Source: Oscillospiraceae bacterium (GTDB lineage: Bacteria; Bacillota; Clostridia; Oscillospirales; Ruminococcaceae). Taken from it: 64,000 bases of DNA. Position 1 is the stretch's first letter; every line of letters starts with the position of its first letter. Shown one piece after another: positions 1 to 64,000 of this stretch. Position numbers and translations under genes: made by a program. The notes under the pieces are model-generated. The model saw only the letters and a program-made list of their open reading frames with translations. It was not told the DNA's origin and searched no databases. The stretch spans positions 1 through 64,000 of the forward strand of contig JAGAKZ010000015.1 of the NCBI GenBank assembly GCA_017848115.1. Direction: 5' to 3'.

Positions 1-21
1 AAAAATTCAGTTTAAAAGATA

Positions 22-137
<116 letters not shown>

Positions 138-180
138 ACTTAAAAAAGATATCAATGAAAAAGTTGATATCTTTATACAT

Positions 181-257
181 TCCTCCGTAGCTCAGTCGGT
201 AGTAGCACCTGACTGTTAATCAGGGTGTCACTGGTTCAAGTCCAGTCGGGGGAGCCA
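181..257 (+). tRNA. tRNA-Asn (anticodon GTT)
   Basis: Cloverleaf with acceptor TCCTCCG (181-187) pairing with CGGGGGA (247-253), discriminator G254 and an encoded CCA (255-257). The anticodon stem CCTGA/TCAGG encloses CTGTTAA, giving anticodon GTT for asparagine. The T loop is GTTCAAG. The D arm reads GGTAGTAGC where GGTAGAGC is usual, one base longer, and is closed by about three pairs. It follows the 5S rRNA closely, so it is probably cotranscribed with the rRNA operon. Confidence 0.95.
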
Positions 258-261
258 ATAG

Positions 262-286
262 AAAGCCACGCAGTTGCGTGGCTTTT
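262..286 (+). terminator. Terminator of the rRNA/tRNA operon
   Basis: Perfect hairpin: AAAGCCACGCA, a 2-base loop, TGCGTGGCTTT, followed by T residues. It starts five bases after the tRNA CCA end. Confidence 0.9.
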
Positions 287-336
287 AATTATATTTTTTA
301 AGATATTCAGATATATGTTTGTGTTTGTGAATGTAT

Positions 337-387
337 AAAAAACAACAAAGGTCACTTGAATGGTTTCAGGTGACCTTTGTTGTTTTT
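337..387 (-). terminator. Bidirectional terminator downstream of the DUF4349 gene
   Basis: Long inverted repeat AACAACAAAGGTCAC...GTGACCTTTGTTGTT with A/T runs on both sides. It serves the minus-strand DUF4349 gene and could back up the rRNA terminator on the plus strand. Confidence 0.85.
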
Positions 388-398
388 ACTAAAAGTAA

Positions 399-1442
399 TT
401 ATTCTTTGGTATCTTTATTTTCCGGTGTTTTTGTTTCGTGTTCAGGTTTTTGATTTTGTTGTTTTTTCATACGTCTTTTTTCGCGTGATTTTTTAATGAG
501 TTTTATTAGTTTTACGAATATCAATAAAGCACCGCCAAATAAAATAGCGTATGGCAAGAGGTGTATTATAAGGAAAAGGAGTTCTTCGAGGAAGTAAAGG
601 AAATCGGAACAGGTGTCTTTAAGGGTCTGGATAAGACGCTGACCGAATGTATCTGTTTTTATGGGTTCTTCTGTGTACTCTTTTACCTCATTGATGCTGA
701 TGTTTACATATGAATATGCAACATCTGTTTTGATTTGATTCATACGTGTTTTGAGTTTGGCTATTTCTATCTGCACTTCAGTAAGTTTGTCTTCTACTAT
801 GACCGCTTGTGCTTCATCTTTTATTTCGGAGAGCATATCAAGATAGCGTTTTTCTTTTTTCTCATATATCTGAAGTGTGGTAGACAAGTCGTTGTATTCT
901 GTACTTACATTTTCTACTGTTGCGCTTTTATTTCTGAGATCTCCAAGATCAGATATTTCGTTGCAGAAATCATCATAAGAAGAACTTGGTACTCGTACCA
1001 TTGCTGAATATGACTTCCATTTCTGAGCAGATGAATCATACCAACGGCTTGTACTTCCGCCATCGTCAAAGTATTCATTGCCTATAAAACCATCATATTT
1101 ATCAAGGATCTTGCGGTAGTTTTCAATAGAAGCATCAAACTCCAGTACATCTATGTCCATATCACAGGAGTAGACGAGCATATCCTTTTGTATCGTTTCT
1201 GCTTCTATTGTGGTTTTATCAGATTTATCTGATAATATAAGGCTATCATCTGTTATTTCGGCTGAGGTGTTATCTTCTGCGTAATCGTATTCTGCACTTT
1301 CGCTTTTGTAATTTGTATCGTAAGAATACTGTACAGAATTATTAAATGTTGTGACTTCTTCTATTTCACTGTATTTTGAATTTCCACATGAAGTGAGGAG
1401 CAGTGAACTCATAAGTAAAGTAACTAAAACTTTTCTTTTCAT
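399..1442 (-). CDS. DUF4349-type lipoprotein
   Basis: A 347-residue surface lipoprotein. The N-terminus is a lipoprotein signal (MKRK, hydrophobic stretch, lipobox LLTSC with Cys19). After an acidic, Ser/Thr-rich linker, residues about 85-260 match the DUF4349 pattern: a beta segment, a long helical coiled coil (about 180-245) and a return strand. A transmembrane helix follows (about 275-310: FLIIHLLPYAILFGGALLIF), then a Lys-rich cytoplasmic tail. GGAGG sits 10 bases before the ATG. It is the last gene after the sigma/anti-sigma/serpin genes and 27 bases beyond the serpin stop, so likely one operon. The function of DUF4349 is not established; assignment is by sequence recognition only. Confidence 0.8.
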   Translation of the reverse strand: MKRKVLVTLLMSSLLLTSCGNSKYSEIEEVTTFNNSVQYSYDTNYKSESAEYDYAEDNTSAEITDDSLILSDKSDKTTIEAETIQKDMLVYSCDMDIDVLEFDASIENYRKILDKYDGFIGNEYFDDGGSTSRWYDSSAQKWKSYSAMVRVPSSSYDDFCNEISDLGDLRNKSATVENVSTEYNDLSTTLQIYEKKEKRYLDMLSEIKDEAQAVIVEDKLTEVQIEIAKLKTRMNQIKTDVAYSYVNISINEVKEYTEEPIKTDTFGQRLIQTLKDTCSDFLYFLEELLFLIIHLLPYAILFGGALLIFVKLIKLIKKSREKRRMKKQQNQKPEHETKTPENKDTKE

Positions 1443-1469
1443 ATTACATCTACCTCCAGTGATAATAAA

Positions 1470-2777
1470 TTATTCCAGGCTTTTTACAGCACCTATAAAT
1501 ATTGGGAGATTTGTAGAATTGTCTACGATCATAAATACAAACGGTCTGTTTAATATAACTTCATTACCATCAAGTACGAGTTCACATTCGTCTACCATTT
1601 CAACTTTTGTTGCAGCACCTACTTTGGTTCCTTTTTCGTCTACAGAAATGAAGGTTTTATGAAGAACATTATCTATATAGATATTTCCTCTGGATGATAC
1701 AGCCATTTCAGAGAAATCAGCTTCTGAATTATCAAAGGCTTTTTTTATACCGAGTTCGGAAAGCAAGTCATTCATGACGATGCTGTAATCGTAACTGAAT
1801 TTTGGTGTCTGAGTGTACACTGTAGTTTCTTTTTTATTCTTGAGAGTGTCAAGCAGATCCTGTGAATTCATATTTTCTATGTAAGTATTTATATCAGTAT
1901 CCTCATTTGGAAGAAGAGCTACAAAACTGTATTCACCGTTTTTATAATTTTTAATAAATCCTTTTGCATTTTCATCTTCAAGGTAATATGATTCATTGGA
2001 TTTCATCAATTTAACGTCCTGGGATTTGCCAGAAAAATCAGTGAATTTACCATCGTATATATCAGAACTTTTGTATTCGTTTTCCCACTGGGCGTCAAAA
2101 GAAAGAGCATTTATGAGATACATAACTGTATCAACGCTTATGTCGTCAACTATTTTGTCAATCATTTTATCGGTGTTATTGCTTACCCAGTCGTTGATAT
2201 CTTTAACAGTGCTGTTGTCAAAAGATGATTTGAAGGTATCAGCGCCATAATAATCAGCATTTGTCTGAAGGAAATTTTTATTTACATCAAGACGTTCACT
2301 GTCATCTCTGAACCATATAGAATTTGCTATATGGAGTTTTGATTCTGATTTGTCTGTTAAAGATTTTCTGTATGTGTACAGGTAACTGTTAAGATCATTT
2401 AATGACATACCTTTTGCAAGTACATTTTCCATTTCAGTTCTGGTTTCACCCTTGGCGCCGTTAGCGGTCATTGCAAGAGCAGTTTGTACTGATAATGGTG
2501 AAACGAGAACATTTTCGGTTCCTGAATCTTTAACGGATTTTTTGAATACATCCATAGAAAAAGCCATTTGTGCGGATATAAATTTTTCATCAGCTTTTTT
2601 TTCGGTTACATTCTGGGCTGATATTTCGTTCATAAGGTTAGCAGCTTTAACTTGTGCAGGTTCATTTGTTGAATAATTTGAACCGGGGTTGTTTGTTGCA
2701 GTTTCATTCTTAGTTCCTGTACAGGAACTAAGAAGCATTGAGCTTATAAGTAAAGCAAATATAAATCTTTTTTTCAT
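1470..2777 (-). CDS. Serpin-family protease inhibitor, lipoprotein
   Basis: A 435-residue serpin with a lipoprotein signal (LLISSMLLSSC), so membrane-anchored outside the cell. Serpin hallmarks: a start such as QMAFSMDVFKKS, the WFRDD and NSIWF region, NALSFDAQWENE, a hinge region DEKGTKVGAAT at about residues 380-390, and the C-terminal NRPFVFMI and FIGAV strands. The hinge has the small residues needed for loop insertion, which suggests a working inhibitor. The reactive bond cannot be assigned because the loop looks a few residues longer than usual. I start at the second Met: GGAGGA lies 7 bases upstream of it, and the earlier ATG overlaps that ribosome site. Serpins are known in ruminococci, where some carry dockerins; this one is lipid-anchored instead. 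Confidence 0.92.
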   Translation of the reverse strand: MKKRFIFALLISSMLLSSCTGTKNETATNNPGSNYSTNEPAQVKAANLMNEISAQNVTEKKADEKFISAQMAFSMDVFKKSVKDSGTENVLVSPLSVQTALAMTANGAKGETRTEMENVLAKGMSLNDLNSYLYTYRKSLTDKSESKLHIANSIWFRDDSERLDVNKNFLQTNADYYGADTFKSSFDNSTVKDINDWVSNNTDKMIDKIVDDISVDTVMYLINALSFDAQWENEYKSSDIYDGKFTDFSGKSQDVKLMKSNESYYLEDENAKGFIKNYKNGEYSFVALLPNEDTDINTYIENMNSQDLLDTLKNKKETTVYTQTPKFSYDYSIVMNDLLSELGIKKAFDNSEADFSEMAVSSRGNIYIDNVLHKTFISVDEKGTKVGAATKVEMVDECELVLDGNEVILNRPFVFMIVDNSTNLPIFIGAVKSLE

Positions 2778-2810
2778 ATCATATTCCTCCATATTGTAAA
2801 AAGTGTTTTC

Positions 2811-3863
2811 CTAGCCGAACACATCAGTGATGAGTTCTTCGATTGTAAATGTAAGATCTTGTTCGTGGTTATTATGAAATACACCTGATATGATTTCTGT
2901 TGAGTATTCAGTAACTTTAGAAATTATGGTATATCTAAGCCCTGTGTTATTTATATCAGGATTAATTTTTCCGTATATATTTTCAACAGGTATGGGTCCC
3001 ATATCATCAGGTGTGCTTCCGATTGATGGGATATAGCTTTGTATATCTGATGGTTTTGTATTATTCAAATCAGAATGTACTGTATATTCAGAAATGATAT
3101 AGACAGCATTGTCATCAGAAATTTCTGTATAAAACTTTCCGTCTGTAAAGCAACTGTTTTTGACGATAAATTTATTTTCTGATACACCTAAAGTAAATAT
3201 CCCGGTCGTTGTATTGTCAGAATCGTAAATCTCAAGCACGATGTAAAGAGTATCGTTTATAAAATCAAGAGAGCGTCCTTTGAGTTTCAGGTTTTTATCT
3301 ATGCCTGTCAGTTCATACAAATCTGTTTTAATAAGTATATTATCAGAGTCATCATTGTCTGATAAAACAGATGCTATAAGTGTAGAACCATCTGTTTTGT
3401 ATATAGTCCGGTCTTTAGTGACAGAAAGATTTTTTATGTCGTTTTCTGAATTTTTAGTATCGGAATCCAACAAATCTTTCTCTTCATCTTCACACGTATC
3501 TTCAGTATATATTTTTTGTGTTACTGTATAATAAAGTTCTTCATAACTTTTAAACTTAATGAAGTTTTCCTGAAATTCAAATGAATCTGAATAATATAAA
3601 TCGTTTGAATTTTCTATGAGGCTGTCTGAGAAAGATATGTTGTTTGTTGCATTATCAGTGTCCAATGAACATTCTTTCTTGTTGTTGTTGATAAATAAAG
3701 TTCCCGCACATATCAGTATACAAGCGGCAGCGACCATACTTCCGAAAGTTCTTGTTATATTTTTTCGTTTTCTTTTTCCGTCAAGAATCAAATGTATATT
3801 TTCAGGTTTGAATTTATCAGGAATTTCAGGGGTTTCAAGATATTTTTTTATTTCATCACTCAT
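2811..3863 (-). CDS. Membrane anti-sigma-factor-like protein with partial beta-propeller domain
   Basis: About 350 residues. The N-terminal ~45 residues are charged and cytoplasmic (KKYLETPEIPDKFKPENIH), one transmembrane helix follows (SMVAAACILICAGTLFI), then a Ser/Asp-rich linker and an extracellular region. That region (from FKSYEEL to the end) resembles the first part of the secreted beta-propeller family found in clostridial sigma-factor partners (YKTDG, LDFINDTLYIVLE, the Y-I-P-S stretch). It ends far short of the usual length, so the propeller is partial. The gene overlaps the sigma factor stop: a GTG at 3872 forms GTGA with it, and the ATG at 3863 has AGGTGA upstream. Pairing with the ECF factor is the main reason for the anti-sigma call. 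Confidence 0.65.
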   Translation of the reverse strand: MSDEIKKYLETPEIPDKFKPENIHLILDGKRKRKNITRTFGSMVAAACILICAGTLFINNNKKECSLDTDNATNNISFSDSLIENSNDLYYSDSFEFQENFIKFKSYEELYYTVTQKIYTEDTCEDEEKDLLDSDTKNSENDIKNLSVTKDRTIYKTDGSTLIASVLSDNDDSDNILIKTDLYELTGIDKNLKLKGRSLDFINDTLYIVLEIYDSDNTTTGIFTLGVSENKFIVKNSCFTDGKFYTEISDDNAVYIISEYTVHSDLNNTKPSDIQSYIPSIGSTPDDMGPIPVENIYGKINPDINNTGLRYTIISKVTEYSTEIISGVFHNNHEQDLTFTIEELITDVFG

Positions 3864-3868
3864 CGTTA

Positions 3869-4399
3869 TCACCTGCTTTGTACGCTTATGTATTTTTTGA
3901 GTTTTTCTTTTGTTCTCAGAAGTCTGGAACGGACTGTAGATGGATTTAAATCGCAGACAGAAGCTATTTCATCGCCTGTATAACCGCAGAGGACGGACAT
4001 AGAAAGTATCATTCTGTCTTCATCTTCTATATGATCCATAGCCTGAGCAAGTTCAACATTTTCATACTCAAAGTTTTTATAAAACATATTCTGATATTCA
4101 GGTTCGTCAATGTCAGATGGTGTATTGGCGTATTCAGATTGTTTTCTTTTTATTTTAGCTGATAATATTTTGAAGATCCATGCTTTAAAAGCTTCTTCAT
4201 TTCTGAGTTTTTTTATTGATGAAAAAGCATCGAGTATGGTTTCGCTTATTACATCATCAACGTCATGTTCATTTCTCAGACTGTAGTATGCTGTATAATA
4301 CATTTCTTTATATACCAGAGTGTACAGACGTGAAAAAGCATCTTTATCCCCTTTTACCGCCATCTTTACATTCTTCTTGAAATCATCCGATTCGGTCAC
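3869..4399 (-). CDS. ECF-type RNA polymerase sigma factor
   Basis: A 176-residue sigma-70 family protein. Region 2 is at about 15-85 (LYTLVYKEMYYTAYYSL, then DVDDVISETILDAFSSI) and region 4 at about 115-170 (DRMILSMSVLCGYTGDEIASV, an NPSTVRSRLLRTKEKL recognition helix). Region 3 is absent, as in ECF factors. The start is GTG with GGAAG about 8 bases upstream. It is the first gene of a minus-strand group with an anti-sigma-like protein, a serpin and a DUF4349 lipoprotein, which suggests that these envelope proteins are part of its regulon. ECF factors often activate their own promoter; I could not identify a convincing ECF promoter here. Confidence 0.88.
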   Translation of the reverse strand: MTESDDFKKNVKMAVKGDKDAFSRLYTLVYKEMYYTAYYSLRNEHDVDDVISETILDAFSSIKKLRNEEAFKAWIFKILSAKIKRKQSEYANTPSDIDEPEYQNMFYKNFEYENVELAQAMDHIEDEDRMILSMSVLCGYTGDEIASVCDLNPSTVRSRLLRTKEKLKKYISVQSR

Positions 4400-4623
4400 A
4401 TTCCCACTTCCTTATCTTTAAAACGTTAATGCATTTTCGTTTCATAATTATAGTGTCAAAAAAACAGTGATTTGTTGCATTGAAAAATTAATTTGTAGTT
4501 TATCATAAAAGTTGTAATGGTTAATTGTGCAAAAATAACAATGAACTGTAAACTGTATCTATTTGATTATATATTTTTATTGTATAAAAGTCAATTGTAA
4601 AGTTTGCTGATATTACAGATTAG

Positions 4624-4652
4624 TTGAAAGGAATAAATATTTATGATATAAT
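4624..4652 (+). promoter_or_regulatory. Promoter of the frameshifted lipoprotein gene
   Basis: TTGAAA, 17 bases, TATAAT. The leader to the ATG at 4838 is long, about 180 bases. The rest of the 4400-4837 gap is AT-rich and shows no gene; the promoter of the divergent ECF operon should also lie in it. Confidence 0.6.
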
Positions 4653-4837
4653 AAAAAACGGTTTTAACGATTGGGTATTTTTGGGTTTTGAGATTATATA
4701 TTTCAATACTTTAGTTGCAACTGATTAAAATAAAATTATAAAAATAATCTGTAACCTTTTCAAAAAACTTCTGTCTATATTATCAGAAGACCTTAAAACA
4801 AATAAATTTGATTTAAAATAAAAAGGAAGTATTTATT

Positions 4838-5814
4838 ATGAAAAACTCAAACAAGATATTTAAGAAAGTAATCGCAGTGGTATGTTTAACAATGACAGCA
4901 TGTGCATTTTCATCATGTGATGCTGATACAATATACCTTCTACATCTGCTCCTTCGGTAACAGAAAAGGCAGAAGTACAACAGGAAACGCAGAGCAGTGA
5001 AGCAATAACAGAAGCTGTTCAGACACCTGAACAGACAGAACAGGTTGTTGAGGAAATGACTGAAACACCGGCTGATGCTACAGAAGAAGTTAGTAATCAG
5101 AATGCTAATGAGTCGGAAAGTGTTTATCCAGAGGGAGAAATCGGAAGAGACTTTATAGATGTTGATGATATGGGATGCGAAACTGTAGGCGATGATGGTG
5201 CGTATTATGTAGTGAATTTTCTGAAAAATAAAGATTTTCAAAACAAAATCAATGAAGATATAAGAAAAGTTTCAGATGAACTTTACAAATATGCGGATGA
5301 CTATGATTATACTTCTTCAGAAGAATGGAACAAATATGGTTATTATTCATTTAATACTAAAGGACTTCACATGACTGCAAGTTGTGAAAATGGATATCTT
5401 GGACTGACATTCTGGTATATAGGAGATACAGATGAAAATGGTAGATGTGCTTATGATCACATTACTACTTTAGTTTATGATATTATTGAAGAAGAGAAGA
5501 TTGAAAATTTTGATGAACTATTTACAAAAGAATGTTATGCAGATCTTAATGACATGTTTAAAGATCAGGATAGAATGGGTATGGATCCATATTCAGAAGC
5601 GCTTACGTCTTCAAATATATGTGCATTTACTCCATGGAGGGTATGGATTGACGAGTCTATAAGTTATTATACAGGGTCTTTAGACCAAATAAATGATGAT
5701 GGTACATTGAAATATGATGCAGGTAAGTTTTATTATCCGGTGTACAAAAGAGATATGACAGATTATATTGATGAAGCGTATTCACAATTCCATAATAAAT
5801 CTTATGGAAAATAA
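4838..5814 (+). pseudogene. Frameshifted lipoprotein gene
   Basis: ATG at 4838 (AAGGAAG upstream) starts a lipoprotein signal with lipobox AFSSC (Cys27), but this frame stops at TAA 4958. The frame one base over reads on smoothly (IPSTSAPSVTEKAEVQQ, then EAVQTPEQTEQVVEE) into the long open frame from 5056 to 5814. A one-base deletion near 4930-4940 would explain both. The mature part is acidic: a Thr/Glu linker, then a folded domain (about YPEGEIGRDF to the end) with NEDIRKVSDEL and ENFDELFTKECY segments, loosely reminiscent of DUF3298-type domains (weak). Either a recent pseudogene or a sequencing error. ATG 5056 has no good ribosome site, so it is not a real start. Confidence 0.75.
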
Positions 5815-5842
5815 TATATTGTTGTTTTGAAATACTTATATA

Positions 5843-5880
5843 AAAGTGTCATGGAGTAGGATAGACTCTGTGACATTTTT
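5843..5880 (+). terminator. Terminator after the lipoprotein gene
   Basis: AAAAGTGTCATGGAGT pairs with ACTCTGTGACATTTTTT across a short loop, with a T run at the 3' side. Confidence 0.85.
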
Positions 5881-5947
5881 TATTTTTCGAAAATTGTGCA
5901 TTTGTGAAGTTTTTGTGTATTAATTTAGTTTGATATTATACAAAATA

Positions 5948-5976
5948 TTGACGTTTTCATGAAATTATGATATAAT
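5948..5976 (+). promoter_or_regulatory. Promoter of the GGDEF gene
   Basis: TTGACG, 17 bases, TATAAT, about 44 bases ahead of the ATG at 6020. Confidence 0.75.
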
Positions 5977-6019
5977 AATGTATAACAAAAATAGGATTAT
6001 TATTGGGGGAGGGTAAAAT

Positions 6020-7159
6020 ATGGCGTTGCTTATTGTTCGTGAAGAAGTAGTATGTATGGTGGTACTTATTTTTCTGATTTCTTATAAGCATTTTTATCAT
6101 GATAAAAAAGTAGAAGATGACTTTATGAAAATCGCATTATTAGCGTTGGCTCATGTTGTTTTTGATATGATCACTGTAATAACGGTTAATAAAATAGATG
6201 ACGTGCCACCTATGATAAATAAAGTTCTTCATATGATTTACTATTATTTTAGTTTGCTGTTTATTATGGAGTTCTATAATTATGTTGTTAAATTGACAGT
6301 AGCACATAGTCTTGTGAAAAAAATGCGATATATAGGGTATATACCTCTATCGGTTTTTATGATACTTTCTTATATTTTGCCCGTAGAGTATGTTGAAGGA
6401 AACGGGACTAATTATAGTTATGGACCGCTTGTATTTTCAGGTTATGGGATATTTGCAGTATATTGCTCGGTTTGTCTTGTTCTGGCGATTTCCAAGAGAA
6501 ATACTCTTGATTTCAGAGTAAGGCTTGCTATACTGCCTACTACTGTTATGATGGTTATTTTGGTGACTATTCAGGCGATAATTCCGGAATTGCTTATGAC
6601 CGGAGCTGGTGTTACTATTGTATGTATCGGTCTTTTTGTTACGATAAATAATCCTGTGGAAGCATATATTGCTCAGGCATACTGGGATGAAGCTTCCGGT
6701 GTGCGTAATAAAAACGGATTTCGTAAGCAATTGGAACATATGAATCAAAAATATGCCAATAAACAGGTTCGTGTAGGATTTATTGTTGGTGACATGAATG
6801 GATTGAAAGTTATCAATGATCGTTATGGTCATGAAGAAGGGGATAAATTGATAAAAGCGGCAGCTTCTGTAATGCTGGCAAATTTTAAATCGGCGTATCA
6901 GATATATCGTATCGGCGGAGATGAGTTTGCTGTTATTTATATTTCTCCTGATGATAATGTTGTACAACAGGAAATTGAAAAAATGCGTATTGCATGTGAA
7001 AAATATAAAGGTAGTCCTATTGCATTAAGTATAGCAGTCGGGTATGCATCTGATATATATGTACCGGAGTCGATGGATATATACAATAAGGCAGATGAAT
7101 TGATGTATGAAAACAAAGCAGAAATTAAAAGTAAACATCCGGAGCTTTGTGCAAGATAA
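6020..7159 (+). CDS. Membrane diguanylate cyclase (GGDEF protein)
   Basis: A 379-residue protein that probably makes cyclic di-GMP. Residues 1-210 form about six or seven hydrophobic helices, a membrane sensor of unknown ligand. The GGDEF domain covers about 225-375, with GDMNGLKVINDRYGHEEGD (metal and nucleotide contacts) and an intact RIGGDEFAV active site, then the usual C-terminal YNKADELMYENK. No RxxD inhibitory site is visible five residues before GGDEF, so product inhibition is not expected. The ribosome site is a strong GGGGGAGGG. It stands alone between its own promoter and a hairpin. A second GGDEF domain occurs in the hybrid kinase at 39192. Confidence 0.9.
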   Translation: MALLIVREEVVCMVVLIFLISYKHFYHDKKVEDDFMKIALLALAHVVFDMITVITVNKIDDVPPMINKVLHMIYYYFSLLFIMEFYNYVVKLTVAHSLVKKMRYIGYIPLSVFMILSYILPVEYVEGNGTNYSYGPLVFSGYGIFAVYCSVCLVLAISKRNTLDFRVRLAILPTTVMMVILVTIQAIIPELLMTGAGVTIVCIGLFVTINNPVEAYIAQAYWDEASGVRNKNGFRKQLEHMNQKYANKQVRVGFIVGDMNGLKVINDRYGHEEGDKLIKAAASVMLANFKSAYQIYRIGGDEFAVIYISPDDNVVQQEIEKMRIACEKYKGSPIALSIAVGYASDIYVPESMDIYNKADELMYENKAEIKSKHPELCAR

Positions 7160-7167
7160 TTTTTGAA

Positions 7168-7200
7168 AATGCCATAGAGTATGATATACTCTGTGGTATT
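7168..7200 (+). terminator. Hairpin after the GGDEF gene
   Basis: AATGCCATAGAGTAT, 3-base loop, ATACTCTGTGGTATT. Strong stem without a clear T run. It resembles the stem at 5843-5880 in sequence (CATGGAGT / ACTCTGTG), so it may be a repeated terminator type. Confidence 0.6.
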
Positions 7201-7294
7201 AGATCCGGATGATTATATTACGCAGCCATCGGGAAATGCGGGAGAAAAGATAGCGTGTGGTGTGATTGGAATTTATAAAAATCTACACACATGA
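7181..7294 (+). other. Short open frame, possible gene remnant
   Basis: ATG at 7181 opens 37 codons ending at TGA 7292. The peptide (DPDDYITQPSGNAGEK, then IACGVIGIYKNL) looks more protein-like than random AT-rich spacer, but it has no ribosome site and begins inside a hairpin. It could be the tail of a lost gene. Low confidence. Confidence 0.2.
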
Positions 7295-7309
7295 TGGTTG
7301 AAATGAATC

Positions 7310-7352
7310 AGATGCAAATAAATTGCTCAATGTAGTCAAATTATTTGCATCT
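7310..7352. repeat. Inverted repeat in the spacer before the Rpn gene
   Basis: Perfect 12-base arms AGATGCAAATAA and TTATTTGCATCT separated by 19 bases. No T run, so it may be an operator, a cruciform or a processed hairpin. The rest of 7353-7420 is AT-rich with nothing recognisable. Confidence 0.5.
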
Positions 7353-7420
7353 ATTTATTTGATTTCCTTTTGTGGTTGCAAAATCGTACATATTAGTAGT
7401 GTTTAGTAATAATTTTTACC

Positions 7421-7449
7421 TTGAAAAAATTACATTTTTGTGATAAACT
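7421..7449 (+). promoter_or_regulatory. Promoter of the Rpn-type gene
   Basis: TTGAAA, 17 bases, TAAACT. It overlaps an upstream in-frame GTG (7440), so translation cannot begin there; the TTG at 7494 is downstream of the expected transcript start. Confidence 0.6.
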
Positions 7450-7493
7450 TAAATCAGAAAGAATGTAGAATAATAAACAGGAGCGTGATAGTA

Positions 7494-8354
7494 TTGAATA
7501 ATCAGAATGATAGTTTATACATCAATGTAAATCGTGAGCATAAGGACCGCCTTTTTAAATTTATTTTTGGCAACCCGGAAAATAAAGCGTGGACGCTGAG
7601 TCTTTACAATGCCATAAACGGTTCTTCATATGATAATCCGGACGATATAAAATTTACAACAATAGAAGACGTTGTCTATATGAAAATGAAGAATGACGTT
7701 TCTTTTTTGGTATCCGGTGAAATGAATTTTTATGAACAGCAGTCAACATTCAATCCGAATATGCCTATGAGATTTTTTATCTATGCAGGTATGGTTTATG
7801 CAAAGTATGTTGAGAACAGCAGAAATTATCACCGTTACAGTTCGGAATTACAGAAGGCTCCGACGCCAAAGTGTATTTGCTTTTATAACGGTTCGGCTAA
7901 TAAAGAAGAAAGGACTGTTTTAAAGTTAAGCGATGCTTTTGATTCTGAATCAGATATAGAAGTTAAAGTAACAATGATCAACGTAAATTACGGATATAAT
8001 AAAGAATTATTAAAAGCCTGCAAACCATTGGAAGAATACGCTTATTTTATTGAAAGAATTCGTTATCATCAGAATAATTCAGAAACGCTTGAAGAATCTG
8101 TTGACAAATCGCTTGATGATTTATCTGATGATTCAGTGATTAAACCATTTCTTATTTTAAATAAAGCAGAGGTGAAACGTATGTGTATTACTGAATACGA
8201 TGAAGCAAGAACACTTAGCGAAGCAAGAGAAGAAGGAATAGTTTCAGCTTTTGCAAGCCTTGTAAAAGATGGTATTCTTTCTATATCCGAAGCAGCCAGA
8301 CGTGCTGATATGACAGAGTCAGAATTTAAACTAAAAGCAGGACTCAATTCATAA
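7494..8354 (+). CDS. Rpn-family PD-(D/E)XK nuclease (transposase-like)
   Basis: About 286 residues. The family was named for recombination-promoting nucleases and is often annotated as putative transposase, but it carries a PD-(D/E)XK nuclease fold. Visible motifs: an N-terminal HKDRLFKFIFGNPENK, TIEDVVYMKMKNDVSFLV, then the core GEMNFYEQQSTFNPNMPMR (E-x-x-x-x-EQQ), and YHRYSSELQKAPTPKCICFYNG. The C-terminus (LSEAREEGIVSAFASLVKDGI, ISEAARRADMTESEF) is a helical tail common in these proteins. The start is TTG at 7494, 10 bases after AGGAG. Ruminococci carry many copies of such genes. There are no inverted terminal repeats, so I do not call it an insertion sequence. Confidence 0.82.
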   Translation: MNNQNDSLYINVNREHKDRLFKFIFGNPENKAWTLSLYNAINGSSYDNPDDIKFTTIEDVVYMKMKNDVSFLVSGEMNFYEQQSTFNPNMPMRFFIYAGMVYAKYVENSRNYHRYSSELQKAPTPKCICFYNGSANKEERTVLKLSDAFDSESDIEVKVTMINVNYGYNKELLKACKPLEEYAYFIERIRYHQNNSETLEESVDKSLDDLSDDSVIKPFLILNKAEVKRMCITEYDEARTLSEAREEGIVSAFASLVKDGILSISEAARRADMTESEFKLKAGLNS

Positions 8355-8479
8355 TTTTAAATCATTTTTATCGGGATGTAACTGTAATGGGTTAAATTCT
8401 TTTCATTTCTGATAATGTGAAACTAGCGAAGTTCATGTTGTAATACAGTATTAAAAAAAATACAAAAAGATATTAAATA

Positions 8480-8525
8480 AAAAAGACTTTATCCGATAAA
8501 TTAATTAAACGGGTAAAGTCTTTTT
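8480..8525. terminator. Bidirectional terminator between Rpn and XRE genes
   Basis: AAAAAGACTTTA and TAAAGTCTTTTT arms, extended by CCG/CGG, with a 14-base loop. It separates two convergent genes. Confidence 0.85.
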
Positions 8526-8559
8526 ATGATTTTATAGTAATAATTAAATGATAGATGGA

Positions 8560-8904
8560 TTATATGATTTTGACAATTTCTTCGACAATCTGTGCAATGC
8601 TTACTGCTTTATCAGCCGGGAGATTTTCGAGGGCTCTTTTTATTCTTTCAATAGCTTCGCCATTTGTAGGTTCAGGTTCACTTGAAAAATCCATAAGTTC
8701 ATGTAATGGGATTTTAAGACCTGTGCATATTTTGTATAATGTTTCAAGAGAGGGACATTTTTCGCCTCGCTCTACCTGACTGAGAAAAGCCGGGTGGAGA
8801 TCAGATTCAAAAGCGAGTGTTTCCTGACTCATTTTTCTCATTAATCTGTAATCTCGTATGCGCATACCGACTATATACGATATTTTTTCACGATCAAAAC
8901 TCAT
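8560..8904 (-). CDS. XRE-family transcriptional regulator
   Basis: A 114-residue DNA-binding protein. The N-terminal helix-turn-helix (about 10-70) reads VGMRIRDYRLMRKMSQETLAF, then ESDLHPAFLSQVERGEKCPS and LETLYKICTGLKIPLHELMD, the classic Cro/CI pattern. The C-terminal ~45 residues are helical (IERIKRALENLPADKAVSIAQI) and may dimerise. It lies at the left edge of the accessory island and faces away from the WYL gene. Its targets are unknown. Confidence 0.9.
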   Translation of the reverse strand: MSFDREKISYIVGMRIRDYRLMRKMSQETLAFESDLHPAFLSQVERGEKCPSLETLYKICTGLKIPLHELMDFSSEPEPTNGEAIERIKRALENLPADKAVSIAQIVEEIVKII

Positions 8905-9191
8905 ATTACACCACCTGTCTGTATTCTATTATAACTTTAACCGTAATTTATTATTCATTCAAATGCCTTCAGGCATTATTTTTTTTACTCTAAAGGTATT
9001 GAAAAATGTAGAATTTAGTGCTATAATTATATCATAAATCATTTAAAATAAATAAAATTGTAGATGGACAGTAGTTGTCTAACGTGATATAGTATAATGT
9101 AATTAAGGATAAGGCAAGAAGATATTTATAAATGTATAGTTGCAGTGCTTGTTTTGTTTTTTATTATAAGATACTATGAGGAGCGGAAGTT
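8905..9191. other. Divergent intergenic region, XRE / WYL
   Basis: AT-rich spacer of 287 bases without a gene. A TATAAT at 9093-9098 is a likely -10 box for the WYL gene, but the -35 position is poor. An imperfect palindrome TAGATGGAC...GTTGTCTA at 9061-9081 lies where a -35 box would be and could be a regulator site (weak). Confidence 0.35.
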
Positions 9192-10154
9192 ATGGAAACT
9201 GAAAATTTTAGTCTTGGATTTAAGTATAATCGTGTACTTAGCATATATACCAAGCTTATAAACGGTGATGTTGTAAATAAGGCTGAAGAAGCAAAGAGAT
9301 TTAATGTAAACCCTAAATCAATTCAGAGAGATATCGAAGATCTCAGATGTTTTTTTGAAGAACAGGCAAGCAACGGAGAACTTGCCAAGGAGCTGGTTTA
9401 CAGTAAGGAGCTTAACGGATATCACCTTGTAAACAGAGATGTATCGGTGCTCAGTAACAGTGAAGTGCTTGCAGTCTGTAAGATATTGCTTGAGAGCAGA
9501 GCATTTACAAGAAAAGAAATGACACCGATAATAAATAAATTGCTTAGTTGTTGTGTACCGCCTAAAAATCACAATAAGGTCAAAGAACTTATTTTAAATG
9601 AGATGTTTCACTATACAGAGCTTAATCATCATAAGGAATTTGTTGATTCTATATGGGAAATAGGTGAGGCGGTTTATAAAAAGCATTATCTGAAAATCAG
9701 TTATAAGAAGATGGATGGCAGAGTGGTTGAGCGTGTAGTGAAACCTGTCGGGATAATGTTTTCTGAATTTTATTTTTATCTGACGGCATTTATTGAGAAT
9801 ATTGACAGAGAGAAAGAGTTTCATAACAAGAATGATTTGTATCCGACTATTTACAGGATAGACAGGATACAGGAGTTTGAGGTTATGGAGGAGCATTTTG
9901 AGATACCGTATAAGGACAGGTTTGAAGAAGGGGAGTTTCGGAAAAGAGTTCAGTTTATGTATGGTGGGGAGTTGAGGAGGATCAAGTTTTTGTATAAAGG
10001 GAAGAATGTTGAAGCGGTGCTTGACAGGTTGCCAACGGCGAGTGTGGTGGCGAGGAATGATGAAGGGGTTGTTATTTCCGCTGAGGTGTTTGGCGGGAAT
10101 GGGGTGGATATGTGGATAAGGAGTCAGGGGGAGAGTGTGGAGATTTTAAGTTGA
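9192..10154 (+). CDS. WYL-domain transcriptional regulator
   Basis: A 320-residue regulator: an N-terminal winged helix-turn-helix (about 10-65; AEEAKRFNVNPKSIQRDIEDL), a WYL ligand-binding domain (about 155-225; YKKHYLKISYKKMDGRVVERV, FYFYLTAF in place of the name-giving WYL, IYRIDRI) and a C-terminal WCX segment. WYL regulators such as CapW and BrxR repress phage-defence operons and respond to nucleic-acid ligands; that role here is inferred from its place just ahead of the cassette. GAGGAG precedes the ATG. The last ~260 bases are strikingly G-rich and C-poor on this strand, unlike the first part of the gene. The next gene begins 16 bases after its stop. Confidence 0.87.
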   Translation: METENFSLGFKYNRVLSIYTKLINGDVVNKAEEAKRFNVNPKSIQRDIEDLRCFFEEQASNGELAKELVYSKELNGYHLVNRDVSVLSNSEVLAVCKILLESRAFTRKEMTPIINKLLSCCVPPKNHNKVKELILNEMFHYTELNHHKEFVDSIWEIGEAVYKKHYLKISYKKMDGRVVERVVKPVGIMFSEFYFYLTAFIENIDREKEFHNKNDLYPTIYRIDRIQEFEVMEEHFEIPYKDRFEEGEFRKRVQFMYGGELRRIKFLYKGKNVEAVLDRLPTASVVARNDEGVVISAEVFGGNGVDMWIRSQGESVEILS

Positions 10155-10170
10155 TGGAGGTGATGGTGTT

Positions 10171-10368
10171 ATGAGTTATAATCCGATTTTTCCTACTTCT
10201 AGAATTGAATTCATAAAATGCAAAGCATGTGGATGTTCTTTTGTAAAAAGAGTAGAGAAAGATCCGTGTTCTTGGATTTTCAAAAAAGGGATTTATTGTC
10301 CGGATTGTGGTAGTAAAATAGAGGATTCTGTTTTGGATAAATTGAAAGATATATTTGTTAATAGTTGA
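10171..10368 (+). CDS. Small zinc-ribbon protein
   Basis: A 65-residue protein with two Cys pairs, CKAC (17, 20) and CPDC (43, 46), the arrangement of a zinc ribbon; Cys22 and Cys33 are extra. The ribosome site GGAGGTGATG is strong. It follows the WYL gene by 16 bases, so probably cotranscribed, and precedes the CxxCxxCC gene by 74 bases. No family is recognised beyond the ribbon. It could bind nucleic acid or a partner protein of the cassette. Confidence 0.65.
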   Translation: MSYNPIFPTSRIEFIKCKACGCSFVKRVEKDPCSWIFKKGIYCPDCGSKIEDSVLDKLKDIFVNS

Positions 10369-10442
10369 TTATTTTTTTGTATAAAAATATGTGCTTAAAT
10401 AAAAGATGATAGAATTAAAAATTATTAGAAAAGGGGGAGAAT

Positions 10443-10691
10443 ATGTTTAAATGTGATATGTGTGGGGAGTGTTGCAGAAATTTAGACAAATCACCTATTT
10501 ATGATAAATTGCATAATGGAGATGGTATTTGTATTTATTTAAACGGTAATCTTTGTTCTATATATAATGATAGACCATTGATATGTCGTGTTGAAAAGGC
10601 TTATGATTTTTTTTTCAAGAATGATATAAGTTATGATGAGTATTTAAAATTAAATTATGAATGTTGTGAAATATTAAAAAAGAAAGAGTGA
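10443..10691 (+). CDS. YkgJ-type CxxCxxCC small protein
   Basis: An 82-residue protein with the metal-binding signature of the zinc/iron-chelating YkgJ family: CDMCGECC (Cys 4, 7, 10, 11), then Cys30, Cys38 in NLCSIY, and RPLICR (Cys48). Eight or more cysteines in 82 residues point to a bound metal or Fe-S cluster; which one is unknown. The ribosome site AAAGGGGGAG is strong and the next gene begins 7 bases after its stop. Family members are usually annotated without function. Its tight linkage to the following membrane/HNH genes suggests a sensor or accessory role in that system (inference). Confidence 0.82.
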   Translation: MFKCDMCGECCRNLDKSPIYDKLHNGDGICIYLNGNLCSIYNDRPLICRVEKAYDFFFKNDISYDEYLKLNYECCEILKKKE

Positions 10692-10698
10692 GGTTGTT

Positions 10699-11343
10699 AT
10701 GCCATTACCAGTTTGGTTAGTACCATTAGCAGCAGGAGTAGCTGTTGTAAAAACAGCTGAAAAAAAGAGGAAAATAGAAGAAGCTTATAAAGATGCGTTT
10801 TCTAAGGCTTCAGAAGAATTTGAGAATGAATACAAATTCCTTAAGCAGCATTATTGTGAACGTGAAAAGTTTTTACTATTACTAAAAGATGCTGTGCAAA
10901 ATTGTAGAAAAATATTTGTAGATTATAAACCAATTCGAAAAGAGTTGACAGATGAAATTTCACAACTTGAAGATGTTAAAAAAATGTTAGAGAAAAAAAT
11001 AAATAACAAATTTAACAGCATTTCAGGGACAACGCAATCTTTTAGTTGTGTATGTGGAGTAAATTCTTTTATTAAAATTCCTGTTTTTTGGTATGACTCT
11101 GAAATAAAAGAAGCAAAAGAGCGTGGATATAATGAAGCAAGGCAGATTCATATTGAGAAGATAGAAAAAACTATAAAAGATATTAAGGATATAGAAAAAG
11201 ATATAGAAAAAGAAAAAGAAAAACTAAACAAAATAACAGGTAACGTAAATAGTATAGGGGACGAACAGCGTGAATTGTTGAAAAAAATTCAAGAATTACA
11301 TGATAGTATTGCCCAACTTAAAAGTATATTAGGAGAGTATTAA
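10699..11343 (+). CDS. Coiled-coil protein with N-terminal membrane segment
   Basis: A 214-residue protein I do not recognise by name. It starts with a short hydrophobic segment (PLPVWLVPLAAGVAVVKTA) and continues with two long charged coiled coils (about 20-105 and 145-212; for example KDIKDIEKDIEKEKEKL). Between them lies a small hydrophobic patch with CVCGVNSFIKIPVFWYD at about 118-134. The layout, an N-terminal hydrophobic anchor followed by coiled coil, is repeated in the last gene of the cassette (13833). Spacing to both neighbours is 7 bases and 1 base, so it is part of one operon. Probably membrane-associated and structural. Confidence 0.6.
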   Translation: MPLPVWLVPLAAGVAVVKTAEKKRKIEEAYKDAFSKASEEFENEYKFLKQHYCEREKFLLLLKDAVQNCRKIFVDYKPIRKELTDEISQLEDVKKMLEKKINNKFNSISGTTQSFSCVCGVNSFIKIPVFWYDSEIKEAKERGYNEARQIHIEKIEKTIKDIKDIEKDIEKEKEKLNKITGNVNSIGDEQRELLKKIQELHDSIAQLKSILGEY

Positions 11344-11344
11344 G

Positions 11345-12421
11345 ATGATAGATATAGATAAAATGATTGCTGAATGTGATGATGTATTAGATGACATTGA
11401 TAGTTCTTTGAAACGTACTCAAAGAGGTATTAATGAAATGAATCGTGTCATTAATATTGTAGAAAATACAGATGCGATCTTAGATGATTTAGATAATCAG
11501 TTTTGTAACAAAACAGGGCTTACAAAAACAGATATGGTTTTTTTATTTGTTGCTGTTGGTTTGCAGATTGCAAGGCAATATTTACTTTCAAATGAAAAAG
11601 GTCGTATAAGTGCATCGCAAGGTGATAAATTGGTTGATAAAGCTCTTACTCTTACTCCGCCAAGCTGGCATGAAGTATTGACTCAGAGTGTTCCGTATGA
11701 TGCAATACAAACAAGCGTTCATGTGTCAGATACAGGACTTTCAGGTACAACACATCGTTATCGTACTCTTGGTCACGACCCTATAATGGGTTGGATATTT
11801 GGTACGGCAAATATTATGACAAATTCATTGACAAAAACAAATTTTGAAACTTATCAAGTAAAAAATATGCAAATAGTTAGACATTATCCTAATGGTGTAT
11901 TGGGTATGTTAGAAAAAGCAGTTTCTTATGCTAATGATGATAAAAAATTATTGGTAGCATCAGTTGCAAGACAGGCTGTACATTTTGGAAGTGATTATTT
12001 TACTAAACAGGGACTTCCAATACCGGGAATTGCAGTTGCAAATAATGATTTGGCAAAAAAAATGTTGACAGATTGGCATATTGATATGTGGAGTATTACA
12101 AGAGGTATTACATTGGCTACATTCATAAATCAGCTTATTTCAATAATACATATGTTGTTTTATAATGGAAATTCTGAAATGGAGCGTAAATTGTATGAGG
12201 TGAGAACGAGAAAAATAATAAGCTATTCAAATCTGATCGCATCGTCTAGCAATGTAGCTGTTGTTGCTATTACTAAGGATATGAAAAAACTAGACGTTGG
12301 TGGAATTGCAGTAGCGATTTATAGACTTATTACAGATGCAAAATTTATTCGAGAAGTTAAGGAGGAATTTATTTCGAAAAGTTATCGTGATTTAATAATG
12401 GGTGAAGATTTATATGATTGA
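11345..12421 (+). CDS. Uncharacterised cassette protein with LGHDPIMGW motif
   Basis: A 358-residue protein. Residues 1-50 are an acidic helix (DDVLDDIDSSLKRTQRG). A hydrophobic helix follows (MVFLFVAVGLQIARQYLL), then a central region with a striking conserved-looking run: GLSGTTHRYRTLGHDPIMGW, continuing IFGTANIMTNSLT (about 133-165). Histidines and aspartate in HRYRTLGHD could form a catalytic or metal site, but no known family is recognised. A later hydrophobic helix (TLATFINQLISIIHMLFY) precedes a basic C-terminal part. The gene starts one base after the upstream stop and overlaps the next by up to 20 bases, which indicates translational coupling. Confidence 0.6.
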   Translation: MIDIDKMIAECDDVLDDIDSSLKRTQRGINEMNRVINIVENTDAILDDLDNQFCNKTGLTKTDMVFLFVAVGLQIARQYLLSNEKGRISASQGDKLVDKALTLTPPSWHEVLTQSVPYDAIQTSVHVSDTGLSGTTHRYRTLGHDPIMGWIFGTANIMTNSLTKTNFETYQVKNMQIVRHYPNGVLGMLEKAVSYANDDKKLLVASVARQAVHFGSDYFTKQGLPIPGIAVANNDLAKKMLTDWHIDMWSITRGITLATFINQLISIIHMLFYNGNSEMERKLYEVRTRKIISYSNLIASSSNVAVVAITKDMKKLDVGGIAVAIYRLITDAKFIREVKEEFISKSYRDLIMGEDLYD

Positions 12422-13820
12422 TGGTGATGATAATATGTATAATGATAAAGAAAAAGATTTGAATATATCAGCTTCAACAATAGCTATGTCTAAATCAGTT
12501 GAACAATCAGTTAAAGATGCATCTATAAAATTTTCGAAACCAACAAATTATGATAGAAAAGTTATAGATGATGGTTCAGCAAAAAGAAATTTAAAGGTAG
12601 ATGCTTTTAATAAGAATGTTGAAGTGAGAGATCCATATACTGGTCAGAAACTCGTCTTAACTAAAGCAGAAGCAAAATTAAAATATGGTGAAGATTGGGC
12701 TAAACATTTAGCTGAATCAGATCACATCATACCTTTAGAAAAAAGGTATGAGCAGACTAAAAATAATCCTTGGTTAACGAATGAGGATATTAAAAAGTCT
12801 TCAAATAGTAGTGAAAATATGGAGGTTTTATCAAGAAAATATAATAACGCCAAGAGAAGCAAGACAAATAAAGAATTTGTAAGTAATAATGAATATTTAG
12901 AAAAAACAGGGGTGGAATTATCTGAAGAGGGAAAGAAACAAGCAGTTATTAATGAAGAAAAAGCAAGACAGGCAATGCGAAAACAAGATTTCAAAAATTC
13001 GGCACGTAATGTAATAGAAACTGGACATAATGCCGGAGTAGCAAGTGCTAAAGTTGCAGGAATTACCTCACTAACTGTATCTGGAATTAACAATATGGTA
13101 TCACTTATTAAAGGAGAGAAATCAGTAGAAGATGCATTTACAGATTTGACTGTTGATGTTGGTAAAAGTGCCATAACAGGATATATTACTGGTAATGGAT
13201 TAACAACAATAACACATACGCTTGCAAATTCGTCTTCAAAATTTATAAAAGCATTGGCTGATTCAAATATGCCAGCAAAAGTTGTTACATCCGTTATGGT
13301 AATAGGTGATACGCTTGGGAAATATTTTAACGGAAATATATCTACCCAGGAATGTTTACTTGAATTAGGGGAAAAAGGATTAAATTTTGTAACGACTGGT
13401 TATTCTATGGCTGTCGGTCAATGCTTAATACCCATACCGATTGTAGGTGCGGCAGTAGGCGCATTTGTTGGTTCAGTACTTACAAGTAATTACTATAATC
13501 AACTTATTGGAGTACTTAAAAGAAAAGATTTAGAGCATAAGGAAAGATTGCGTATTATTGAAGAATGTGAAAGATCTAAATCTGAAATGCGTTCGTTTAG
13601 AGAAGAATTGGAAAAGTATTTAGAATCATATTTAAAAGATTATCGTGATTGTTTTGATGACGCAATTTATTCAATAAATGAATCATTTAAAAATGGAGAT
13701 GCAGATGGTGTGATTTTAGGAGCAAATAAAATAACAAAGAAATTAGGTGGAAATGTTCAATTTAATTCGGTAGAAGAATTTAAATCGATGGTACATAATA
13801 AGCAAACTTTTTATTTATAA
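12402..13820 (+). CDS. HNH-motif protein with glycine-rich membrane region
   Basis: Up to 472 residues. The N-terminal third holds an HNH-nuclease-like module (about 75-160): RDPYTGQKLV, SDHIIPLEKRYEQTKNN, SSENMEVLSRKYNNAKRSKT; the DH dyad and the later N fit the HNH pattern. The central part is rich in Gly, Ala and Ser and hydrophobic (ITGYITGNGLTTITHTLA; GQCLIPIPIVGAAVGAFVGS), like glycine-zipper membrane helices. The C-terminus is helical. A nuclease joined to a membrane-active segment is unusual and suggests an effector. The start is uncertain: GTG 12402, ATG 12414 or ATG 12435 are all in frame. No Cys-pair typical of zinc-bound HNH domains is seen. Confidence 0.65.
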   Translation: MKIYMIDGDDNMYNDKEKDLNISASTIAMSKSVEQSVKDASIKFSKPTNYDRKVIDDGSAKRNLKVDAFNKNVEVRDPYTGQKLVLTKAEAKLKYGEDWAKHLAESDHIIPLEKRYEQTKNNPWLTNEDIKKSSNSSENMEVLSRKYNNAKRSKTNKEFVSNNEYLEKTGVELSEEGKKQAVINEEKARQAMRKQDFKNSARNVIETGHNAGVASAKVAGITSLTVSGINNMVSLIKGEKSVEDAFTDLTVDVGKSAITGYITGNGLTTITHTLANSSSKFIKALADSNMPAKVVTSVMVIGDTLGKYFNGNISTQECLLELGEKGLNFVTTGYSMAVGQCLIPIPIVGAAVGAFVGSVLTSNYYNQLIGVLKRKDLEHKERLRIIEECERSKSEMRSFREELEKYLESYLKDYRDCFDDAIYSINESFKNGDADGVILGANKITKKLGGNVQFNSVEEFKSMVHNKQTFYL

Positions 13821-13832
13821 GGAGGAGTATAT

Positions 13833-14849
13833 ATGCCTATACCGTTTTTATTGGGAGCGCTTGGAATTGGAGCGGCAGCTTTAGGAGTTGGCGGACATTT
13901 AACTGCAAAAGAAACTAATGAAGAAGCTGAGAGATTGGCTCGTAAAGCAAAGAGAATATATAATGAGTCTAAAGAATCATTAGAACGATCTCAAAAAAGT
14001 GTAGAAGAGGCTTTATTGTCATATGGTAATTTAAAAAAAGATGTATTAGATACAAGTTTGAGTGATGCTTGTGATATCTTAAATCGTGTAATTAATACTG
14101 AAAAAAAGAAAAATAATAATGATATCAAACCGAAACTGGCTTTTGATAAACAAAAAATGCTCGAAATACAAAAAATGGTAAATATACACAAATCGACTTT
14201 TTCTAGTGGTATTGCCGGAGCAACTGCAGGTGCAGTCATTTCATTGGCAGCTAGCGGTATGTTACCTGTAGCTGGTGGTCTTATATCTACTGCTGGATCA
14301 ATGCTTGTGATGGGAGAAGTTGGACTAGCTGCCGGATTGTTTAGTACAGCATTATCATTTACACCTTTAAGTGCTATTGCTGCACCTGTTGTACTGTTTA
14401 CAGGGATAAGTTCTAGTATAAAAGCTGACGAGAATTTGGAAAAGGCACAAACAATGTATGCAGAATCAGAAGATGCAGTCGAGAAAATGAAAGTATCAGA
14501 AACATTATGTACAGCAATTACTGAAAAGACTTATATGTTTCATAATCTTTTAAGTGAAATGAATGCAGTTTTTTCTAAATGTGTAAAAAATGTTTGTGAC
14601 ATAGTGGAATATTGGTCTAATTTACTTGACTCTTATGAGATAGAGTTTGACTATTTAACAGAACAAGAACAAAAATTATGTGCGGTTACTTTTGCATTAG
14701 CGTTTGCAATACGTACAATAATTGACACGCCTCTTTTAACAAAAGATGGTAAAATCGAACCGAAATTACAGGATAATTATGATGAACAATATAAAAATTA
14801 TATAGAACAAAAAGTCATAGTTGATGGTTGTTTAAATAGTTTACAATAA
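13833..14849 (+). CDS. Membrane protein with glycine-rich helices and coiled coil
   Basis: A 338-residue protein, unnamed. It opens with a hydrophobic glycine-rich helix (PFLLGALGIGAAALGVGGH), followed by a coiled coil (about 25-75; RLARKAKRIYNESKESL). A central hydrophobic block (about 125-195; GIAGATAGAVISLAASGM, GLAAGLFSTALSF) has glycine-zipper character and could insert in membranes. The C-terminal third is helical. The N-terminal layout parallels the protein at 10699. The ribosome site AAGGAGG is strong, and the stop of the HNH gene is 12 bases upstream. It ends the compact cassette; a hairpin lies about 80 bases downstream. Confidence 0.6.
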   Translation: MPIPFLLGALGIGAAALGVGGHLTAKETNEEAERLARKAKRIYNESKESLERSQKSVEEALLSYGNLKKDVLDTSLSDACDILNRVINTEKKKNNNDIKPKLAFDKQKMLEIQKMVNIHKSTFSSGIAGATAGAVISLAASGMLPVAGGLISTAGSMLVMGEVGLAAGLFSTALSFTPLSAIAAPVVLFTGISSSIKADENLEKAQTMYAESEDAVEKMKVSETLCTAITEKTYMFHNLLSEMNAVFSKCVKNVCDIVEYWSNLLDSYEIEFDYLTEQEQKLCAVTFALAFAIRTIIDTPLLTKDGKIEPKLQDNYDEQYKNYIEQKVIVDGCLNSLQ

Positions 14850-14931
14850 AACTGATTATAATTTGATTTTTGGTGTATTTCCATAATCATTGTAGAGAAG
14901 GTATTGTTTATTTAGGATATACTTTGCATTT

Positions 14932-14970
14932 GAGAAAATAGTGTCTACCCTTTGACAGCACTATTTTCTC
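14932..14970 (+). terminator. Hairpin at the right border of the cassette
   Basis: Perfect 12-base arms GAGAAAATAGTG and CACTATTTTCTC with a 15-base loop. No long T run, so either a weak terminator or another structured element. It lies just before the C-rich start of the next gene. Confidence 0.6.
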
Positions 14971-15002
14971 AATTATTTTACAACTATACGGAGGATAATC
15001 CA

Positions 15003-16904
15003 ATGTCATACATCACAACCAAACTAACCCCCCTAAAATCCTACCCCACCTACCAATTCTACGCCCAAGCCGACTCAAAAACCATCTCTTCAAACGAAAT
15101 CTTTAAAATCTGCATCCTTGAAACTTTCAAATGGCTTCGTTCACGACTAAAAAACTGTCCTGATCTCCCAAATGAAATACTAACCCCCGAGCCCGACAAG
15201 TACGCAGATTTTTCAGACAGCACCCTGACATCTTTTACATACTCAAACGGATTCAGCATTGATGTCATATACATTGAGAAAAAAGGCATATGGTCTTTTA
15301 AAATTTCCGAATCAGACATGGGTGCTAATATCGGACAAGCTCAGGAACGCTTGCCTGTACACGGCAGAATGTTCAATACGGAAATATCTTTCATCAGACA
15401 TAGTAATTACGTAGAAATAGGAATAAGAATCATATGTTCTGAGCCATCAGATACAACAGCGGATTGTGAAGTATTTCGTCCTATGCTTGTAAGATCGCTT
15501 GTGCATAATGAAAATATACGATTGATTCAGAGCGGTTATATTATAAATGAGAAACCATTTATGATACAGAGTAAAAATGGTGTTGAAAGATTCTATGATA
15601 TTTATGATGATTTATCATTTAATTTTCCTTTGATACTGATTGCAGACAGTAAGACACAGGTGAAAAATCCTCAGATTTCTGATGTGAGTGTTCTTAAACC
15701 GACGCTTGATATCAAAACTATTTCTTCTTCATCAGTAATAAACAGCGGTGCATCTTCAGAAATTAACAGTTTTGTTTTTAAAACTGAATTACCATTTTAC
15801 GAGGAAAATTGCAAAAAAGAAAAACGAATTTCAAAAAGAGCGGAAAAAATAGAGCCTGTAAAAATCAAACTTCCTGTTTTTGATTATACGGAACTTGCAA
15901 GAGTTCTTGTGGGATTTGCAGTAGTTGTGTTTGTTGATGAAAAATATTTTAAACAGATCGAAAAGAAAATACAGTCAGAATTTGATTATGGAGATATTGT
16001 TATAATCAGACGTAAATCCATAATTGAACGATTTTCTTATTCAGATTATGATAGTGATATGAAGGACTTTTTTAGTAAATTGCGTTCGGATATTATTTCT
16101 ATGCCTAAAAGAAAAAATTATACTTTTGGAGAAGTGTTGTTTTATTCTGATGCAAAGATAGAAGATTATCGGGGCAGACGTAATGAAACAACATCACTTG
16201 AAGATCAGTGTAATCTTTGTTTACTGGAGAATGCTGAACTGAAAAAACGCATAAGAGAACTTTCGGAATATCACAATGATATGCAACAGACAGCAGAAGA
16301 GTTAAGAATTGCAAAGAAAAAAATTGACAGTCTGCAACAGGAAGTAACCGCTAAAGAAAATGCATATAATGATGTGTTGTGTAAAAATGAACAAAAAGAA
16401 TCTGCTTATCGTAAAAATGCAGAATTGATATCATTTTACAAACAGCAGATTGAAATTGCATCAAGGTTTCCTATAAACAAAGATGATGTTTGTGACTGGA
16501 TAGAAGAAAATTTTCATGAACATCTTATAGTGTCACCAAGAGCGAGATCAGAGATGAAAAAATATAGCGGAGCACTTGATATTGTTATTCTTTGTGACGG
16601 TATAGTTTTTCTTAAAGCGTATTCAAAGTTCAGGCGAAAAGAGATATCTGATGATGAATTTAATATGTATGCTCAGAGAAATAACTGGGAAGTTCAAAGT
16701 AGCGGTAAAGAGGCTATAAAAATAAGAAAATCTGATTATACTATGACATATGAAGGAAGACAATATATACTTGATCTCCATATAAAGCATGGTGTAAAAT
16801 CGGAGGAACTTATACGTGTGTATTTTTGCTGGGACGATGATCTCAGAAAAGTTATTATTGGCTCTATGCCGGGACATCTGGCTACAGTAAAGCAGAGTAC
16901 ATAG
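15003..16904 (+). CDS. Large coiled-coil protein with RelE-like C-terminal domain
   Basis: About 633 residues, starting at the ATG with GGAGG 8 bases upstream (an earlier TTG lies inside the preceding hairpin). The N-terminal ~230 residues form a folded domain with RLPVHGRMFNTEISF and ICSEPSDTTADCEVFRPMLV. The middle is variable, a coiled coil covers about 403-490, and the C-terminal ~130 residues (from VSPRARSEMKKYSG) end in YILDLHIKHG, LIRVYFCWDDD and GSMPGHLAT, which recall a RelE/ParE-like fold seen at the end of several defence-associated proteins. The function is unknown. The first ~200 bases are strongly C-rich, unlike the rest. It may belong functionally with the cassette, though a hairpin separates them. 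Confidence 0.55.
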   Translation: MSYITTKLTPLKSYPTYQFYAQADSKTISSNEIFKICILETFKWLRSRLKNCPDLPNEILTPEPDKYADFSDSTLTSFTYSNGFSIDVIYIEKKGIWSFKISESDMGANIGQAQERLPVHGRMFNTEISFIRHSNYVEIGIRIICSEPSDTTADCEVFRPMLVRSLVHNENIRLIQSGYIINEKPFMIQSKNGVERFYDIYDDLSFNFPLILIADSKTQVKNPQISDVSVLKPTLDIKTISSSSVINSGASSEINSFVFKTELPFYEENCKKEKRISKRAEKIEPVKIKLPVFDYTELARVLVGFAVVVFVDEKYFKQIEKKIQSEFDYGDIVIIRRKSIIERFSYSDYDSDMKDFFSKLRSDIISMPKRKNYTFGEVLFYSDAKIEDYRGRRNETTSLEDQCNLCLLENAELKKRIRELSEYHNDMQQTAEELRIAKKKIDSLQQEVTAKENAYNDVLCKNEQKESAYRKNAELISFYKQQIEIASRFPINKDDVCDWIEENFHEHLIVSPRARSEMKKYSGALDIVILCDGIVFLKAYSKFRRKEISDDEFNMYAQRNNWEVQSSGKEAIKIRKSDYTMTYEGRQYILDLHIKHGVKSEELIRVYFCWDDDLRKVIIGSMPGHLATVKQST

Positions 16905-16940
16905 AAATATTCATACAACATAAAGCGAGGTGTATCAGAA

Positions 16941-17147
16941 ATGTTAGAAGAATGTATCTGGGGAATATCATCTTTACGTAAAGCCTTTAAGCGTCAGAAA
17001 AATAAAGAGTCGCATAAATGGTCGCCGTTGAAAAAAGCATATGTCTGTATGTTATATATTTTGTTATGGATACTAAGCATATTTCTGATCGCATTTTTTA
17101 TGGTATGCAATAAAATCAATCAACTCAAAAGTTTCATTTTCAAATAA
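16941..17147 (+). CDS. Small single-span membrane protein
   Basis: A 68-residue protein: a basic N-terminal half (LRKAFKRQKNKESHKWSPL) and one transmembrane helix (MLYILLWILSIFLIAFFMV). It starts 36 bases after the large coiled-coil gene and has GCGAGG upstream. No family is recognised. Small membrane proteins next to defence genes can be anchors or effectors, but this is only suggestive. Confidence 0.5.
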   Translation: MLEECIWGISSLRKAFKRQKNKESHKWSPLKKAYVCMLYILLWILSIFLIAFFMVCNKINQLKSFIFK

Positions 17148-17191
17148 AAAAATATATATCAAAGCCTTCAGTGCCACGCCTTCTTATCCCC

Positions 17192-17220
17192 TTGACACAA
17201 TCCGAAACAAATGTTAAACT
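17192..17220 (+). promoter_or_regulatory. Promoter of the AAA-like/PD-(D/E)XK gene
   Basis: TTGACA, 17 bases, TAAACT, about 45 bases before the GTG start. It gives this gene its own transcript. Confidence 0.65.
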
Positions 17221-17264
17221 ATATTCAGTTACAAATTCGGAGTCAAAAGAAAGGATGAGAGGTC

Positions 17265-18953
17265 GTGGCACAAAAAATAGCAATAGGATCACAAAGCTTT
17301 AGCAATATTATAGAAAACAACTGTTTCTTTATAGACAAAACACCATTAATAAAAGACTGGTGGGAAAATTACGACTCGGTGACCCTGATAACCCGCCCAA
17401 GAAGATTCGGAAAAACACTCAACATGGACATGATAAACTGCTTTTTCAGCAACAAATACGAAGGCCGATCCGATCTTTTTGAAAATCTTGAAATATGGAA
17501 AGACGAAAAATACAGAGAGATGCAGGGAAAATATCCTGTTATATTTTTTAGTTTTGCAGGAATAAAAGAAAAAACTTATGAATCGGCTGTATATAGAATG
17601 TGCAATAAAATAAGAGAATTGTATGTCAGCAATTCATTTTTACTTGAATCACCTGCACTTCTTAAAAGCGAAAAGAAAAACTTTGAAGAATATTTAGAGA
17701 AAATAGACGAGAGAGATTTACCGGATGCGATCAATCGGTTGTGTTATTTTCTGAGCGGACACTATAAAAAAAATAAAGTAATAGTTCTTCTCGATGAATA
17801 CGACACTCCACTGCAAGAGGCGTATATAAACGGTTACTGGGATGAAATGTCCGGACTTATAAGGAGCCTTTTCAATAATACATTCAAAACAAATATTTAT
17901 CTTGATCGTGCAATACTCACCGGAATAACAAGAGTAAGCAAAGAATCGATGTTCTCGGATCTTAATAATCTAAAAGTAGCATCTGTCAGCAGTAATATTT
18001 ACAGTAAATATTTCGGATTTACAGAAGATGAAGTATTTGAAGCTATGGATAAATTCGGGTACACAAATAAAGATGAAGTAAAAAGCTGGTATGATGGTTT
18101 TACAATAGGTGATGAAAAGGATATATATAATCCGTGGTCAATAATAAATTTCCTTGATGAAGGAGTCTTAAAACCCTACTGGTCAAACACAAGCTCAAAC
18201 GGTTTAGCAGGGAAACTGATAATGCAGGGTGATGAAGAAGTAAAATCAGACTTTGAAGACTTGCTTAACGGAAAAACAATAAAGAAAAAGCTTGATGAAG
18301 ATATAGTTTTTTCACAGCTTGATGAAGATATGAATGCTGTCTGGAGTCTCCTGTCAGCATCGGGTTATCTTAAAATAAAATCAAGAGATTTTGATATATA
18401 TGAACTTGAAATAGTGAATTATGAAGTAATGCAGATGTTTAATAATATGGTGAACAGATGGTTTACATCGAAGCCGGTAAAATACAACAAACTTATAAAA
18501 ACACTCCTTAACGGAGAAATCGAAGACTTAAACGAATACATGAACGACCTCACAATATCAATAATAAGTTCATTTGATACAGGAAAAGATACAAATGAAA
18601 AGCAGTTGCCCGAAAGATTTTATCATGGATTTGTGTTAGGGCTTCTTGTAGAACTTCGTGACAGATATGTTCTGCAGTCAAACAGAGAGAGCGGAGCAGG
18701 TCGTTATGATATAATGCTTATTCCTAAAAATATAAAAGAAGACAATGCACTGATAATAGAGTTCAAAGTTATAAGACGAAACAGAGGCGAAAAGGGTCTT
18801 GAAGATACGTTAAAAAATGCCCTTGAACAGATAGAACAAAAACAGTACAGTCGTTTTCTTACAGACCTTGGAGTACCAAATGAGCATATCTTAAAATACG
18901 GATTTGCGTTTGAAGGAAAAGAAGTGCTTGTAGGGCTTAAAACAATAAACTGA
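17265..18953 (+). CDS. AAA-like ATPase / PD-(D/E)XK nuclease family protein
   Basis: A 562-residue protein of the pair AAA-ATPase_like plus PDDEXK_9 (DUF1703). The N-terminus reads NNCFFIDKTPLIKDW, then a P-loop TRPRRFGKTLNMDMI (about 40-55) and a Walker B-like VIVLLDEYDTPLQEA. The C-terminal nuclease region has AGRYDIMLIPK and ALIIEFKV (the D...ExK signature), then a helical QYSRFLTDLG. The start is GTG with GAGAGG upstream. These proteins occur in many copies in Ruminococcus and Bacteroides genomes; the role is unproven, with defence or mobile-element functions proposed. A similar C-terminus is seen in the partial gene at the right end of the window. Confidence 0.88.
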   Translation: MAQKIAIGSQSFSNIIENNCFFIDKTPLIKDWWENYDSVTLITRPRRFGKTLNMDMINCFFSNKYEGRSDLFENLEIWKDEKYREMQGKYPVIFFSFAGIKEKTYESAVYRMCNKIRELYVSNSFLLESPALLKSEKKNFEEYLEKIDERDLPDAINRLCYFLSGHYKKNKVIVLLDEYDTPLQEAYINGYWDEMSGLIRSLFNNTFKTNIYLDRAILTGITRVSKESMFSDLNNLKVASVSSNIYSKYFGFTEDEVFEAMDKFGYTNKDEVKSWYDGFTIGDEKDIYNPWSIINFLDEGVLKPYWSNTSSNGLAGKLIMQGDEEVKSDFEDLLNGKTIKKKLDEDIVFSQLDEDMNAVWSLLSASGYLKIKSRDFDIYELEIVNYEVMQMFNNMVNRWFTSKPVKYNKLIKTLLNGEIEDLNEYMNDLTISIISSFDTGKDTNEKQLPERFYHGFVLGLLVELRDRYVLQSNRESGAGRYDIMLIPKNIKEDNALIIEFKVIRRNRGEKGLEDTLKNALEQIEQKQYSRFLTDLGVPNEHILKYGFAFEGKEVLVGLKTIN

Positions 18954-18992
18954 AAAATAACAGCTTATCGGAAACGGTAAGCTGTTATTTTT
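18954..18992 (+). terminator. Terminator after the AAA-like gene
   Basis: AAAAATAACAGCTTA, 10-base loop, TAAGCTGTTATTTTT, directly after the stop codon. Confidence 0.9.
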
Positions 18993-19102
18993 GAAATGTT
19001 TTTCAAAATCAATTTTTTATAGTTTATTGTGCATATAAAAGCAATAATAAATGAAAAATATAAGTTAATTTTCACAAAAAATGTTTTGATTTAAATCAAC
19101 TC

Positions 19103-19131
19103 TTGATAAGTCATAAACAATAGTGTATAAT
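19103..19131 (+). promoter_or_regulatory. Promoter of the GH30 xylanase gene
   Basis: TTGATA, 17 bases, TATAAT. The untranslated leader to ATG 19272 is about 135 bases of AT-rich sequence, in which I see no riboswitch. Confidence 0.7.
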
Positions 19132-19271
19132 AATTATATAGTAAGAGTTATACACAAGAGTTTGTAATAAAAGGCAAGGATGTGTTTGTGGTTTAAAGTT
19201 TTAGGTTAAAGTTAAGTGGTTAAGTTTGTATGGTAAAGGAATAATAACATTTTTTAAGGGGAAATGTATTT

Positions 19272-21374
19272 ATGAAAACGGTTTCTTTAAAATCGGTAAC
19301 AGCAATATTTACATCGGTAGCATTGCTAATGGGAATGGTAGCTACTCCCGGTGTAGTCCGTGAGGAAAAAGTATATGCTGCGAGTGACTGTGTAATTGAC
19401 GTAAGCAAGTCATATCAGCTTATACGTGGCTTTGGCGGTATCAATCATCCTGAGTGGACAGGTAAGGACCTTTCATCTTCTCAGCGCCAGACAGCTTTCG
19501 GAAACGGAAGTAATGAACTTGGTATGAGTGTTCTTCGTGTTTATGTAAACGAAGATAAAAATCAGTGGTACAAAGCTGTAGATACTGCAAAGGCTTGTAT
19601 TGCTCAGGGTGGTATAGTATTTGCTTCACCATGGCATCCACCGGCAGAACTCTGTGAAAAGTTTACAAGAACTTATAAGACATGGAACGGTACTACAGTA
19701 ACCCAGCCAAATCAGAAGAGATTAAGACATGATAAATATGCAGAGTACGCAAAACATCTTAACGACTTTGTTTTATATATGCGTTCAAAAGGTGTTGATA
19801 TCTATGCTATCTCTGTACAGAACGAACCTGACTATGCTGAAGAATGGACCTGGTGGACATCAGATGAGTGTACTGAATTTCTTGCAAATTATGCTCATGT
19901 TATTGATACAAAGGTAATGTCACCTGAAACATTCCAGTATGCAAATAAGGATTATTACACAAAAATTCTTAACAATCAGAAGGCATTTGCAAACTGCGAT
20001 CTTTTCGCAACACATTTCTACGGAACACAGCGTAGTCAGATGGATTTCCCTGCACTCGAATCAAGCGGAAAAGAAATCTGGATGACAGAAGTATATGTTC
20101 CTAACAGTGACGCCGATTCAGCAGACAGATGGCCTGAAGCTATAAAGATATCTGAAAATATTCACAACGGTCTTGTAGTCGGAAATATGAGTGCATATGT
20201 ATGGTGGTACATACGCCGTAGCTACGGTCCGATGAAAGAAGACGGTTCTATAAGTAAAAGAGGATACTGCATGGCTCAGTTCTCCAAATATGTACGTCCT
20301 GGTTCAGTAAGAATAAGTGCTACAGAAACTCCTGATACCGGTTTGCTGGTTTCAGCTTATAAAGATGACGGAAAAGTAGTTATCGTAGCGATAAACAATG
20401 GTTCAGGAACACCGGTTCAGCATTTTTCACTTCCGGGAGTAAACATCACAAACGTTGACAGATACAGAACTTCCGCAAATGAGAATCTTGCAAAGACAAG
20501 TGATCTTGAATGCAAAGACGGCGGATTTTATGCAACTCTTCCTGCAAACAGCGTATCAACATTTGTTATAACAGCTTCAAATGTTGAAAACGATGGTTCA
20601 CAGTCAGGCAATCAGGATACTTCACAGCCTATCACACCTGATTCAAACGGTTATTATATTCATGACACATTTGAAGATGGCTGGGGCGACTGGGAAGGCA
20701 GAGGCGCAGAAATAAAGAGCAGTGGCAGAATACCTTTTGAAGGTACAGAAGCATTGCTTATATGTGATCGTACAGATTCATGGAACGGTGCACAGCTGGC
20801 ACTTTCAAAATCAACATTTGTTCCTGGTAAGGCATATAGTTTCAGTACAGTTGCAGCTGTTTCAGAAACTGACGGAACTGAAAATCTCTGCATGACTTTA
20901 CAGTATGTAGATACAAACGGTGATACAAGATATTCAAGAATAGCAACAGCAAAGGCTGAATACGTTGATACTTATGTACAGCTTGCAAACACAAAATTTG
21001 TTATTCCTGAGGGTGCATCAGATATGCGCCTTGTAATTGAAACAGAAAGTCAGACAAGTAATTTTTACATAGACGAAGTTATAATCGCAAAAGAGGGAGT
21101 AGAGATCAAAGAAGATATCAAAGTTCCCGATGTACCGAATAATGATGATAATAATAATAACAATATAGTGTACGGTGATCTTAACAAAGACGGTGCTATA
21201 GATATAACTGATATTACTTTATTGAGCCTTTTCATTCTTGGTGACAGAGTACCAAGTGATGAACAGAAACTTGCTGCTGATGTATCATATGATGGAAATG
21301 TTGATCTTGCAGACCTTGCACATTTCAAACAGTATATTTCTAAGGATTCAGTTGTTCTTGGTCCTGGAAAGTAA
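19272..21374 (+). CDS. Dockerin-bearing GH30 (subfamily 8-like) xylanase with CBM22-like module
   Basis: A 700-residue secreted enzyme that should cut xylan in plant cell walls. Order: signal peptide (about 1-36, ending VYA), GH30 catalytic domain with side beta domain (about 40-430), a CBM22-like carbohydrate-binding domain (about 452-610; FEDGWGDWEGRG to NFYIDEV), an Asn/Asp linker, and a C-terminal type I dockerin (about 636-695; GDLNKDGAIDITDITLLSL, then DVSYDGNVDLADLAHFKQY). The acid/base is Glu185 in QNEPDY and the nucleophile Glu273 in WMTEVYV. Whether it needs glucuronic acid side chains (true GH30_8 glucuronoxylanases use an Arg) cannot be settled by eye. AAGGGGA precedes the ATG. 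The dockerin implies attachment to a cellulosome scaffold encoded elsewhere. Confidence 0.93.
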   Translation: MKTVSLKSVTAIFTSVALLMGMVATPGVVREEKVYAASDCVIDVSKSYQLIRGFGGINHPEWTGKDLSSSQRQTAFGNGSNELGMSVLRVYVNEDKNQWYKAVDTAKACIAQGGIVFASPWHPPAELCEKFTRTYKTWNGTTVTQPNQKRLRHDKYAEYAKHLNDFVLYMRSKGVDIYAISVQNEPDYAEEWTWWTSDECTEFLANYAHVIDTKVMSPETFQYANKDYYTKILNNQKAFANCDLFATHFYGTQRSQMDFPALESSGKEIWMTEVYVPNSDADSADRWPEAIKISENIHNGLVVGNMSAYVWWYIRRSYGPMKEDGSISKRGYCMAQFSKYVRPGSVRISATETPDTGLLVSAYKDDGKVVIVAINNGSGTPVQHFSLPGVNITNVDRYRTSANENLAKTSDLECKDGGFYATLPANSVSTFVITASNVENDGSQSGNQDTSQPITPDSNGYYIHDTFEDGWGDWEGRGAEIKSSGRIPFEGTEALLICDRTDSWNGAQLALSKSTFVPGKAYSFSTVAAVSETDGTENLCMTLQYVDTNGDTRYSRIATAKAEYVDTYVQLANTKFVIPEGASDMRLVIETESQTSNFYIDEVIIAKEGVEIKEDIKVPDVPNNDDNNNNNIVYGDLNKDGAIDITDITLLSLFILGDRVPSDEQKLAADVSYDGNVDLADLAHFKQYISKDSVVLGPGK

Positions 21375-21390
21375 TAAAATATTAAAAAAT

Positions 21391-21428
21391 AGCAGATGCA
21401 TTGAATTTACGATGCATCTGCTGTTTTT
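21391..21428. terminator. Bidirectional terminator between GH30 and enolase
   Basis: AGCAGATGCAT, 10-base loop, ATGCATCTGCT, then T6. It separates two convergent genes. Confidence 0.9.
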
Positions 21429-21475
21429 TGCCCAAAGTTATTTTCGATTATTTTGAGAGCATATTTTTAGAAAAA

Positions 21476-22849
<1,374 letters not shown>

Positions 22850-22916
22850 TTATTTTTTTAGCTTTGTATTTAAATATTCATTGTATAAAAATTTTTTTTA
22901 AAAATTTAAAAATCTA

Positions 22917-22947
22917 TGTAGCTTTTTTTTGATTTGTAAGGTATTAT
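22917..22947 (+). promoter_or_regulatory. Shared upstream element of the YGPP-repeat genes, copy 1
   Basis: TGTAGC, 18 bases, GTATTAT. The same words with the same spacing occur before the second YGPP-repeat gene (24716-24746), both followed by ATTCATTC. Probably a promoter: TATTAT fits a -10 box, while TGTAGC is not a standard -35, which suggests a dedicated sigma factor or activator. Confidence 0.6.
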
Positions 22948-23012
22948 TAATATAGGTGTATGATTCATTCGTTAATTTTCATTTAAAATTTTTTTAAAGA
23001 GAGGTTTTGTTT

Positions 23013-23606
23013 ATGAAAAAGACTAAAAAGACACTTATGACTGCGGCAGTTCTTACTGCGGCCGCAATGAGTTCTCATAATGTGAAAACTGTAGGTGTTG
23101 CTATGGCACCTGTTTACGGACCGCCACCTGCAACCACAGTTACAACAATGAATACAACAATAAGCACTGTTTACGGACCGCCGGTAGCTATCTCAACTAC
23201 TGCTGACGAAGAAGTAACAGCAGTTTCATCACAGGAAGAATATATTGAAACGACAAACAGCCCTCTTGCCGGAGTTTACGGGCCACCGCCTGCGTATACA
23301 ACTGTTACTGATGAAGCCGAGGTTACGACAGTTCCTGTTATATCGGAAGAAGAATATACACAGACTACCGATGATGTTGTATGTGTATACGGACCACCTG
23401 ATGTATTTTATGATGATGGTGATGTAAATATGGACACTCAGATAAATATTGCCGATTATAATCTGATTCTGAGTGCGGCACAAGGTGAAGATATCGGTTA
23501 TTCTCCGGAACGCCTTGCAGACGTTGATAATAACGGTGTTGTTGATGCTGATGATGTTGAAATCATGCGTAAATATCTGACCGGACAGATAGATTCAATG
23601 GAGTAA
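23013..23606 (+). CDS. YGPP-repeat protein with C-terminal dockerin; candidate radical SAM substrate
   Basis: A 197-residue protein from the ATG with AGAGAGG upstream. The N-terminal 34 residues (MKKTKKTLMTAAVLTAAAMS, then SHNV...GVAMAP) are nearly identical to those of the protein at 24801 and look like a signal or leader peptide. Four YGPP motifs follow (Tyr35, 54, 89 and 126), set in Thr/Val/Glu-rich linkers with EEY or EEEY segments. The C-terminus (about 136-192) is a dockerin-like pair of calcium loops: GDVNMDTQINIADYNLIL and DVDNNGVVDADDVEIMRKYL. It lies 29 bases ahead of the radical SAM gene, so probably cotranscribed. That it is modified by that enzyme is inferred from position and repeated motif. 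Confidence 0.75.
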   Translation: MKKTKKTLMTAAVLTAAAMSSHNVKTVGVAMAPVYGPPPATTVTTMNTTISTVYGPPVAISTTADEEVTAVSSQEEYIETTNSPLAGVYGPPPAYTTVTDEAEVTTVPVISEEEYTQTTDDVVCVYGPPDVFYDDGDVNMDTQINIADYNLILSAAQGEDIGYSPERLADVDNNGVVDADDVEIMRKYLTGQIDSME

Positions 23607-23635
23607 TACTGAGAAAAATAACAGGAGGATAAAAA

Positions 23636-24688
23636 ATGTTAAACCCAAATTTGAAAATTCGTGATATGCGTAAGCAGTCAGCAGAGCAGAAAAATGTACT
23701 CAGAAATCTTTTTCTTGAGTTGACAGTAAGGTGCAATGAACGTTGTCTTCATTGCGGAAGCAGTTGTGGAGATGTAAAAGCCGATGAAATGACTACACAG
23801 CAGTATCATACTATTCTGAAGCAGATTTCCGGGGACTTTGATGTAAATACTTTTACGCTGTGTATAACAGGCGGAGAACCGCTTCTCAGAACAGATTTTT
23901 TTGATATCATGTCTGATGCAAATGATATGGGTTATCTCTGGGGCATGACTTCAAACGGTATACTTATAACTCCTGAAGTAGCTAAGGATCTTAAGAGATG
24001 CGGTATGAAAACTATATCTATAAGTATTGACGGTACTCAGGAAACACATGATGCATTCAGAAGAACTCCGGGTGGCTGGCAGAAGGCAATGGACGGAGTT
24101 GAAAATCTTATAAAAACAGGCGGATTCAAGCATATTCAGGTGACAACTGTTGTTACGCATGAAAATATTGGTCAGCTTGACGAGCTTTACAAGATATTCA
24201 GCGAAATGGACATAGATTCATGGAGAGTTATAAATATAGACCCTATAGGCAGAGCAAAACAGTATCCTCATTTACTTATGACAGATGAAGATTTTGTACG
24301 TATGTTTGAGTTTATAAGAAACAAGAGAATGGCAGGAGAGCCAGTAACATACGGTTGCGAACATTATCTCGGTCTTGAATACGAAAGAGAAGTGCGTGAC
24401 TGGTATTTCCACTGTGTAGCAGGTAAGGAAATAGCAAGTATCATGAGCAATGGTGATATCACAGCCTGTCTTGACATTGAACGCAGACCTGAATTTATAA
24501 TGGGTAACATTTTCAAGGATCGTTTCAAAGATGTATGGGAAAATGGTTTCCAGATATTCAGAAAAGGTCTTTCATGCGGAAAATGCGAATCTTGCAGTGA
24601 AATGGAATTCTGCAAGGGCGGAGCATATCACACATGGAACTTTGACGAAAACCGTCCGAATATTTGTTTTAAAGATGTGTTGTTTTAA
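23636..24688 (+). CDS. Radical SAM/SPASM peptide maturase
   Basis: A 350-residue enzyme. The radical SAM motif CNERCLHC (Cys33, 37, 40) follows ELTVR, and TGGEPLLR is the GGE-type SAM-binding segment. The C-terminal SPASM-type part holds CVAGKEIASIMSNGDITACL (about 261-280) and a Cys cluster CGKCESCSEMEFCKGG (about 321-336), expected to bind auxiliary Fe-S clusters. This layout is typical of enzymes that modify ribosomal peptides. It lies between two genes whose products share a leader-like N-terminus and repeated YGPP motifs. From memory, NCBI/TIGRFAM models name a FibroRumin radical SAM maturase class in Fibrobacter and Ruminococcus; this may belong to it, which an HMM search would settle. 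The chemistry is unknown. AGGAGG precedes the ATG. Confidence 0.88.
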   Translation: MLNPNLKIRDMRKQSAEQKNVLRNLFLELTVRCNERCLHCGSSCGDVKADEMTTQQYHTILKQISGDFDVNTFTLCITGGEPLLRTDFFDIMSDANDMGYLWGMTSNGILITPEVAKDLKRCGMKTISISIDGTQETHDAFRRTPGGWQKAMDGVENLIKTGGFKHIQVTTVVTHENIGQLDELYKIFSEMDIDSWRVINIDPIGRAKQYPHLLMTDEDFVRMFEFIRNKRMAGEPVTYGCEHYLGLEYEREVRDWYFHCVAGKEIASIMSNGDITACLDIERRPEFIMGNIFKDRFKDVWENGFQIFRKGLSCGKCESCSEMEFCKGGAYHTWNFDENRPNICFKDVLF

Positions 24689-24715
24689 TTTTTTTATCTG
24701 ATTTACAAAAAAATC

Positions 24716-24746
24716 TGTAGCTTTTTTCATATTTAAAAAGTATTAT
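24716..24746 (+). promoter_or_regulatory. Shared upstream element of the YGPP-repeat genes, copy 2
   Basis: TGTAGC, 18 bases, GTATTAT, matching copy 1 at 22917-22947 in both words and spacing. The start codon lies about 55 bases downstream, against about 65 for copy 1. Confidence 0.6.
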
Positions 24747-24800
24747 ATTTGAATGGTCAGTATTCATTCAGAAAAATAAATCATGAAAGGAAGTATATTG

Positions 24801-25409
24801 ATGAAAAAGACTAAAAGCACACTTATGACCGCTGCGATTCTTACAGCTGCTGCAATGGGTTCGCATAATGTCAATGCAGTAGGTGTTGCGATGGCTCCTG
24901 TATACGGACCACCGCCGGCATACACAACTACACCTGATGGGGACGAATATACAGAGATGACAACTACAACTACACCTGTATACGGACCACCGCCGGCATA
25001 CACAACTACACCTGATGAGGACGAATATACAGAGATGACAACTACAACTACACCTGTATACGGACCACCGCCGGCATATACTACGGTTACTGAAGAAGAG
25101 GAATATCCTCCATTTCCAACAACTCAGCCTGCATACGGACCGCCGGTGGCATATACTACGGTTACTGAAGAAGAGGAATATCCTCAGCCTGCATACGGAC
25201 CGCCTTCAGCGTTCTATGATAAAGGCGATATCAATATGGACAATATAATTAATATTGCCGACTATAATAAAATGCTTAGTGCAGTTCAGGGCGAAGAATT
25301 GTACAGTGCAGAAGAACTGGCTGATATTGACAACGACGGTTCTGTTGACGAAGATGATGTTGACGCAATGCGTAAGTATCTTACAGGTCAGACAGATTCT
25401 CTGGGATAA
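24801..25409 (+). CDS. Second YGPP-repeat protein with C-terminal dockerin; candidate radical SAM substrate
   Basis: A 202-residue protein. The ATG at 24801 has AAAGGAAG upstream; the earlier in-frame ATG at 24783 overlaps that ribosome site. The first 40 residues match the partner at 23013 almost exactly. Five YGPP motifs follow (Tyr35, 61, 87, 112, 132) at spacings of 26, 26, 25 and 20 residues, as YGPPPAYTT units linked by DEYTEMTTTTTP or EEEEYP. The C-terminal dockerin-like module (about 142-198) has GDINMDNIINIADYNKML and DIDNDGSVDEDDVDAMRKYL. It has its own copy of the shared upstream element. Likely exported and docked; modification by the adjacent radical SAM enzyme is an inference. 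Confidence 0.75.
   Translation: MKKTKSTLMTAAILTAAAMGSHNVNAVGVAMAPVYGPPPAYTTTPDGDEYTEMTTTTTPVYGPPPAYTTTPDEDEYTEMTTTTTPVYGPPPAYTTVTEEEEYPPFPTTQPAYGPPVAYTTVTEEEEYPQPAYGPPSAFYDKGDINMDNIINIADYNKMLSAVQGEELYSAEELADIDNDGSVDEDDVDAMRKYLTGQTDSLG
24901..25093 (+). repeat. 78-base tandem repeat inside the second YGPP gene
   Basis: Units start at 24901, 24979 and 25057 (each at TATACGGACCACCGCCGGCA). The first two units differ at one base; the third is partial. A second repeated block (GCATATACTACGGTTACTGA...) occurs at about 25074 and 25149. Near identity points to recent expansion of the YGPP unit. Confidence 0.9.
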
Positions 25410-25429
25410 TATCAAAATACATCTGATAG

Positions 25430-25467
25430 ATAAGTTGCTGATTTTTACAGTCGGCAACTTATTTTTT
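25430..25467 (+). terminator. Terminator after the second YGPP gene
   Basis: ATAAGTTGC, 15-base loop, GCAACTTAT, then a T run. Confidence 0.9.
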
Positions 25468-25549
25468 ATGATTGATTTTTAAGGATTATTTAATATTTTG
25501 TATGGTATAATAAGCTTGATAAAAATCATATCAATAAAGGAAGATTGTC

Positions 25550-27160
25550 ATGAATAAAATAAATAATTTCAGCCTGTTGCAACCTGAGGGCGAGTACGAT
25601 TACTTTACACTTGATGAAAATGCAATAAATGATTTGTCTTTGCAGTATCTTATTGAAAATATAGTTGACGAACCAAAAGAATATGAAAATTTCAGAAATA
25701 TTCTTATAAAAATGCCCGTTGATGAAAAGGTGATAAAATACCGACAGGAAATTTATCAGGACTTAAAAAACAACATTGATGTATGCAAGGATTTTATAAG
25801 GATATTCAATGAAATGAAATTCAATCTCCTTGACAGAGAATGTGTTTCGGAAACAAAATCGAGTATATGGGATCTGGTTTCAAGGCTGAAATATCTTGAA
25901 ACATATGCAGGTTCGATTATTGAACTAAAAAAAATCTTTGATAAGGGAAATTTTCAGTCAGAGGGAATGAAAAAATTTTCTCAGGCTATAATTAATGTTT
26001 ACAACGATAACGGATTCAAGGAATTTTCAGAGGATATGAAGGAACTTGGCGAAGATATTTCGGGGATAGGAAGTATTACTTTAGGTGTAAACCTTGATGA
26101 AAGACTGTCACCTGTTGAAGTCGGTATAGTATCTGTAAATCAGGGCTGGTTCAGTCAGCAGGGAATACTTGAAAGATTTCTGAAATTTCATAAGGATAAT
26201 GTATCCGATGACGGCACAAGAGGACTTAATTCGTACACAATGATAGCACATCCGAAAGTACATGGTGAAGTAAATCCGCTTATGAACAATCTTACAAAGA
26301 TAGTTGAAAAAATGCTTTCTTCCACTACATCAAATCTGAAAAATATCCTGAAAAAATATGTAGATATAAGCGGTATGGTTCTTATTAATATTTTAAACGA
26401 TATTATGTTTTATTCGTACTTTACAGAACTCGAACAGAAAGTTACCGCACTTGGTCTTCCTGCTTCTATTCCGGGTACATCTGATGAAGGAAGTACATTT
26501 TCAGACTTCTATAATATACGACTTGCTATAGGACGTATGAAAGGAAAAGTTGAAAATGATATAGTCTGCAATGATTTTGAATTTAATAAAAATCAGCAGG
26601 TCGTTATACTTACAGGTCCGAACAGGGGCGGAAAGACAATTTTTACTCAGGCTATAGGTCTTGTGCATCTCTTTTTCCAGCATGGTGTATTTGTTCCGTG
26701 CAGACAGGGAAATATACAGGTGTGTGACGGAATATACACACATTTTCCGGCAGATGAAAATATGACTATGGCACTTGGACGACTTGGTGAAGAAGCGCAG
26801 AGATTTAAGGAAATATGCGTAAGAGCAACACCTAAAAGCCTTCTTTTATTCAATGAATCATTTGCCACTACAAGCCATACCGAATCACTGTACATAGCAA
26901 CAGATGCACTCAGATATATATGCTGTCTTGGAACAAGAACCTGTTTTAATACACATATGCACGAGCTTGCCGATAACTCCGAAGAACTCAGCAATTCTGA
27001 AAAAGCAGTCTGCAAAGCAGTAAGTGTAGTTATGGGGTGCGAAGGAGAGGACAGTTATAAAATATTCTTTAAAAAACCCGATGGCAGAAGTTATGCTCAC
27101 AGGATAGCACAAAAATACGGAATAACATTTGAACAGCTTTCAGAGCGGTTGAACAAGTAG
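25550..27160 (+). CDS. MutS-family ATPase without mismatch-recognition domain
   Basis: A 536-residue protein. The C-terminal half is a MutS-type ABC ATPase: Walker A TGPNRGGKTIFTQAIG (about 358-373), then MALGRLGEEAQRFKE, Walker B-like SLLLFNESFATTSHTES and a FNTHMHELAD switch region. The N-terminal half is helical, like the MutS core and lever region. The N-terminal mismatch-binding domain of true MutS is absent, and no Smr nuclease domain is present. Such short MutS relatives are common in Firmicutes; their role (recombination intermediates or other DNA structures) is unsettled. AAAGGAAG precedes the ATG. It stands between terminators, probably as its own unit. Confidence 0.85.
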   Translation: MNKINNFSLLQPEGEYDYFTLDENAINDLSLQYLIENIVDEPKEYENFRNILIKMPVDEKVIKYRQEIYQDLKNNIDVCKDFIRIFNEMKFNLLDRECVSETKSSIWDLVSRLKYLETYAGSIIELKKIFDKGNFQSEGMKKFSQAIINVYNDNGFKEFSEDMKELGEDISGIGSITLGVNLDERLSPVEVGIVSVNQGWFSQQGILERFLKFHKDNVSDDGTRGLNSYTMIAHPKVHGEVNPLMNNLTKIVEKMLSSTTSNLKNILKKYVDISGMVLINILNDIMFYSYFTELEQKVTALGLPASIPGTSDEGSTFSDFYNIRLAIGRMKGKVENDIVCNDFEFNKNQQVVILTGPNRGGKTIFTQAIGLVHLFFQHGVFVPCRQGNIQVCDGIYTHFPADENMTMALGRLGEEAQRFKEICVRATPKSLLLFNESFATTSHTESLYIATDALRYICCLGTRTCFNTHMHELADNSEELSNSEKAVCKAVSVVMGCEGEDSYKIFFKKPDGRSYAHRIAQKYGITFEQLSERLNK

Positions 27161-27192
27161 CAATATACAGCGGTTTTGTGTACAAAAATCAG

Positions 27193-27222
27193 TTGACTTG
27201 ATATATATGTATATAGTATAAT
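27193..27222 (+). promoter_or_regulatory. Promoter of the M6-type protease gene
   Basis: TTGACT, 18 bases, TATAAT, about 65 bases before ATG 27290. Confidence 0.7.
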
Positions 27223-27289
27223 ATAATTAGCTGTTAATTTTGTATAAATTATACTTATTTTCTTGCATATCAGGGGGCTGTATTGCATT

Positions 27290-28774
27290 ATGAAAAATTT
27301 AAAGCAGATTTTAAGTAGCGTGGTTTGTTCCGGTCTGATTTTTGCACAGGCGGTTTCAGCGGAAATAAGCACGTTTTATAAAGGAGATTTTGACAATAAC
27401 GGAGTTATTGATATTTCTGATATCACTCATATGTGTGAATACCTTTGCGGAAAAGGGAGTACGCCTGACAGCATTACAGCGGATATAACAGGTGATGACA
27501 GGACTGATATCGCCGATCTTGTTGCACTGAGGGCAGAGGCTATAGGACAGTACGATATGGATAGTGAAGACGGTAAATTTATTGATGCACCTGTTGCAAA
27601 GATAGAAACGTCGCTTTCTTCACAGGGTGAGCCGTCACTTGTCATATTTTGTGTGGAATTTCCCGACTGTAAGTATTCGCGTGATTTTACAGCGGAGATG
27701 GTAGACGATATTGCTTTTGGTGATGCCAATGAGGAGTCGGAGTATTTTCCGTTTGAGAGTATGACGGCATTTTACGAGAGGTCTTCAAAAGGTGTTATGC
27801 ACCTTACAGGCAGGACTTTCAGATATACTGCCCAAAATCCGATTTCTTATTATACAGATGATCTTGATTTGCTTGCATATGAATGTTTTAAATTTTTTGA
27901 GGACAGTGTTGATTTTAAAAAATATGATACAGATGATGACGGTGTAATAGATGCCTCACTTTTTGCCGTTCCCGAATCAGCTGATGAAAACTACTGGTGG
28001 CCGTATTCCATACCTTTCAGTACTGATAACTGCAGGATCGACGGTCTGAAAATAGGTCATATGATAACAGGTAATGTTGCTCCGTATGATGTAGTTAATT
28101 TCAACAGCAGTTATCTTCATGAAATGGGTCACTGCATGGGTATTCCCGATTATTATCTTTATTATTCGGAAGATGACTATGAGGGCATGAACGGAAATGC
28201 AGGTCCGGAACTTATGGACGCCGATGCATTTTCGGATTTCGGTGCATTTTCAAAACTAATGCTTGGATGGTACAGAAAAGAGCAGATAAATGTATTTGAA
28301 AAATCAATGAAGAAAGCGGTTTACAAACTTCATGACGCACAAAGCGAAAATGGAAACTGCATCATTATTCCTCATGGAAAACCTGATAAAAATTATTTTT
28401 CGGAGTATATGATAATAGAATACATAACCGAAAACGGAAATAACAGTGTTCTTAATACACTTTCATGGCAGAGCATGAAACCCGGAATACGTATCATGCA
28501 CATAAAAGCCGATTTTGTAAAAGGTCCGTGGTGGAATTATTTCAAGTATGAAAACGGTTCTGAAGAAACAGGTTATGATGATGAGGGAATAAGACTTCTC
28601 CGACTTGTAAACGACGGAAAAGATCCTTTTGATTCAGGGGATATTGTAGACAGCTCCGTTTCGGGATTTGGCTGGTATGACGTTTATGGAAATGAAACGC
28701 TTGATGTTGGTGTGAAGGTACATATAGGTGAGATAGAGGACGATTGTTATACGATAACAGTATCGTGTGAATGA
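27290..28774 (+). CDS. Secreted M6-type metalloprotease with N-terminal dockerin
   Basis: A 494-residue protein. The ATG at 27290 has AGGGGG upstream; an earlier in-frame TTG is less likely. Signal peptide about 1-24 (ending AVSA), then a dockerin-like module directly at the mature N-terminus (about 30-85; GDFDNNGVIDISDITHMCEY, DITGDDRTDIADLVALRAE). The rest is an M6-family metalloprotease domain with the zinc motif HEMGHCMGIPD (His277, Glu278, His281). The central part (FPFESMTAFYERSSKG) and YDTDDDGVIDASLFAV fit immune-inhibitor-A-like proteases. An N-terminal rather than C-terminal dockerin is unusual. The substrate is unknown; it could process cellulosomal or dietary proteins. Confidence 0.85.
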   Translation: MKNLKQILSSVVCSGLIFAQAVSAEISTFYKGDFDNNGVIDISDITHMCEYLCGKGSTPDSITADITGDDRTDIADLVALRAEAIGQYDMDSEDGKFIDAPVAKIETSLSSQGEPSLVIFCVEFPDCKYSRDFTAEMVDDIAFGDANEESEYFPFESMTAFYERSSKGVMHLTGRTFRYTAQNPISYYTDDLDLLAYECFKFFEDSVDFKKYDTDDDGVIDASLFAVPESADENYWWPYSIPFSTDNCRIDGLKIGHMITGNVAPYDVVNFNSSYLHEMGHCMGIPDYYLYYSEDDYEGMNGNAGPELMDADAFSDFGAFSKLMLGWYRKEQINVFEKSMKKAVYKLHDAQSENGNCIIIPHGKPDKNYFSEYMIIEYITENGNNSVLNTLSWQSMKPGIRIMHIKADFVKGPWWNYFKYENGSEETGYDDEGIRLLRLVNDGKDPFDSGDIVDSSVSGFGWYDVYGNETLDVGVKVHIGEIEDDCYTITVSCE

Positions 28775-28779
28775 GTAAA

Positions 28780-28827
28780 AAAAGAGATACAAAGCAACGG
28801 TTTCAAAGGTTGCTTTGTATCTCTTTT
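28780..28827. terminator. Terminator, first copy of the duplicated unit
   Basis: AAAAGAGATACAAAGCAAC, 10-base loop, GTTGCTTTGTATCTCTTTT. It serves the convergent M6-type gene and the minus-strand dockerin gene. An identical copy lies at 29832-29879. Confidence 0.9.
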
Positions 28828-28861
28828 GGTTTATGTTATGATGTTTTATGATAATAGTTTC

Positions 28862-29602
28862 TTAATCAAAAGAAGTAATATCAAGTGAGATGTACTGTTT
28901 AAGTCTTGCAAGGTCAGCGAGGTTGGTGTTGCCGTCTTTGGTGGTGTCGGATACATTATCCGGAATAAAGCTTAAATCTTTGTCGCCTATCAATGAGAGA
29001 GAAAGTTCAGTAAGGTCAGTGAGATCAACTTTTCCGTCAATGTTCATGTCACCGCATTTTAAATTCTGGGCATCGGTGTTTGCACAAAATAAAATGGAAG
29101 TTGCAAGTACAAATTCACTTTTTTCAAAAGATTTTACGAGTTTTATAAGTTCTGCATTGGTGAGATTTGAAACATTAATCCCAAGATGCTGACTAAAATT
29201 ATCACTGTGAAGATACTCAATAAATTCCGGATAGTATTCATATTCTTTTTGATAATCAGAAGACATATAAGTAACATCTGCTATCTGTATTGAGTCATCT
29301 ATACCAAAATCTTTTGCTGTCCAGACTTTATTTATTTCGCTGTATTTCTTTTTGATTACGACCTGAAGTCCTTCGGCACCGTATATGTATGACTTTTCAA
29401 TTGTTTTGTTTTCTATGAGTTCATCATTTAAATATTTTTCATTTTCTTTAAATTCTTCACACATAAGCATAACAGACTCTACTCCGATACTACTGGTATT
29501 CGGTACACGTTCATCGAGAGCGGAAACGTTAAAGCTTAATGAAGAAATGCAGGAGATTATTGCTGTTGCCAAAGCTAATGATTTCACTTTTCTTTTTTTC
29601 AT
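28862..29602 (-). CDS. Dockerin protein, tandem copy A
   Basis: A 246-residue secreted protein. Signal peptide about 1-28 (LALATAIISCISSLSFNVSA). The middle (about 30-175) is a helical and beta domain of no recognised family, with KSYIYGAEGLQVVIKKKYSE and ADVTYMSSDYQKEY. The C-terminus (about 180-240) is a dockerin: CGDMNIDGKVDLTDLTELSL and DTTKDGNTNLADLARLKQYI. It is one of a tandem pair with 29914. The two share the signal peptide and dockerin almost base for base but differ in the middle, and have the same length. AGGTGA precedes the ATG. Confidence 0.85.
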   Translation of the reverse strand: MKKRKVKSLALATAIISCISSLSFNVSALDERVPNTSSIGVESVMLMCEEFKENEKYLNDELIENKTIEKSYIYGAEGLQVVIKKKYSEINKVWTAKDFGIDDSIQIADVTYMSSDYQKEYEYYPEFIEYLHSDNFSQHLGINVSNLTNAELIKLVKSFEKSEFVLATSILFCANTDAQNLKCGDMNIDGKVDLTDLTELSLSLIGDKDLSFIPDNVSDTTKDGNTNLADLARLKQYISLDITSFD

Positions 29603-29691
29603 AAAAACATCACCTTTCTGAAAATTACGAAATATCGAGTTTATAAATAATTATTGTGAAAGAAAACAATTAAAGAATTCTCTACGACTAT

Positions 29692-29720
29692 ATTATACTG
29701 TAAAAGCTTAATAACTACAA
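29692..29720 (-). promoter_or_regulatory. Promoter of dockerin copy A
   Basis: On the minus strand TTGTAG, 17 bases, TATAAT. The remaining intergenic sequence 29721-29831 is AT-rich without a gene. Confidence 0.6.
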
Positions 29721-29831
29721 TACAATATTTTTATAAAATTTTATTATAAAACTTGTTTATAATGCTTGTAAAAATTATAATTATTCTATTATTATATGAC
29801 AGATAGATATTAACCAATTAAGCCAATTGGA

Positions 29832-29879
29832 AAAAGAGATACAAAGCAACGGTTTCAAAGGTTGCTTTGTATCTCTTTT
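29832..29879 (-). terminator. Terminator, second copy of the duplicated unit
   Basis: Identical to the hairpin at 28780-28827; it ends the transcript of dockerin copy B. Confidence 0.9.
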
Positions 29880-29913
29880 GGTTTATGTTATGATGTTTTA
29901 TGATAATAGTTTC

Positions 29914-30654
29914 TTAATCAAAAGAAGTAATGTCAAGTGAGATGTACTGTTTAAGTCTTGCAAGGTCAGCGAGGTTGGTGTTGCCGTCTTTGGTGGTGTC
30001 GGATACATTATCCGGAATAAAGCTTAAATCTTTGTCGCCTATCAATGAGAGAGAAAGTTCGGTAAGGTCAGTGAGATCAACTTTTCCGTCAATGTTCATG
30101 TCACCGCATTTTAAATCTTGTGTACTTGTAAGTGAATACATATGAATGTAAGTTGCCAAAACAACTCCGCTTTTTTGAAGTGATTTTATAAGTTTTATAA
30201 GTTCTGCATTACTAAGCCCCGAAACATTAATTGTAAGATTCTGATGAAAATCATCACTCTTAACATATTCAATAAATTCCGGATAATACTTGTATTTTTC
30301 CTCATAATCTGAACTTAGATAAGTAATATCCGCTATTTGTATCGAATCATCTATACCCAAATCTTTTGCTGTCCAGATTTTATTTACTTCACTATGTTTT
30401 TTCTGAATTAAAATCTGAACTCCGGTTGCTCCGGTAAAATACCGTTTATCAATTGATTTATTTGCTATAAGTTCATCATTCAGATATTGTTCACTTCCTA
30501 TAAGTTGTTCATGTACGCTTAACACTGATTCTATACCGATGCCACTGGTATTCGGTACACGTTCATCGAGAGCAGAAACGTTAAAGCTTAATGAAGAAAT
30601 GCAGGAGATTATTGCTGTTGCCAAAGCTAATGATTTCACTTTTCTTTTTTTCAT
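29914..30654 (-). CDS. Dockerin protein, tandem copy B
   Basis: A 246-residue paralog of 28862, with the same signal peptide and the same dockerin. The middle domain keeps the frame of the other copy (DERVPNTS, LNDELI, WTAKDLGIDDSIQIADITYL, KYYPEFIEYV, AELIKLIKSLQKS) while many surface positions differ (for example RYFTGATGVQILIQKKHSE). The shared skeleton shows one fold; the changes look spread out, not like decay. The function is unknown. It has its own promoter and terminator, so the copies are independently expressed. Confidence 0.85.
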   Translation of the reverse strand: MKKRKVKSLALATAIISCISSLSFNVSALDERVPNTSGIGIESVLSVHEQLIGSEQYLNDELIANKSIDKRYFTGATGVQILIQKKHSEVNKIWTAKDLGIDDSIQIADITYLSSDYEEKYKYYPEFIEYVKSDDFHQNLTINVSGLSNAELIKLIKSLQKSGVVLATYIHMYSLTSTQDLKCGDMNIDGKVDLTDLTELSLSLIGDKDLSFIPDNVSDTTKDGNTNLADLARLKQYISLDITSFD

Positions 30655-30743
30655 AAAAACATCACCTTTCTTAGAGTTAGAAAATATTACTTATGTAAAA
30701 AAATCGACCTATTTTAAAAAAATGGATACATTTCTTTAGTTCC

Positions 30744-30772
30744 ATTATACCATGAATGATAAACCTATACAA
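30744..30772 (-). promoter_or_regulatory. Promoter of dockerin copy B
   Basis: On the minus strand TTGTAT, 17 bases, TATAAT; same layout as copy A but different flanking sequence, so the duplication ends before the promoters. Confidence 0.6.
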
Positions 30773-30950
30773 TTGAAAATCATAACAAAAATTTATAATA
30801 AACTTTGTTGTAAAATAACCTAATCATAAAATAAGTGGTTTATAGTATAAATCAGTTCTTATCAATATATATTTAAAAAAATATACTTTTGTAATTAAGA
30901 AATATTGTAATAGTTTTTAGTTGTAATGTTTTTTTTGGTAAAAATACCGA

Positions 30951-30979
30951 TTGATATTGACTTGTCTGTATGATATAAT
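30951..30979 (+). promoter_or_regulatory. Promoter of the repeat/dockerin gene
   Basis: TTGATA, 17 bases, TATAAT. A 12-base palindrome GGTAAAAATACC (30938-30949) sits just upstream and could be an operator. The rest of 30773-30937 is AT-rich without a gene. Confidence 0.6.
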
Positions 30980-31084
30980 TTTAAGTGTAAAGAAGTATAA
31001 TCTTTTATTTATTTTTTGATGATGTTGTTTTAACTGGAAAATATAGTATATGATTTTTTGATGATTTATAAGGAGCTGATTTTT

Positions 31085-32080
31085 ATGAAAAATAAAAAAT
31101 CTTTGTTAGTGTGTTCGTTAATGTCATTGTCATTAGCATTTTCAAATGTTCTTATGACAGTAAATGCCGATGAAGTGCAGAATGTATCTGTAGTTGAAAA
31201 TACAGCACAGGATGTTATCGGATATGATAAGTCCGGAAATGCAGTATATGGCGGAGTTTATGATGTTATAGCCGGATTTTCAGAAGACGGTACACCTATC
31301 ATCGAAACATCTCCTTATAACAGGATAACAGGTGTGCCTGCGAGTAGAGCAAGCAATAACATTAAATATGATAATCTTGGGTTTAAGATTATCTTTGGTT
31401 CGCATGAAGAATTTGAAGGATTTGATGAAAAGGGAAATCCGATACTTTCTTATGATAAAGGACTATCAGACGGAACGAAAGGTATCCCTCTGATAGCTAT
31501 CGTTATGGCTTACGATAAAGACGGTGAAAAATGGCTAGCCGGTATCTGTGACAGAACAATGGGTGTTGATACGGAAGGTGATCCGGTGATATGGCATTAT
31601 GTTTTCGGTTCTGAACACCTTTCAAAATCCGTTCTCGGAGTTGATGCTGACGGAAATAAAATATATGGCGGTGTCTATGATGTACTGCTCGGATTTAATG
31701 AGGACGGTACACCCGATATAGTGACATCTCCTTATAACAAAATAACAGGCGTTCCGGAAAATCCTGTAGTTCTTGGCTATGATGATGCAGGGTATGTGAT
31801 ACTTGGTACAGAAGATGAAAAACTTGCCGGATTTGATGAAAAGGGAAATCCTGTTGTACTTAATGTTTCAGACGATATGCAGATAGCACTGGTTGAAACA
31901 GTAGGTGATATTAACGGTGACAGTAAGACCGAACTTACAGACCTTACCGAATTATCCTTGTATCTTATCGGAGATAAAGAGCTTTCAGACGATGAGTTAC
32001 TGCGTGCAGATGTAAACAGCGATGAAAAAGTAGACCTCGCCGACCTTGCTACACTTAAAATGAATATAGTAAATCCATAA
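31085..32080 (+). CDS. Secreted repeat protein with C-terminal dockerin
   Basis: About 331 residues from the ATG with AAGGAG upstream. Signal peptide about 1-28. The body consists of short repeats of the type G-D-x-x-GN-x-x-YGGVYDV-x-x-GF-x-EDGTP, then TSPYN-x-ITGVP, and GFDEKGNP; the VYGG...ITGVP unit occurs twice in full, about 165 residues apart. These Gly/Asp turns suggest a chain of beta-hairpins, possibly a surface or binding scaffold. The C-terminal dockerin (about 275-330) has GDINGDSKTELTDLTELSLY and DVNSDEKVDLADLATLKMNI. No enzymatic motif is seen. Confidence 0.75.
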   Translation: MKNKKSLLVCSLMSLSLAFSNVLMTVNADEVQNVSVVENTAQDVIGYDKSGNAVYGGVYDVIAGFSEDGTPIIETSPYNRITGVPASRASNNIKYDNLGFKIIFGSHEEFEGFDEKGNPILSYDKGLSDGTKGIPLIAIVMAYDKDGEKWLAGICDRTMGVDTEGDPVIWHYVFGSEHLSKSVLGVDADGNKIYGGVYDVLLGFNEDGTPDIVTSPYNKITGVPENPVVLGYDDAGYVILGTEDEKLAGFDEKGNPVVLNVSDDMQIALVETVGDINGDSKTELTDLTELSLYLIGDKELSDDELLRADVNSDEKVDLADLATLKMNIVNP

Positions 32081-32091
32081 AAATATAAATC

Positions 32092-32125
32092 ACAAAACCA
32101 TCGGTAATTTGCCGGTGGTTTTGTT
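32092..32125 (+). terminator. Terminator after the repeat/dockerin gene
   Basis: CAAAACCATCGG pairs with CCGGTGGTTTTG over a 7-base loop, followed by TTTT. Confidence 0.8.
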
Positions 32126-32260
32126 TTGGGTAAAAAATATCATAAAGTGTATGGACAATAACTATACAAATATGGTATAATTAGAAACAGAAGAAAGATT
32201 TTTGGTGTTATTGGGGGGCTTATTTCACAGTAAGCAGTAAGCTAAAATTTTGTAAATTTT

Positions 32261-32289
32261 TTGACATTTAACTATATATGTGTTATACT
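32261..32289 (+). promoter_or_regulatory. Promoter of the Suf-like operon
   Basis: TTGACA, 17 bases, TATACT, about 90 bases before the ATG. The 32126-32383 spacer otherwise holds a second AT-rich promoter-like TATAAT near 32175 and no gene. Confidence 0.75.
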
Positions 32290-32383
32290 ATATAAGGTTA
32301 TGTTTAACGTAAATTTTTTATAAAGTTTTGGTACATAATAAATTAAAGGGAAATTAAAATAAAATTTTGAAAGGCGGAATACG

Positions 32384-33103
32384 ATGCTGGAGCTTAAAGA
32401 TATCCGATGGACTACTGAAGATGGTGAAGAAATTTTAAAAGGGATAAACCTTTCAGTTCCTGACGGAAAGCTTACTGTTGTTACCGGACCTAACGGAGGC
32501 GGAAAGACCTCTCTTGCTAAGGTAGTAGCAGGACTTTACAAGGCGTCAGACGGAAAAATATTTATAGATGACAATGATATAACCGACTGGAGTATAACAG
32601 AACGTTCCAAAAACGGAATAGCATATGCTTTTCAGCAACCTGTAAGATTTAAAGGTCTTACAGTAAGAGATCTTCTTGAAATATCCGCAGAAAGAACTCT
32701 GTCAAGTGTTGAGATCTGTTCACTTCTCAGCGAAGTAGGTCTTTGCGGACGTGAATATATGGACAGAGAAGCAGATGCAAGTCTTTCAGGCGGTGAAAGC
32801 AAGAGAATAGAAATAGCTACCGTACTTGCAAGAAAAAATGCGAAGATGCTTGTTTTTGATGAACCTGAGGCAGGTATAGATCTGTGGAGTTTTACAAATC
32901 TTATCAAAGCTTTTGAAGAGATAAAGACTGACCATTCACGTTCACTTCTTATAATCTCTCATCAGGAAAGAATAATGAATATTGCCGATTATATCGCAGT
33001 AGTTGCCGATGGTAAAGTAAGCCGTATGGGAACAAGGGAAGAAATACTTCCTACGCTTATGAATGAAACAGGCAGTGCATGCTGTTCACTCAGAAATAAA
33101 TAA
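32384..33103 (+). CDS. sufC: SufC-like Fe-S assembly ATPase
   Basis: A 239-residue soluble ABC ATPase. Walker A is TGPNGGGKTSLAKVVAG, the signature is LSGGESKRIEIATVL, Walker B is MLVFDEPEAGID and the switch histidine is in LLIISHQERI. It has no membrane partner; the next gene is a SufB/D-like scaffold, and together they should assemble Fe-S clusters for the many Fe-S proteins of an anaerobe. AAAGGCGGA lies before the ATG. No sufS, sufU or regulator gene is adjacent, so sulfur must come from a desulfurase encoded elsewhere. The two-gene order matches the minimal SMS (SmsC-SmsB) type described in anaerobes. Confidence 0.9.
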   Translation: MLELKDIRWTTEDGEEILKGINLSVPDGKLTVVTGPNGGGKTSLAKVVAGLYKASDGKIFIDDNDITDWSITERSKNGIAYAFQQPVRFKGLTVRDLLEISAERTLSSVEICSLLSEVGLCGREYMDREADASLSGGESKRIEIATVLARKNAKMLVFDEPEAGIDLWSFTNLIKAFEEIKTDHSRSLLIISHQERIMNIADYIAVVADGKVSRMGTREEILPTLMNETGSACCSLRNK

Positions 33104-33124
33104 GAAAGGTAGTTTGAAAAGATT

Positions 33125-34042
33125 ATGAACGATATTACACAAACTCTGCTCGGTGTTGTTTCTGACTGGGACGGAAGTTACAAGGGCGCATACAATATAC
33201 GTGAAGACGGAGGTTGCGCAGGAAGACAGTCATCAGAAAATATAAAAATAGAATCCAAAAATGACAATCCCGGAATAGTTATCAGGGTAAGTTCAAAAGC
33301 ACAGCAGGAAACAGTCTATATACCGGCGTGTGTTACACATTCGGGTGTAAGTGACCTGGTTTATAATGATTTTATTATAGAAGACGGTGCAGATGTTATA
33401 ATCGTTGCAGGGTGCGGTGTTCATTCTGACGGCGAAGAAGAAGCACGTCACAACGGTATTCACAGATTTTTCATCGGAAAAAATGCAAAAGTTCTTTACA
33501 AGGAAAAACACGTAGGTACAGGAAACGGTGAAGGCGCAAAGCGTATCGACCCTGTTACCGATATCGAGATGCAGGAAGGTTCATATATGGAGATGGACAC
33601 AATGCAGATAAGCGGTGTTACATCAACAAACAGACTTACTACTGCCAAACTCGGTGCAGGAGCCAAACTTGTTATTCACGAAAGACTCCTTACTGATAAT
33701 GACGAAAAAGCAAAGTCTGACTTCAAAGTTGACCTTGACGGCGAAGATTCAAGTGTTGACCTTGTTTCACGTTCAGTTGCAAAGGGAAATTCATATCAGG
33801 AATTTTATTCTACACTAAACGGAAACAACAAGTGTACAGGACATTCCGAATGTGACGGTATCCTTTCAGAAAACGGAAAAGTTATAGCAGTTCCTGCTCT
33901 GTACGCAGCAAATATAGATGCCTCACTCATACATGAAGCAGCTATAGGAAAGATCGCAGGAGAACAGATCATAAAATTATGTACTCTCGGACTTACTGAA
34001 GAAGAAGCAGAGAGAAAGATAATAGACGGATTTTTGAAGTAA
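33125..34042 (+). CDS. SufB/SufD-like Fe-S cluster scaffold (SmsB-like)
   Basis: A 305-residue protein, shorter than classic SufB (about 460). It has the SufBD core: VYIPACVTHSGVSDLVYNDF, a beta-helix region with GCGVHSDGEEEARHNGIHRF, and the C-terminal GHSECDGILSENGKVIAVP, then SLIHEAAIGKIAGEQIIKL and LTEEEAERKIIDGFL. The HEAAIG motif and the helical end are diagnostic. It starts 21 bases after sufC. A single SufBD protein with SufC, and no SufD, S or U, fits the minimal SMS system. Acts in the cytosol. Confidence 0.88.
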   Translation: MNDITQTLLGVVSDWDGSYKGAYNIREDGGCAGRQSSENIKIESKNDNPGIVIRVSSKAQQETVYIPACVTHSGVSDLVYNDFIIEDGADVIIVAGCGVHSDGEEEARHNGIHRFFIGKNAKVLYKEKHVGTGNGEGAKRIDPVTDIEMQEGSYMEMDTMQISGVTSTNRLTTAKLGAGAKLVIHERLLTDNDEKAKSDFKVDLDGEDSSVDLVSRSVAKGNSYQEFYSTLNGNNKCTGHSECDGILSENGKVIAVPALYAANIDASLIHEAAIGKIAGEQIIKLCTLGLTEEEAERKIIDGFLK

Positions 34043-34061
34043 CAGATCAGAGGTTATTATT

Positions 34062-34319
34062 ATGTTGAAAATAGTTATAAAATCAGAAGGCATGATGTGT
34101 GCAATGTGCGAATCACATATGAATGATGCTTTTTCAAAAGATTTTCAGATAAAGAAAATAACATCAAGTCATGGTGAAGGGCAGACCGTCATCATTTCGG
34201 AAAATGATATAAGCGATGACAAGGTAAAGGAAACTGTTGAAAAAGCAGGTTATAAGTTTATATCTGTTTCAAGAGAACCATACGAAAAGAAAGGTATATT
34301 ATCTTTTCTTTCAAAATAA
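34062..34319 (+). CDS. Heavy-metal-associated (HMA) domain protein
   Basis: An 85-residue protein with a ferredoxin-like HMA fold: KIVIKSEGMMCAMCESHMND, with the metal-binding CAMC pair, then VKETVEKAGYKFISV. It resembles copper chaperones, but the C-terminal ~15 residues (EKKGILSFLSK) are unusual. It follows the Suf-like genes by 19 bases, so perhaps cotranscribed; no copper ATPase is nearby, which leaves its metal open. An inverted repeat lies just downstream. Confidence 0.8.
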   Translation: MLKIVIKSEGMMCAMCESHMNDAFSKDFQIKKITSSHGEGQTVIISENDISDDKVKETVEKAGYKFISVSREPYEKKGILSFLSK

Positions 34320-34326
34320 GAGTTAA

Positions 34327-34369
34327 GGTAAAACGCAGTTTTCGCCATAGTCGGAGATTGCGTTTTACT
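34327..34369 (+). terminator. Hairpin between HMA and Gx-family genes
   Basis: GTAAAACGCA and TGCGTTTTAC arms with an intervening loop that may fold further. It could attenuate read-through from the Suf-like operon. Confidence 0.6.
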
Positions 34370-34393
34370 TGTGATTTACGGAGGAATAAAAAA

Positions 34394-34888
34394 TTGAATA
34401 CCAGGAAACTTACAAAGTTATCTCTTCTCACTGCGATAGCACTGATAATATTTATTATAGAGATGAGATTGCCTGACCTTTCGGGTATCCCCGGAGTTAA
34501 GTTAGGGTTAGCTAACATAATAACAGTATACGCACTGTATCACTTCAAAGCTTACGAAGTTGCGATGGTGGTATTTGTACGAATTTTACTTGGTTCTGTA
34601 TTTGGCGGAAATATGTCTGCTATGATTTACAGTTTATCGGGTGCGGTTTTGTGTCTTGCAGGAATGATATTTCTTAAAAAAATAATAAATGAAAAATATA
34701 TCTGGCTTTCAAGTGTTGCAGGAGCTATACTTCACAACACCGGGCAGATACTTGCGGCAATGGCGGTAACACGTTCAACTGCAGTGTTTGCATATTATCC
34801 GGTACTGGTAGTGTCAGGGTGCATAGCAGGTGCATTTACAGGAATATGTGCAAGTATCCTTATAAAAAGAGTGGGAGATAAAATTTGA
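34394..34888 (+). CDS. Gx-family membrane protein (heptaprenyl diphosphate synthase component I-like)
   Basis: About 164 residues with five hydrophobic helices. The conserved segments RLPDLSGIPGVKLGLANIIT, VRILLGSVFGG and HNTGQILAA match the Gx transporter / Hpre_diP_synt_I family, which is often found beside polyprenyl synthases or FMN-binding proteins. These are now thought to be transporters; the substrate is unknown. The start is TTG with GGAGGAA 8 bases upstream; the longer in-frame start at 34358 lies in the preceding hairpin and is unlikely. Confidence 0.78.
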   Translation: MNTRKLTKLSLLTAIALIIFIIEMRLPDLSGIPGVKLGLANIITVYALYHFKAYEVAMVVFVRILLGSVFGGNMSAMIYSLSGAVLCLAGMIFLKKIINEKYIWLSSVAGAILHNTGQILAAMAVTRSTAVFAYYPVLVVSGCIAGAFTGICASILIKRVGDKI

Positions 34889-34905
34889 TTTTTTTGAAAA
34901 AAGTA

Positions 34906-34934
34906 TTGACAAATATAAATAGATATGATATTAT
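34906..34934 (+). promoter_or_regulatory. Promoter of the DUF2325-DUF3793-flavodoxin group
   Basis: TTGACA, 17 bases, TATTAT, ahead of two CTAACT repeats in the leader. Confidence 0.75.
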
Positions 34935-34950
34935 AATATCAGTAAGCAGA

Positions 34951-34979
34951 TGCTAACTGCTGGTAAGTGTGTGCTAACT
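34951..34979 (+). promoter_or_regulatory. Direct repeat TGCTAACT, candidate repressor site
   Basis: TGCTAACT at 34951-34958 and again at 34972-34979, 21 bases apart, which is two helical turns. They lie just downstream of the promoter. The same CTAACT word recurs as an inverted pair at 35340-35357. Likely operator of a metal- or redox-sensing regulator (inference). Confidence 0.55.
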
Positions 34980-35021
34980 AAATGATTTAAGTCTATTTAT
35001 TTTTTAGTCCGGAGGGAAACT

Positions 35022-35303
35022 ATGAGTGTAGTTGTAGTTGGTGGAAACGACCGTATGGCATCACGTTATAAGGAGATATGCGGTAATTACAATTGTAAAG
35101 CAAAAGTATTTACACAGATGCCTGCAAACTTTGAAAACAAGATTGGTAAGCCTAACCTTGTAGTCGTTTTTACAAATACTTGTTCACACAAAATGGTGAT
35201 GAGAGTAAATAGCAGGGCAGATAAGCATGATATTGCAGTTGAAAAGATACATAGTGCCAGTGCTACTGCTTTGAAAAATGTACTCGAAAAGTATTGTAAC
35301 TGA
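35022..35303 (+). CDS. DUF2325 protein
   Basis: A 93-residue protein with the DUF2325 pattern: SVVVVGGNDRM at the start, a central VVVFTNTCSHKM and an end such as HSASATALKNVLEKY. The fold looks like a small Rossmann-type domain; the GG near the N-terminus and the Cys are conserved in the family, whose biochemical function is unknown. GGAGGGA precedes the ATG. In clostridia such genes often sit with DUF3793 and flavodoxin genes, as here, which suggests a role in iron or redox homeostasis (inference). Confidence 0.85.
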   Translation: MSVVVVGGNDRMASRYKEICGNYNCKAKVFTQMPANFENKIGKPNLVVVFTNTCSHKMVMRVNSRADKHDIAVEKIHSASATALKNVLEKYCN

Positions 35304-35339
35304 TAAATGCGAGAATATCGCATAATTTTTTAAGTCACG

Positions 35340-35357
35340 AGTTAGATATAACTAACT
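35340..35357 (+). promoter_or_regulatory. Inverted repeat AGTTAG-N6-CTAACT, candidate operator
   Basis: Perfect 6-base arms around ATATAA, ending 16 bases before the DUF3793 start codon and beside its ribosome site. It shares the CTAACT word with the leader at 34951-34979. Confidence 0.6.
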
Positions 35358-35373
35358 AAAAAGGAGGAATAAC

Positions 35374-35946
35374 ATGATGTGTTCTGAATGCAGAAATTTT
35401 GAAATGAAACTTGCAAATCATTCAGCTCCTTCATTGCTTGGAGTAAAGTGTGCAAATCTTATTTCACTTAATAAACACGAATTTAATGTTGAAGAACAGT
35501 TGGAGCGTTTCAACAGCAAGGCAGTAAATAAAGGACTGAAGATCGAACAGTTGTGTTCCTGTGAAAATCATGTTCTTATCTTCCTGTACAATGAAAAAAT
35601 GCTCGGAGACAGACTTGCACTTGCTGAAAACAGAAAAATACTCAGCAGTTACGGATATGCAGAAGATATGTCGCTTGGTGACTGTCTGAAAAGACTGTCC
35701 GAAAGAATAGGTGCTCATGGTGAGTTCCCGCATGAAATAGGTGTTTTTCTCGGTTATCCGCCCGAAGATGTCAGAGGTTTTATAGAAAACAAAGGCAAAA
35801 ACTTTAAGTTTTGTGGAAGCTGGAAAGTTTATGGTGATGTAAACCGTGCAAGAAGACTTTTTGATAACTATGATAAGTGCAGAAAATTTCTGTGCAATAA
35901 ATTAGATATGGGTTATGATATATATCGTGCCCTGAAGATTTCTTAG
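35374..35946 (+). CDS. DUF3793 protein
   Basis: A 190-residue cytosolic protein of the DUF3793 family: LANHSAPSLLGVKCANLISL near the N-terminus, HVLIFLYNE, and HEIGVFLGYPPEDVRGFIEN with FCGSWKVYGD in the second half. The N-terminal MCSEC adds a Cys pair. Family function is unknown; genes of this family recur beside flavodoxin in iron-responsive loci. AAGGAGGAA precedes two adjacent ATG codons (35374, 35377), either of which may start. The flavodoxin gene begins 16 bases after its stop. Confidence 0.85.
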   Translation: MMCSECRNFEMKLANHSAPSLLGVKCANLISLNKHEFNVEEQLERFNSKAVNKGLKIEQLCSCENHVLIFLYNEKMLGDRLALAENRKILSSYGYAEDMSLGDCLKRLSERIGAHGEFPHEIGVFLGYPPEDVRGFIENKGKNFKFCGSWKVYGDVNRARRLFDNYDKCRKFLCNKLDMGYDIYRALKIS

Positions 35947-35962
35947 AGGAGGAGTTATTTTA

Positions 35963-36370
35963 ATGAAAGCAGCAGTAATTTACTGGAGCGGTACAGGTAA
36001 TACCGAACAGATGGCAAAAGCTGTAGCAGAAGGCGCTAACGCAGAACTGTTTACGGTATCTCAGTTTAGTGGCAGTGTTGATGACTATGATGCCATTGCA
36101 TTCGGTTGTCCTGCAATGGGAGCAGAAGTTCTCGAAGAAGATGAGTTTGAACCGTTTTTTACAGCAAATGAGAGCAAACTCAGCGGTAAAAAAATCGCAT
36201 TGTTCGGTTCATACGGCTGGGGTGATGGCGAATGGATGAGAGAATGGGTGAAACGTTGCACTGACAACGGCATTTCAATAGTAAATGGCGAAGGTCTTAT
36301 GGCAAACGAATCACCAAATGACGATGACCTTGCAAAATGCAAGGAACTTGGCGAAACTCTTGTAAAATAA
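35963..36370 (+). CDS. Flavodoxin
   Basis: A 135-residue short-chain flavodoxin, a cytosolic FMN electron carrier that replaces ferredoxin when iron is scarce. The phosphate-binding loop is YWSGTGNTEQMA (about 8-19); FGCPAMGAEVLEE and LFGSYGWGDGEWMREW are the flavin-flanking loops. AGGAGG lies upstream of the ATG. It is the third gene of the DUF2325-DUF3793 group, and the shared CTAACT elements suggest common control by a metal- or redox-responsive repressor. Confidence 0.95.
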   Translation: MKAAVIYWSGTGNTEQMAKAVAEGANAELFTVSQFSGSVDDYDAIAFGCPAMGAEVLEEDEFEPFFTANESKLSGKKIALFGSYGWGDGEWMREWVKRCTDNGISIVNGEGLMANESPNDDDLAKCKELGETLVK

Positions 36371-36500
36371 AATTTTTCTTCTACTATTATTAATATGCAC
36401 CGCTCTGACATAGTCAGCAGATGTGCAAAGCAATAATATAATCAAAAAAATCAAGCATCTTCTTTTTAATTTCCCTTTATTTTTTATGTATAATCATACA

Positions 36501-36546
36501 AAAAAATCGATGAGTGCAGAACAAATGCATTTCATCGGTTTTTTGT
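36501..36546 (+). terminator. Terminator in the spacer after flavodoxin
   Basis: AAAAAATCGATGA pairs with TTCATCGGTTTTTT, with T run. The preceding 36371-36500 is AT-rich and shows no gene. Confidence 0.8.
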
Positions 36547-36568
36547 TTTTAAAAAAATTATGTGTTAA

Positions 36569-36609
36569 TTGACTATATATCAAAATTATGATATAATATT
36601 GATATATCA
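36569..36609 (+). promoter_or_regulatory. Promoter and operator of the toxin-antitoxin pair
   Basis: TTGACT (36569), 17 bases, TATAAT (36592). An inverted repeat TGATATA-N7-TATATCA (36589-36609) covers the -10 box, a typical place for antitoxin binding and autorepression. Confidence 0.7.
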
Positions 36610-36621
36610 GGAGGTGGTGCT

Positions 36622-36885
36622 ATGCCAGTAATCAGACCGTCGGCAGATTTACGAAATAATTATAATGATATTTCTGAATTTTGTCATGACTATTCAGAAC
36701 CGGTGTTTATAACTAAAAACGGAAAAGGTGATTTGGCTGTAATGAGTATTGAATTTTATGAATCACTTAAGGGAAAGCTGGAGTTATACTCTATTCTTGA
36801 AAAAGGTTTACAGGACAATTGTGATGGGAATGTAGTTTCTTTTACAGAAGGTATTGAAAATATCCGAAAAGAGATCAATAGCTGA
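36622..36885 (+). CDS. Phd/YefM-type antitoxin
   Basis: An 87-residue protein. The N-terminal half has the Phd/YefM DNA-binding fold: PVIRPSADLRNNYNDISEFC, then SEPVFITKNGKGDLAVMSIE. The C-terminal part, which should wrap around the toxin, is acidic (ENIRKEINS end). The ribosome site is AGGAGGTGG. It overlaps the toxin gene by one base (TGATG), so the two are translationally coupled, and it probably represses its own promoter through the palindrome at 36589-36609. Confidence 0.9.
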   Translation: MPVIRPSADLRNNYNDISEFCHDYSEPVFITKNGKGDLAVMSIEFYESLKGKLELYSILEKGLQDNCDGNVVSFTEGIENIRKEINS

Positions 36886-37205
36886 TGTATAAGGTTGTTT
36901 TAACAAATATGGCAATGCAGGATATTCGATTGGCAGCATTGTATCTTTCAGGTACTCTTATGAACAAGGATGCAGCTAACAGATTGCTTGATACCATAAA
37001 TAAAAAAATCAAAACATTGTCCGAAACACCATATATAAATCCTTTGGTTAATGACAGTTTTTTAGCTTCAAACGGTATACGTTTTCAGATTATAAATAAT
37101 TATATGGCTTTTTATGTTGTCAGTGAAGAAAAGAAAACTGTTTCCATCATTCGTTTTCAGCATTCAAGGCGTGACTGGATCTCTATTTTGAAAAATAACA
37201 GTTAA
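36885..37205 (+). CDS. RelE/ParE-family toxin
   Basis: A 106-residue toxin: YKVVLTNMAMQDIRLAALYL at the start, a central NRLLDTINKKIKTLSETPY helix, then NGIRFQIINNYMAFYVVSE and TVSIIRFQHSRRDW. This is the RelE/ParE fold; whether it cuts ribosome-bound mRNA or blocks gyrase cannot be told by eye. It sits directly after its antitoxin. A strong terminator follows the stop codon. Confidence 0.9.
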   Translation: MYKVVLTNMAMQDIRLAALYLSGTLMNKDAANRLLDTINKKIKTLSETPYINPLVNDSFLASNGIRFQIINNYMAFYVVSEEKKTVSIIRFQHSRRDWISILKNNS

Positions 37206-37209
37206 TACG

Positions 37210-37245
37210 AAAAACCTCTCCGAAAACAAATTCGGAGAGGTTTTT
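37210..37245. terminator. Bidirectional terminator, toxin / oadB-like
   Basis: AAAAACCTCTCCGAA, 6-base loop, TTCGGAGAGGTTTTT between convergent genes. Confidence 0.95.
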
Positions 37246-37262
37246 GATATCTGAAATATAAA

Positions 37263-38459
37263 TTACTTAACGATACTCAGAAGAACACCGGCAGCAACTG
37301 CTGAACCGATAACACCGGCAACGTTAGGACCCATAGCGTGCATAAGAAGGAAGTTTGTAGGATTTTCCTGTGCACCAACCTTCTGGGAGACACGTGCAGC
37401 CATAGGAACGGCTGAAACACCTGCTGAACCGATGAGCGGATTAACTTTACCGCCTGTAACTTTGCACATGATCTTACCAAAGAGAAGACCGGCAGCTGTA
37501 CCGATAGAGAATGCGATAACACCGAGAACTATAACTTTTGCAAATTCAGGAGTGATTATCTTGTCGGCTGTTGTTGTAGCACCAACTGAAACACCGAGGA
37601 ATATTGTAATAATATTCATAAGTTCGTTCTGTGCTGTCTTAACAAGTCTGTCACATACTCCGCTTTCTTTGAGAAGGTTTCCGAGCATGAGCATACCAAC
37701 GAGTGGAGCTGCTGAAGGAATAAGAAGAGCGATGATAATTGTAACAGCTATAGGGAAGATAATTTTTTCAGTCTGTCCTACAGGACGGAGTGTCTCCATA
37801 ACAATAAGACGTTCTTTTTTTGTTGTAAGAGCCTTCATTATCGGAGGCTGAATGATAGGAACGAGTGCCATATATGTATAAGCGGCAAGAGCGATAGTAC
37901 CTGTTGAGATAGTAGCGTCACCGCCAAGAAGTTTACTTGAAACGAAGATAGCTGTCGGACCGTCAGCACCACCGATAATAGCGATTGAAGCAGCTTCTGC
38001 TTCAGAGAATCCGAGCATTGCGGCACCTATAAATGTGATAAAGATACCTGCCTGTGCAGCCGCACCGAGAAGGAAGCTCTTCGGATTTGAGATAAGCGGA
38101 GCAAAGTCTGTCATAGTACCGATGCCGAGGAAGATAAGCGGAGGGAATATCTGAAGCTTTACTCCAAGATAGAGAATGTCAAGAAGACCGCCCTCATGAA
38201 GAATCTTTCCGAAGTCAATGTTTGTCGGATCGGCATAAAGATCAGGTGTATACATTGCTGTCAGCGGAAGGTTTGTGAGGAGCATACCGAATGCTATAGG
38301 AAGCAAAAGCAGAGGCTCAAACTTTTTTGCGATAGCCAGATACATAAAAACAAAGGAAATGAGAATCATAACACAGCTTTGCCAGTTGAGACTTGCAAAA
38401 CCACTTGTTGCAGCAAGATCCTTTAGCGTATCGGCGAATATTTGTAATACTTCACCCAT
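37263..38459 (-). CDS. Sodium ion-translocating decarboxylase beta subunit
   Basis: A 398-residue integral membrane protein of the OadB/GcdB/MmdB family, which couples decarboxylation of a biotin-bound carboxyl group to sodium export. Recognisable segments: LGIGTMTDFAPLISNPKSFL, IGGADGPTAIFVSSKL (the conserved GGADGPT sodium-site loop), NPLIGSAGVSAVPMAARVSQ and HAMGPNVAGVIGSAVAAG. About ten hydrophobic helices. The upstream minus-strand gene is the gamma-like subunit; the alpha carboxyltransferase and the biotin carrier are not in this window, so the substrate (oxaloacetate, methylmalonyl-CoA or glutaconyl-CoA) is open. Confidence 0.95.
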   Translation of the reverse strand: MGEVLQIFADTLKDLAATSGFASLNWQSCVMILISFVFMYLAIAKKFEPLLLLPIAFGMLLTNLPLTAMYTPDLYADPTNIDFGKILHEGGLLDILYLGVKLQIFPPLIFLGIGTMTDFAPLISNPKSFLLGAAAQAGIFITFIGAAMLGFSEAEAASIAIIGGADGPTAIFVSSKLLGGDATISTGTIALAAYTYMALVPIIQPPIMKALTTKKERLIVMETLRPVGQTEKIIFPIAVTIIIALLIPSAAPLVGMLMLGNLLKESGVCDRLVKTAQNELMNIITIFLGVSVGATTTADKIITPEFAKVIVLGVIAFSIGTAAGLLFGKIMCKVTGGKVNPLIGSAGVSAVPMAARVSQKVGAQENPTNFLLMHAMGPNVAGVIGSAVAAGVLLSIVK

Positions 38460-38507
38460 GATAAATAGAAATCCTTTCGTAATAAATTAAAAAAGATGAA
38501 CAAAAAA

Positions 38508-38897
38508 TTAAAAAGGTCTTGTATTTTCACGCTGACCTGCCGCACCCCATACAGAGCGTGAAGAACGGCTTTTATTAATAGCTCTCTTTATTGATTTGAC
38601 CGCATAATTTTTTCCGTCTTTTGCCGCCATCATGGCAACAGCCGCAGAAATAACAGCTATTATGTTGTCATCTTCACTGTCCGAAGCTACAGTCTCTTTT
38701 GTTGCATTTACCTCAACCGGAGCCGGCTTCTGAGGAGCAGGTGGTGTGCTGTTTTTCTTATCATTTGACTTTTTACTGCTACTCTGAAAGATTTTTCCGA
38801 ATAAAGTAACAAAAATGATAAGAAGAACAAGTGCAAGGAACACAACAACAAGGCCTGTTATAACAACAGCCCATACTTTAGTCCATTCGATTTGCAT
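38508..38897 (-). CDS. OadG-like decarboxylase gamma subunit
   Basis: A 129-residue protein with one N-terminal transmembrane helix (VWAVVITGLVVVFLALVLLI), a Lys/Pro/Ala-rich linker (PPAPQKPAPVE) and a C-terminal helix (IIAVISAAVAMMAAKDGKNY). This is the layout of OadG-type gamma subunits, which hold the sodium pump together; the VVFLALVLL pattern and the position before the beta subunit support the call. It is 48 bases upstream of the beta gene on the same strand. Confidence 0.8.
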   Translation of the reverse strand: MQIEWTKVWAVVITGLVVVFLALVLLIIFVTLFGKIFQSSSKKSNDKKNSTPPAPQKPAPVEVNATKETVASDSEDDNIIAVISAAVAMMAAKDGKNYAVKSIKRAINKSRSSRSVWGAAGQRENTRPF

Positions 38898-39070
38898 AAG
38901 TATAACTCTCCTATCGTTAGTGTATTGAAATTAAACCATATAAAATTATTATACCTCAAAAATTATTTTATTGCAATATAAATCTGCTAAAAATATTAAA
39001 AAAACTTATTTTAAGTTGAATGTAAATAAAATCCTTTTTCATGTTTTTTATAAAAAATAAAAATTATACA

Positions 39071-39099
39071 TTGTAAAGTACCCGGATTTATGATATAAT
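39071..39099 (+). promoter_or_regulatory. Promoter of the hybrid kinase gene
   Basis: TTGTAA, 17 bases, TATAAT, about 90 bases before the ATG. The rest of 38898-39191 is AT-rich spacer. Confidence 0.65.
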
Positions 39100-39191
39100 A
39101 ACTATGAAAGGTAAATAATTGTGCGGAAATTTATGAAAGAATTTCATTGTACGAAACGAAGTTGGTTTAGGTTTTTCAGGGAGAAAATTTT

Positions 39192-41864
39192 ATGAACGAG
39201 AAGATAATAATAAAACCAAAAGATTATGCGAAGTTTCAGGTCGATATAGATGACAACTTCAAGATAGTAAGCATAGACAAGGGTTTTACTGAAGTGACGG
39301 GGTTCAAACAGGCGGACATAGATATAGGTTTGTATATGAGTAGAATGATTCCTACTGAAACATACAATGATTATATAACTTCTGTCAGGGATAATATCAC
39401 TAAAAACGGAGAGTTCTGTTGTAAACACCCTATAATAATAAAAGACAGAACAGTGATAACAGTATCATGTTTTGGTGAATTGGAGTTTTACGATTCAGTG
39501 AATACCCGTAAAGTAAAGATGGTGTTTACAGTAAGTGAACGTAAAAAATCAGAAGAAACCAGGAAGGGCAGTGTTGCTCCCGAACTTGGAAAAGACGTAC
39601 TTACAGGATTGTATTCGAGGGAAACAGGAGAAAAACTTATAAAGCAGTATCTTAAAATAAAGCCCAAAGAAGAGCTGTGTGCTTTGTGTATAATAGATAT
39701 TGATGATTTTTATGAAATAAATAATCTGTATGGCAGAGAGTTTGGTAATTCAATACTCGAAGAAGTTGCGGAGAAACTGAGTATTGTTGTAAGACCGACA
39801 GATATAGTAGTAAGACTCGGCGGCGACGAATTTATGGTGTTTACCAAAAATACAAATAAATCATATATAAAAACGTTTGGTGCATCCATAAGTCAGCGTG
39901 TGAACAGTATATATGCCGGACAGGAGAAGGATATAAACATTTCATGTACTATTGGTATAGTGAATACATACTATTCTGAAAAATATGATGAACTTTTTGA
40001 TTTTGCCTATAAGACGCTTATGTTTGCGAAGAAAACCAAAAAGGGTTCGAGTCTTCTTTATTCGGAAGTTTCACATCTGGTTGATTCAAAGGTGCTTGAT
40101 GCCACGATTATAGATAAAGGAGTAAATGCAATAATTGATGCCAATCCGGCAGCTAACGGAGATATAGTTTCTTTTGCATTCTCTCTGCTTGAAAAATCAA
40201 AGGACCTCAAGTCAGCGATAAATCTGCTTTTCCCGAAGATAGCAAGAACATTTAATTTCAGCAGAATAATTATATTTGAAATGAACGATGATAATATGTT
40301 CTACAAATTCACATACCATTGGTGTGAGAAGGGGAAACCTGTTGATTTCAATAAAGTATATGATTTTAATCGTAAAGATTATAATGCACTTATAGAGTAT
40401 TTTGAACAGGATGGAATAATACAGGTAACACCTAAGATAATGTCGCGTCTTTCCAAATCATTAAGAAAGATGTTGGAGAAAAACGAAAAAAATCAGTATA
40501 TTTTCTCGGCGATATATAATGAGGGAGTTTTCAGAGGCTGTCTTATCTTTGAAACTCATGAGAAAAACAGAAAACTTGCAACATCTGAAATAGTTACTTT
40601 AAAGGAATTGTCAAGAGTTGTTGCAACACATATAAATATGGTTAATGCCGATCTTGCGAGCAAGGCGAAGTCAGAGTTTCTTTCACGTATGTCACACGAA
40701 ATACGTACACCTATAAATGCGATAAAAGGTATGACGGATAAGGCTATGTGTGTGATAGAAAACGACGAGAAGTTTGATAATGAAGAAGTTTTTGATTGCC
40801 TTGAAAAGATAAATATTTCCACACGTTATCTTAACTCTCTTATAAACGATATTTTGGATATGTCGAAGATTGAGAGTGGAAAAATGGCTATATCCGAGGA
40901 AATATTTGATATAAACAATCTTGTTGAAGATTTTGAACTTATGATAAAACCACAGGCTGAACAAAGACTTATCAAGGTTTCGATAGAACGCAATTATGAA
41001 AGTAAACTTTTTGTCGGAGATCAGTTGAGAATAAATCAGGTTCTTATAAACCTTGCAGCAAACGCGTTGAAGTTTACGCCATTTAGCGGAAGTGTGAGAG
41101 TTGCCATAGACGAAACAGAAAATAATGAAGATTATTCTATGATAAAGTTTACTGTTGAGGATAATGGTATCGGTATAAAAGAAAAAAATCTTAAAAAAAT
41201 ATTTGAAGCTTTTGAGCAGGGGGAAACTACTGTTACAAAATCTTATGGCGGAACAGGGCTCGGATTGCCGATAAGTAAAAATATAGTTGAGCTTATGGGT
41301 GGACAGCTTTCAGTAGTCAGTGAAGAGAATAAGGGTTCTACTTTCTTCTTTACTCTTAAACTGAGAAAATGTAAATCTATTACTGATTCTATACGAGAAG
41401 AATTGTTTATGCAGAATCACACATATGATTTTAATGGTAAGAGAGTACTTCTTGCAGAAGATAATGACTTTAACGCTGAATTTGTAAAGTCGCTTCTTGA
41501 GTATGTTGGCTTTGAAGTAAGTGTTGCACTTAATGGCAAGCAGGCACTGTATACTTTTATGTCAAATCCTGCATATACGTATGATATAATTCTTATGGAT
41601 ATAAGAATGCCACTTATGGATGGTTGTGAGGCAGCAGGTTGCATACGAAGTTCGGAAAAAGCAGATGCGTGTTCTGTTCCTATTATCGCTCTTACAGCAA
41701 ATGCTGCTGGAGATGATAAACAGATAGCGATTCAAAGCGGAATGAACGCATATCTTTCAAAACCTTTTGAAAAAGAAATGCTGTATGCTATGCTTGATAA
41801 GTTCTTGCCGGCAAGTACACCGGAAATGATTCCGCAAACAGAAAGTATTATGTTGAATGTATAA
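39192..41864 (+). CDS. Hybrid sensor histidine kinase with GGDEF domain
   Basis: An 890-residue cytosolic-looking signalling protein; no transmembrane segment is apparent. Domains in order: PAS-like (about 10-115; DDNFKIVSIDKGFTEVTGF), GGDEF (about 130-290, with RLGGDEFMVF intact), a GAF-like region (about 310-475), a dimerisation domain with the phospho-histidine in SRMSHEIRTPINAI, an ATPase domain (NLAANALKFTP, VEDNGIGIKE, GTGLGLPISK) and a C-terminal receiver (VLLAEDNDFN, then the phospho-aspartate in ILMDIRMPLMDG). Joining cyclic di-GMP synthesis and phosphorelay in one chain is uncommon. No separate output regulator is next to it. Confidence 0.93.
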   Translation: MNEKIIIKPKDYAKFQVDIDDNFKIVSIDKGFTEVTGFKQADIDIGLYMSRMIPTETYNDYITSVRDNITKNGEFCCKHPIIIKDRTVITVSCFGELEFYDSVNTRKVKMVFTVSERKKSEETRKGSVAPELGKDVLTGLYSRETGEKLIKQYLKIKPKEELCALCIIDIDDFYEINNLYGREFGNSILEEVAEKLSIVVRPTDIVVRLGGDEFMVFTKNTNKSYIKTFGASISQRVNSIYAGQEKDINISCTIGIVNTYYSEKYDELFDFAYKTLMFAKKTKKGSSLLYSEVSHLVDSKVLDATIIDKGVNAIIDANPAANGDIVSFAFSLLEKSKDLKSAINLLFPKIARTFNFSRIIIFEMNDDNMFYKFTYHWCEKGKPVDFNKVYDFNRKDYNALIEYFEQDGIIQVTPKIMSRLSKSLRKMLEKNEKNQYIFSAIYNEGVFRGCLIFETHEKNRKLATSEIVTLKELSRVVATHINMVNADLASKAKSEFLSRMSHEIRTPINAIKGMTDKAMCVIENDEKFDNEEVFDCLEKINISTRYLNSLINDILDMSKIESGKMAISEEIFDINNLVEDFELMIKPQAEQRLIKVSIERNYESKLFVGDQLRINQVLINLAANALKFTPFSGSVRVAIDETENNEDYSMIKFTVEDNGIGIKEKNLKKIFEAFEQGETTVTKSYGGTGLGLPISKNIVELMGGQLSVVSEENKGSTFFFTLKLRKCKSITDSIREELFMQNHTYDFNGKRVLLAEDNDFNAEFVKSLLEYVGFEVSVALNGKQALYTFMSNPAYTYDIILMDIRMPLMDGCEAAGCIRSSEKADACSVPIIALTANAAGDDKQIAIQSGMNAYLSKPFEKEMLYAMLDKFLPASTPEMIPQTESIMLNV

Positions 41865-41882
41865 GTTGAACATATGTATCAT

Positions 41883-41918
41883 AAAAGAGCAGACTTGAGT
41901 GATTGAGTCTGCTTTTTG
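41883..41918 (+). terminator. Terminator after the hybrid kinase
   Basis: AAAAGAGCAGACT, 10-base loop, AGTCTGCTTTTT. Confidence 0.9.
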
Positions 41919-41971
41919 TTTACTATAAATCATTTCAGATAACATCAAATCAAATAGTTTTTGCGTTTATA

Positions 41972-42001
41972 TTGACAATCATTATTTTGCTGTGCTATAC
42001 T
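41972..42001 (+). promoter_or_regulatory. Promoter of coaX
   Basis: TTGACA, 18 bases, TATACT. It overlaps an upstream in-frame start (41992), which rules that start out. Confidence 0.75.
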
Positions 42002-42039
42002 TGAATAGTTCTTTTATACTATTATATAAGGGTGATAAA

Positions 42040-42807
42040 ATGATTTTGGTTGTTGATGTTGGCAATACCAATATAGTGTCAGCGGTATATAAAGATGATA
42101 AATTTTGCTTTGATTTCAGATTTAAGACGGATCCTGATAAAATTATATCCGGTTATGCGAATGAAATTCTGAAATTTTTCAACAAAGAAAATGTTTGTGT
42201 TGAAAAAATAGATGGAGCAATAATTTCTTCTGTAGTGCCAAAGGTAAATAAGGCTTTAACTGACGTGATTTCACAAGTTTGCAAGTGTAAGGTGAAACTT
42301 CTTGACAGCAAATTGAAAACAGGACTAAAAATATGCACTGATTATCCTGAGAAGGTTGGAGCTGATCTGATATGCGGAGCGGCTATGGCATATAACAAAT
42401 ACAGATCATCCGTCATTGTTTTTGATTTTGGAACAGCAACAACTGTTTGTGCGGTTGACAACATTGGAAATTATCTGGGACATTCTATTTGTCCCGGAGT
42501 GTGGACATCATTTAGAGCACTTTCAGAGTTTACAGCAAAACTTCCAAAGATAGAGAAAATATCTGATGGTGTAGACGCCATAGGGAAAAATACTGTTTCT
42601 TCAATTGAATCAGGAGTGATTATCGGGACAGCTTGTATCGTTGATGGTATGACAAAAAGATATAAAAAAGAACTTGGAGAAAATACAAAAGTTGTGGCAA
42701 CAGGAGGACTATCCGAAATAATATTGCCTTATTGTGAAACAAAAATCGAATTATGGAAAAATCTTCTCCTTGATGGTCTTAATTTTTTGTATAAGTTAAA
42801 TTTATAA
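42040..42807 (+). CDS. coaX: Type III pantothenate kinase
   Basis: A 255-residue enzyme for the first step of coenzyme A synthesis: ATP-dependent phosphorylation of pantothenate. Family motifs: VVDVGNTNIVSAVYK at the N-terminus, GADLICGAAMAYNKY and VFDFGTATTVCAVD in the centre, SICPGVWTSF and ESGVIIGTACIVDG, and VATGGLSE at the end. All ASKHA-fold phosphate loops are visible. The start is chosen because AAGGGTGA precedes ATG 42040 and the promoter lies between the two candidate starts. Single gene; nothing else of the pathway is near. Confidence 0.95.
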   Translation: MILVVDVGNTNIVSAVYKDDKFCFDFRFKTDPDKIISGYANEILKFFNKENVCVEKIDGAIISSVVPKVNKALTDVISQVCKCKVKLLDSKLKTGLKICTDYPEKVGADLICGAAMAYNKYRSSVIVFDFGTATTVCAVDNIGNYLGHSICPGVWTSFRALSEFTAKLPKIEKISDGVDAIGKNTVSSIESGVIIGTACIVDGMTKRYKKELGENTKVVATGGLSEIILPYCETKIELWKNLLLDGLNFLYKLNL

Positions 42808-43029
42808 TGCTTTATATTAGTATTTATCTTTAAAAGTTGAAAAACAGTGCAATTGATTACAGAAAAATTACAGCACTCAAGAAAATTGCTTTTAAATATT
42901 AAATATATATTACAAATGCGAACGTAAAAATTACAATCTAAAGTCTGATTTAGAAAAGTTTTAATATAAATTGTGCGTATTGCATAAAAACATCTTAAAA
43001 ACAATGGAGTCATTTGTGAGTGGTCTGCA

Positions 43030-43058
43030 TTGATTTTTTCTCATACTTATAGTATAAT
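43030..43058 (+). promoter_or_regulatory. Promoter of the division and cell-wall cluster
   Basis: TTGATT, 17 bases, TATAAT, at the head of the rsmH-to-ftsQ genes. It lies in a 397-base gap (42808-43204) that otherwise has no gene. Confidence 0.75.
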
Positions 43059-43068
43059 ATATATTATA

Positions 43069-43098
43069 GTGAAAACAGCTATAGATTTATGTTTTCAC
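43069..43098 (+). promoter_or_regulatory. Inverted repeat at the transcript start of the cluster
   Basis: GTGAAAACA and TGTTTTCAC, 12-base loop, beginning 11 bases after the -10 box. Either an operator or a leader hairpin. The usual first gene mraZ and its GTGGG-type boxes are absent. Confidence 0.5.
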
Positions 43099-43204
43099 TT
43101 ATGGAAATTATGAATAAAACAGATAGATAAATATAAATAAAACGGACATACAGGCAATCGGATTCAACATATTTACAAATGAATAGAAACGAGGAATAGG
43201 AAAA

Positions 43205-44128
43205 ATGGAGTTTTTCCATAAGTCTGTGATGTTAGAAGAATGTATTGACTTTCTCGATATAAAGCCTGATGGTGTATATGTTGATGGCACTGTCGGAGGA
43301 GCAGGTCATTCAAAGCGTATAGCAGAAAAGTTAAATGACAATGGTATGCTGGTTGCAATAGACCGAGATCCTGATGCGGTTACGGTTGCAACCGAAAGAT
43401 TGTCTGGTTATAATGCTGTTGTGGTAAAGAGAAATTTTTCTCAGATCAGGGAAGTACTTGATGAACTTGAAATTGATAAGGTTGACGGTGTACTTCTTGA
43501 TCTCGGAGTTTCATCACATCAGCTTGATAAAGGTGAACGAGGTTTTTCATATCACCAGGATGCGCCTCTTGACATGAGAATGAGTCAGGAAGGTATAAGT
43601 GCTAAGGATATAGTAAACACTTATTCAAAAGATGAACTTGCAAAGATTCTTTTTGAGTTTGGTGAAGAAAAATTTTCATGGCGTATAGCAGAAAATATTA
43701 TCAGGGAGAGAGAGAACGCACCTATTGAAACAACGTTTCAGCTTGGAGAAATAGTAAAAAACAGCGTTCCTGCAAAGGTTCGACGTGAGAAAAATCCATG
43801 TAAAAAGACATTTCAGGCAATCAGAATAGCTGTAAACGGTGAATTCGATCATATCTCAGCAGGTCTCGAAAATGCATTTGAATCTTTGAAACCGGGCGGA
43901 CGTATAGCGGTAATAACGTTTCATTCGCTTGAAGACAGGCTGGTAAAACAAAAATTTGCATCATGGTGCAAAGGCTGTATATGCAATCCGGATTTTCCGC
44001 AGTGTGTTTGCGGAAGGAAACCTCTTGCAAAACTTGTGAATCGTAAACCGATAGAAGCAACAGCCGATGAACTTGATGAAAACAACAGAAGTCGTAGTGC
44101 GAAACTGCGAGTTCTGGAAAGGTTATAG
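43205..44128 (+). CDS. rsmH: 16S rRNA (cytosine(1402)-N(4))-methyltransferase
   Basis: A 307-residue SAM-dependent enzyme (also mraW) that methylates C1402 of 16S rRNA. Motifs: HKSVMLEECIDFL at the start, VDGTVGGAGHS (SAM loop), AIDRDPDAV, GVLLDLGVSSHQLD, DMRMSQ, and KKTFQAIRIAVNGE; the C-terminal ITFHSLEDRLVKQ and NRSRSAKLRVLERL close it. It is the first gene of the division cluster and precedes the ftsL-like gene by about 8 bases. Confidence 0.97.
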   Translation: MEFFHKSVMLEECIDFLDIKPDGVYVDGTVGGAGHSKRIAEKLNDNGMLVAIDRDPDAVTVATERLSGYNAVVVKRNFSQIREVLDELEIDKVDGVLLDLGVSSHQLDKGERGFSYHQDAPLDMRMSQEGISAKDIVNTYSKDELAKILFEFGEEKFSWRIAENIIRERENAPIETTFQLGEIVKNSVPAKVRREKNPCKKTFQAIRIAVNGEFDHISAGLENAFESLKPGGRIAVITFHSLEDRLVKQKFASWCKGCICNPDFPQCVCGRKPLAKLVNRKPIEATADELDENNRSRSAKLRVLERL

Positions 44129-44136
44129 GTGGTTTG

Positions 44137-44652
44137 ATGTCTATGACAAATATGGCATACAAATACGATACGAACAAATACGATACAGATACAAAAATAA
44201 GTAAATACGATCTTAACAAATATAGAAATCTTGGTGTTGCACCTCAGGAATCTGAGGAACTGAACCGTCAGAAAATAACCATACAGCAGAGTAAAAATGC
44301 AGATAAGAACTCGTCTTTAAAAATTGTTATCGGTGCAGTTCTTGTTATGGTCATGCTTTTCTGCGTTATATATGGTAAGGTTCAGGTAAGTGATATGTAC
44401 AATCAGATAAATGAGCAGAAAGCAGTACTTGAGAATCTCGAAAGCGAGAATGCAAGACTCAAAGTTTCGATCGAGTCTTATGCTTCTCTTGAAAATATTG
44501 AATCTCATGCGGAGCAGATTGGTCTTAAAAAAATCGACAAAGCACAGATATGGTACATAGACCTTAGTGATGGTGATGATATCAGAATTTCCGAGGCAGA
44601 TGATAATATATTTGTAAAGATAAGAAAAGTGTTTAATTCTCTTTCTGAATAA
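44137..44652 (+). CDS. FtsL-like cell division protein
   Basis: About 171 residues. A Tyr/Lys/Asp-rich cytoplasmic N-terminus with a near repeat (KYDTNKYDTDTKISKYDLNKY), one transmembrane helix (LKIVIGAVLVMVMLFCVIYG), then a leucine-zipper-like coiled coil (VLENLESENARLKVSIESY) ending in GLKKIDKAQIWYI. Size, topology and position between rsmH and the penicillin-binding protein fit FtsL, which joins FtsQ/DivIB and DivIC in the division complex. Sequence similarity is low in this family, so the call leans on context. Start ATG 44137 (AGGTGG upstream) or 44143. Confidence 0.8.
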   Translation: MSMTNMAYKYDTNKYDTDTKISKYDLNKYRNLGVAPQESEELNRQKITIQQSKNADKNSSLKIVIGAVLVMVMLFCVIYGKVQVSDMYNQINEQKAVLENLESENARLKVSIESYASLENIESHAEQIGLKKIDKAQIWYIDLSDGDDIRISEADDNIFVKIRKVFNSLSE

Positions 44653-44692
44653 TTTTCATTATAAAAAAATATAATATATTATGTAGAGTCGG

Positions 44693-44723
44693 ATAGTCAA
44701 TCTTTTATGGATTGACTATTTTT
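44693..44723 (+). terminator. Hairpin between ftsL-like and PBP genes
   Basis: ATAGTCAATC, 7-base loop, GATTGACTAT, then TTTTT. A further GATTGACTC follows at about 44728. It looks like an internal attenuator rather than an operon end. Confidence 0.65.
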
Positions 44724-44798
44724 GAGGATTGACTCTTTGTGTTGTTGCAAGCAGTTGCGAGGGGAAAACGATATATTAATTTTTAGGAGGTTTTATAT

Positions 44799-47129
44799 TT
44801 GGCAGACTTACCTTCGGTGAAAATGAAGAAAAGAGCAAATCTTGTTGTAATGATAATTACACTTCTCTTTGCACTTATGGTTACGGTAAATCTTTTTAAA
44901 ATAATGGTTATTGATTCAGCGATTTATCAGGAAGAGGCTGATAATAATCAGTTTGGAGCAACTCCGATTCCGGCAAACAGAGGTTCGATTTACAGTGCTG
45001 ATAACAAAATACTTGCACAAAGTGCGACAGTATACACCTTGTATATAGATCCTGTAGTTTTCAATGAACGAGATTCAAAATATAAGGAAGAAATAGTAAA
45101 TTATCTTGTTCAAAATATTGGTATCAGTCGTGATAAGATTCTTACTGCTATGGATAAAAAAGAATCGCAGTATGAGGTTCTTGCAAAGCAAGTTGAAAAA
45201 CCTCTCAAAATAGCTACAGAAGATTTTTTGTCAAATGATGACAGAACAATAACCTGTATATCTTTTATTGAAGATACAAAAAGATATTATCCACAGGACA
45301 GTCTTGCGTCTGCGGTTATAGGATTTATAAATGCTGACGGTGATGGTCAGTATGGTATAGAACGTACATATGATGAATATCTTTCCGGCGTTGACGGTGT
45401 TACTATTTCAGCAAAAGATGCATCGGGAAATACCATGCCATACAAGTATTCAAAGTTATATGAGGCAGAGGATGGCGATTCACTGGTTCTTACTATTGAC
45501 AGTATGGTACAGTATTATGTTGAATCAGCACTTGACTCAACTGTTGAAAAATTTGATGCTGACTATCCCGGCTGTGCAATAGTTATGAATGCCAAGACAG
45601 GTGCTATACTTGCTATGGCAACTTCAAACGGTTTTGACCTTAACAACAGAGCAGAACTTTCAGAGGAAGACAGACTTTATCTTGAAACAGTGCCTGAAGA
45701 AAAGCGTGATGTTGAGGAATCAAGATTGCTTGAAGAAATGTGGAAAAACAAAGCAATATCGTACACATATGAACCGGGTTCCGTATTCAAAGTTATAACA
45801 GGTGCCGCAGCTCTGGAAGAAAAGGCGGTGTCTTTTGAAGATAATTTTGAATGCAATGGTTCTGTAAATGTAGACGGCATAGAGATTAAGTGTCATATAT
45901 TCGGAAGTAACGGTGCGCATACAGATGAAAACGGAAATGTTATAACCACACTTACTTTCAAGCAGGCACTTGCTAACTCATGTAATCCGGCTTTTATGCA
46001 GATAGGTTTTGCACTTGGCGCTGAAAAATTCAGTTATTATTCAGATGCCTTTGGTATGAGAGAGAGAACGGGAATAGACCTTCCAAATGAAGTGGGAAGT
46101 TATTATGCTCCGCTTGACAGTGAAAATCCTACTGCATCTCTCAGAAATGGTCCGATGCTTGCACGTTCAGCATTTGGTCAGGCAAATACTATTACACCTA
46201 TACAGATGATAACAGGATACACAGCTGCAATTAACGGCGGATACCTCTTACAGCCTTATGTCGTTGACAAGATAATTGACTGTGACGGAAATATCGTAAG
46301 AGATAATGATGCGATAATAAAACGTCAGGTAGTCTCAGAGCATACGTCAGCTCTTATGAGAGAAGCTCTTCTTGATAACGTTGATGTGCATTCGGGTGGT
46401 AACGCATACATAAGCGGTTACAAGATAGGCGGAAAGAGTGGTACAGCCGAAAAGATTTCAGCAAATGCTCAGGCAAAACAAGCAGAATTAGCTAAAAAAG
46501 AAAAAGATCCAAATTATATTATACAGGAACTTCCGATGGAACACTGTGCGTCGTATTGTGCATTTGCTCCTGCAGATGATCCTGAAATAGTTATTCTTGT
46601 TATTGTCGATCAGCCTGATATGAGTATAGGATATTACGGAAGTAAAGTTGCAGCGCCATGTGTTACGGAGATGCTTACAAATATTCTTCCTTATCTTGGA
46701 TATTATCCTGAATATACAGAAGAAGAACAGCTTAAAATGAGCATTCGTGTTCCTGATGTCGAAACTATGACGGTTGACGAAGCACGAACTGTAATTGAGC
46801 GTGAAGGTTTTGAAGTTGATATAAGAGGCGACGGAGGAATTGTTGTAGCACAGTACCCTACAGTAGCAAATAGTATGCCTAAGGGTGGAACGGTTATAAT
46901 ATATACTACAGCCGATTATGAGCAAAAAGAAGTTATTATGCCTGATCTGAAGGATATGTCAGTGAGTAAAGCAAATCAGACATTACTTGATTTGGGGCTC
47001 AATATGACGATACAGGGATCTCAGAGTGAAAAAGCATTTGTATTTTCACAGTCTATAGAAGCAGGTACACTTGTAAAAGAAGGAACTATAGTTGCGGTTC
47101 AGTTTGGCGTAAATGATTCAAACGGTTGA
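44799..47129 (+). CDS. Division-type class B penicillin-binding protein with PASTA domains
   Basis: A 776-residue transpeptidase that cross-links septal peptidoglycan (PBP2x/SpoVD/FtsI type). One N-terminal transmembrane helix (ANLVVMIITLLFALMVTV), a dimerisation domain with NRGSIYSADN, a transpeptidase domain with active Ser in PGSVFKVITG (SxxK), SCN and KSGTAEK, and two C-terminal PASTA domains (RVPDVETMTVDEARTVIE; IMPDLKDMSVSKANQTLLD). The start is TTG with TAGGAGG 8 bases upstream. Whether it serves vegetative division or sporulation cannot be decided, but it is the only such enzyme in the cluster. Confidence 0.95.
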   Translation: MADLPSVKMKKRANLVVMIITLLFALMVTVNLFKIMVIDSAIYQEEADNNQFGATPIPANRGSIYSADNKILAQSATVYTLYIDPVVFNERDSKYKEEIVNYLVQNIGISRDKILTAMDKKESQYEVLAKQVEKPLKIATEDFLSNDDRTITCISFIEDTKRYYPQDSLASAVIGFINADGDGQYGIERTYDEYLSGVDGVTISAKDASGNTMPYKYSKLYEAEDGDSLVLTIDSMVQYYVESALDSTVEKFDADYPGCAIVMNAKTGAILAMATSNGFDLNNRAELSEEDRLYLETVPEEKRDVEESRLLEEMWKNKAISYTYEPGSVFKVITGAAALEEKAVSFEDNFECNGSVNVDGIEIKCHIFGSNGAHTDENGNVITTLTFKQALANSCNPAFMQIGFALGAEKFSYYSDAFGMRERTGIDLPNEVGSYYAPLDSENPTASLRNGPMLARSAFGQANTITPIQMITGYTAAINGGYLLQPYVVDKIIDCDGNIVRDNDAIIKRQVVSEHTSALMREALLDNVDVHSGGNAYISGYKIGGKSGTAEKISANAQAKQAELAKKEKDPNYIIQELPMEHCASYCAFAPADDPEIVILVIVDQPDMSIGYYGSKVAAPCVTEMLTNILPYLGYYPEYTEEEQLKMSIRVPDVETMTVDEARTVIEREGFEVDIRGDGGIVVAQYPTVANSMPKGGTVIIYTTADYEQKEVIMPDLKDMSVSKANQTLLDLGLNMTIQGSQSEKAFVFSQSIEAGTLVKEGTIVAVQFGVNDSNG

Positions 47130-47154
47130 TTGATATGAACTGGAGATATGTTTT

Positions 47155-48588
47155 ATGAATCTTTATAAATTATTTGAAGATATAAAAATGCCTGATTTTT
47201 CAGACAGGGAAGTGAGTCTGATAACAGATGATTCACGAAAAATACAAGAAGACTGTGTTTTCTTTTGCGTAAAAGGTGGTTCTTTTGATGGTCACACAAA
47301 GGCAGAGGAAGCTATACAAAAAGGTGCAGCTGCTGTGGTGACGGAAAAAGATATGGGACTTCCGAGACAGATTATTGTTGAGAGTTCCAGAAAAGCATAT
47401 GGTACAGCGTGTGCGGCATGGTTTGATCATCCGGAAAGAAAATTAAAATTTATCGGTGTTACCGGAACAAACGGAAAAACAACGATGACAAATGTTATAA
47501 AACATATTCTGACATATGCAGGATTTAAAACAGGTCTTATAGGAACTATTCACAACGAAATAGGAAATCAGATAGTGAGCACGCAAAATACAACGCCGAT
47601 GGCATATGAGTATATGTCACTCCTTGATCGTATGGTGAAGGAAAAATGTGATGTAGTTATAATGGAGGTTTCTTCGTTCGGCCTTGTGCAGTACAGAACA
47701 GGACCTACAAAATTTGATATTTCTGTTTTTACAAATCTTACACAGGATCACCTTGATTATCATAAGACGATGGAAGAATATTTTAAAGCAAAGAAAATGC
47801 TTTTTGATATATCTGATGTGTCGGTATGCAATATTGATGACAGTTATGGAAAAAGGCTCTATGACGAAATAAAAACTGAAAAATATACTTTCAGCCGCAA
47901 GGAAAAAGCTGATTTTTATGCACATAATATTTCTCTGGAAGATGATAAAACATCATTTATTTTTGAACATCACGGAGGCGCGTCTGATATTTCTGTTGCT
48001 ATGACAGGTATGTTCAATGTCGAAAATATCACAGCGGCGGCTGCAGTGTGTTCAATGTTTGGTGTTAGTGATGAAGATATAGTCAGGGCACTTTCTGAGT
48101 GTAAGGGTGTAAAGGGAAGATGTGAAATAATTCCGACCGGAAGAGATTTTACTGTAATATGTGATTATGCTCATACACCTGATGCACTTGAAAATGTTTT
48201 GTCCAGCATAAAGGAATATTGTGATGGAAGACTGATATGTCTTTTTGGATGTGGCGGAAATCGTGATAGTCAGAAACGTCCGCTTATGGCTCAGGCTGCT
48301 GCGGAATATGCTGATATGCTGGTGATAACTTCTGACAATCCGAGAGATGAAGAACCGGAGGATATAATATCAGATATTTTAAAGGGCCTTGACAAATGTA
48401 AGTGTCCGTATATTACTGTTACGGACAGAAAAGAGGCTATAATAAAAGCTCTCAGTCTTGCTAAGAAAGATGACATTATACTTCTTGCAGGAAAAGGTCA
48501 TGAAGACTATCAGGTACTTCGTGATAATGTTCATATACATTTTGATGAACGTGAAATTGTTGCTGAAGGATTAACACTGCTTAAATAA
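47155..48588 (+). CDS. murE: UDP-MurNAc-tripeptide synthetase MurE
   Basis: A 477-residue Mur ligase that adds the third residue of the peptidoglycan stem. The ATP loop is GVTGTNGKTTMTNVI; TQDHLDYHKTMEEYF and CDYAHTPDALENVL are family signatures. The TSDNPRDEEPEDI segment contains DNPR, which marks enzymes that add meso-diaminopimelate, so a DAP-type wall is predicted. It lies 25 bases after the penicillin-binding protein. MurF, which normally follows murE in clostridia, is missing here. Confidence 0.96.
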   Translation: MNLYKLFEDIKMPDFSDREVSLITDDSRKIQEDCVFFCVKGGSFDGHTKAEEAIQKGAAAVVTEKDMGLPRQIIVESSRKAYGTACAAWFDHPERKLKFIGVTGTNGKTTMTNVIKHILTYAGFKTGLIGTIHNEIGNQIVSTQNTTPMAYEYMSLLDRMVKEKCDVVIMEVSSFGLVQYRTGPTKFDISVFTNLTQDHLDYHKTMEEYFKAKKMLFDISDVSVCNIDDSYGKRLYDEIKTEKYTFSRKEKADFYAHNISLEDDKTSFIFEHHGGASDISVAMTGMFNVENITAAAAVCSMFGVSDEDIVRALSECKGVKGRCEIIPTGRDFTVICDYAHTPDALENVLSSIKEYCDGRLICLFGCGGNRDSQKRPLMAQAAAEYADMLVITSDNPRDEEPEDIISDILKGLDKCKCPYITVTDRKEAIIKALSLAKKDDIILLAGKGHEDYQVLRDNVHIHFDEREIVAEGLTLLK

Positions 48589-48642
48589 AATAAATAAAGG
48601 ATGTCATAAAGAGTGATATCCTTTAAGGAGGAATTATACAAT

Positions 48643-49689
48643 ATGCTGTTTACCATACGAATCGGTGTGTCAGTTCTGGCTTTTGCCATTGCGGCTTTTT
48701 CGGGAATAGCACTTATACCTTATCTTAAGAAAATAAATTTCGGACAGACGATACTTGATATCGGACCTTCATGGCACAAAGACAAACAGGGAACTCCTAT
48801 AATGGGTGGTTTTATGTTTATAATAGCAAGTCTTGTTGCCGCTGCTGTAGGATATACTGTTTACCGTTTGTTTTACTTTGACGTAGAAAACAATCTGGCG
48901 GCAAATGGTATGTTTAAACTAATTGCCTGCATGGTTTTTTCAGTTCTTTTTTCTGCTATCGGATTTGCGGATGATTATATAAAAGCAGTAAAGAAGCAGA
49001 ACCTTGGTTTGAAAGCATGGCAGAAGATGGTGTTCCAGTTCCTTATATGCGTTGCTTTTCTTGCAGCACTTTATTTTCTTGGTGACAAATCAACAGAAAT
49101 CAATCTGATGTTTGTGAGCTTTGATGTAGGTATTTTCTACTATCCGCTGATGGTTCTTGTTATGATATATATATCAAATGCAGTAAATCTGACTGACGGT
49201 GTTGATGGTCTGTGTGGTTCGGTAACAGTTATAACAATGCTTGCACTTACTACAATATGTATGATAATAAAAGAATATGAAGTATCTATGTATGCAATAG
49301 CGATTGCAGGCGGTTGTTTAGGATTTCTTGTATGGAATCTTCATCCTGCAAAATGTTTTATGGGTGATACAGGTTCTATGTATCTTGGCGGTGCGTTTGT
49401 TGCGATAAGTTTTATCACTCACAATCATCTGCTTATGATTCTTGTAGGTCTTGTGTACATACTTGAAGCACTTTCCGTTGTTATTCAGGTATTATATTTT
49501 AAATTTACTGCCTGGAGACATTATAAGAAAACAGGTGAAAAAGGAAAAGGAAAGAGAATATTCAAGATGTCACCTATACATCATCATTTTGAAATGTGCG
49601 GTTTTAGTGAATACAAAATCGTTATTACTTTTTCAATCGTTGCAATAGTAGTAGGTGTACTCTCTGTAGTACTTCAATATAATATATAA
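48643..49689 (+). CDS. mraY: Phospho-MurNAc-pentapeptide transferase MraY
   Basis: A 348-residue integral membrane enzyme with about ten helices that makes lipid I. Motifs: DKQGTPIMGGF, FADDYIKAVKKQNLGL, the NAVNLTDGVDGLCGS catalytic loop and the HHHFEMCG end. The start is ATG with AAGGAGG 11 bases upstream; the longer GTG start (48613) is inside an inverted repeat AAAGGAT...ATCCTTT (48596-48624) that directly precedes the ribosome site. murD, usually next, is absent. Confidence 0.96.
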   Translation: MLFTIRIGVSVLAFAIAAFSGIALIPYLKKINFGQTILDIGPSWHKDKQGTPIMGGFMFIIASLVAAAVGYTVYRLFYFDVENNLAANGMFKLIACMVFSVLFSAIGFADDYIKAVKKQNLGLKAWQKMVFQFLICVAFLAALYFLGDKSTEINLMFVSFDVGIFYYPLMVLVMIYISNAVNLTDGVDGLCGSVTVITMLALTTICMIIKEYEVSMYAIAIAGGCLGFLVWNLHPAKCFMGDTGSMYLGGAFVAISFITHNHLLMILVGLVYILEALSVVIQVLYFKFTAWRHYKKTGEKGKGKRIFKMSPIHHHFEMCGFSEYKIVITFSIVAIVVGVLSVVLQYNI

Positions 49690-49702
49690 TTATGAAATGC
49701 TT

Positions 49703-49740
49703 AAAATAACCGGAGGAATTTTTTAACTTCGGTTATTTTT
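49703..49740 (+). terminator. Hairpin between mraY and ftsW
   Basis: AAATAACCG and CGGTTATTTTT arms with a T run. Internal terminator or attenuator; the ftsW ribosome site follows at about 49753. Confidence 0.65.
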
Positions 49741-49768
49741 GAGAATATAAAACAGGAGGTTTCGGAAA

Positions 49769-51076
49769 GTGGCGGCATCAGTGTCAAAAACAAAGAAAAC
49801 TGAGCAAAGCAAGAAGAACAGTATATTTAAAGTGATGATAAATGATATCAAAGACTGGGCAGTCCGCAGCCGAAAGCTTGGAACTGTAGATCTTCCGTTC
49901 TTTTTTATAGTTATGATATTGCTTGTTATGGGTATAATCATGATGTTCTCAGCAAGTTATGCTCTTGCTATAAGTGAAGGAAATCCCGGCACGTTTTATG
50001 CGATCAAACAGCTGAAATTTGCAGCTGTAGGTCTTATTGCGATGTGGCTTTTATCAAAAGTGGATTATCACTTTTTTCAAAACAGATTTATTTCATTTTT
50101 TCTTTTTATCGTGTGTCTTATTATGATGGTAGCTATTCTGATAAAACCTTTGCATATAGGTGTTACTCTTAATGGTGCAACAAGATGGATAGGTATAGGT
50201 GGATTTCAGTTTCAGCCATCTGAAGTTATGAAGTTTTCTATAGTGATTTTATTTGCTATGCTTATAGCACAGAACTATAAAAGAATGAAGTTGCTGAGAA
50301 TAGGTGTTGTGCCGTATATGTTGATACTTGGTATAGTTGCCGCTCTTATGATGATGCAGCCTCATCTTTCAGGTACCATTCTTATTTGTCTTATAGGTCT
50401 GGTAATGATATTTGTAGGCGGTGCAAAGATGTCGCATCTTCTTGGAGTTGCGTGCCTTGGAGCACTTGCACTTGTTGCTGTTGTAATATACAAAATAGAA
50501 TTTGAAGGAATATCATACTTTACAACAAGAATAGATGCATGGCTTGATCCGAAGTCAGACATAAAGGGTGGCGGTTGGCAGACATGGCAGTCGCTTGTTG
50601 CGATAGGTTCGGGCGGATTTTTTGGAATGGGACTGGGAAACTCAAGACAAAAGTTTCGTTATCTTCCGGAAGCTGAAAATGACTTTGTTTTTGCTATTCT
50701 CTGTGAAGAACTTGGATTTGCCGGTGCAGTTACTGTTATAGCACTTTTTGCACTTTTTGTTTTCAGAGGATTTTACATAGCTTCAAAAGCACCTGACAAA
50801 TTTGGCATGCTTATTTGTGTTGGCTTTACTGTTCAGGTTGGATTACAGGCTTTTTTAAATATTGCCGTTGTAAGTAACTTTATTCCTAACACAGGAATAA
50901 GTCTGCCTTTTTTCAGTTACGGAGGTACATCACTTATGATGCTTTTAGCACAGATGGGAATAGTACTTAATGTTTCAAGAAATGCAACAGCAGATGATAT
51001 CAGTATGACAGAAAAGAAAAAAAATAAAACAACCAGAAAACGTGTATCAAAAAATAATAAACTTCAAGAAAGGTAA
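49769..51076 (+). CDS. FtsW/SpoVE/RodA-family glycan polymerase
   Basis: A 435-residue membrane protein of the SEDS family, the peptidoglycan polymerase that pairs with a class B penicillin-binding protein. About ten helices; signature runs are GATRWIGIGGFQFQPSEVMK, QPHLSGTILI, LPEAENDFVFAILCEELGF and NTGISLPFFSYGGTS. The basic N-terminal ~45 residues and C-terminal tail are cytoplasmic. The start is GTG with AGGAGG upstream. The position between mraY and murG fits FtsW or its sporulation relative SpoVE; sequence alone does not separate them. Confidence 0.94.
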   Translation: MAASVSKTKKTEQSKKNSIFKVMINDIKDWAVRSRKLGTVDLPFFFIVMILLVMGIIMMFSASYALAISEGNPGTFYAIKQLKFAAVGLIAMWLLSKVDYHFFQNRFISFFLFIVCLIMMVAILIKPLHIGVTLNGATRWIGIGGFQFQPSEVMKFSIVILFAMLIAQNYKRMKLLRIGVVPYMLILGIVAALMMMQPHLSGTILICLIGLVMIFVGGAKMSHLLGVACLGALALVAVVIYKIEFEGISYFTTRIDAWLDPKSDIKGGGWQTWQSLVAIGSGGFFGMGLGNSRQKFRYLPEAENDFVFAILCEELGFAGAVTVIALFALFVFRGFYIASKAPDKFGMLICVGFTVQVGLQAFLNIAVVSNFIPNTGISLPFFSYGGTSLMMLLAQMGIVLNVSRNATADDISMTEKKKNKTTRKRVSKNNKLQER

Positions 51077-51088
51077 TGGGTATATTTT

Positions 51089-52210
51089 ATGAGGGCGTTA
51101 ATAACAGGAGGCGGTACCGGAGGACATATAAATCCGGCTCTTGCCATAGCATCTATTATAAAGGAACATGAACCTGATTCGCAGTTTCTTTTTGCCGGAA
51201 CACCATTCGGGATGGAGGCAAGACTTATTCCTCAGGCAGGATATGATTTTGCACCTATAAAAGTAAGTGGTTTTCAGAGGAGAATAAGTCTTGAAAATAT
51301 AAAAAGAAATATTCAGGCAGTTGCATATCTTGCAACATCATCAGGCAGGGCGAAGGAGATAATAAAAAATTTTAATCCTGATATCGTTATAGGTACAGGC
51401 GGATATGTAAGTGGTCCCGTAGTTCGTATGGCCGCTAAGAAAAATATTCCTACAGCTATTCACGAGCAGAATGCCTATCCGGGAGTAACAACAAAGATAC
51501 TCACCAAAAGCGTGGATAAAGTTATGCTTACAGTAAAGGAAGCGCTTGAATATCTTGACAGTGATATAGACTATACTGTTACCGGACTGCCGGTAAGAGC
51601 AGATCTTCTGAAAATGAAAAAAGATGAGGCAAGAAGGAAACTGGGTTTTGATGACAGTTTTACAGTGCTTTCTTTTGGCGGAAGTCTCGGTGCAGGCTGC
51701 ATAAATGAAACTATGGCTGAAGTAATACGTAACAGTCACAGCAAAGGTCTTAAAATAAATCATATCCATGGGTATGGTGGAATGGGAAAAGATACATTTC
51801 CGGAACAGATGAGCAAATATGGTGTTCCTATGAAGTCAGACAGACTGAGAATAACAGAGTACATAAATGATATGGATATTTGTATGGCAGCAGCTGATCT
51901 TGTAGTATGTCGTTCTGGTGCAACAACTCTGGCAGAACTTGAGGCTATGGGAAAGGCATCAATACTTATTCCTTCACCTATAGTAGCTGGAAATCATCAG
52001 TTCCACAATGCAAATGTACTTGGAAAAGCAGGTGCAGCGGTTGTTATAGAGCAGAAAAATGTAAAGCATGAAGAGGTAATAAAGCTTGTCGAAGATTTTT
52101 ATAACAATCCTGATAAAATAAAAAGTATGTCCGAAAATGCATATAAACTTTCTATAAAAGATACCAACGAAAGAATATGGGGCGTAATAAGAAGTGCAGT
52201 AAAAAAATAA
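51089..52210 (+). CDS. murG: UDP-GlcNAc transferase MurG
   Basis: A 373-residue membrane-associated glycosyltransferase that turns lipid I into lipid II. N-terminal GGGTGGHINPALAIA, then GTPFGMEARLIPQAGYDF, GTGGYVSGPVVRMA and AIHEQNAYPGVTTK; C-terminal half SFGGSLGAGCINE, and the donor-binding CRSGATTLAELEAMGKASILIP with HQFHNANVL. Full length. It begins 12 bases after the ftsW/spoVE stop. Confidence 0.97.
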   Translation: MRALITGGGTGGHINPALAIASIIKEHEPDSQFLFAGTPFGMEARLIPQAGYDFAPIKVSGFQRRISLENIKRNIQAVAYLATSSGRAKEIIKNFNPDIVIGTGGYVSGPVVRMAAKKNIPTAIHEQNAYPGVTTKILTKSVDKVMLTVKEALEYLDSDIDYTVTGLPVRADLLKMKKDEARRKLGFDDSFTVLSFGGSLGAGCINETMAEVIRNSHSKGLKINHIHGYGGMGKDTFPEQMSKYGVPMKSDRLRITEYINDMDICMAAADLVVCRSGATTLAELEAMGKASILIPSPIVAGNHQFHNANVLGKAGAAVVIEQKNVKHEEVIKLVEDFYNNPDKIKSMSENAYKLSIKDTNERIWGVIRSAVKK

Positions 52211-52290
52211 TTTCACCATAAAATAAGCTTTTGCATAATATGTTGTAAAAGGCATATCAGAATATGCTCTGTAAAAAAGGGTGTGATATA

Positions 52291-53559
52291 TTGCATAAGC
52301 TTGTTATAAACGGTGGAAAAAGAATATCCGGAGAAATAAAACTTCAGGGGGCTAAAAATAGCGCTCTTCCTATCATGGCAGCAACTGTTCTTGCTGATGG
52401 TCAGACAGTTATAAAAAACTGTCCTGAACTTACTGATATTTACGCTGCGTCACGGATCCTTACTCATCTTGGATGTAAAGTTTCAAGGTGTGAAAACGGA
52501 ACAATAATAGTTTCCAACAGCGGTATAGAAAAAGACAGTATTTCGGAAAAACTTATGCGTGAAATGCGTTCATCCATCATATTTCTCGGTGCACTTTTGG
52601 GAAGATGCGGCAGTTGCAGTCTGTATTTTCCGGGAGGATGTCAATTGGGGCCAAGACCCGTTGATATTCATATTTCAGCATTACGAAAGATGGGAATAGT
52701 TATTTCTGAAGAACATGGAAAAATAAATTGTACAGCACCAAACGGTATAAAAGGAGCTAAAATAATGCTTGAGTTTCCTTCTGTAGGAGCTACGGAAAAT
52801 ATTATTCTGGCAGCTGTAAAAGCAGAAGGTGAAACAGAAATAAAAAATGCTGCACGTGAGCCTGAGATTCATGATCTGGTATCCTATCTGGTGAAATGTG
52901 GAGCAAAAATAGAATGCACGTCCGGAAGTACCATAAAAATATGCGGAGTTGACAGACTTTATGGTTGTGAACATCAGGTTATTCCTGACAGAATAGCAGC
53001 GGCTACATATCTGGCGGCAGCAGCAATAACTGATGGTGCAGTGTGTATATCCGGAATATCGTCGCTTGATGTTTCTTCATTTACCGGTTATTTTGAACAA
53101 ATGGGATGCAGTGTATGTACCTGTAATGACAGTATATATCTTAAAGCAAGAAACAGGATATTGCCTATAAAATCTCTTAAGACTATGCCATATCCTGGAT
53201 TTGCAACAGATCTGCAGTCAATAATGATGTCTGTACTTTGTATGGCTGATGGAACAAGTGTATTTGAAGAAAATATATTTGAAAGCAGATATAAACACGT
53301 TGATGCGCTCAATATGATGGGAGCGGATATAAAAGTTTATGGTAAGATTGCGGTTGTTGAGGGAGTGAAAAAGCTTTATGGCGCAAATGTTGAGGCAACT
53401 GATCTCAGAGGAGGAGCTGCCATGACGATTTCTGCACTTGCTGCAGAAGGTACAAGTGAAATTACATGTATAAATCACATAGACAGGGGATATGAAAAAA
53501 TAGACTCGGTACTTGCATCACTCGGTGCAGACATAAAGAGAAAGCCGGAAACCAGATGA
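52291..53559 (+). CDS. murA: UDP-GlcNAc 1-carboxyvinyltransferase MurA
   Basis: About 422 residues; first committed step of peptidoglycan synthesis, transferring enolpyruvate to UDP-GlcNAc. Motifs: KLVINGGKRISGEIKLQGAK, RSSIIFLGALLGR, the catalytic-cysteine loop FPGGCQLGPRPVDIH (so fosfomycin-sensitive type by this residue) and PYPGFATDLQS. The TTG at 52291 is the probable start: its product begins LHKLVINGG, like other MurA proteins, with AAGGGTG upstream. The longer ATG at 52264 would add nine unusual residues. Confidence 0.95.
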   Translation: MHKLVINGGKRISGEIKLQGAKNSALPIMAATVLADGQTVIKNCPELTDIYAASRILTHLGCKVSRCENGTIIVSNSGIEKDSISEKLMREMRSSIIFLGALLGRCGSCSLYFPGGCQLGPRPVDIHISALRKMGIVISEEHGKINCTAPNGIKGAKIMLEFPSVGATENIILAAVKAEGETEIKNAAREPEIHDLVSYLVKCGAKIECTSGSTIKICGVDRLYGCEHQVIPDRIAAATYLAAAAITDGAVCISGISSLDVSSFTGYFEQMGCSVCTCNDSIYLKARNRILPIKSLKTMPYPGFATDLQSIMMSVLCMADGTSVFEENIFESRYKHVDALNMMGADIKVYGKIAVVEGVKKLYGANVEATDLRGGAAMTISALAAEGTSEITCINHIDRGYEKIDSVLASLGADIKRKPETR

Positions 53560-53606
53560 TGTATAATGAGCAGACGCACGATAAGTGTCTGAAAGGAATG
53601 AAATAA

Positions 53607-54632
53607 ATGCAGAACCAGAATGTAAATAAAGTCAATATAAATGACAATAAGAACAGGAGGCGAAAACGCCAGAGGCAAAAAGATCTGCGTGGGTATATTT
53701 TTGTTATAATATTCCTTGCTATTGCCATAGGCGCTTCGCTTTCGGTTACATTGCTTTTTAATATAAAAGAGATAGAAATTTCCGGGACAACTATGTACGA
53801 AAATACTGATATAATAAAGTCTTCAGGTATCTCGGCAGGTGATAATCTTGTACGTCTGAGTACTGAAAAAGCACGTGAAAAAATATTAAGCGAGATGCTT
53901 TATATTGACGATGTAAAGATTAAAAAAAGTTTTCCGGATAAGGTTTGTATGGAGATTACGCCTAGTGTGGAAATGGCTTATGTTGAGTACAGAGGTGGAT
54001 ATCTTCTTATCAGTGAAGGGTACAGAATACTGGGAATGTATGAAACTATAGAAAATCCTGATCTTATGGTTATAAAAGGATATTTTCTTACGAACGAAGA
54101 ATTGGCTAAAAAAGAAAAAAATGAAGATGAGAAGGAAGAAAAAGAAAAGTTTGTAATAGAGGAAAAAACTCTTCTTCATACCGATGATGATATTTCAAAT
54201 GATGAAACTCTCAAAGAGATCATAAATCAGATAAAATCTGGGAATATATCTGATATATCATCTATCGACCTCTCAACAGATTACAATATAGTTCTTGACT
54301 ATAACAACAGCATAAAGATTATGATCGGAAATGCTTTTGATATTGAGTATAAGCTTGCATATGCTTATCATATAATAACCAATGAGCTAAGACAAAATAA
54401 GAGCGGGTATCTTATATATCATGATTCATTGGGGTACTCATATGTTTCAAAGGAGGAATATGATGAAATAAACAAAAAATCGGAAATATTGATGAATGGC
54501 AATCAGGAGAATATTGTTACTGAGAAGTTGCCTTCCGTAACTACTGCGGTAACTTCGGCAGTGTCAGTAGAGTCAAATGTAACAGTAACAAATTTACCGG
54601 CAGTAACTACAGTAAAAAGTTCACAGCAATAA
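53607..54632 (+). CDS. FtsQ/DivIB-type cell division protein
   Basis: A 341-residue bitopic membrane protein. A basic Asn/Arg-rich cytoplasmic tail (NRRRKRQRQKDL), one transmembrane helix (IFVIIFLAIAIGASLSVTLL), then the POTRA domain (about 55-125; IKEIEISGTTMYENTDIIKS, SFPDKVCMEITPSVEMAYVE). A highly charged Glu/Lys insert (about 163-185) interrupts the beta domain. The C-terminus ends in a Thr/Val/Ser-rich tail (SVTTAVTSAVSVESNVTVT) that is not typical of the family. A hairpin CAGACGCAC...GTGTCTG at 53571-53591 precedes its ribosome site. It ends the first block of the cluster. Confidence 0.88.
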   Translation: MQNQNVNKVNINDNKNRRRKRQRQKDLRGYIFVIIFLAIAIGASLSVTLLFNIKEIEISGTTMYENTDIIKSSGISAGDNLVRLSTEKAREKILSEMLYIDDVKIKKSFPDKVCMEITPSVEMAYVEYRGGYLLISEGYRILGMYETIENPDLMVIKGYFLTNEELAKKEKNEDEKEEKEKFVIEEKTLLHTDDDISNDETLKEIINQIKSGNISDISSIDLSTDYNIVLDYNNSIKIMIGNAFDIEYKLAYAYHIITNELRQNKSGYLIYHDSLGYSYVSKEEYDEINKKSEILMNGNQENIVTEKLPSVTTAVTSAVSVESNVTVTNLPAVTTVKSSQQ

Positions 54633-54752
54633 GATAAATGGTTAATAAAACTCATATTTACGTATATTCATGCAGTTATTATATTTTTTTCGTGTATTGT
54701 GTTTGGGTATAGAAAAAAAATACATAAAAAATATCATAGTTTTTTTTGCAAA

Positions 54753-54781
54753 TTGACTTGAAATTGATTGCGAAATATGAT
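54753..54781 (+). promoter_or_regulatory. Promoter of ftsZ
   Basis: TTGACT, 17 bases, TATGAT, with a further TATAAT 4 bases on. It gives ftsZ its own transcript start, about 80 bases before the ATG. Confidence 0.65.
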
Positions 54782-54868
54782 AATATAATAATAAATGTTG
54801 TTTACATGGGATATGGAAAATTTGAAGTTAATCTTAATATTAGTATAAAACTTGAGAGGAGTATTTAA

Positions 54869-56011
54869 ATGGCAGGATTTGTTTTTGAAAGCGATGCATA
54901 CGATCCGGAGGTAAATATAAAAGTTATAGGTGTTGGCGGCGGCGGCGGAAACGCACTCAACTGTATGGCTGATTCAGGAGTGAGTGATATTGAATACATA
55001 GCTATCAATACTGACGCATCAGCTCTCAGAAATTCAAAGGCAACATCTAAGATACAGATCGGTGCTAAACTCACAAGAGGCAGAGGTGCAGGAAACAAGC
55101 CGGAAGTAGGCGAAAGATCTGCACAGGAAAATAAAGAAGAAATTGCAGCAGCACTTAAAGATGCTGATATGATTTTTATTACAGCCGGCATGGGCGGTGG
55201 TACAGGTACAGGTGCTGCACCTGTAGTAGCACAGATCGCTCAGGAGATGGAAGTTCTTACTGTAGCAGTTGTTACAAAGCCTTTCCTTTTTGAAAGAGAG
55301 CAGAAAATGCTTCAGGCTGAAAGAGGTATAGCAGAACTTAAAAAGTATGTTGACTCACTTATAGTTATTCCTAACGAAAAGCTTCTCGTAGGAATGGACA
55401 AGCCTCTTACAATGAGAGAATCATTCTCACTTGCAGATGATATTCTCAAGACAGGTGTAAAGAGTATCTCAGATCTCATAGTTGATGATGGATTTATCAA
55501 CCTTGACTTTGCAGACGTTTCAACAATCATGAAGGGTGCAGGTTATGCACATATGGCTATCGGTTATGGTTCAGGTAAGGACAAGGCTACAGATGCTGCA
55601 AAGGCAGTTATTTCAAGCCCACTTCTTGAAACATCTATTTCAGGTGCTAACAGACTTCTTATCAACATTGCAATGTCAGAAGACGTTCTTGCTGAAGATG
55701 TTGATACAGCTACAAAGATGATCACAGATACAGCAGCTGATGATGTTGAATTTATCTTTGGTACAGCATTTAAGGAAGATATGCAGGATGAAATGAGAAT
55801 CACAGTTATCGCTGCAGGTTTTGGTGAACCAAAGAGTGTAATTCCTATGGAAAATCCTCTTATTGATGAAGTTCCTGTTCAGCCTGTTATTCCAAAACAG
55901 CCTGTAAAACCATCAATGTCTTCAATGAAATCATCACTTTCATCTTCTTCACTTTCATCAGATGAAGATGATCTCGATGCAATATTCAAGATTCTTGATA
56001 ACAAGAAATAA
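54869..56011 (+). CDS. ftsZ: Cell division GTPase FtsZ
   Basis: A 380-residue tubulin-like GTPase that forms the division ring. Motifs: VIGVGGGGGNALNCM (the clostridial form of the first loop), the GTP signature GMGGGTGTGAAPVVAQIA, FEREQKM, and the T7 loop region FINLDFADVSTIMKG. After about residue 315 a Pro/Val- and then Ser-rich linker follows (VPVQPVIPKQPVKP; a run of SSLSSSS) and the conserved tail DDLDAIFKIL at the end, the docking site for membrane anchors. FtsA is not in the cluster, so the anchor is encoded elsewhere or is SepF. GAGAGGAG precedes the ATG. Confidence 0.98.
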   Translation: MAGFVFESDAYDPEVNIKVIGVGGGGGNALNCMADSGVSDIEYIAINTDASALRNSKATSKIQIGAKLTRGRGAGNKPEVGERSAQENKEEIAAALKDADMIFITAGMGGGTGTGAAPVVAQIAQEMEVLTVAVVTKPFLFEREQKMLQAERGIAELKKYVDSLIVIPNEKLLVGMDKPLTMRESFSLADDILKTGVKSISDLIVDDGFINLDFADVSTIMKGAGYAHMAIGYGSGKDKATDAAKAVISSPLLETSISGANRLLINIAMSEDVLAEDVDTATKMITDTAADDVEFIFGTAFKEDMQDEMRITVIAAGFGEPKSVIPMENPLIDEVPVQPVIPKQPVKPSMSSMKSSLSSSSLSSDEDDLDAIFKILDNKK

Positions 56012-56024
56012 AATTGACATTTTA

Positions 56025-56064
56025 AAATCGTACATGTGTAAAACATGTGCGATTTACTTTTTTG
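56025..56064 (+). terminator. Terminator after ftsZ
   Basis: AAATCGTACATGT, 5-base loop, ACATGTGCGATTT, then ACTTTTTT. Confidence 0.85.
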
Positions 56065-56118
56065 AAAATTGTTTATATTGACTGTTTTAAATATATAAAA
56101 CTTGTGAATATTGTTAGG

Positions 56119-56148
56119 TTGATAATGTTGTTGTATATATGTTATAAT
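56119..56148 (+). promoter_or_regulatory. Promoter of the DivIVA-like gene
   Basis: TTGATA, 18 bases, TATAAT, about 97 bases before ATG 56245. Confidence 0.65.
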
Positions 56149-56244
56149 ATAGGTACTAGTTAAAGTGTGCAATATGATTAAAATTTTATTATTTAGTGAT
56201 TGTTATTGCAGTATATCTTATATGATAAGGAGCGCAGATGCAAT

Positions 56245-57819
56245 ATGGAAGAAGTAAACGAATTAGGTATATTTAAAGAAGCCAGATTTGGCGGTTTCGT
56301 TAAAGAAGATGTATTGAATTATACAAATAAACTTACAACTGAAATCAAAGAACATAAGGCAACGATTAAGGAGCTTGAAGACAAGGTGAAGGAACTTGAA
56401 GAAAGACCTGCGCCTGTACCACAGAAGTCTGATTCTTCAAAGCCGGAAGATAAGGAAAAAGTTCAGAAGCTTGAGGGTGAAGTAAAGACTCTTAGCAACA
56501 AGCTTAATTCTACTACTATTACTCTCAGAAAACTTGAAGAAGCTTTACAGTCTGAAAAGAAAGCACGTCAGTCTGAAAAAAATCTTTATGAAGCTGAAAA
56601 AGCTAAGTATGAGGATATGGAAAAGGGTGTACCTTCAGGTGCAAGTCAGGCTGAAATAGATAAGTTCAAAAAAGAAATTTCAGAAAAGGACAATCAGTTA
56701 AAAGAAAAAGAAGAGCTTCTTAAAAATAAGGAAAAAGATATAGTTGGTCTTAAAAAGTCATTGGCTTCAAAGGATGAAGAAATAGAGCAGTTGAAGAAAG
56801 AAGTAACTGAACTTAAAAATTCGGCACAGTCTGAAAGTTCTGAATTTAAGAGTACATTTGATATAGGAAATGTATTTATAGAAGCTCAGAATACTGCTAA
56901 GAAGATAACAGTTGAAGCTCAGCATGCTGCTGATAAACTTGCTGAAGAAGCGAAGGAAAAAGCTGATAAGCTTATAGCTGAGGCTGATGAATATTCTGAA
57001 AAGAAACTTAAAGAAGCCGACGAAAAGAGTAATGATATAATAACTCAGGCTCAGAAGAAAGCTGATGAGATGAATGCTGAAACTGAGAAAAAGCTTACAG
57101 AACAAAAAGAACAGCTTAACGAAAAATCTCAGGCTCTTGAAAAAATATCAGAAGATATCAGAGAATCATTTAAGAAAGATCTTGATAAACTCAAAGGAAA
57201 TCTTAAAGATATAACAGACATGATAGCTATGTTTAATACTGATATAAATAAGACAGTCGGTGAAACAAATGATAAGATTGATTCGTACAGCAAGTCAATG
57301 TTTGATAAGGCTGCGCTTGATGAACTTATCAAGACTTTACCAAAGCCTGAACCTCCAAAGGCTCAGAATGAAAAGTCGGGTGATGAAAAAAAACAGGATA
57401 TAAAATCTCAGGATGTTAAACCGGTCGCTGAAAATAATGAAGGAGCTAAAGATGATAATCAGAAGAAAAATCAGGCTCCGGAGACAAAAGATGAGAACGG
57501 AAAAAATAAGAAGTCCACATGGGCGATGGATGACCTAGAGGCACTCACAAAACAGGTAGAAATGACATCAGGTGACATAAAAAATAATAACAATCATAAT
57601 AAGAAAAATGATCACAAACCTCAAAATTCAGGTGAGTGGAAAAATGATCTGGAAGCTCTTGCTAAGGAAGCTGAACAGAATACAAAAGACGGCGGAAATA
57701 ATAACAATAATAACAACAATAAACCTGTCGCACCACAGACTCAGAAACCATCAGATAAGTGGAAAAACGATCTTGCAGCTCTTGCCAAAGAAGCAGAGAT
57801 TGAAGAAATCGATAATTAA
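56245..57819 (+). CDS. DivIVA-like coiled-coil protein
   Basis: About 524 residues from ATG 56245 (AAGGAG upstream). The N-terminus (IFKEARFGGFVKEDVLNYTNKL) matches the membrane-binding head of DivIVA-type proteins. A long coiled coil covers about 25-350, with an Ala/Glu/Lys heptad stretch (AQNTAKKITVEAQHAADKLA). The C-terminal ~160 residues are Lys/Asn/Gln-rich and contain three copies of a W-x-x-DLEAL-x-K motif (WAMDDLEALTKQ, WKNDLEALAKEAE, WKNDLAALAKEAE) linked by Asn runs. Such short repeated helices may bind a partner. It likely marks poles or septa; the 3-fold C-terminal motif is not typical of the family. Confidence 0.8.
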   Translation: MEEVNELGIFKEARFGGFVKEDVLNYTNKLTTEIKEHKATIKELEDKVKELEERPAPVPQKSDSSKPEDKEKVQKLEGEVKTLSNKLNSTTITLRKLEEALQSEKKARQSEKNLYEAEKAKYEDMEKGVPSGASQAEIDKFKKEISEKDNQLKEKEELLKNKEKDIVGLKKSLASKDEEIEQLKKEVTELKNSAQSESSEFKSTFDIGNVFIEAQNTAKKITVEAQHAADKLAEEAKEKADKLIAEADEYSEKKLKEADEKSNDIITQAQKKADEMNAETEKKLTEQKEQLNEKSQALEKISEDIRESFKKDLDKLKGNLKDITDMIAMFNTDINKTVGETNDKIDSYSKSMFDKAALDELIKTLPKPEPPKAQNEKSGDEKKQDIKSQDVKPVAENNEGAKDDNQKKNQAPETKDENGKNKKSTWAMDDLEALTKQVEMTSGDIKNNNNHNKKNDHKPQNSGEWKNDLEALAKEAEQNTKDGGNNNNNNNNKPVAPQTQKPSDKWKNDLAALAKEAEIEEIDN

Positions 57820-57856
57820 TCTTTAAAAATATATTGCAGAAAAGACGGATCTGAAA

Positions 57857-58414
57857 ATGGAAAGTATAAAAAAAATCAGGACAGATGAAATAAAAAAATA
57901 TGCCGGTGATCTTAAGGTCGGAGAAAAGGTGCTTCTTAGTGGGTATGTTTACACTTCGCGTGATGCTGCTCACAAAAGAATAAAGTCACTTATAGACAGT
58001 GGTGAAAAACTTCCTTTTGATCTTGAAGGGGCAGTTATTTATTACGCAGGTCCCACTCCTGCCAAAGACGGTCAGCCTATAGGTTCATGCGGACCGACTA
58101 CATCAGGAAGAATGGATAAGTTTGCTCCGGAATTTCTGGATCTTGGTCTTGCCGCTATGATAGGCAAGGGTGAACGCAGTAAAGAAGTATGCGATGCCGT
58201 TGTAAGAAACGGTGCGGTGTATTTCTGTGCAATTGGTGGTGCGGGTGCACTTGCTGCCAGGTGTATAAAAAGCTGTGAAGTAATAGCTTTTGAAGATCTT
58301 GGATGTGAGTCTGTAAAGAGACTGTATATAGAAGATTTTCCTCTTATAGTTGCAAATGACTGTAATGGCGGAGATATTTTCCTTGAAGGAAGAAACAAAT
58401 ATTGCAAACTTTAA
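57857..58414 (+). CDS. Fe-S hydro-lyase beta subunit (fumarase/tartrate dehydratase type)
   Basis: A 185-residue protein of the fumarate hydratase class I C-terminal family. Signature segments: LSGYVYTSRDAAHKRI, GAVIYYAGPTPAKDGQPIGS, CGPTTSGRMDKFAPEFLD, GKGERSKEV and FCAIGGAGALAARCI. It should act with an alpha subunit that holds the 4Fe-4S cluster, usually encoded directly upstream. Here the upstream gene is the DivIVA-like protein, so the alpha gene is elsewhere or lost. Fumarate is the most probable substrate (inference). Confidence 0.93.
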   Translation: MESIKKIRTDEIKKYAGDLKVGEKVLLSGYVYTSRDAAHKRIKSLIDSGEKLPFDLEGAVIYYAGPTPAKDGQPIGSCGPTTSGRMDKFAPEFLDLGLAAMIGKGERSKEVCDAVVRNGAVYFCAIGGAGALAARCIKSCEVIAFEDLGCESVKRLYIEDFPLIVANDCNGGDIFLEGRNKYCKL

Positions 58415-58421
58415 AATAATC

Positions 58422-58465
58422 TATTACATAGCCGGATCTATATCGGCTATGTAATTTTTTTCTTT
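58422..58465 (+). terminator. Terminator after the hydro-lyase gene
   Basis: ATTACATAGCCG, 9-base loop, CGGCTATGTAAT, then T6. Confidence 0.95.
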
Positions 58466-58495
58466 ACATATATGAGCGATTGAGGAGTTATTTTT

Positions 58496-60625
58496 ATGAA
58501 AGTTCAGAAACGTGATGGCAGAGTTGCCGAATATGACAAGGCGAAAATTATTACAGCAATCAGGAAGGCTAATGCAGAAGTACCTGATAATGAAAAAGTA
58601 GAAACCCAGTCTATAGAAACGATTGTCAGGTATGTTGAAAAATTTGCAGGGAAAAATATACTTCATGTAGAAACGATACAGGACATGATCGAAAAAGAAC
58701 TTATGAGACAGAACAAATATATTCTTGCAAAAAAATATATTATATATCGTTATCAGAGAGCATTGCTCAGAAAAGCCAATACTACTGATGAGTCTATACT
58801 CAAGCTCATTAAAAATGAAAACAAGGAACTTTCGGAAGAAAATTCAAATAAAAATACTATACTCGCCTCTACTCAGAGAGATTATATAGCCGGAGAGGTT
58901 TCAAAAGACCTTACACGAAGATTGCTTCTGCCTGAAAGAATATCAATGGCTCATGATCAGGGGGTTCTTCATTTTCATGATGCTGATTATTTTATACAGT
59001 CTATTTTCAACTGTTGTCTGATAAATATCGGTGATATGCTTGACAACGGAACTGTTATGAACGGAAAAATGATAGAATCACCAAAAAGTTTTCAGGTTGC
59101 GTGTATCGTTATGACGCAGATAATAGCGGCGGTTGCAAGCAATCAGTACGGCGGTCAGTCTGTTGATATGAGGCATCTTGGAAAATATCTGAGAAAAAGC
59201 AAAAACAAGTATCTTAAAGAAATGACTGAAAAATATTCTGATAAACTTGATGAGAGTATGATAAACGAAATAGTTAATATGAGATTGTATGATGAACTCA
59301 AATCAGGGGTGCAGACAATACAGTATCAGATAAATACTCTTATGACTACTACAGGACAAGCACCGTTTGTAACGTTATTTCTTCATCTTGATGAAAATGA
59401 TGAGTATGCAGAGGAAAATGCAATGATCATTCATGAAATACTTCGTCAGCGAATGGAAGGTACAAAAAATGAAGCAGGAGTTTATGTTACACCTGCTTTT
59501 CCAAAACTTATTTATGTGCTTGATGAGCATAACTGTCTTAAAGGCGGAAAGTATGATTATCTTACCGAAATGGCTGTGAAGTGTTCGGCAAAGAGAATGT
59601 ATCCCGATTATATTTCCGCAAAGAAAATGCGTGAAAATTATGAAGGAAATGTATTTAGCTGTATGGGTTGCAGAAGTTTCCTTGCACCCTGGAAAGATGA
59701 AAACGGTCAGTACAAGTTTGAAGGAAGATTTAATCAGGGTGTGGTAAGTATAAATCTTCCGCAGATAGGGATAATTGCAGATAAAAATGAAGAAGTGTTC
59801 TGGAAACTTTTTGATGAACGTCTGCATCTTTGTTTTGAAGCACTCATGTACAGGCATAAGGCGCTTGAAGGTACACTTTCGGATGTAAGTCCTATTCACT
59901 GGCAGTATGGAGCTATATCAAGACTTCCTAAGGGTGCAGTGATAGATGAGCTTCTGCATGGCGGATATTCAAGTATTTCTCTTGGATATATAGGTCTTTA
60001 TGAAGTGACAAAGCTTATGAAGGGTGTAAGTCATACGACAAAGGAAGGAAAAGAATTTGCTCTGAGAGTTATGAATCATATGCGTGAAGCTACAGAGCGC
60101 TGGAAAAGTGAAACAGGAATCGGATTTGCACTTTACGGTACTCCTGCCGAATCGCTTTGCTACAGATTTGCAAGGATAGACAGACAGAGATTTGGAATTA
60201 TAAAGGACGTAACGGATAAAGGGTACTATACAAATTCGTATCATATCGATGTACGTGAAGAAATAGACGCTTTTGAAAAATTTGAGTTTGAAAATCAGTT
60301 TCAGAAGATTTCTCTGGGTGGTGCTATTTCATATGTTGAGATACCAAATATGTCAAAAAATCTTGATGCGCTCAGAGAAATGGTAAAGTTTATTTATGAA
60401 AATATTCAGTATGCAGAATTTAATACCAAGTCTGACTATTGTCACGAATGTGGTTTTGACGGTGAGATAATCGTAAATGATGATAACGAGTGGGAATGTC
60501 CGCAGTGTCATAACAAGAAACGCTCAAAGCTTACTGTAACAAGGAGAACCTGCGGATATCTCGGCGAAAATTTCTGGAATACAGGAAAGACAAAGGAAAT
60601 AAAAGAAAGGGTACTTCATTTGTAA
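58496..60625 (+). CDS. nrdD: Anaerobic ribonucleoside-triphosphate reductase
   Basis: A 709-residue glycyl-radical enzyme that makes deoxynucleotides without oxygen. The N-terminal ATP-cone (about 1-90; VQKRDGRVAEYDKAKIITAI) senses dATP/ATP. The catalytic barrel follows, with SCMGCRSFLAPW-type active-site cysteines. Near the C-terminus a zinc site (CHECG, CPQCHNKKR) precedes the glycyl-radical loop RRTCGYLGENFW (about 683-694). It is followed after two bases by its activase gene nrdG, so they form one operon. It marks an anaerobic lifestyle. Confidence 0.98.
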   Translation: MKVQKRDGRVAEYDKAKIITAIRKANAEVPDNEKVETQSIETIVRYVEKFAGKNILHVETIQDMIEKELMRQNKYILAKKYIIYRYQRALLRKANTTDESILKLIKNENKELSEENSNKNTILASTQRDYIAGEVSKDLTRRLLLPERISMAHDQGVLHFHDADYFIQSIFNCCLINIGDMLDNGTVMNGKMIESPKSFQVACIVMTQIIAAVASNQYGGQSVDMRHLGKYLRKSKNKYLKEMTEKYSDKLDESMINEIVNMRLYDELKSGVQTIQYQINTLMTTTGQAPFVTLFLHLDENDEYAEENAMIIHEILRQRMEGTKNEAGVYVTPAFPKLIYVLDEHNCLKGGKYDYLTEMAVKCSAKRMYPDYISAKKMRENYEGNVFSCMGCRSFLAPWKDENGQYKFEGRFNQGVVSINLPQIGIIADKNEEVFWKLFDERLHLCFEALMYRHKALEGTLSDVSPIHWQYGAISRLPKGAVIDELLHGGYSSISLGYIGLYEVTKLMKGVSHTTKEGKEFALRVMNHMREATERWKSETGIGFALYGTPAESLCYRFARIDRQRFGIIKDVTDKGYYTNSYHIDVREEIDAFEKFEFENQFQKISLGGAISYVEIPNMSKNLDALREMVKFIYENIQYAEFNTKSDYCHECGFDGEIIVNDDNEWECPQCHNKKRSKLTVTRRTCGYLGENFWNTGKTKEIKERVLHL

Positions 60626-60627
60626 TC

Positions 60628-61155
60628 ATGAATTATGCACATATAAAAAAGAGTGATATAGCAAACGGTCCGGGTGTGAGAGTGTCGCTGTTTGTCAGTG
60701 GCTGTACGCATCATTGCAAAGGTTGTTTTAATCCTGAAACGTGGGATTTTGATTATGGACAGTTTTTTGATGATGATGTAATGGATATGATACTCGGATA
60801 TTTGTCAAGGGAATATATTTCAGGGTTATCACTTCTTGGAGGAGAGCCTTTTGAAGCTGAAAATCTTCCGATTTTGCTTACGCTTGTAAAGAAAGCAAAA
60901 GAGATTTATCCGAAGAAAACGATATGGTGTTATACAGGATATGATTTTCAGGAGGATATTGTTGATGTTATGATAAATGAACGTTGTGAAGTAAAGCCTT
61001 TTCTTTCGTACATAGATGTAATAGTTGACGGTGAATTTGTCGAGGATAAAAAAGATCTGAATCTGAGATTTCGTGGTTCGTCAAATCAGAGGATAATTGA
61101 TGTACGACAGTCGCTTTTAAGCGGAAGTATATGTCTTGCAGAAGAATTTTATTAA
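60628..61155 (+). CDS. nrdG: Anaerobic ribonucleotide reductase activating protein
   Basis: A 175-residue radical SAM activase that installs the glycyl radical on NrdD. The cluster motif CTHHCKGC (Cys 26, 30, 33) follows GPGVRVSLFVSG, and LSLLGGEPFEAEN is the SAM-binding GGE segment. The C-terminal DVIVDGEFVEDKKD, LRFRGSSNQRIIDV is typical. The start codon is 2 bases after the nrdD stop. Confidence 0.97.
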   Translation: MNYAHIKKSDIANGPGVRVSLFVSGCTHHCKGCFNPETWDFDYGQFFDDDVMDMILGYLSREYISGLSLLGGEPFEAENLPILLTLVKKAKEIYPKKTIWCYTGYDFQEDIVDVMINERCEVKPFLSYIDVIVDGEFVEDKKDLNLRFRGSSNQRIIDVRQSLLSGSICLAEEFY

Positions 61156-61187
61156 AAAAATTTTAAAAGGAAAAAGGGGAAAATATA

Positions 61188-63065
61188 ATGAAGTTAAAAA
61201 AATTATTTACAGCTGTTATGTCATTGGCTCTTATGGGGAATGTTATGAGTTATGGATCGGTAAATGCACAGGCAGATACACCTGTTGATATTGAAAAATC
61301 GGTTTATGACTGGCTTGTTGAGTACGGCAGTTATGATACTGATAAAAACGGTGACGGTGTTATCAGTCTTGAAGAATATGAAACGATGGAACATATGTAC
61401 ATCGACCTTAACTATGCGACAGATCTGAGTTTTCTTGAAAAAGCAAAGTCACTTCGTAAGGTTGATTTTTCAAACGGTACTATAACTGATTTTTCTGTAC
61501 TTAAAACTATGAAAAATCTCAGAATTATAGAGTTTGTAAATGTTCCTGTAAGCGATATTTCATGGAGTAGTGAACTTGATCTGTATATGATGTATCTTGA
61601 TGGAACGAAGGTTACCGATGAACACAAGCTTTCGGTTGTACAGTTTGAAGATTATGAACTTCCTGCAGGACATCGTATAACATTCGGAACAAAGCCGAAA
61701 GGTTTGCTTGATTGTACTTTTTTAGTGGAAAACAATGATATTGCAGGATTTGAAGATGAGGGCAAAGATACTACAGAAGAATCATTTTACAACTATTTAT
61801 ACGGAAAATCAGTCGGAGAAACCACATACTCGGTACTTGTTGACGGTGAAGTTGTAGGACAGGGCAAGATAAAAGTAGTACCTTCACATATAATATCCTA
61901 TGCTCCCGATGAAAATGCCTGCAAAGTTAAAAAGAGTGAAAGTGTTCAAAACTATGGTATCAGTATGATGCAACAAAGCATTCTTTTTGAAGACGGCAGA
62001 TATTATGAGTATACTTCTGATGGTCTTACATTCAGAGGTGAAGGTGTAAAAGATTTTTATTTTCTCATTAGTGAGGATGATGACGATATAATAGAATACA
62101 CTCACTATGAAAACGGCAGACTTGATGTTGATAAAAAGACGGTATTTGAAGAGGGTGTTGCAAGTACAGAGGTGAATTTTGTACTTAAAGAAGATGGTTC
62201 ACTTTTTTATGTATATACCGATGGTAGATTTAAAAAGATTAGTGATGGTATTTCTGAGATACTCAACTTAAAATATGCACTTACTCAGAACGGTCATCTG
62301 ATATCTTTTTCGGAAAAAGATGGCATGAAGGATTATGGTTCATTTGATGTAAAAAAATTTTTCTACGGTTATGTTTCGTATGTACTTGATGAAAATGGAG
62401 AGTTGTCAGCTATAAAATCAGGTGATAAGTCTGCAAAGCTCCTTTGTGAAAATGTGGTAGATATGGGATATATCAAGGGAACTTATATTTTTGTGTGCGT
62501 TCTTGAAGACGGTACACTCAGAATGTTGAATAACGGAAATATTTATGATTACAAGAGAGAGGAAGAATATACTCTTTCAGATAAATCATATTACATAGAT
62601 TATTCAAATCCATTAACTATGTATATTCCCGAAAAGTCTATTGAAGTAGCGGGAATAACACCGTATGTTGACGATGTTCCGTATATGTCATCTATTCACA
62701 GTGACGATGGTGTCGAATATTTTACTTGCCTTGGAAGATATGTGGCTATGTTAAATGTTAAAGAAACATTTGGTGCATTTTGTGATGGGGAAGATTATAT
62801 TATTCTTATTCATTGTAATGATGATACATTCTGGGAGTATCGCATCGGAGCGGATACAGTAAAGAAAATCCAATTTGGTAATGATGATGTGACAGAACCC
62901 GGAAATGATGATAAGGCAGATGCAGTAACACTTGTAAGGCTTCTGAAATATCTTGTGAGTGAAGATGGGGCGGATAAAGATGATAAGAGGTTTGATGTAA
63001 ATGAAGACGGGGCAGTTAATGTTGTTGATTTTATAATGATGAAAAATATGTTGGTTTCAGAGTAA
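61188..63065 (+). CDS. Large secreted dockerin protein with leucine-rich and RCC1-like repeats
   Basis: A 625-residue protein. Signal peptide about 1-30. An EF-hand-like loop DTDKNGDGVISLEEY (about 46-60) is followed by a short leucine-rich region (LSFLEKAKSLRKVDFSN, FSVLKTMKNLRIIEFVN). The centre (about 320-480) has repeated turns of the type LKEDGSLF, LTQNGHLI, LDENGELS and LEDGTLRM, as in RCC1-type propellers. The last ~50 residues (DAVTLVRLLKYLVS, RFDVNEDGAVNVVDFIMMKN) are a dockerin whose first calcium loop is degenerate. No catalytic motif is seen. Probably a docking or binding protein on the cell surface or cellulosome. It follows nrdG by 32 bases but has an unrelated role. Confidence 0.72.
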   Translation: MKLKKLFTAVMSLALMGNVMSYGSVNAQADTPVDIEKSVYDWLVEYGSYDTDKNGDGVISLEEYETMEHMYIDLNYATDLSFLEKAKSLRKVDFSNGTITDFSVLKTMKNLRIIEFVNVPVSDISWSSELDLYMMYLDGTKVTDEHKLSVVQFEDYELPAGHRITFGTKPKGLLDCTFLVENNDIAGFEDEGKDTTEESFYNYLYGKSVGETTYSVLVDGEVVGQGKIKVVPSHIISYAPDENACKVKKSESVQNYGISMMQQSILFEDGRYYEYTSDGLTFRGEGVKDFYFLISEDDDDIIEYTHYENGRLDVDKKTVFEEGVASTEVNFVLKEDGSLFYVYTDGRFKKISDGISEILNLKYALTQNGHLISFSEKDGMKDYGSFDVKKFFYGYVSYVLDENGELSAIKSGDKSAKLLCENVVDMGYIKGTYIFVCVLEDGTLRMLNNGNIYDYKREEEYTLSDKSYYIDYSNPLTMYIPEKSIEVAGITPYVDDVPYMSSIHSDDGVEYFTCLGRYVAMLNVKETFGAFCDGEDYIILIHCNDDTFWEYRIGADTVKKIQFGNDDVTEPGNDDKADAVTLVRLLKYLVSEDGADKDDKRFDVNEDGAVNVVDFIMMKNMLVSE

Positions 63066-63115
63066 ACTAATGAAAGAGAGTTTAATTTATTTAACGAATT
63101 ATTAATGAGGTATAT

Positions 63116-63742
63116 ATGGCTACAAGACCGGCATGGACTATAACCGACAATAAAGTAGTAAGTTCAGATTTTGAATTTACATGGAATGGTGGATTTTCAG
63201 TAGTGCAGAAACAAAAGAATGTTTCTGCGCTACATGAAGCTATAAGAAATAAATATAATGAGTACGCACTTGAAGTTTCATCAAAAAGTACAGAGGAACT
63301 TGGCAAAAAATTAAGTGCATTTTCATTAAAATGCGGAAATGTTCCGCTTGAAAACGTATTTCAGTCATCAAAAAAATATCAGAATGGCGGACCTTATGAA
63401 GATTTACTTGAAGTAAAGCCGTCAGAAGCTAAACGTGATGAGAGACATCGTACATCAGGTAATCTGACAGCGTTTGTATACAGTGGTGAAACATGGCCAC
63501 TCCAACCTGCAACAGCATTTTATGATTATCTGTATATAACTTCTCTTATAAACAGTTATGGAAAAGAGCTTGATCTGAGCAAGTATTACTGGTTTACAGA
63601 CATTGAATTTAATCCGAATAAATCAATAAACTGTCAGGCGAAATCGACAGCGATATATAAATTGATACAGCAGATGGATAAGTTTGATGTACTGGAAAGT
63701 CAAAAATCATGGATAAGTTTTCATGAGAAATATGTTGTTTAG
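63116..63742 (+). CDS. NADAR-type (DarT1-associated, DUF6977-like) antitoxin
   Basis: A 208-residue protein that I recognise as the DarT1-associated NADAR family: FTWNGGFSVVQKQKNVSALH, then LEVSSKSTEELGKKLSAFSL, GGPYEDLLEVKPSEAKRDER, FYDYLYITSLI and FTDIEFNPNKSINCQAKSTA. NADAR proteins act as ADP-ribosylglycosidases that reverse guanine ADP-ribosylation of DNA by DarT1 toxins. No DarT gene is visible on either side: the left neighbour is the dockerin protein, the right neighbour is an unrelated minus-strand gene. It may be an orphan antitoxin or an anti-toxin shield. The assignment rests on recalled family sequence. Confidence 0.75.
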   Translation: MATRPAWTITDNKVVSSDFEFTWNGGFSVVQKQKNVSALHEAIRNKYNEYALEVSSKSTEELGKKLSAFSLKCGNVPLENVFQSSKKYQNGGPYEDLLEVKPSEAKRDERHRTSGNLTAFVYSGETWPLQPATAFYDYLYITSLINSYGKELDLSKYYWFTDIEFNPNKSINCQAKSTAIYKLIQQMDKFDVLESQKSWISFHEKYVV

Positions 63743-63789
63743 AGCGGTAAAGCAAACTTAAATTAATAAGCAGATATAAAAGTTAATAT

Positions 63790-63832
63790 CCCCCTATAAT
63801 TTCGTGAGAGGTGAAATTATCGGGGGATTGAT
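63790..63832. terminator. Bidirectional terminator near the right end
   Basis: CCCCCTATAATTTC and GAAATTATCGGGGG arms with a short loop, between convergent genes; a T run follows on the plus strand. Confidence 0.9.
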
Positions 63833-63835
63833 TTT

Positions 63836-64000
63836 TTATACTATTGCTTCAATCAATGTTTTATCATCAAATGTTACAGTTTTTATTCCGATTTCCTTGC
63901 TTTCATTGAAGTTGAATGTGAGTAGATATCCGGTTTTTAGTCCGTAAAAATCGAGGTAATCGGAGAGTTGTTGTTCGCCGTCTTCATTGTATTTTTTGCC
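63836..64000 (-). CDS. 3' end of an AAA-like/PD-(D/E)XK family gene (partial)
   Basis: The last 54 codons of a minus-strand gene that continues beyond the window. The tail (EDGEQQLSDYLDFYGLKTGY, LLTFNFNESKEIG) matches the C-terminal nuclease region common in ATPase/PD-(D/E)XK proteins (QL-x-x-YLD...GYLL-x-F-x-F). Its other domains cannot be seen. A terminator shared with the NADAR gene follows its stop. Confidence 0.65.
   Translation of the reverse strand, partial: GKKYNEDGEQQLSDYLDFYGLKTGYLLTFNFNESKEIGIKTVTFDDKTLIEAIV

Follow-up and report, generated by a model that had tools for sequence, protein, structure and literature searches.

A radical SAM/SPASM enzyme encoded in the window (the whole stretch of 64,000 nucleotides analysed here, from a Ruminococcus-like bacterium that carries cellulosome genes) lies between the genes of two YGPP-repeat proteins with C-terminal dockerins, P1 and P2; gene neighbourhoods of its relatives argue strongly that YGPP proteins are its substrates, and it very probably modifies the YGPP units of P1 and P2. 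Its reaction would, on a judgement somewhat better than even, be that of a splicease-like maturase: excision of tyramine at each YG of P1 and P2, followed by export, docking and protease inhibition.

Gene cluster, products and enzyme

Three ORFs on the + strand were delimited: P1, 23013-23606 (197 aa); enzyme, 23636-24688 (350 aa); P2, 24801-25409 (202 aa); translation of P1 and P2 was taken to begin at the ATG of MKKTK..., a few codons downstream of where the listed ORFs begin. From the enolase gene to the MutS-like gene, no plausible genes besides these three were seen. ORFs, Pfam domains and motif count confirmed the gene order described in an earlier, sequence-only reading of this DNA, in which the enzyme stood between two dockerin-YGPP genes. 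P1 and P2 are probably exported through an N-terminal signal (signal-peptide-like MKKTKKT... in P1); their N-termini, previously called almost identical, agree in 35 of 40 residues (comparison by eye). The counts of four YGPP units in P1 and five in P2 were reproduced; the units are separated by Thr/Glu-rich, low-complexity linkers, and in P2 they are held in a partly tandem 78-base repeat. All 9 YGPP occurrences in the six frames of the window (127,996 codons) fall within the P1 and P2 genes, and YGPP as a chance motif was rejected.

Dockerins: P1 (23418-23579), 29.3 bits (Pfam cut-off 22.9); P2 (25221-25382), 22.5 bits in hmmscan, just under the cut-off, and 25.4 bits in the genome search, above it; the C-terminal dockerin-like loops read from the letters are thus borne out. 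The genome gave 13 cohesin matches (12 above cut-off) and at least 142 dockerin matches, so both features taken to mark a dockerin-bearing cellulosomal protein, a dockerin in P1 and P2 and cohesins in the same genome, were found. Given these cohesins and numerous dockerins, the docking of the products to a cellulosome or the cell surface proposed earlier is plausible: P1 and P2 may attach by their dockerins to cellulosome or surface cohesins.

A 54-base element (TGTAGCTTTTTT, GTATTAT, ATTCATTC) is common to the upstream regions of P1 (22917-22970, + strand) and P2 (24716-24769, + strand); as it precedes both genes, it may be a promoter or regulatory copy, and P2 probably carries its own copy of P1's promoter. 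A sigma-70 scan of the upstream regions found promoters no better than chance (9 found, 11.0 expected). The terminator-like hairpin after P2 (25428-25464, + strand) is weak: one found, 1.4 expected in shuffles.

The enzyme carries the motif RCNERCLHCGS (CxxxCxxC running into CGS; Cys 33, 37 and 40) and scores above the Pfam cut-offs for Radical_SAM (79.2 bits against 29.5) and SPASM (34.5 bits against 21.5), in agreement with the enzyme class first read from CNERCLHC and SPASM-type cysteines. NCBIfam matches (best 25 of 82 families): TIGR04133 (rSAM_w_lipo), 284.8 bits, the best, below its cut-off of 425; MftC model, 153 bits, second; TIGR04103, 118.4 bits, cut-off 725, with MftC and heme-enzyme families scoring higher. 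The FibroRumin maturase, a radical SAM enzyme that matures peptides and is associated with ruminococci, had been suggested as a possible family; this identity was not supported, no such model being among the best 25 of 82 families, below which a weaker match is possible. No RRE domain, N-terminal or otherwise, was found in the enzyme model, and no PlpY/RRE partner gene adjoins the enzyme at the locus (enolase gene to MutS-like gene). The fold search was headed by SkfB, SuiB, a sactipeptide/ranthipeptide maturase and anSME (50 of 205 strong matches listed); no solved splicease structure was among the sequence matches (11 and 4), and none was recognised in the listed 50 of 205 strong fold matches.

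Enzyme relatives, paired genes and the constrained site

A YGxP gene adjoins 42 of the 45 enzyme genes of the window clade (YGPP in 36 of the 42) versus none of 8 SPASM enzymes that are more remote and fall outside the CGS clade, and the suspected linkage of enzyme and YGPP genes held up in this survey of genome context. The 45 genes come from 44 loci (two of them at L005; L009 and L010, close copies, are both included); the 8 control enzymes come from 6 loci and were not picked by design, and their neighbouring frames contain some YG in 6 of 8 cases and YGxP in none. L015 (41% identity), in which no enzyme frame was found, is outside the 45; a 41-aa frame with YGRP at L009 was judged chance and left uncounted; the YGSP gene counted at L052 lies 357 bases away. 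The pairing spans several Clostridia families, Bacteroidota and one spirochaete, the Bacteroidota and Treponema members coming from plasmid records only. An enzyme regularly occurring without any YGPP gene had been named as the refuting case; the three genomes with neighbourless enzymes (L023, L021, L020) were checked, and they carry 2, 4 and 2 dockerin-YGPP genes elsewhere, the Pfam dockerin being confirmed in the 3 of these 8 genes that were tested. Taken as a whole, the earlier reading stands in its enzyme-YGPP pairing and in the plausibility of docking, and its suggestion of FibroRumin found no support among the best 25 of 82 NCBIfam families.

At L054, a window-clade locus, the partner carries YGID in place of YGxP. 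Of 14 CGS enzymes that lie outside this clade, only 3 have a YGxP gene by the neighbour count; YGI, YGG or YAG forms occur at others, and a small YG gene was looked for at L060, L061, L063 and L064 and none was seen. Two further observations were made: the sole relative from viral contigs (L096) has pheS/pheT-like flanking genes (read by eye) and is probably chromosomal; the one genome examined that lacks an enzyme match at E 1e-60 (G010, 88% complete) has 5 YGPP-pattern matches on 5 contigs.

Site count in 53 distinct neighbouring ORFs: 117 YGPP, 7 YGxP, 4 YGPx and 21 YG with neither Pro; GPP after a residue other than Tyr, 0; PP after Tyr and a residue other than Gly, 0. The count took 53 of 55 ORFs (one downstream of L033 dropped, one double entry removed) and is biased toward YG because the precursors were gathered through a YGxP filter. 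Val precedes Tyr in 78 of 115 sites (a count that includes the L033-downstream ORF and the double entry), positions +5 and +6 (Tyr = 0) are often aromatic, and no residue besides Tyr-Gly is equally fixed in the collected genes. Among YGxP-selected genes the constrained site is therefore Tyr-Gly with a free preceding residue; of the YGPP target unit proposed at the outset, Tyr-Gly was retained, being invariant in the collected genes, and Pro-Pro proved dispensable. The carriers of YG differ: dockerin protein, TIGR04134 lipoprotein, DUF805 membrane protein. The TIGR04134 profile gave no match to P1 or P2 at E up to 1; it matches the partners at L055, L070, L071 and L072, the L055 lipoprotein being a member with MYGPPP. 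In Bacteroidota and Treponema partners, YG[S/T/M]P was seen by eye at or shortly after the lipobox Cys.

In the trees (tree 2, 42 chosen rows; near-identical loci L004 and L016-L025 excluded; L001 enzyme entered as WINDOW), 31 CGS enzymes formed one clade (support 98/92), with MftC, NirJ, PqqE and TIGR04053 outside; it holds the window enzyme and a TIGR04103 enzyme of Nostoc, PlpX itself not being among the tree rows. Alternative groupings of the window clade gave p 0.031 (with MftC) and p 0.0002 (with NirJ), both values to be read knowing that a first tree had already been seen when the clade was defined; an MftC-like grouping is thus disfavoured. Eight residues (E28, G41, S42, T171, W196, G246, E250, R254) occur in at least 20 of 21 window-clade rows, at a frequency of at least 0.9 in 10 TIGR04103-side rows and of at most 0.4 in 11 outgroup rows. 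With 853 bits the Nostoc member exceeds the cut-off (725) of TIGR04103, which we take to be the family of PlpX; the Nostoc locus has a Nif11 precursor with C-terminal ALYGLPPELF and a 71-aa gene, PlpY-like by size and place, that no NCBIfam family matches. The window enzyme and this XYG-precursor enzyme of TIGR04103 share ancestry.

Predicted reaction, role and competing explanations

Published accounts describe the PlpX/PlpY splicease and its spliceotides from Pleurocapsa (Morinaka 2018, as cited in PMC11002830 and PMC10533398), the excision of tyramine at X-Tyr-Gly by PlpX-type spliceases (PMC10533398; PMC11002830) and PIRPLYGLPI as the PlpXY splice tag (PMC10533398). The features of a splicease found here are Radical SAM and SPASM domains, 9 X-Tyr-Gly sites in P1 and P2, and a clade shared with a TIGR04103 enzyme; a score above the TIGR04103 cut-off and a PlpY/RRE gene beside the enzyme were not found. 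A cytoplasmic, stand-alone (RRE-free) splicease-like maturase would bind X-Tyr-Gly-(Pro-Pro) in unfolded P1 and P2 and use the 5'-deoxyadenosyl radical; the tyramine part of each Tyr would be excised and the carbonyl of X (mostly Val) joined to the remaining carbonyl, giving an internal alpha-keto-beta-amino acid (predicted mass change, -135.08 Da per site). The modified proteins would be exported through the N-terminal signal, and the dockerins would then fix them on cohesins, either in the cellulosome or at the cell surface. The electrophilic ketoamides would most likely serve as reversible covalent traps of serine or cysteine proteases, either to shield the enzyme complex or to modulate its own dockerin-borne proteases.

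Some other radical reaction at the YG units (Tyr cross-link to a neighbour, C-C or C-O; thioether; epimerisation; Tyr-derived quinone) is rather unlikely, though it has points in its favour: SPASM enzymes of diverse chemistry, those heading the fold search, are close in fold; the second-best NCBIfam match is MftC, which according to PMC8326336 acts on Tyr and the adjacent Val, and Val is the usual residue before Tyr here; and positions +5 and +6 are frequently aromatic. Against this, the enzyme falls on the XYG-precursor side of the tree rather than with MftC, Tyr-Gly are the most fixed residues in the collected genes, and the splicease site is likewise Tyr-Gly with a free preceding residue. 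That the YGPP repeats stay unmodified and have a structural or adhesive role, the enzyme acting on something else, is very improbable: the low-complexity linkers, and slippage, which can create repeats such as the 78-base one, would fit it, but the pairing with YGxP genes at 42 of 45 enzyme genes, on unrelated carriers and across Clostridia families, Bacteroidota and a spirochaete, does not.

Splicing as proposed could also have another use (covalent attachment, signalling, or resistance of the linkers to proteolysis), a possibility of some weight, if below even: there are several units per protein, lipoprotein and DUF805 carriers suggest a general surface role, and labelling exploits ketoamide reactivity (PMC10533398, on labelling). 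Proteases are favoured by the neighbours, namely a chagasin-domain (I42) protein with 9 YGxP units adjoining a CGS enzyme and a dockerin-papain protease gene directly 3' of the enzyme at L009 and L010, and by the stated activity of spliceotides, which are termed protease inhibitors (PMC11117315); the ketoamide is given as a moiety for protease inhibition (PMC11002830). By analogy with these statements, and from the neighbouring genes, a protease inhibitor role of the docked products is plausible. Splicing with protease inhibition can be extended, tentatively, to the proposal that ruminococci splice backbones into multivalent covalent protease inhibitors plugged into the cellulosome as guard or as partner of dockerin-borne proteases; XYG chemistry of the same kind, carried by lipoproteins and membrane proteins in Clostridia and Bacteroidota, would be a general surface defence against proteolysis. 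Each dockerin protein would then present several Val/Ala ketoamides, e.g., Ala-Pro-Val-CO-CO-Gly-Pro-Pro, which has an elastase-like P1 side.

Relation to known systems

If true, the proposal places a post-translationally spliced backbone inside the cellulosome, and, for an enzyme family of wide distribution (TIGR04133 and its relatives; Clostridia, Bacteroidota, Treponema), it predicts the reaction and the resulting mass shift. Carrier and site are separable: one YG unit occurs on dockerins, on lipid anchors and on membrane proteins, so that a single co-expression could test the substrate. In the accessible part of the literature, no link of dockerins with radical SAM peptide modification was found, nor were FibroRumin, TIGR04133, TIGR04134 or the YGPP motif in this sense found named; priority is uncertain.

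The PlpX/PlpY system has in common with the window locus a radical SAM/SPASM enzyme, X-Tyr-Gly sites and the clade with the TIGR04103 enzyme; it differs in that no adjoining PlpY/RRE and no Nif11 or nitrile-hydratase-type leader was seen at the window locus, whose substrates would be dockerin proteins of about 200 aa and whose enzyme scores far below the TIGR04103 cut-off. The TIGR04133/TIGR04134 pair of Bacteroidota and Treponema resembles it in the best NCBIfam match and the YG partners, whereas the window enzyme is below the cut-off of 425, P1 and P2 lack a TIGR04134 match, and the window has a dockerin in place of a lipid anchor and multiple units in place of one. Cellulosomes contain protease-related dockerin proteins (serpins and peptidases in C. 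thermocellum and R. flavefaciens; PMC3573020); unlike in cellulosomal serpins, the inhibitory group here would come from post-translational radical chemistry and not from a serpin fold.

Locus and encoded proteins

P1 (23013–23606), the radical SAM/SPASM enzyme (23636–24688) and P2 (24801–25409) are open reading frames that follow one another on the + strand; the genome (3.34 Mb, 81% complete) carries the locus on its contig C4. P1 and the enzyme are separated by 29 bases, and a 54-base element upstream of P1 recurs as a second copy upstream of P2. The flanking genes are an enolase-like gene, named by eye from the sequence (21476–22777, strand opposite to that of P1, enzyme and P2), and, beyond P2, a gene for a MutS domain V protein (25550–27160).

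P1 and P2 each begin with a signal-peptide-like N-terminus that lacks Cys, and carry YGPP units repeated within Thr/Glu-rich linkers and a dockerin; all 9 YGPPs of the window fall within them, which bears out the sequence-only reading of an enzyme flanked by two YGPP-repeat dockerin proteins. P2 contains a 78-base tandem repeat (24897–25106). The enzyme of comparison locus L004 is 100% identical to that of the window, and this near-identical relative has four YGPP units vs. five in P2; the unit number thus varies between close strains.

The enzyme exceeds the Pfam cut-offs for Radical SAM and SPASM, and its AlphaFold model (mean pLDDT 91, pTM 0.89) gave peptide maturases as best solved fold matches (SkfB, SuiB and the sactipeptide-type enzyme 5why/5wgg). 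Such maturases carry an RRE at the N-terminus; in the model the first barrel strand is at residue 24, which leaves no room for an N-terminal RRE. The best NCBIfam match of the enzyme was TIGR04133, whose cut-off of 425 bits it did not reach (284.8 bits); MftC (152.6 bits) was second, and TIGR04103 scored 118.4 bits.

Pairing with YGxP genes, sites and carriers

Enzyme matches were obtained in 10 of 11 genomes of the genus (at 1e-60) and 20 of 297 of the family (at 1e-40), the window's own included; among 391 genomes of the class there is a score gap, 15 besides the window's matching at E 1.2e-71 or better and the next from 1.4e-41. In the window clade (45 enzyme genes, 44 loci) a YGxP gene adjoins 42 of the 45 enzymes (YGPP in 36), counted within 1600 bases upstream and 600 downstream and with some manual judgements; by their distances, all 42 also lie within 600 bases. 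The exceptions are L009, L010 and L054, the last with a small membrane protein carrying YGID as neighbour. Outside the CGS clade, the larger group with CGS after the radical SAM motif, a YGxP neighbour was found for 0 of 8 enzymes (600-base limit), some YG for 6 of 8. Loci L020, L021 and L023, from the window's genus, show no YGPP neighbour; 2, 4 and 2 dockerin-YGPP genes, respectively, occur at other places in the same genomes, Pfam dockerin being found in the three tested of these eight. L009 and L020 share neighbouring frames and L010 and L021 the enzyme start, so that each pair is probably one and the same locus. The enzyme is associated with the YGPP proteins and not merely with a gene order; this pairing is strong and very probably real.

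Fifty-three distinct neighbouring ORFs, pre-filtered on YGxP, contained 117 YGPP, 7 YGxP and 4 YGPx, besides 21 YG that lack both Pro residues, part of which may be chance; no site in these ORFs kept Pro-Pro with Tyr or Gly lost. Val precedes Tyr in 78 of 115 YGxP sites (the rest Ala, Leu, Met, Ile and others), and several units in the window's genus read YGTYP, YGTMP, YGVV or YGCY. Carriers of the YG unit are dockerin proteins, a TIGR04134 lipoprotein, a DUF805 membrane protein (L013, L035, L036, L040) and further lipobox proteins (by eye). The N-terminus MKKTxKTALxAAAFAAA is common to proteins of L028 and L029; at L029 it leads to a lipobox-like Cys and at L028, without Cys, to a dockerin-like stretch (both by eye), the anchor being swapped and the YG unit kept. 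At L096 (1970–2965, contig filed as viral) the upstream partner is perhaps another carrier type: by eye it shows Cys pairs as in a zinc ribbon, the motif CLYGSP and, at its C-terminus, a membrane segment. A dockerin protein of the window (31058–32080) with repeated VYGGVYD/IYGGVYD segments is a possible further XYG protein.

Dockerins and candidate function

The genome gave 13 cohesin matches, 12 of them exceeding the cut-off. For dockerin, 150 of 235 candidates were scored, which yielded at least 142 matches. Within the window, the dockerin protein at 27263–28774 shows a HEMGH metalloprotease-like motif by eye and no peptidase match in Pfam; two similar tandem dockerin proteins lie at 28862–29602 and 29914–30654 (− strand). 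In the literature searched there was no earlier account of a dockerin combined with a radical enzyme; one may be given in Scott et al. 2022.

Spliceotides are protease inhibitors according to a passage of PMC11117315 citing Scott 2022, the ketoamide serves protease inhibition in an excerpt of PMC11002830, and parts of PMC3573020 document dockerin-borne serpins and peptidases in cellulosomes. At L057 (269–1279) a domain of the cysteine-protease-inhibitor family chagasin (I42) is followed by nine YG[V/I/A]P units; the gene's neighbour encodes a radical SAM enzyme of the CGS type, 534 aa long. At L009 (7103–9019) and L010 (7085–9067), where no YGPP gene adjoins the enzyme, the next gene encodes a protease of the papain type that also has a lectin-like domain and a dockerin of its own, possibly as a protease-inhibitor pairing; the loci L020 and L023 cover only the front of this papain-type gene, coding for the N-terminal part. 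The chagasin and papain neighbours agree with protease inhibition by spliceotides and, with the excerpted statements, make it the foremost candidate for the function of the YGPP proteins, tentative and somewhat short of an even chance.

Ancestry and chemistry

CGS enzymes (HCGS after the radical SAM motif; YCGS in L064, L065, L067 and L069) formed one clade of 59 of 67 rows (support 100/99) in the first tree and of 31 of 42 rows (98/92) in the second, with MftC, NirJ, PqqE and TIGR04053 outside. Eight residues, present in no more than 0.4 of the 11 outgroup rows, are shared by 20 or more of the 21 window-clade rows and by 0.9 or more of the 10 rows from the other CGS side. TIGR04133 enzymes of Bacteroidota and Treponema are sisters of the L055 enzyme inside the same larger clade, and their partner lipoproteins carry CEYGSP, CEYGTP or CYGMP. 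Among the enzymes on the other CGS side is L074, a Nostoc enzyme that passes TIGR04103; this family corresponds to IPR026482, the InterPro entry of the splicease PlpX.

Most simply, all members of the CGS clade would share a single XYG chemistry. Against it, only 3 of the 14 CGS-clade enzymes that do not belong to the window clade have a YGxP neighbour, counted as for the 8 enzymes outside the CGS clade; the others show YGI, YGG or YAG forms or, at L060, L061, L063 and L064, no small YG gene. Also against it, no PlpY gene lies beside the window enzyme, and the rows of the trees did not include PlpX.

In a sister group of CGS enzymes (L065, L067, L069), VYGGPEYF and VYAGPEYF frames adjoin or overlap the enzyme, that of L069 carrying a zinc ribbon. 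Annotated DUF1843 peptides lie next to CGS enzymes, one named TIGR03913 type, at L073 (1653–2366) and L075 (1787–2242); PYG near the start of one peptide in each is possibly a relative of the XYG site.

For the window enzyme, excision as by a splicease is the chemistry that fits best, and somewhat more probable than not; the whole explanation, by which a splicease-like enzyme would form ketoamides at each YG before export and docking, plausibly for protease inhibition, is put at a little better than even, slightly lowered because of the 3 of 14 count. At Xaa-Tyr-Gly, PlpX excises tyramine and leaves an alpha-ketoamide; PlpY of that system is a truncated RRE, and the precursor leaders are of Nif11 or nitrile-hydratase type (passages of PMC11002830 and PMC10533398). 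The L074 layout, a Nif11 precursor ending ALYGLPPELF, the enzyme and a 71-aa gene, resembles the PlpX/PlpY/precursor arrangement as those passages describe it.
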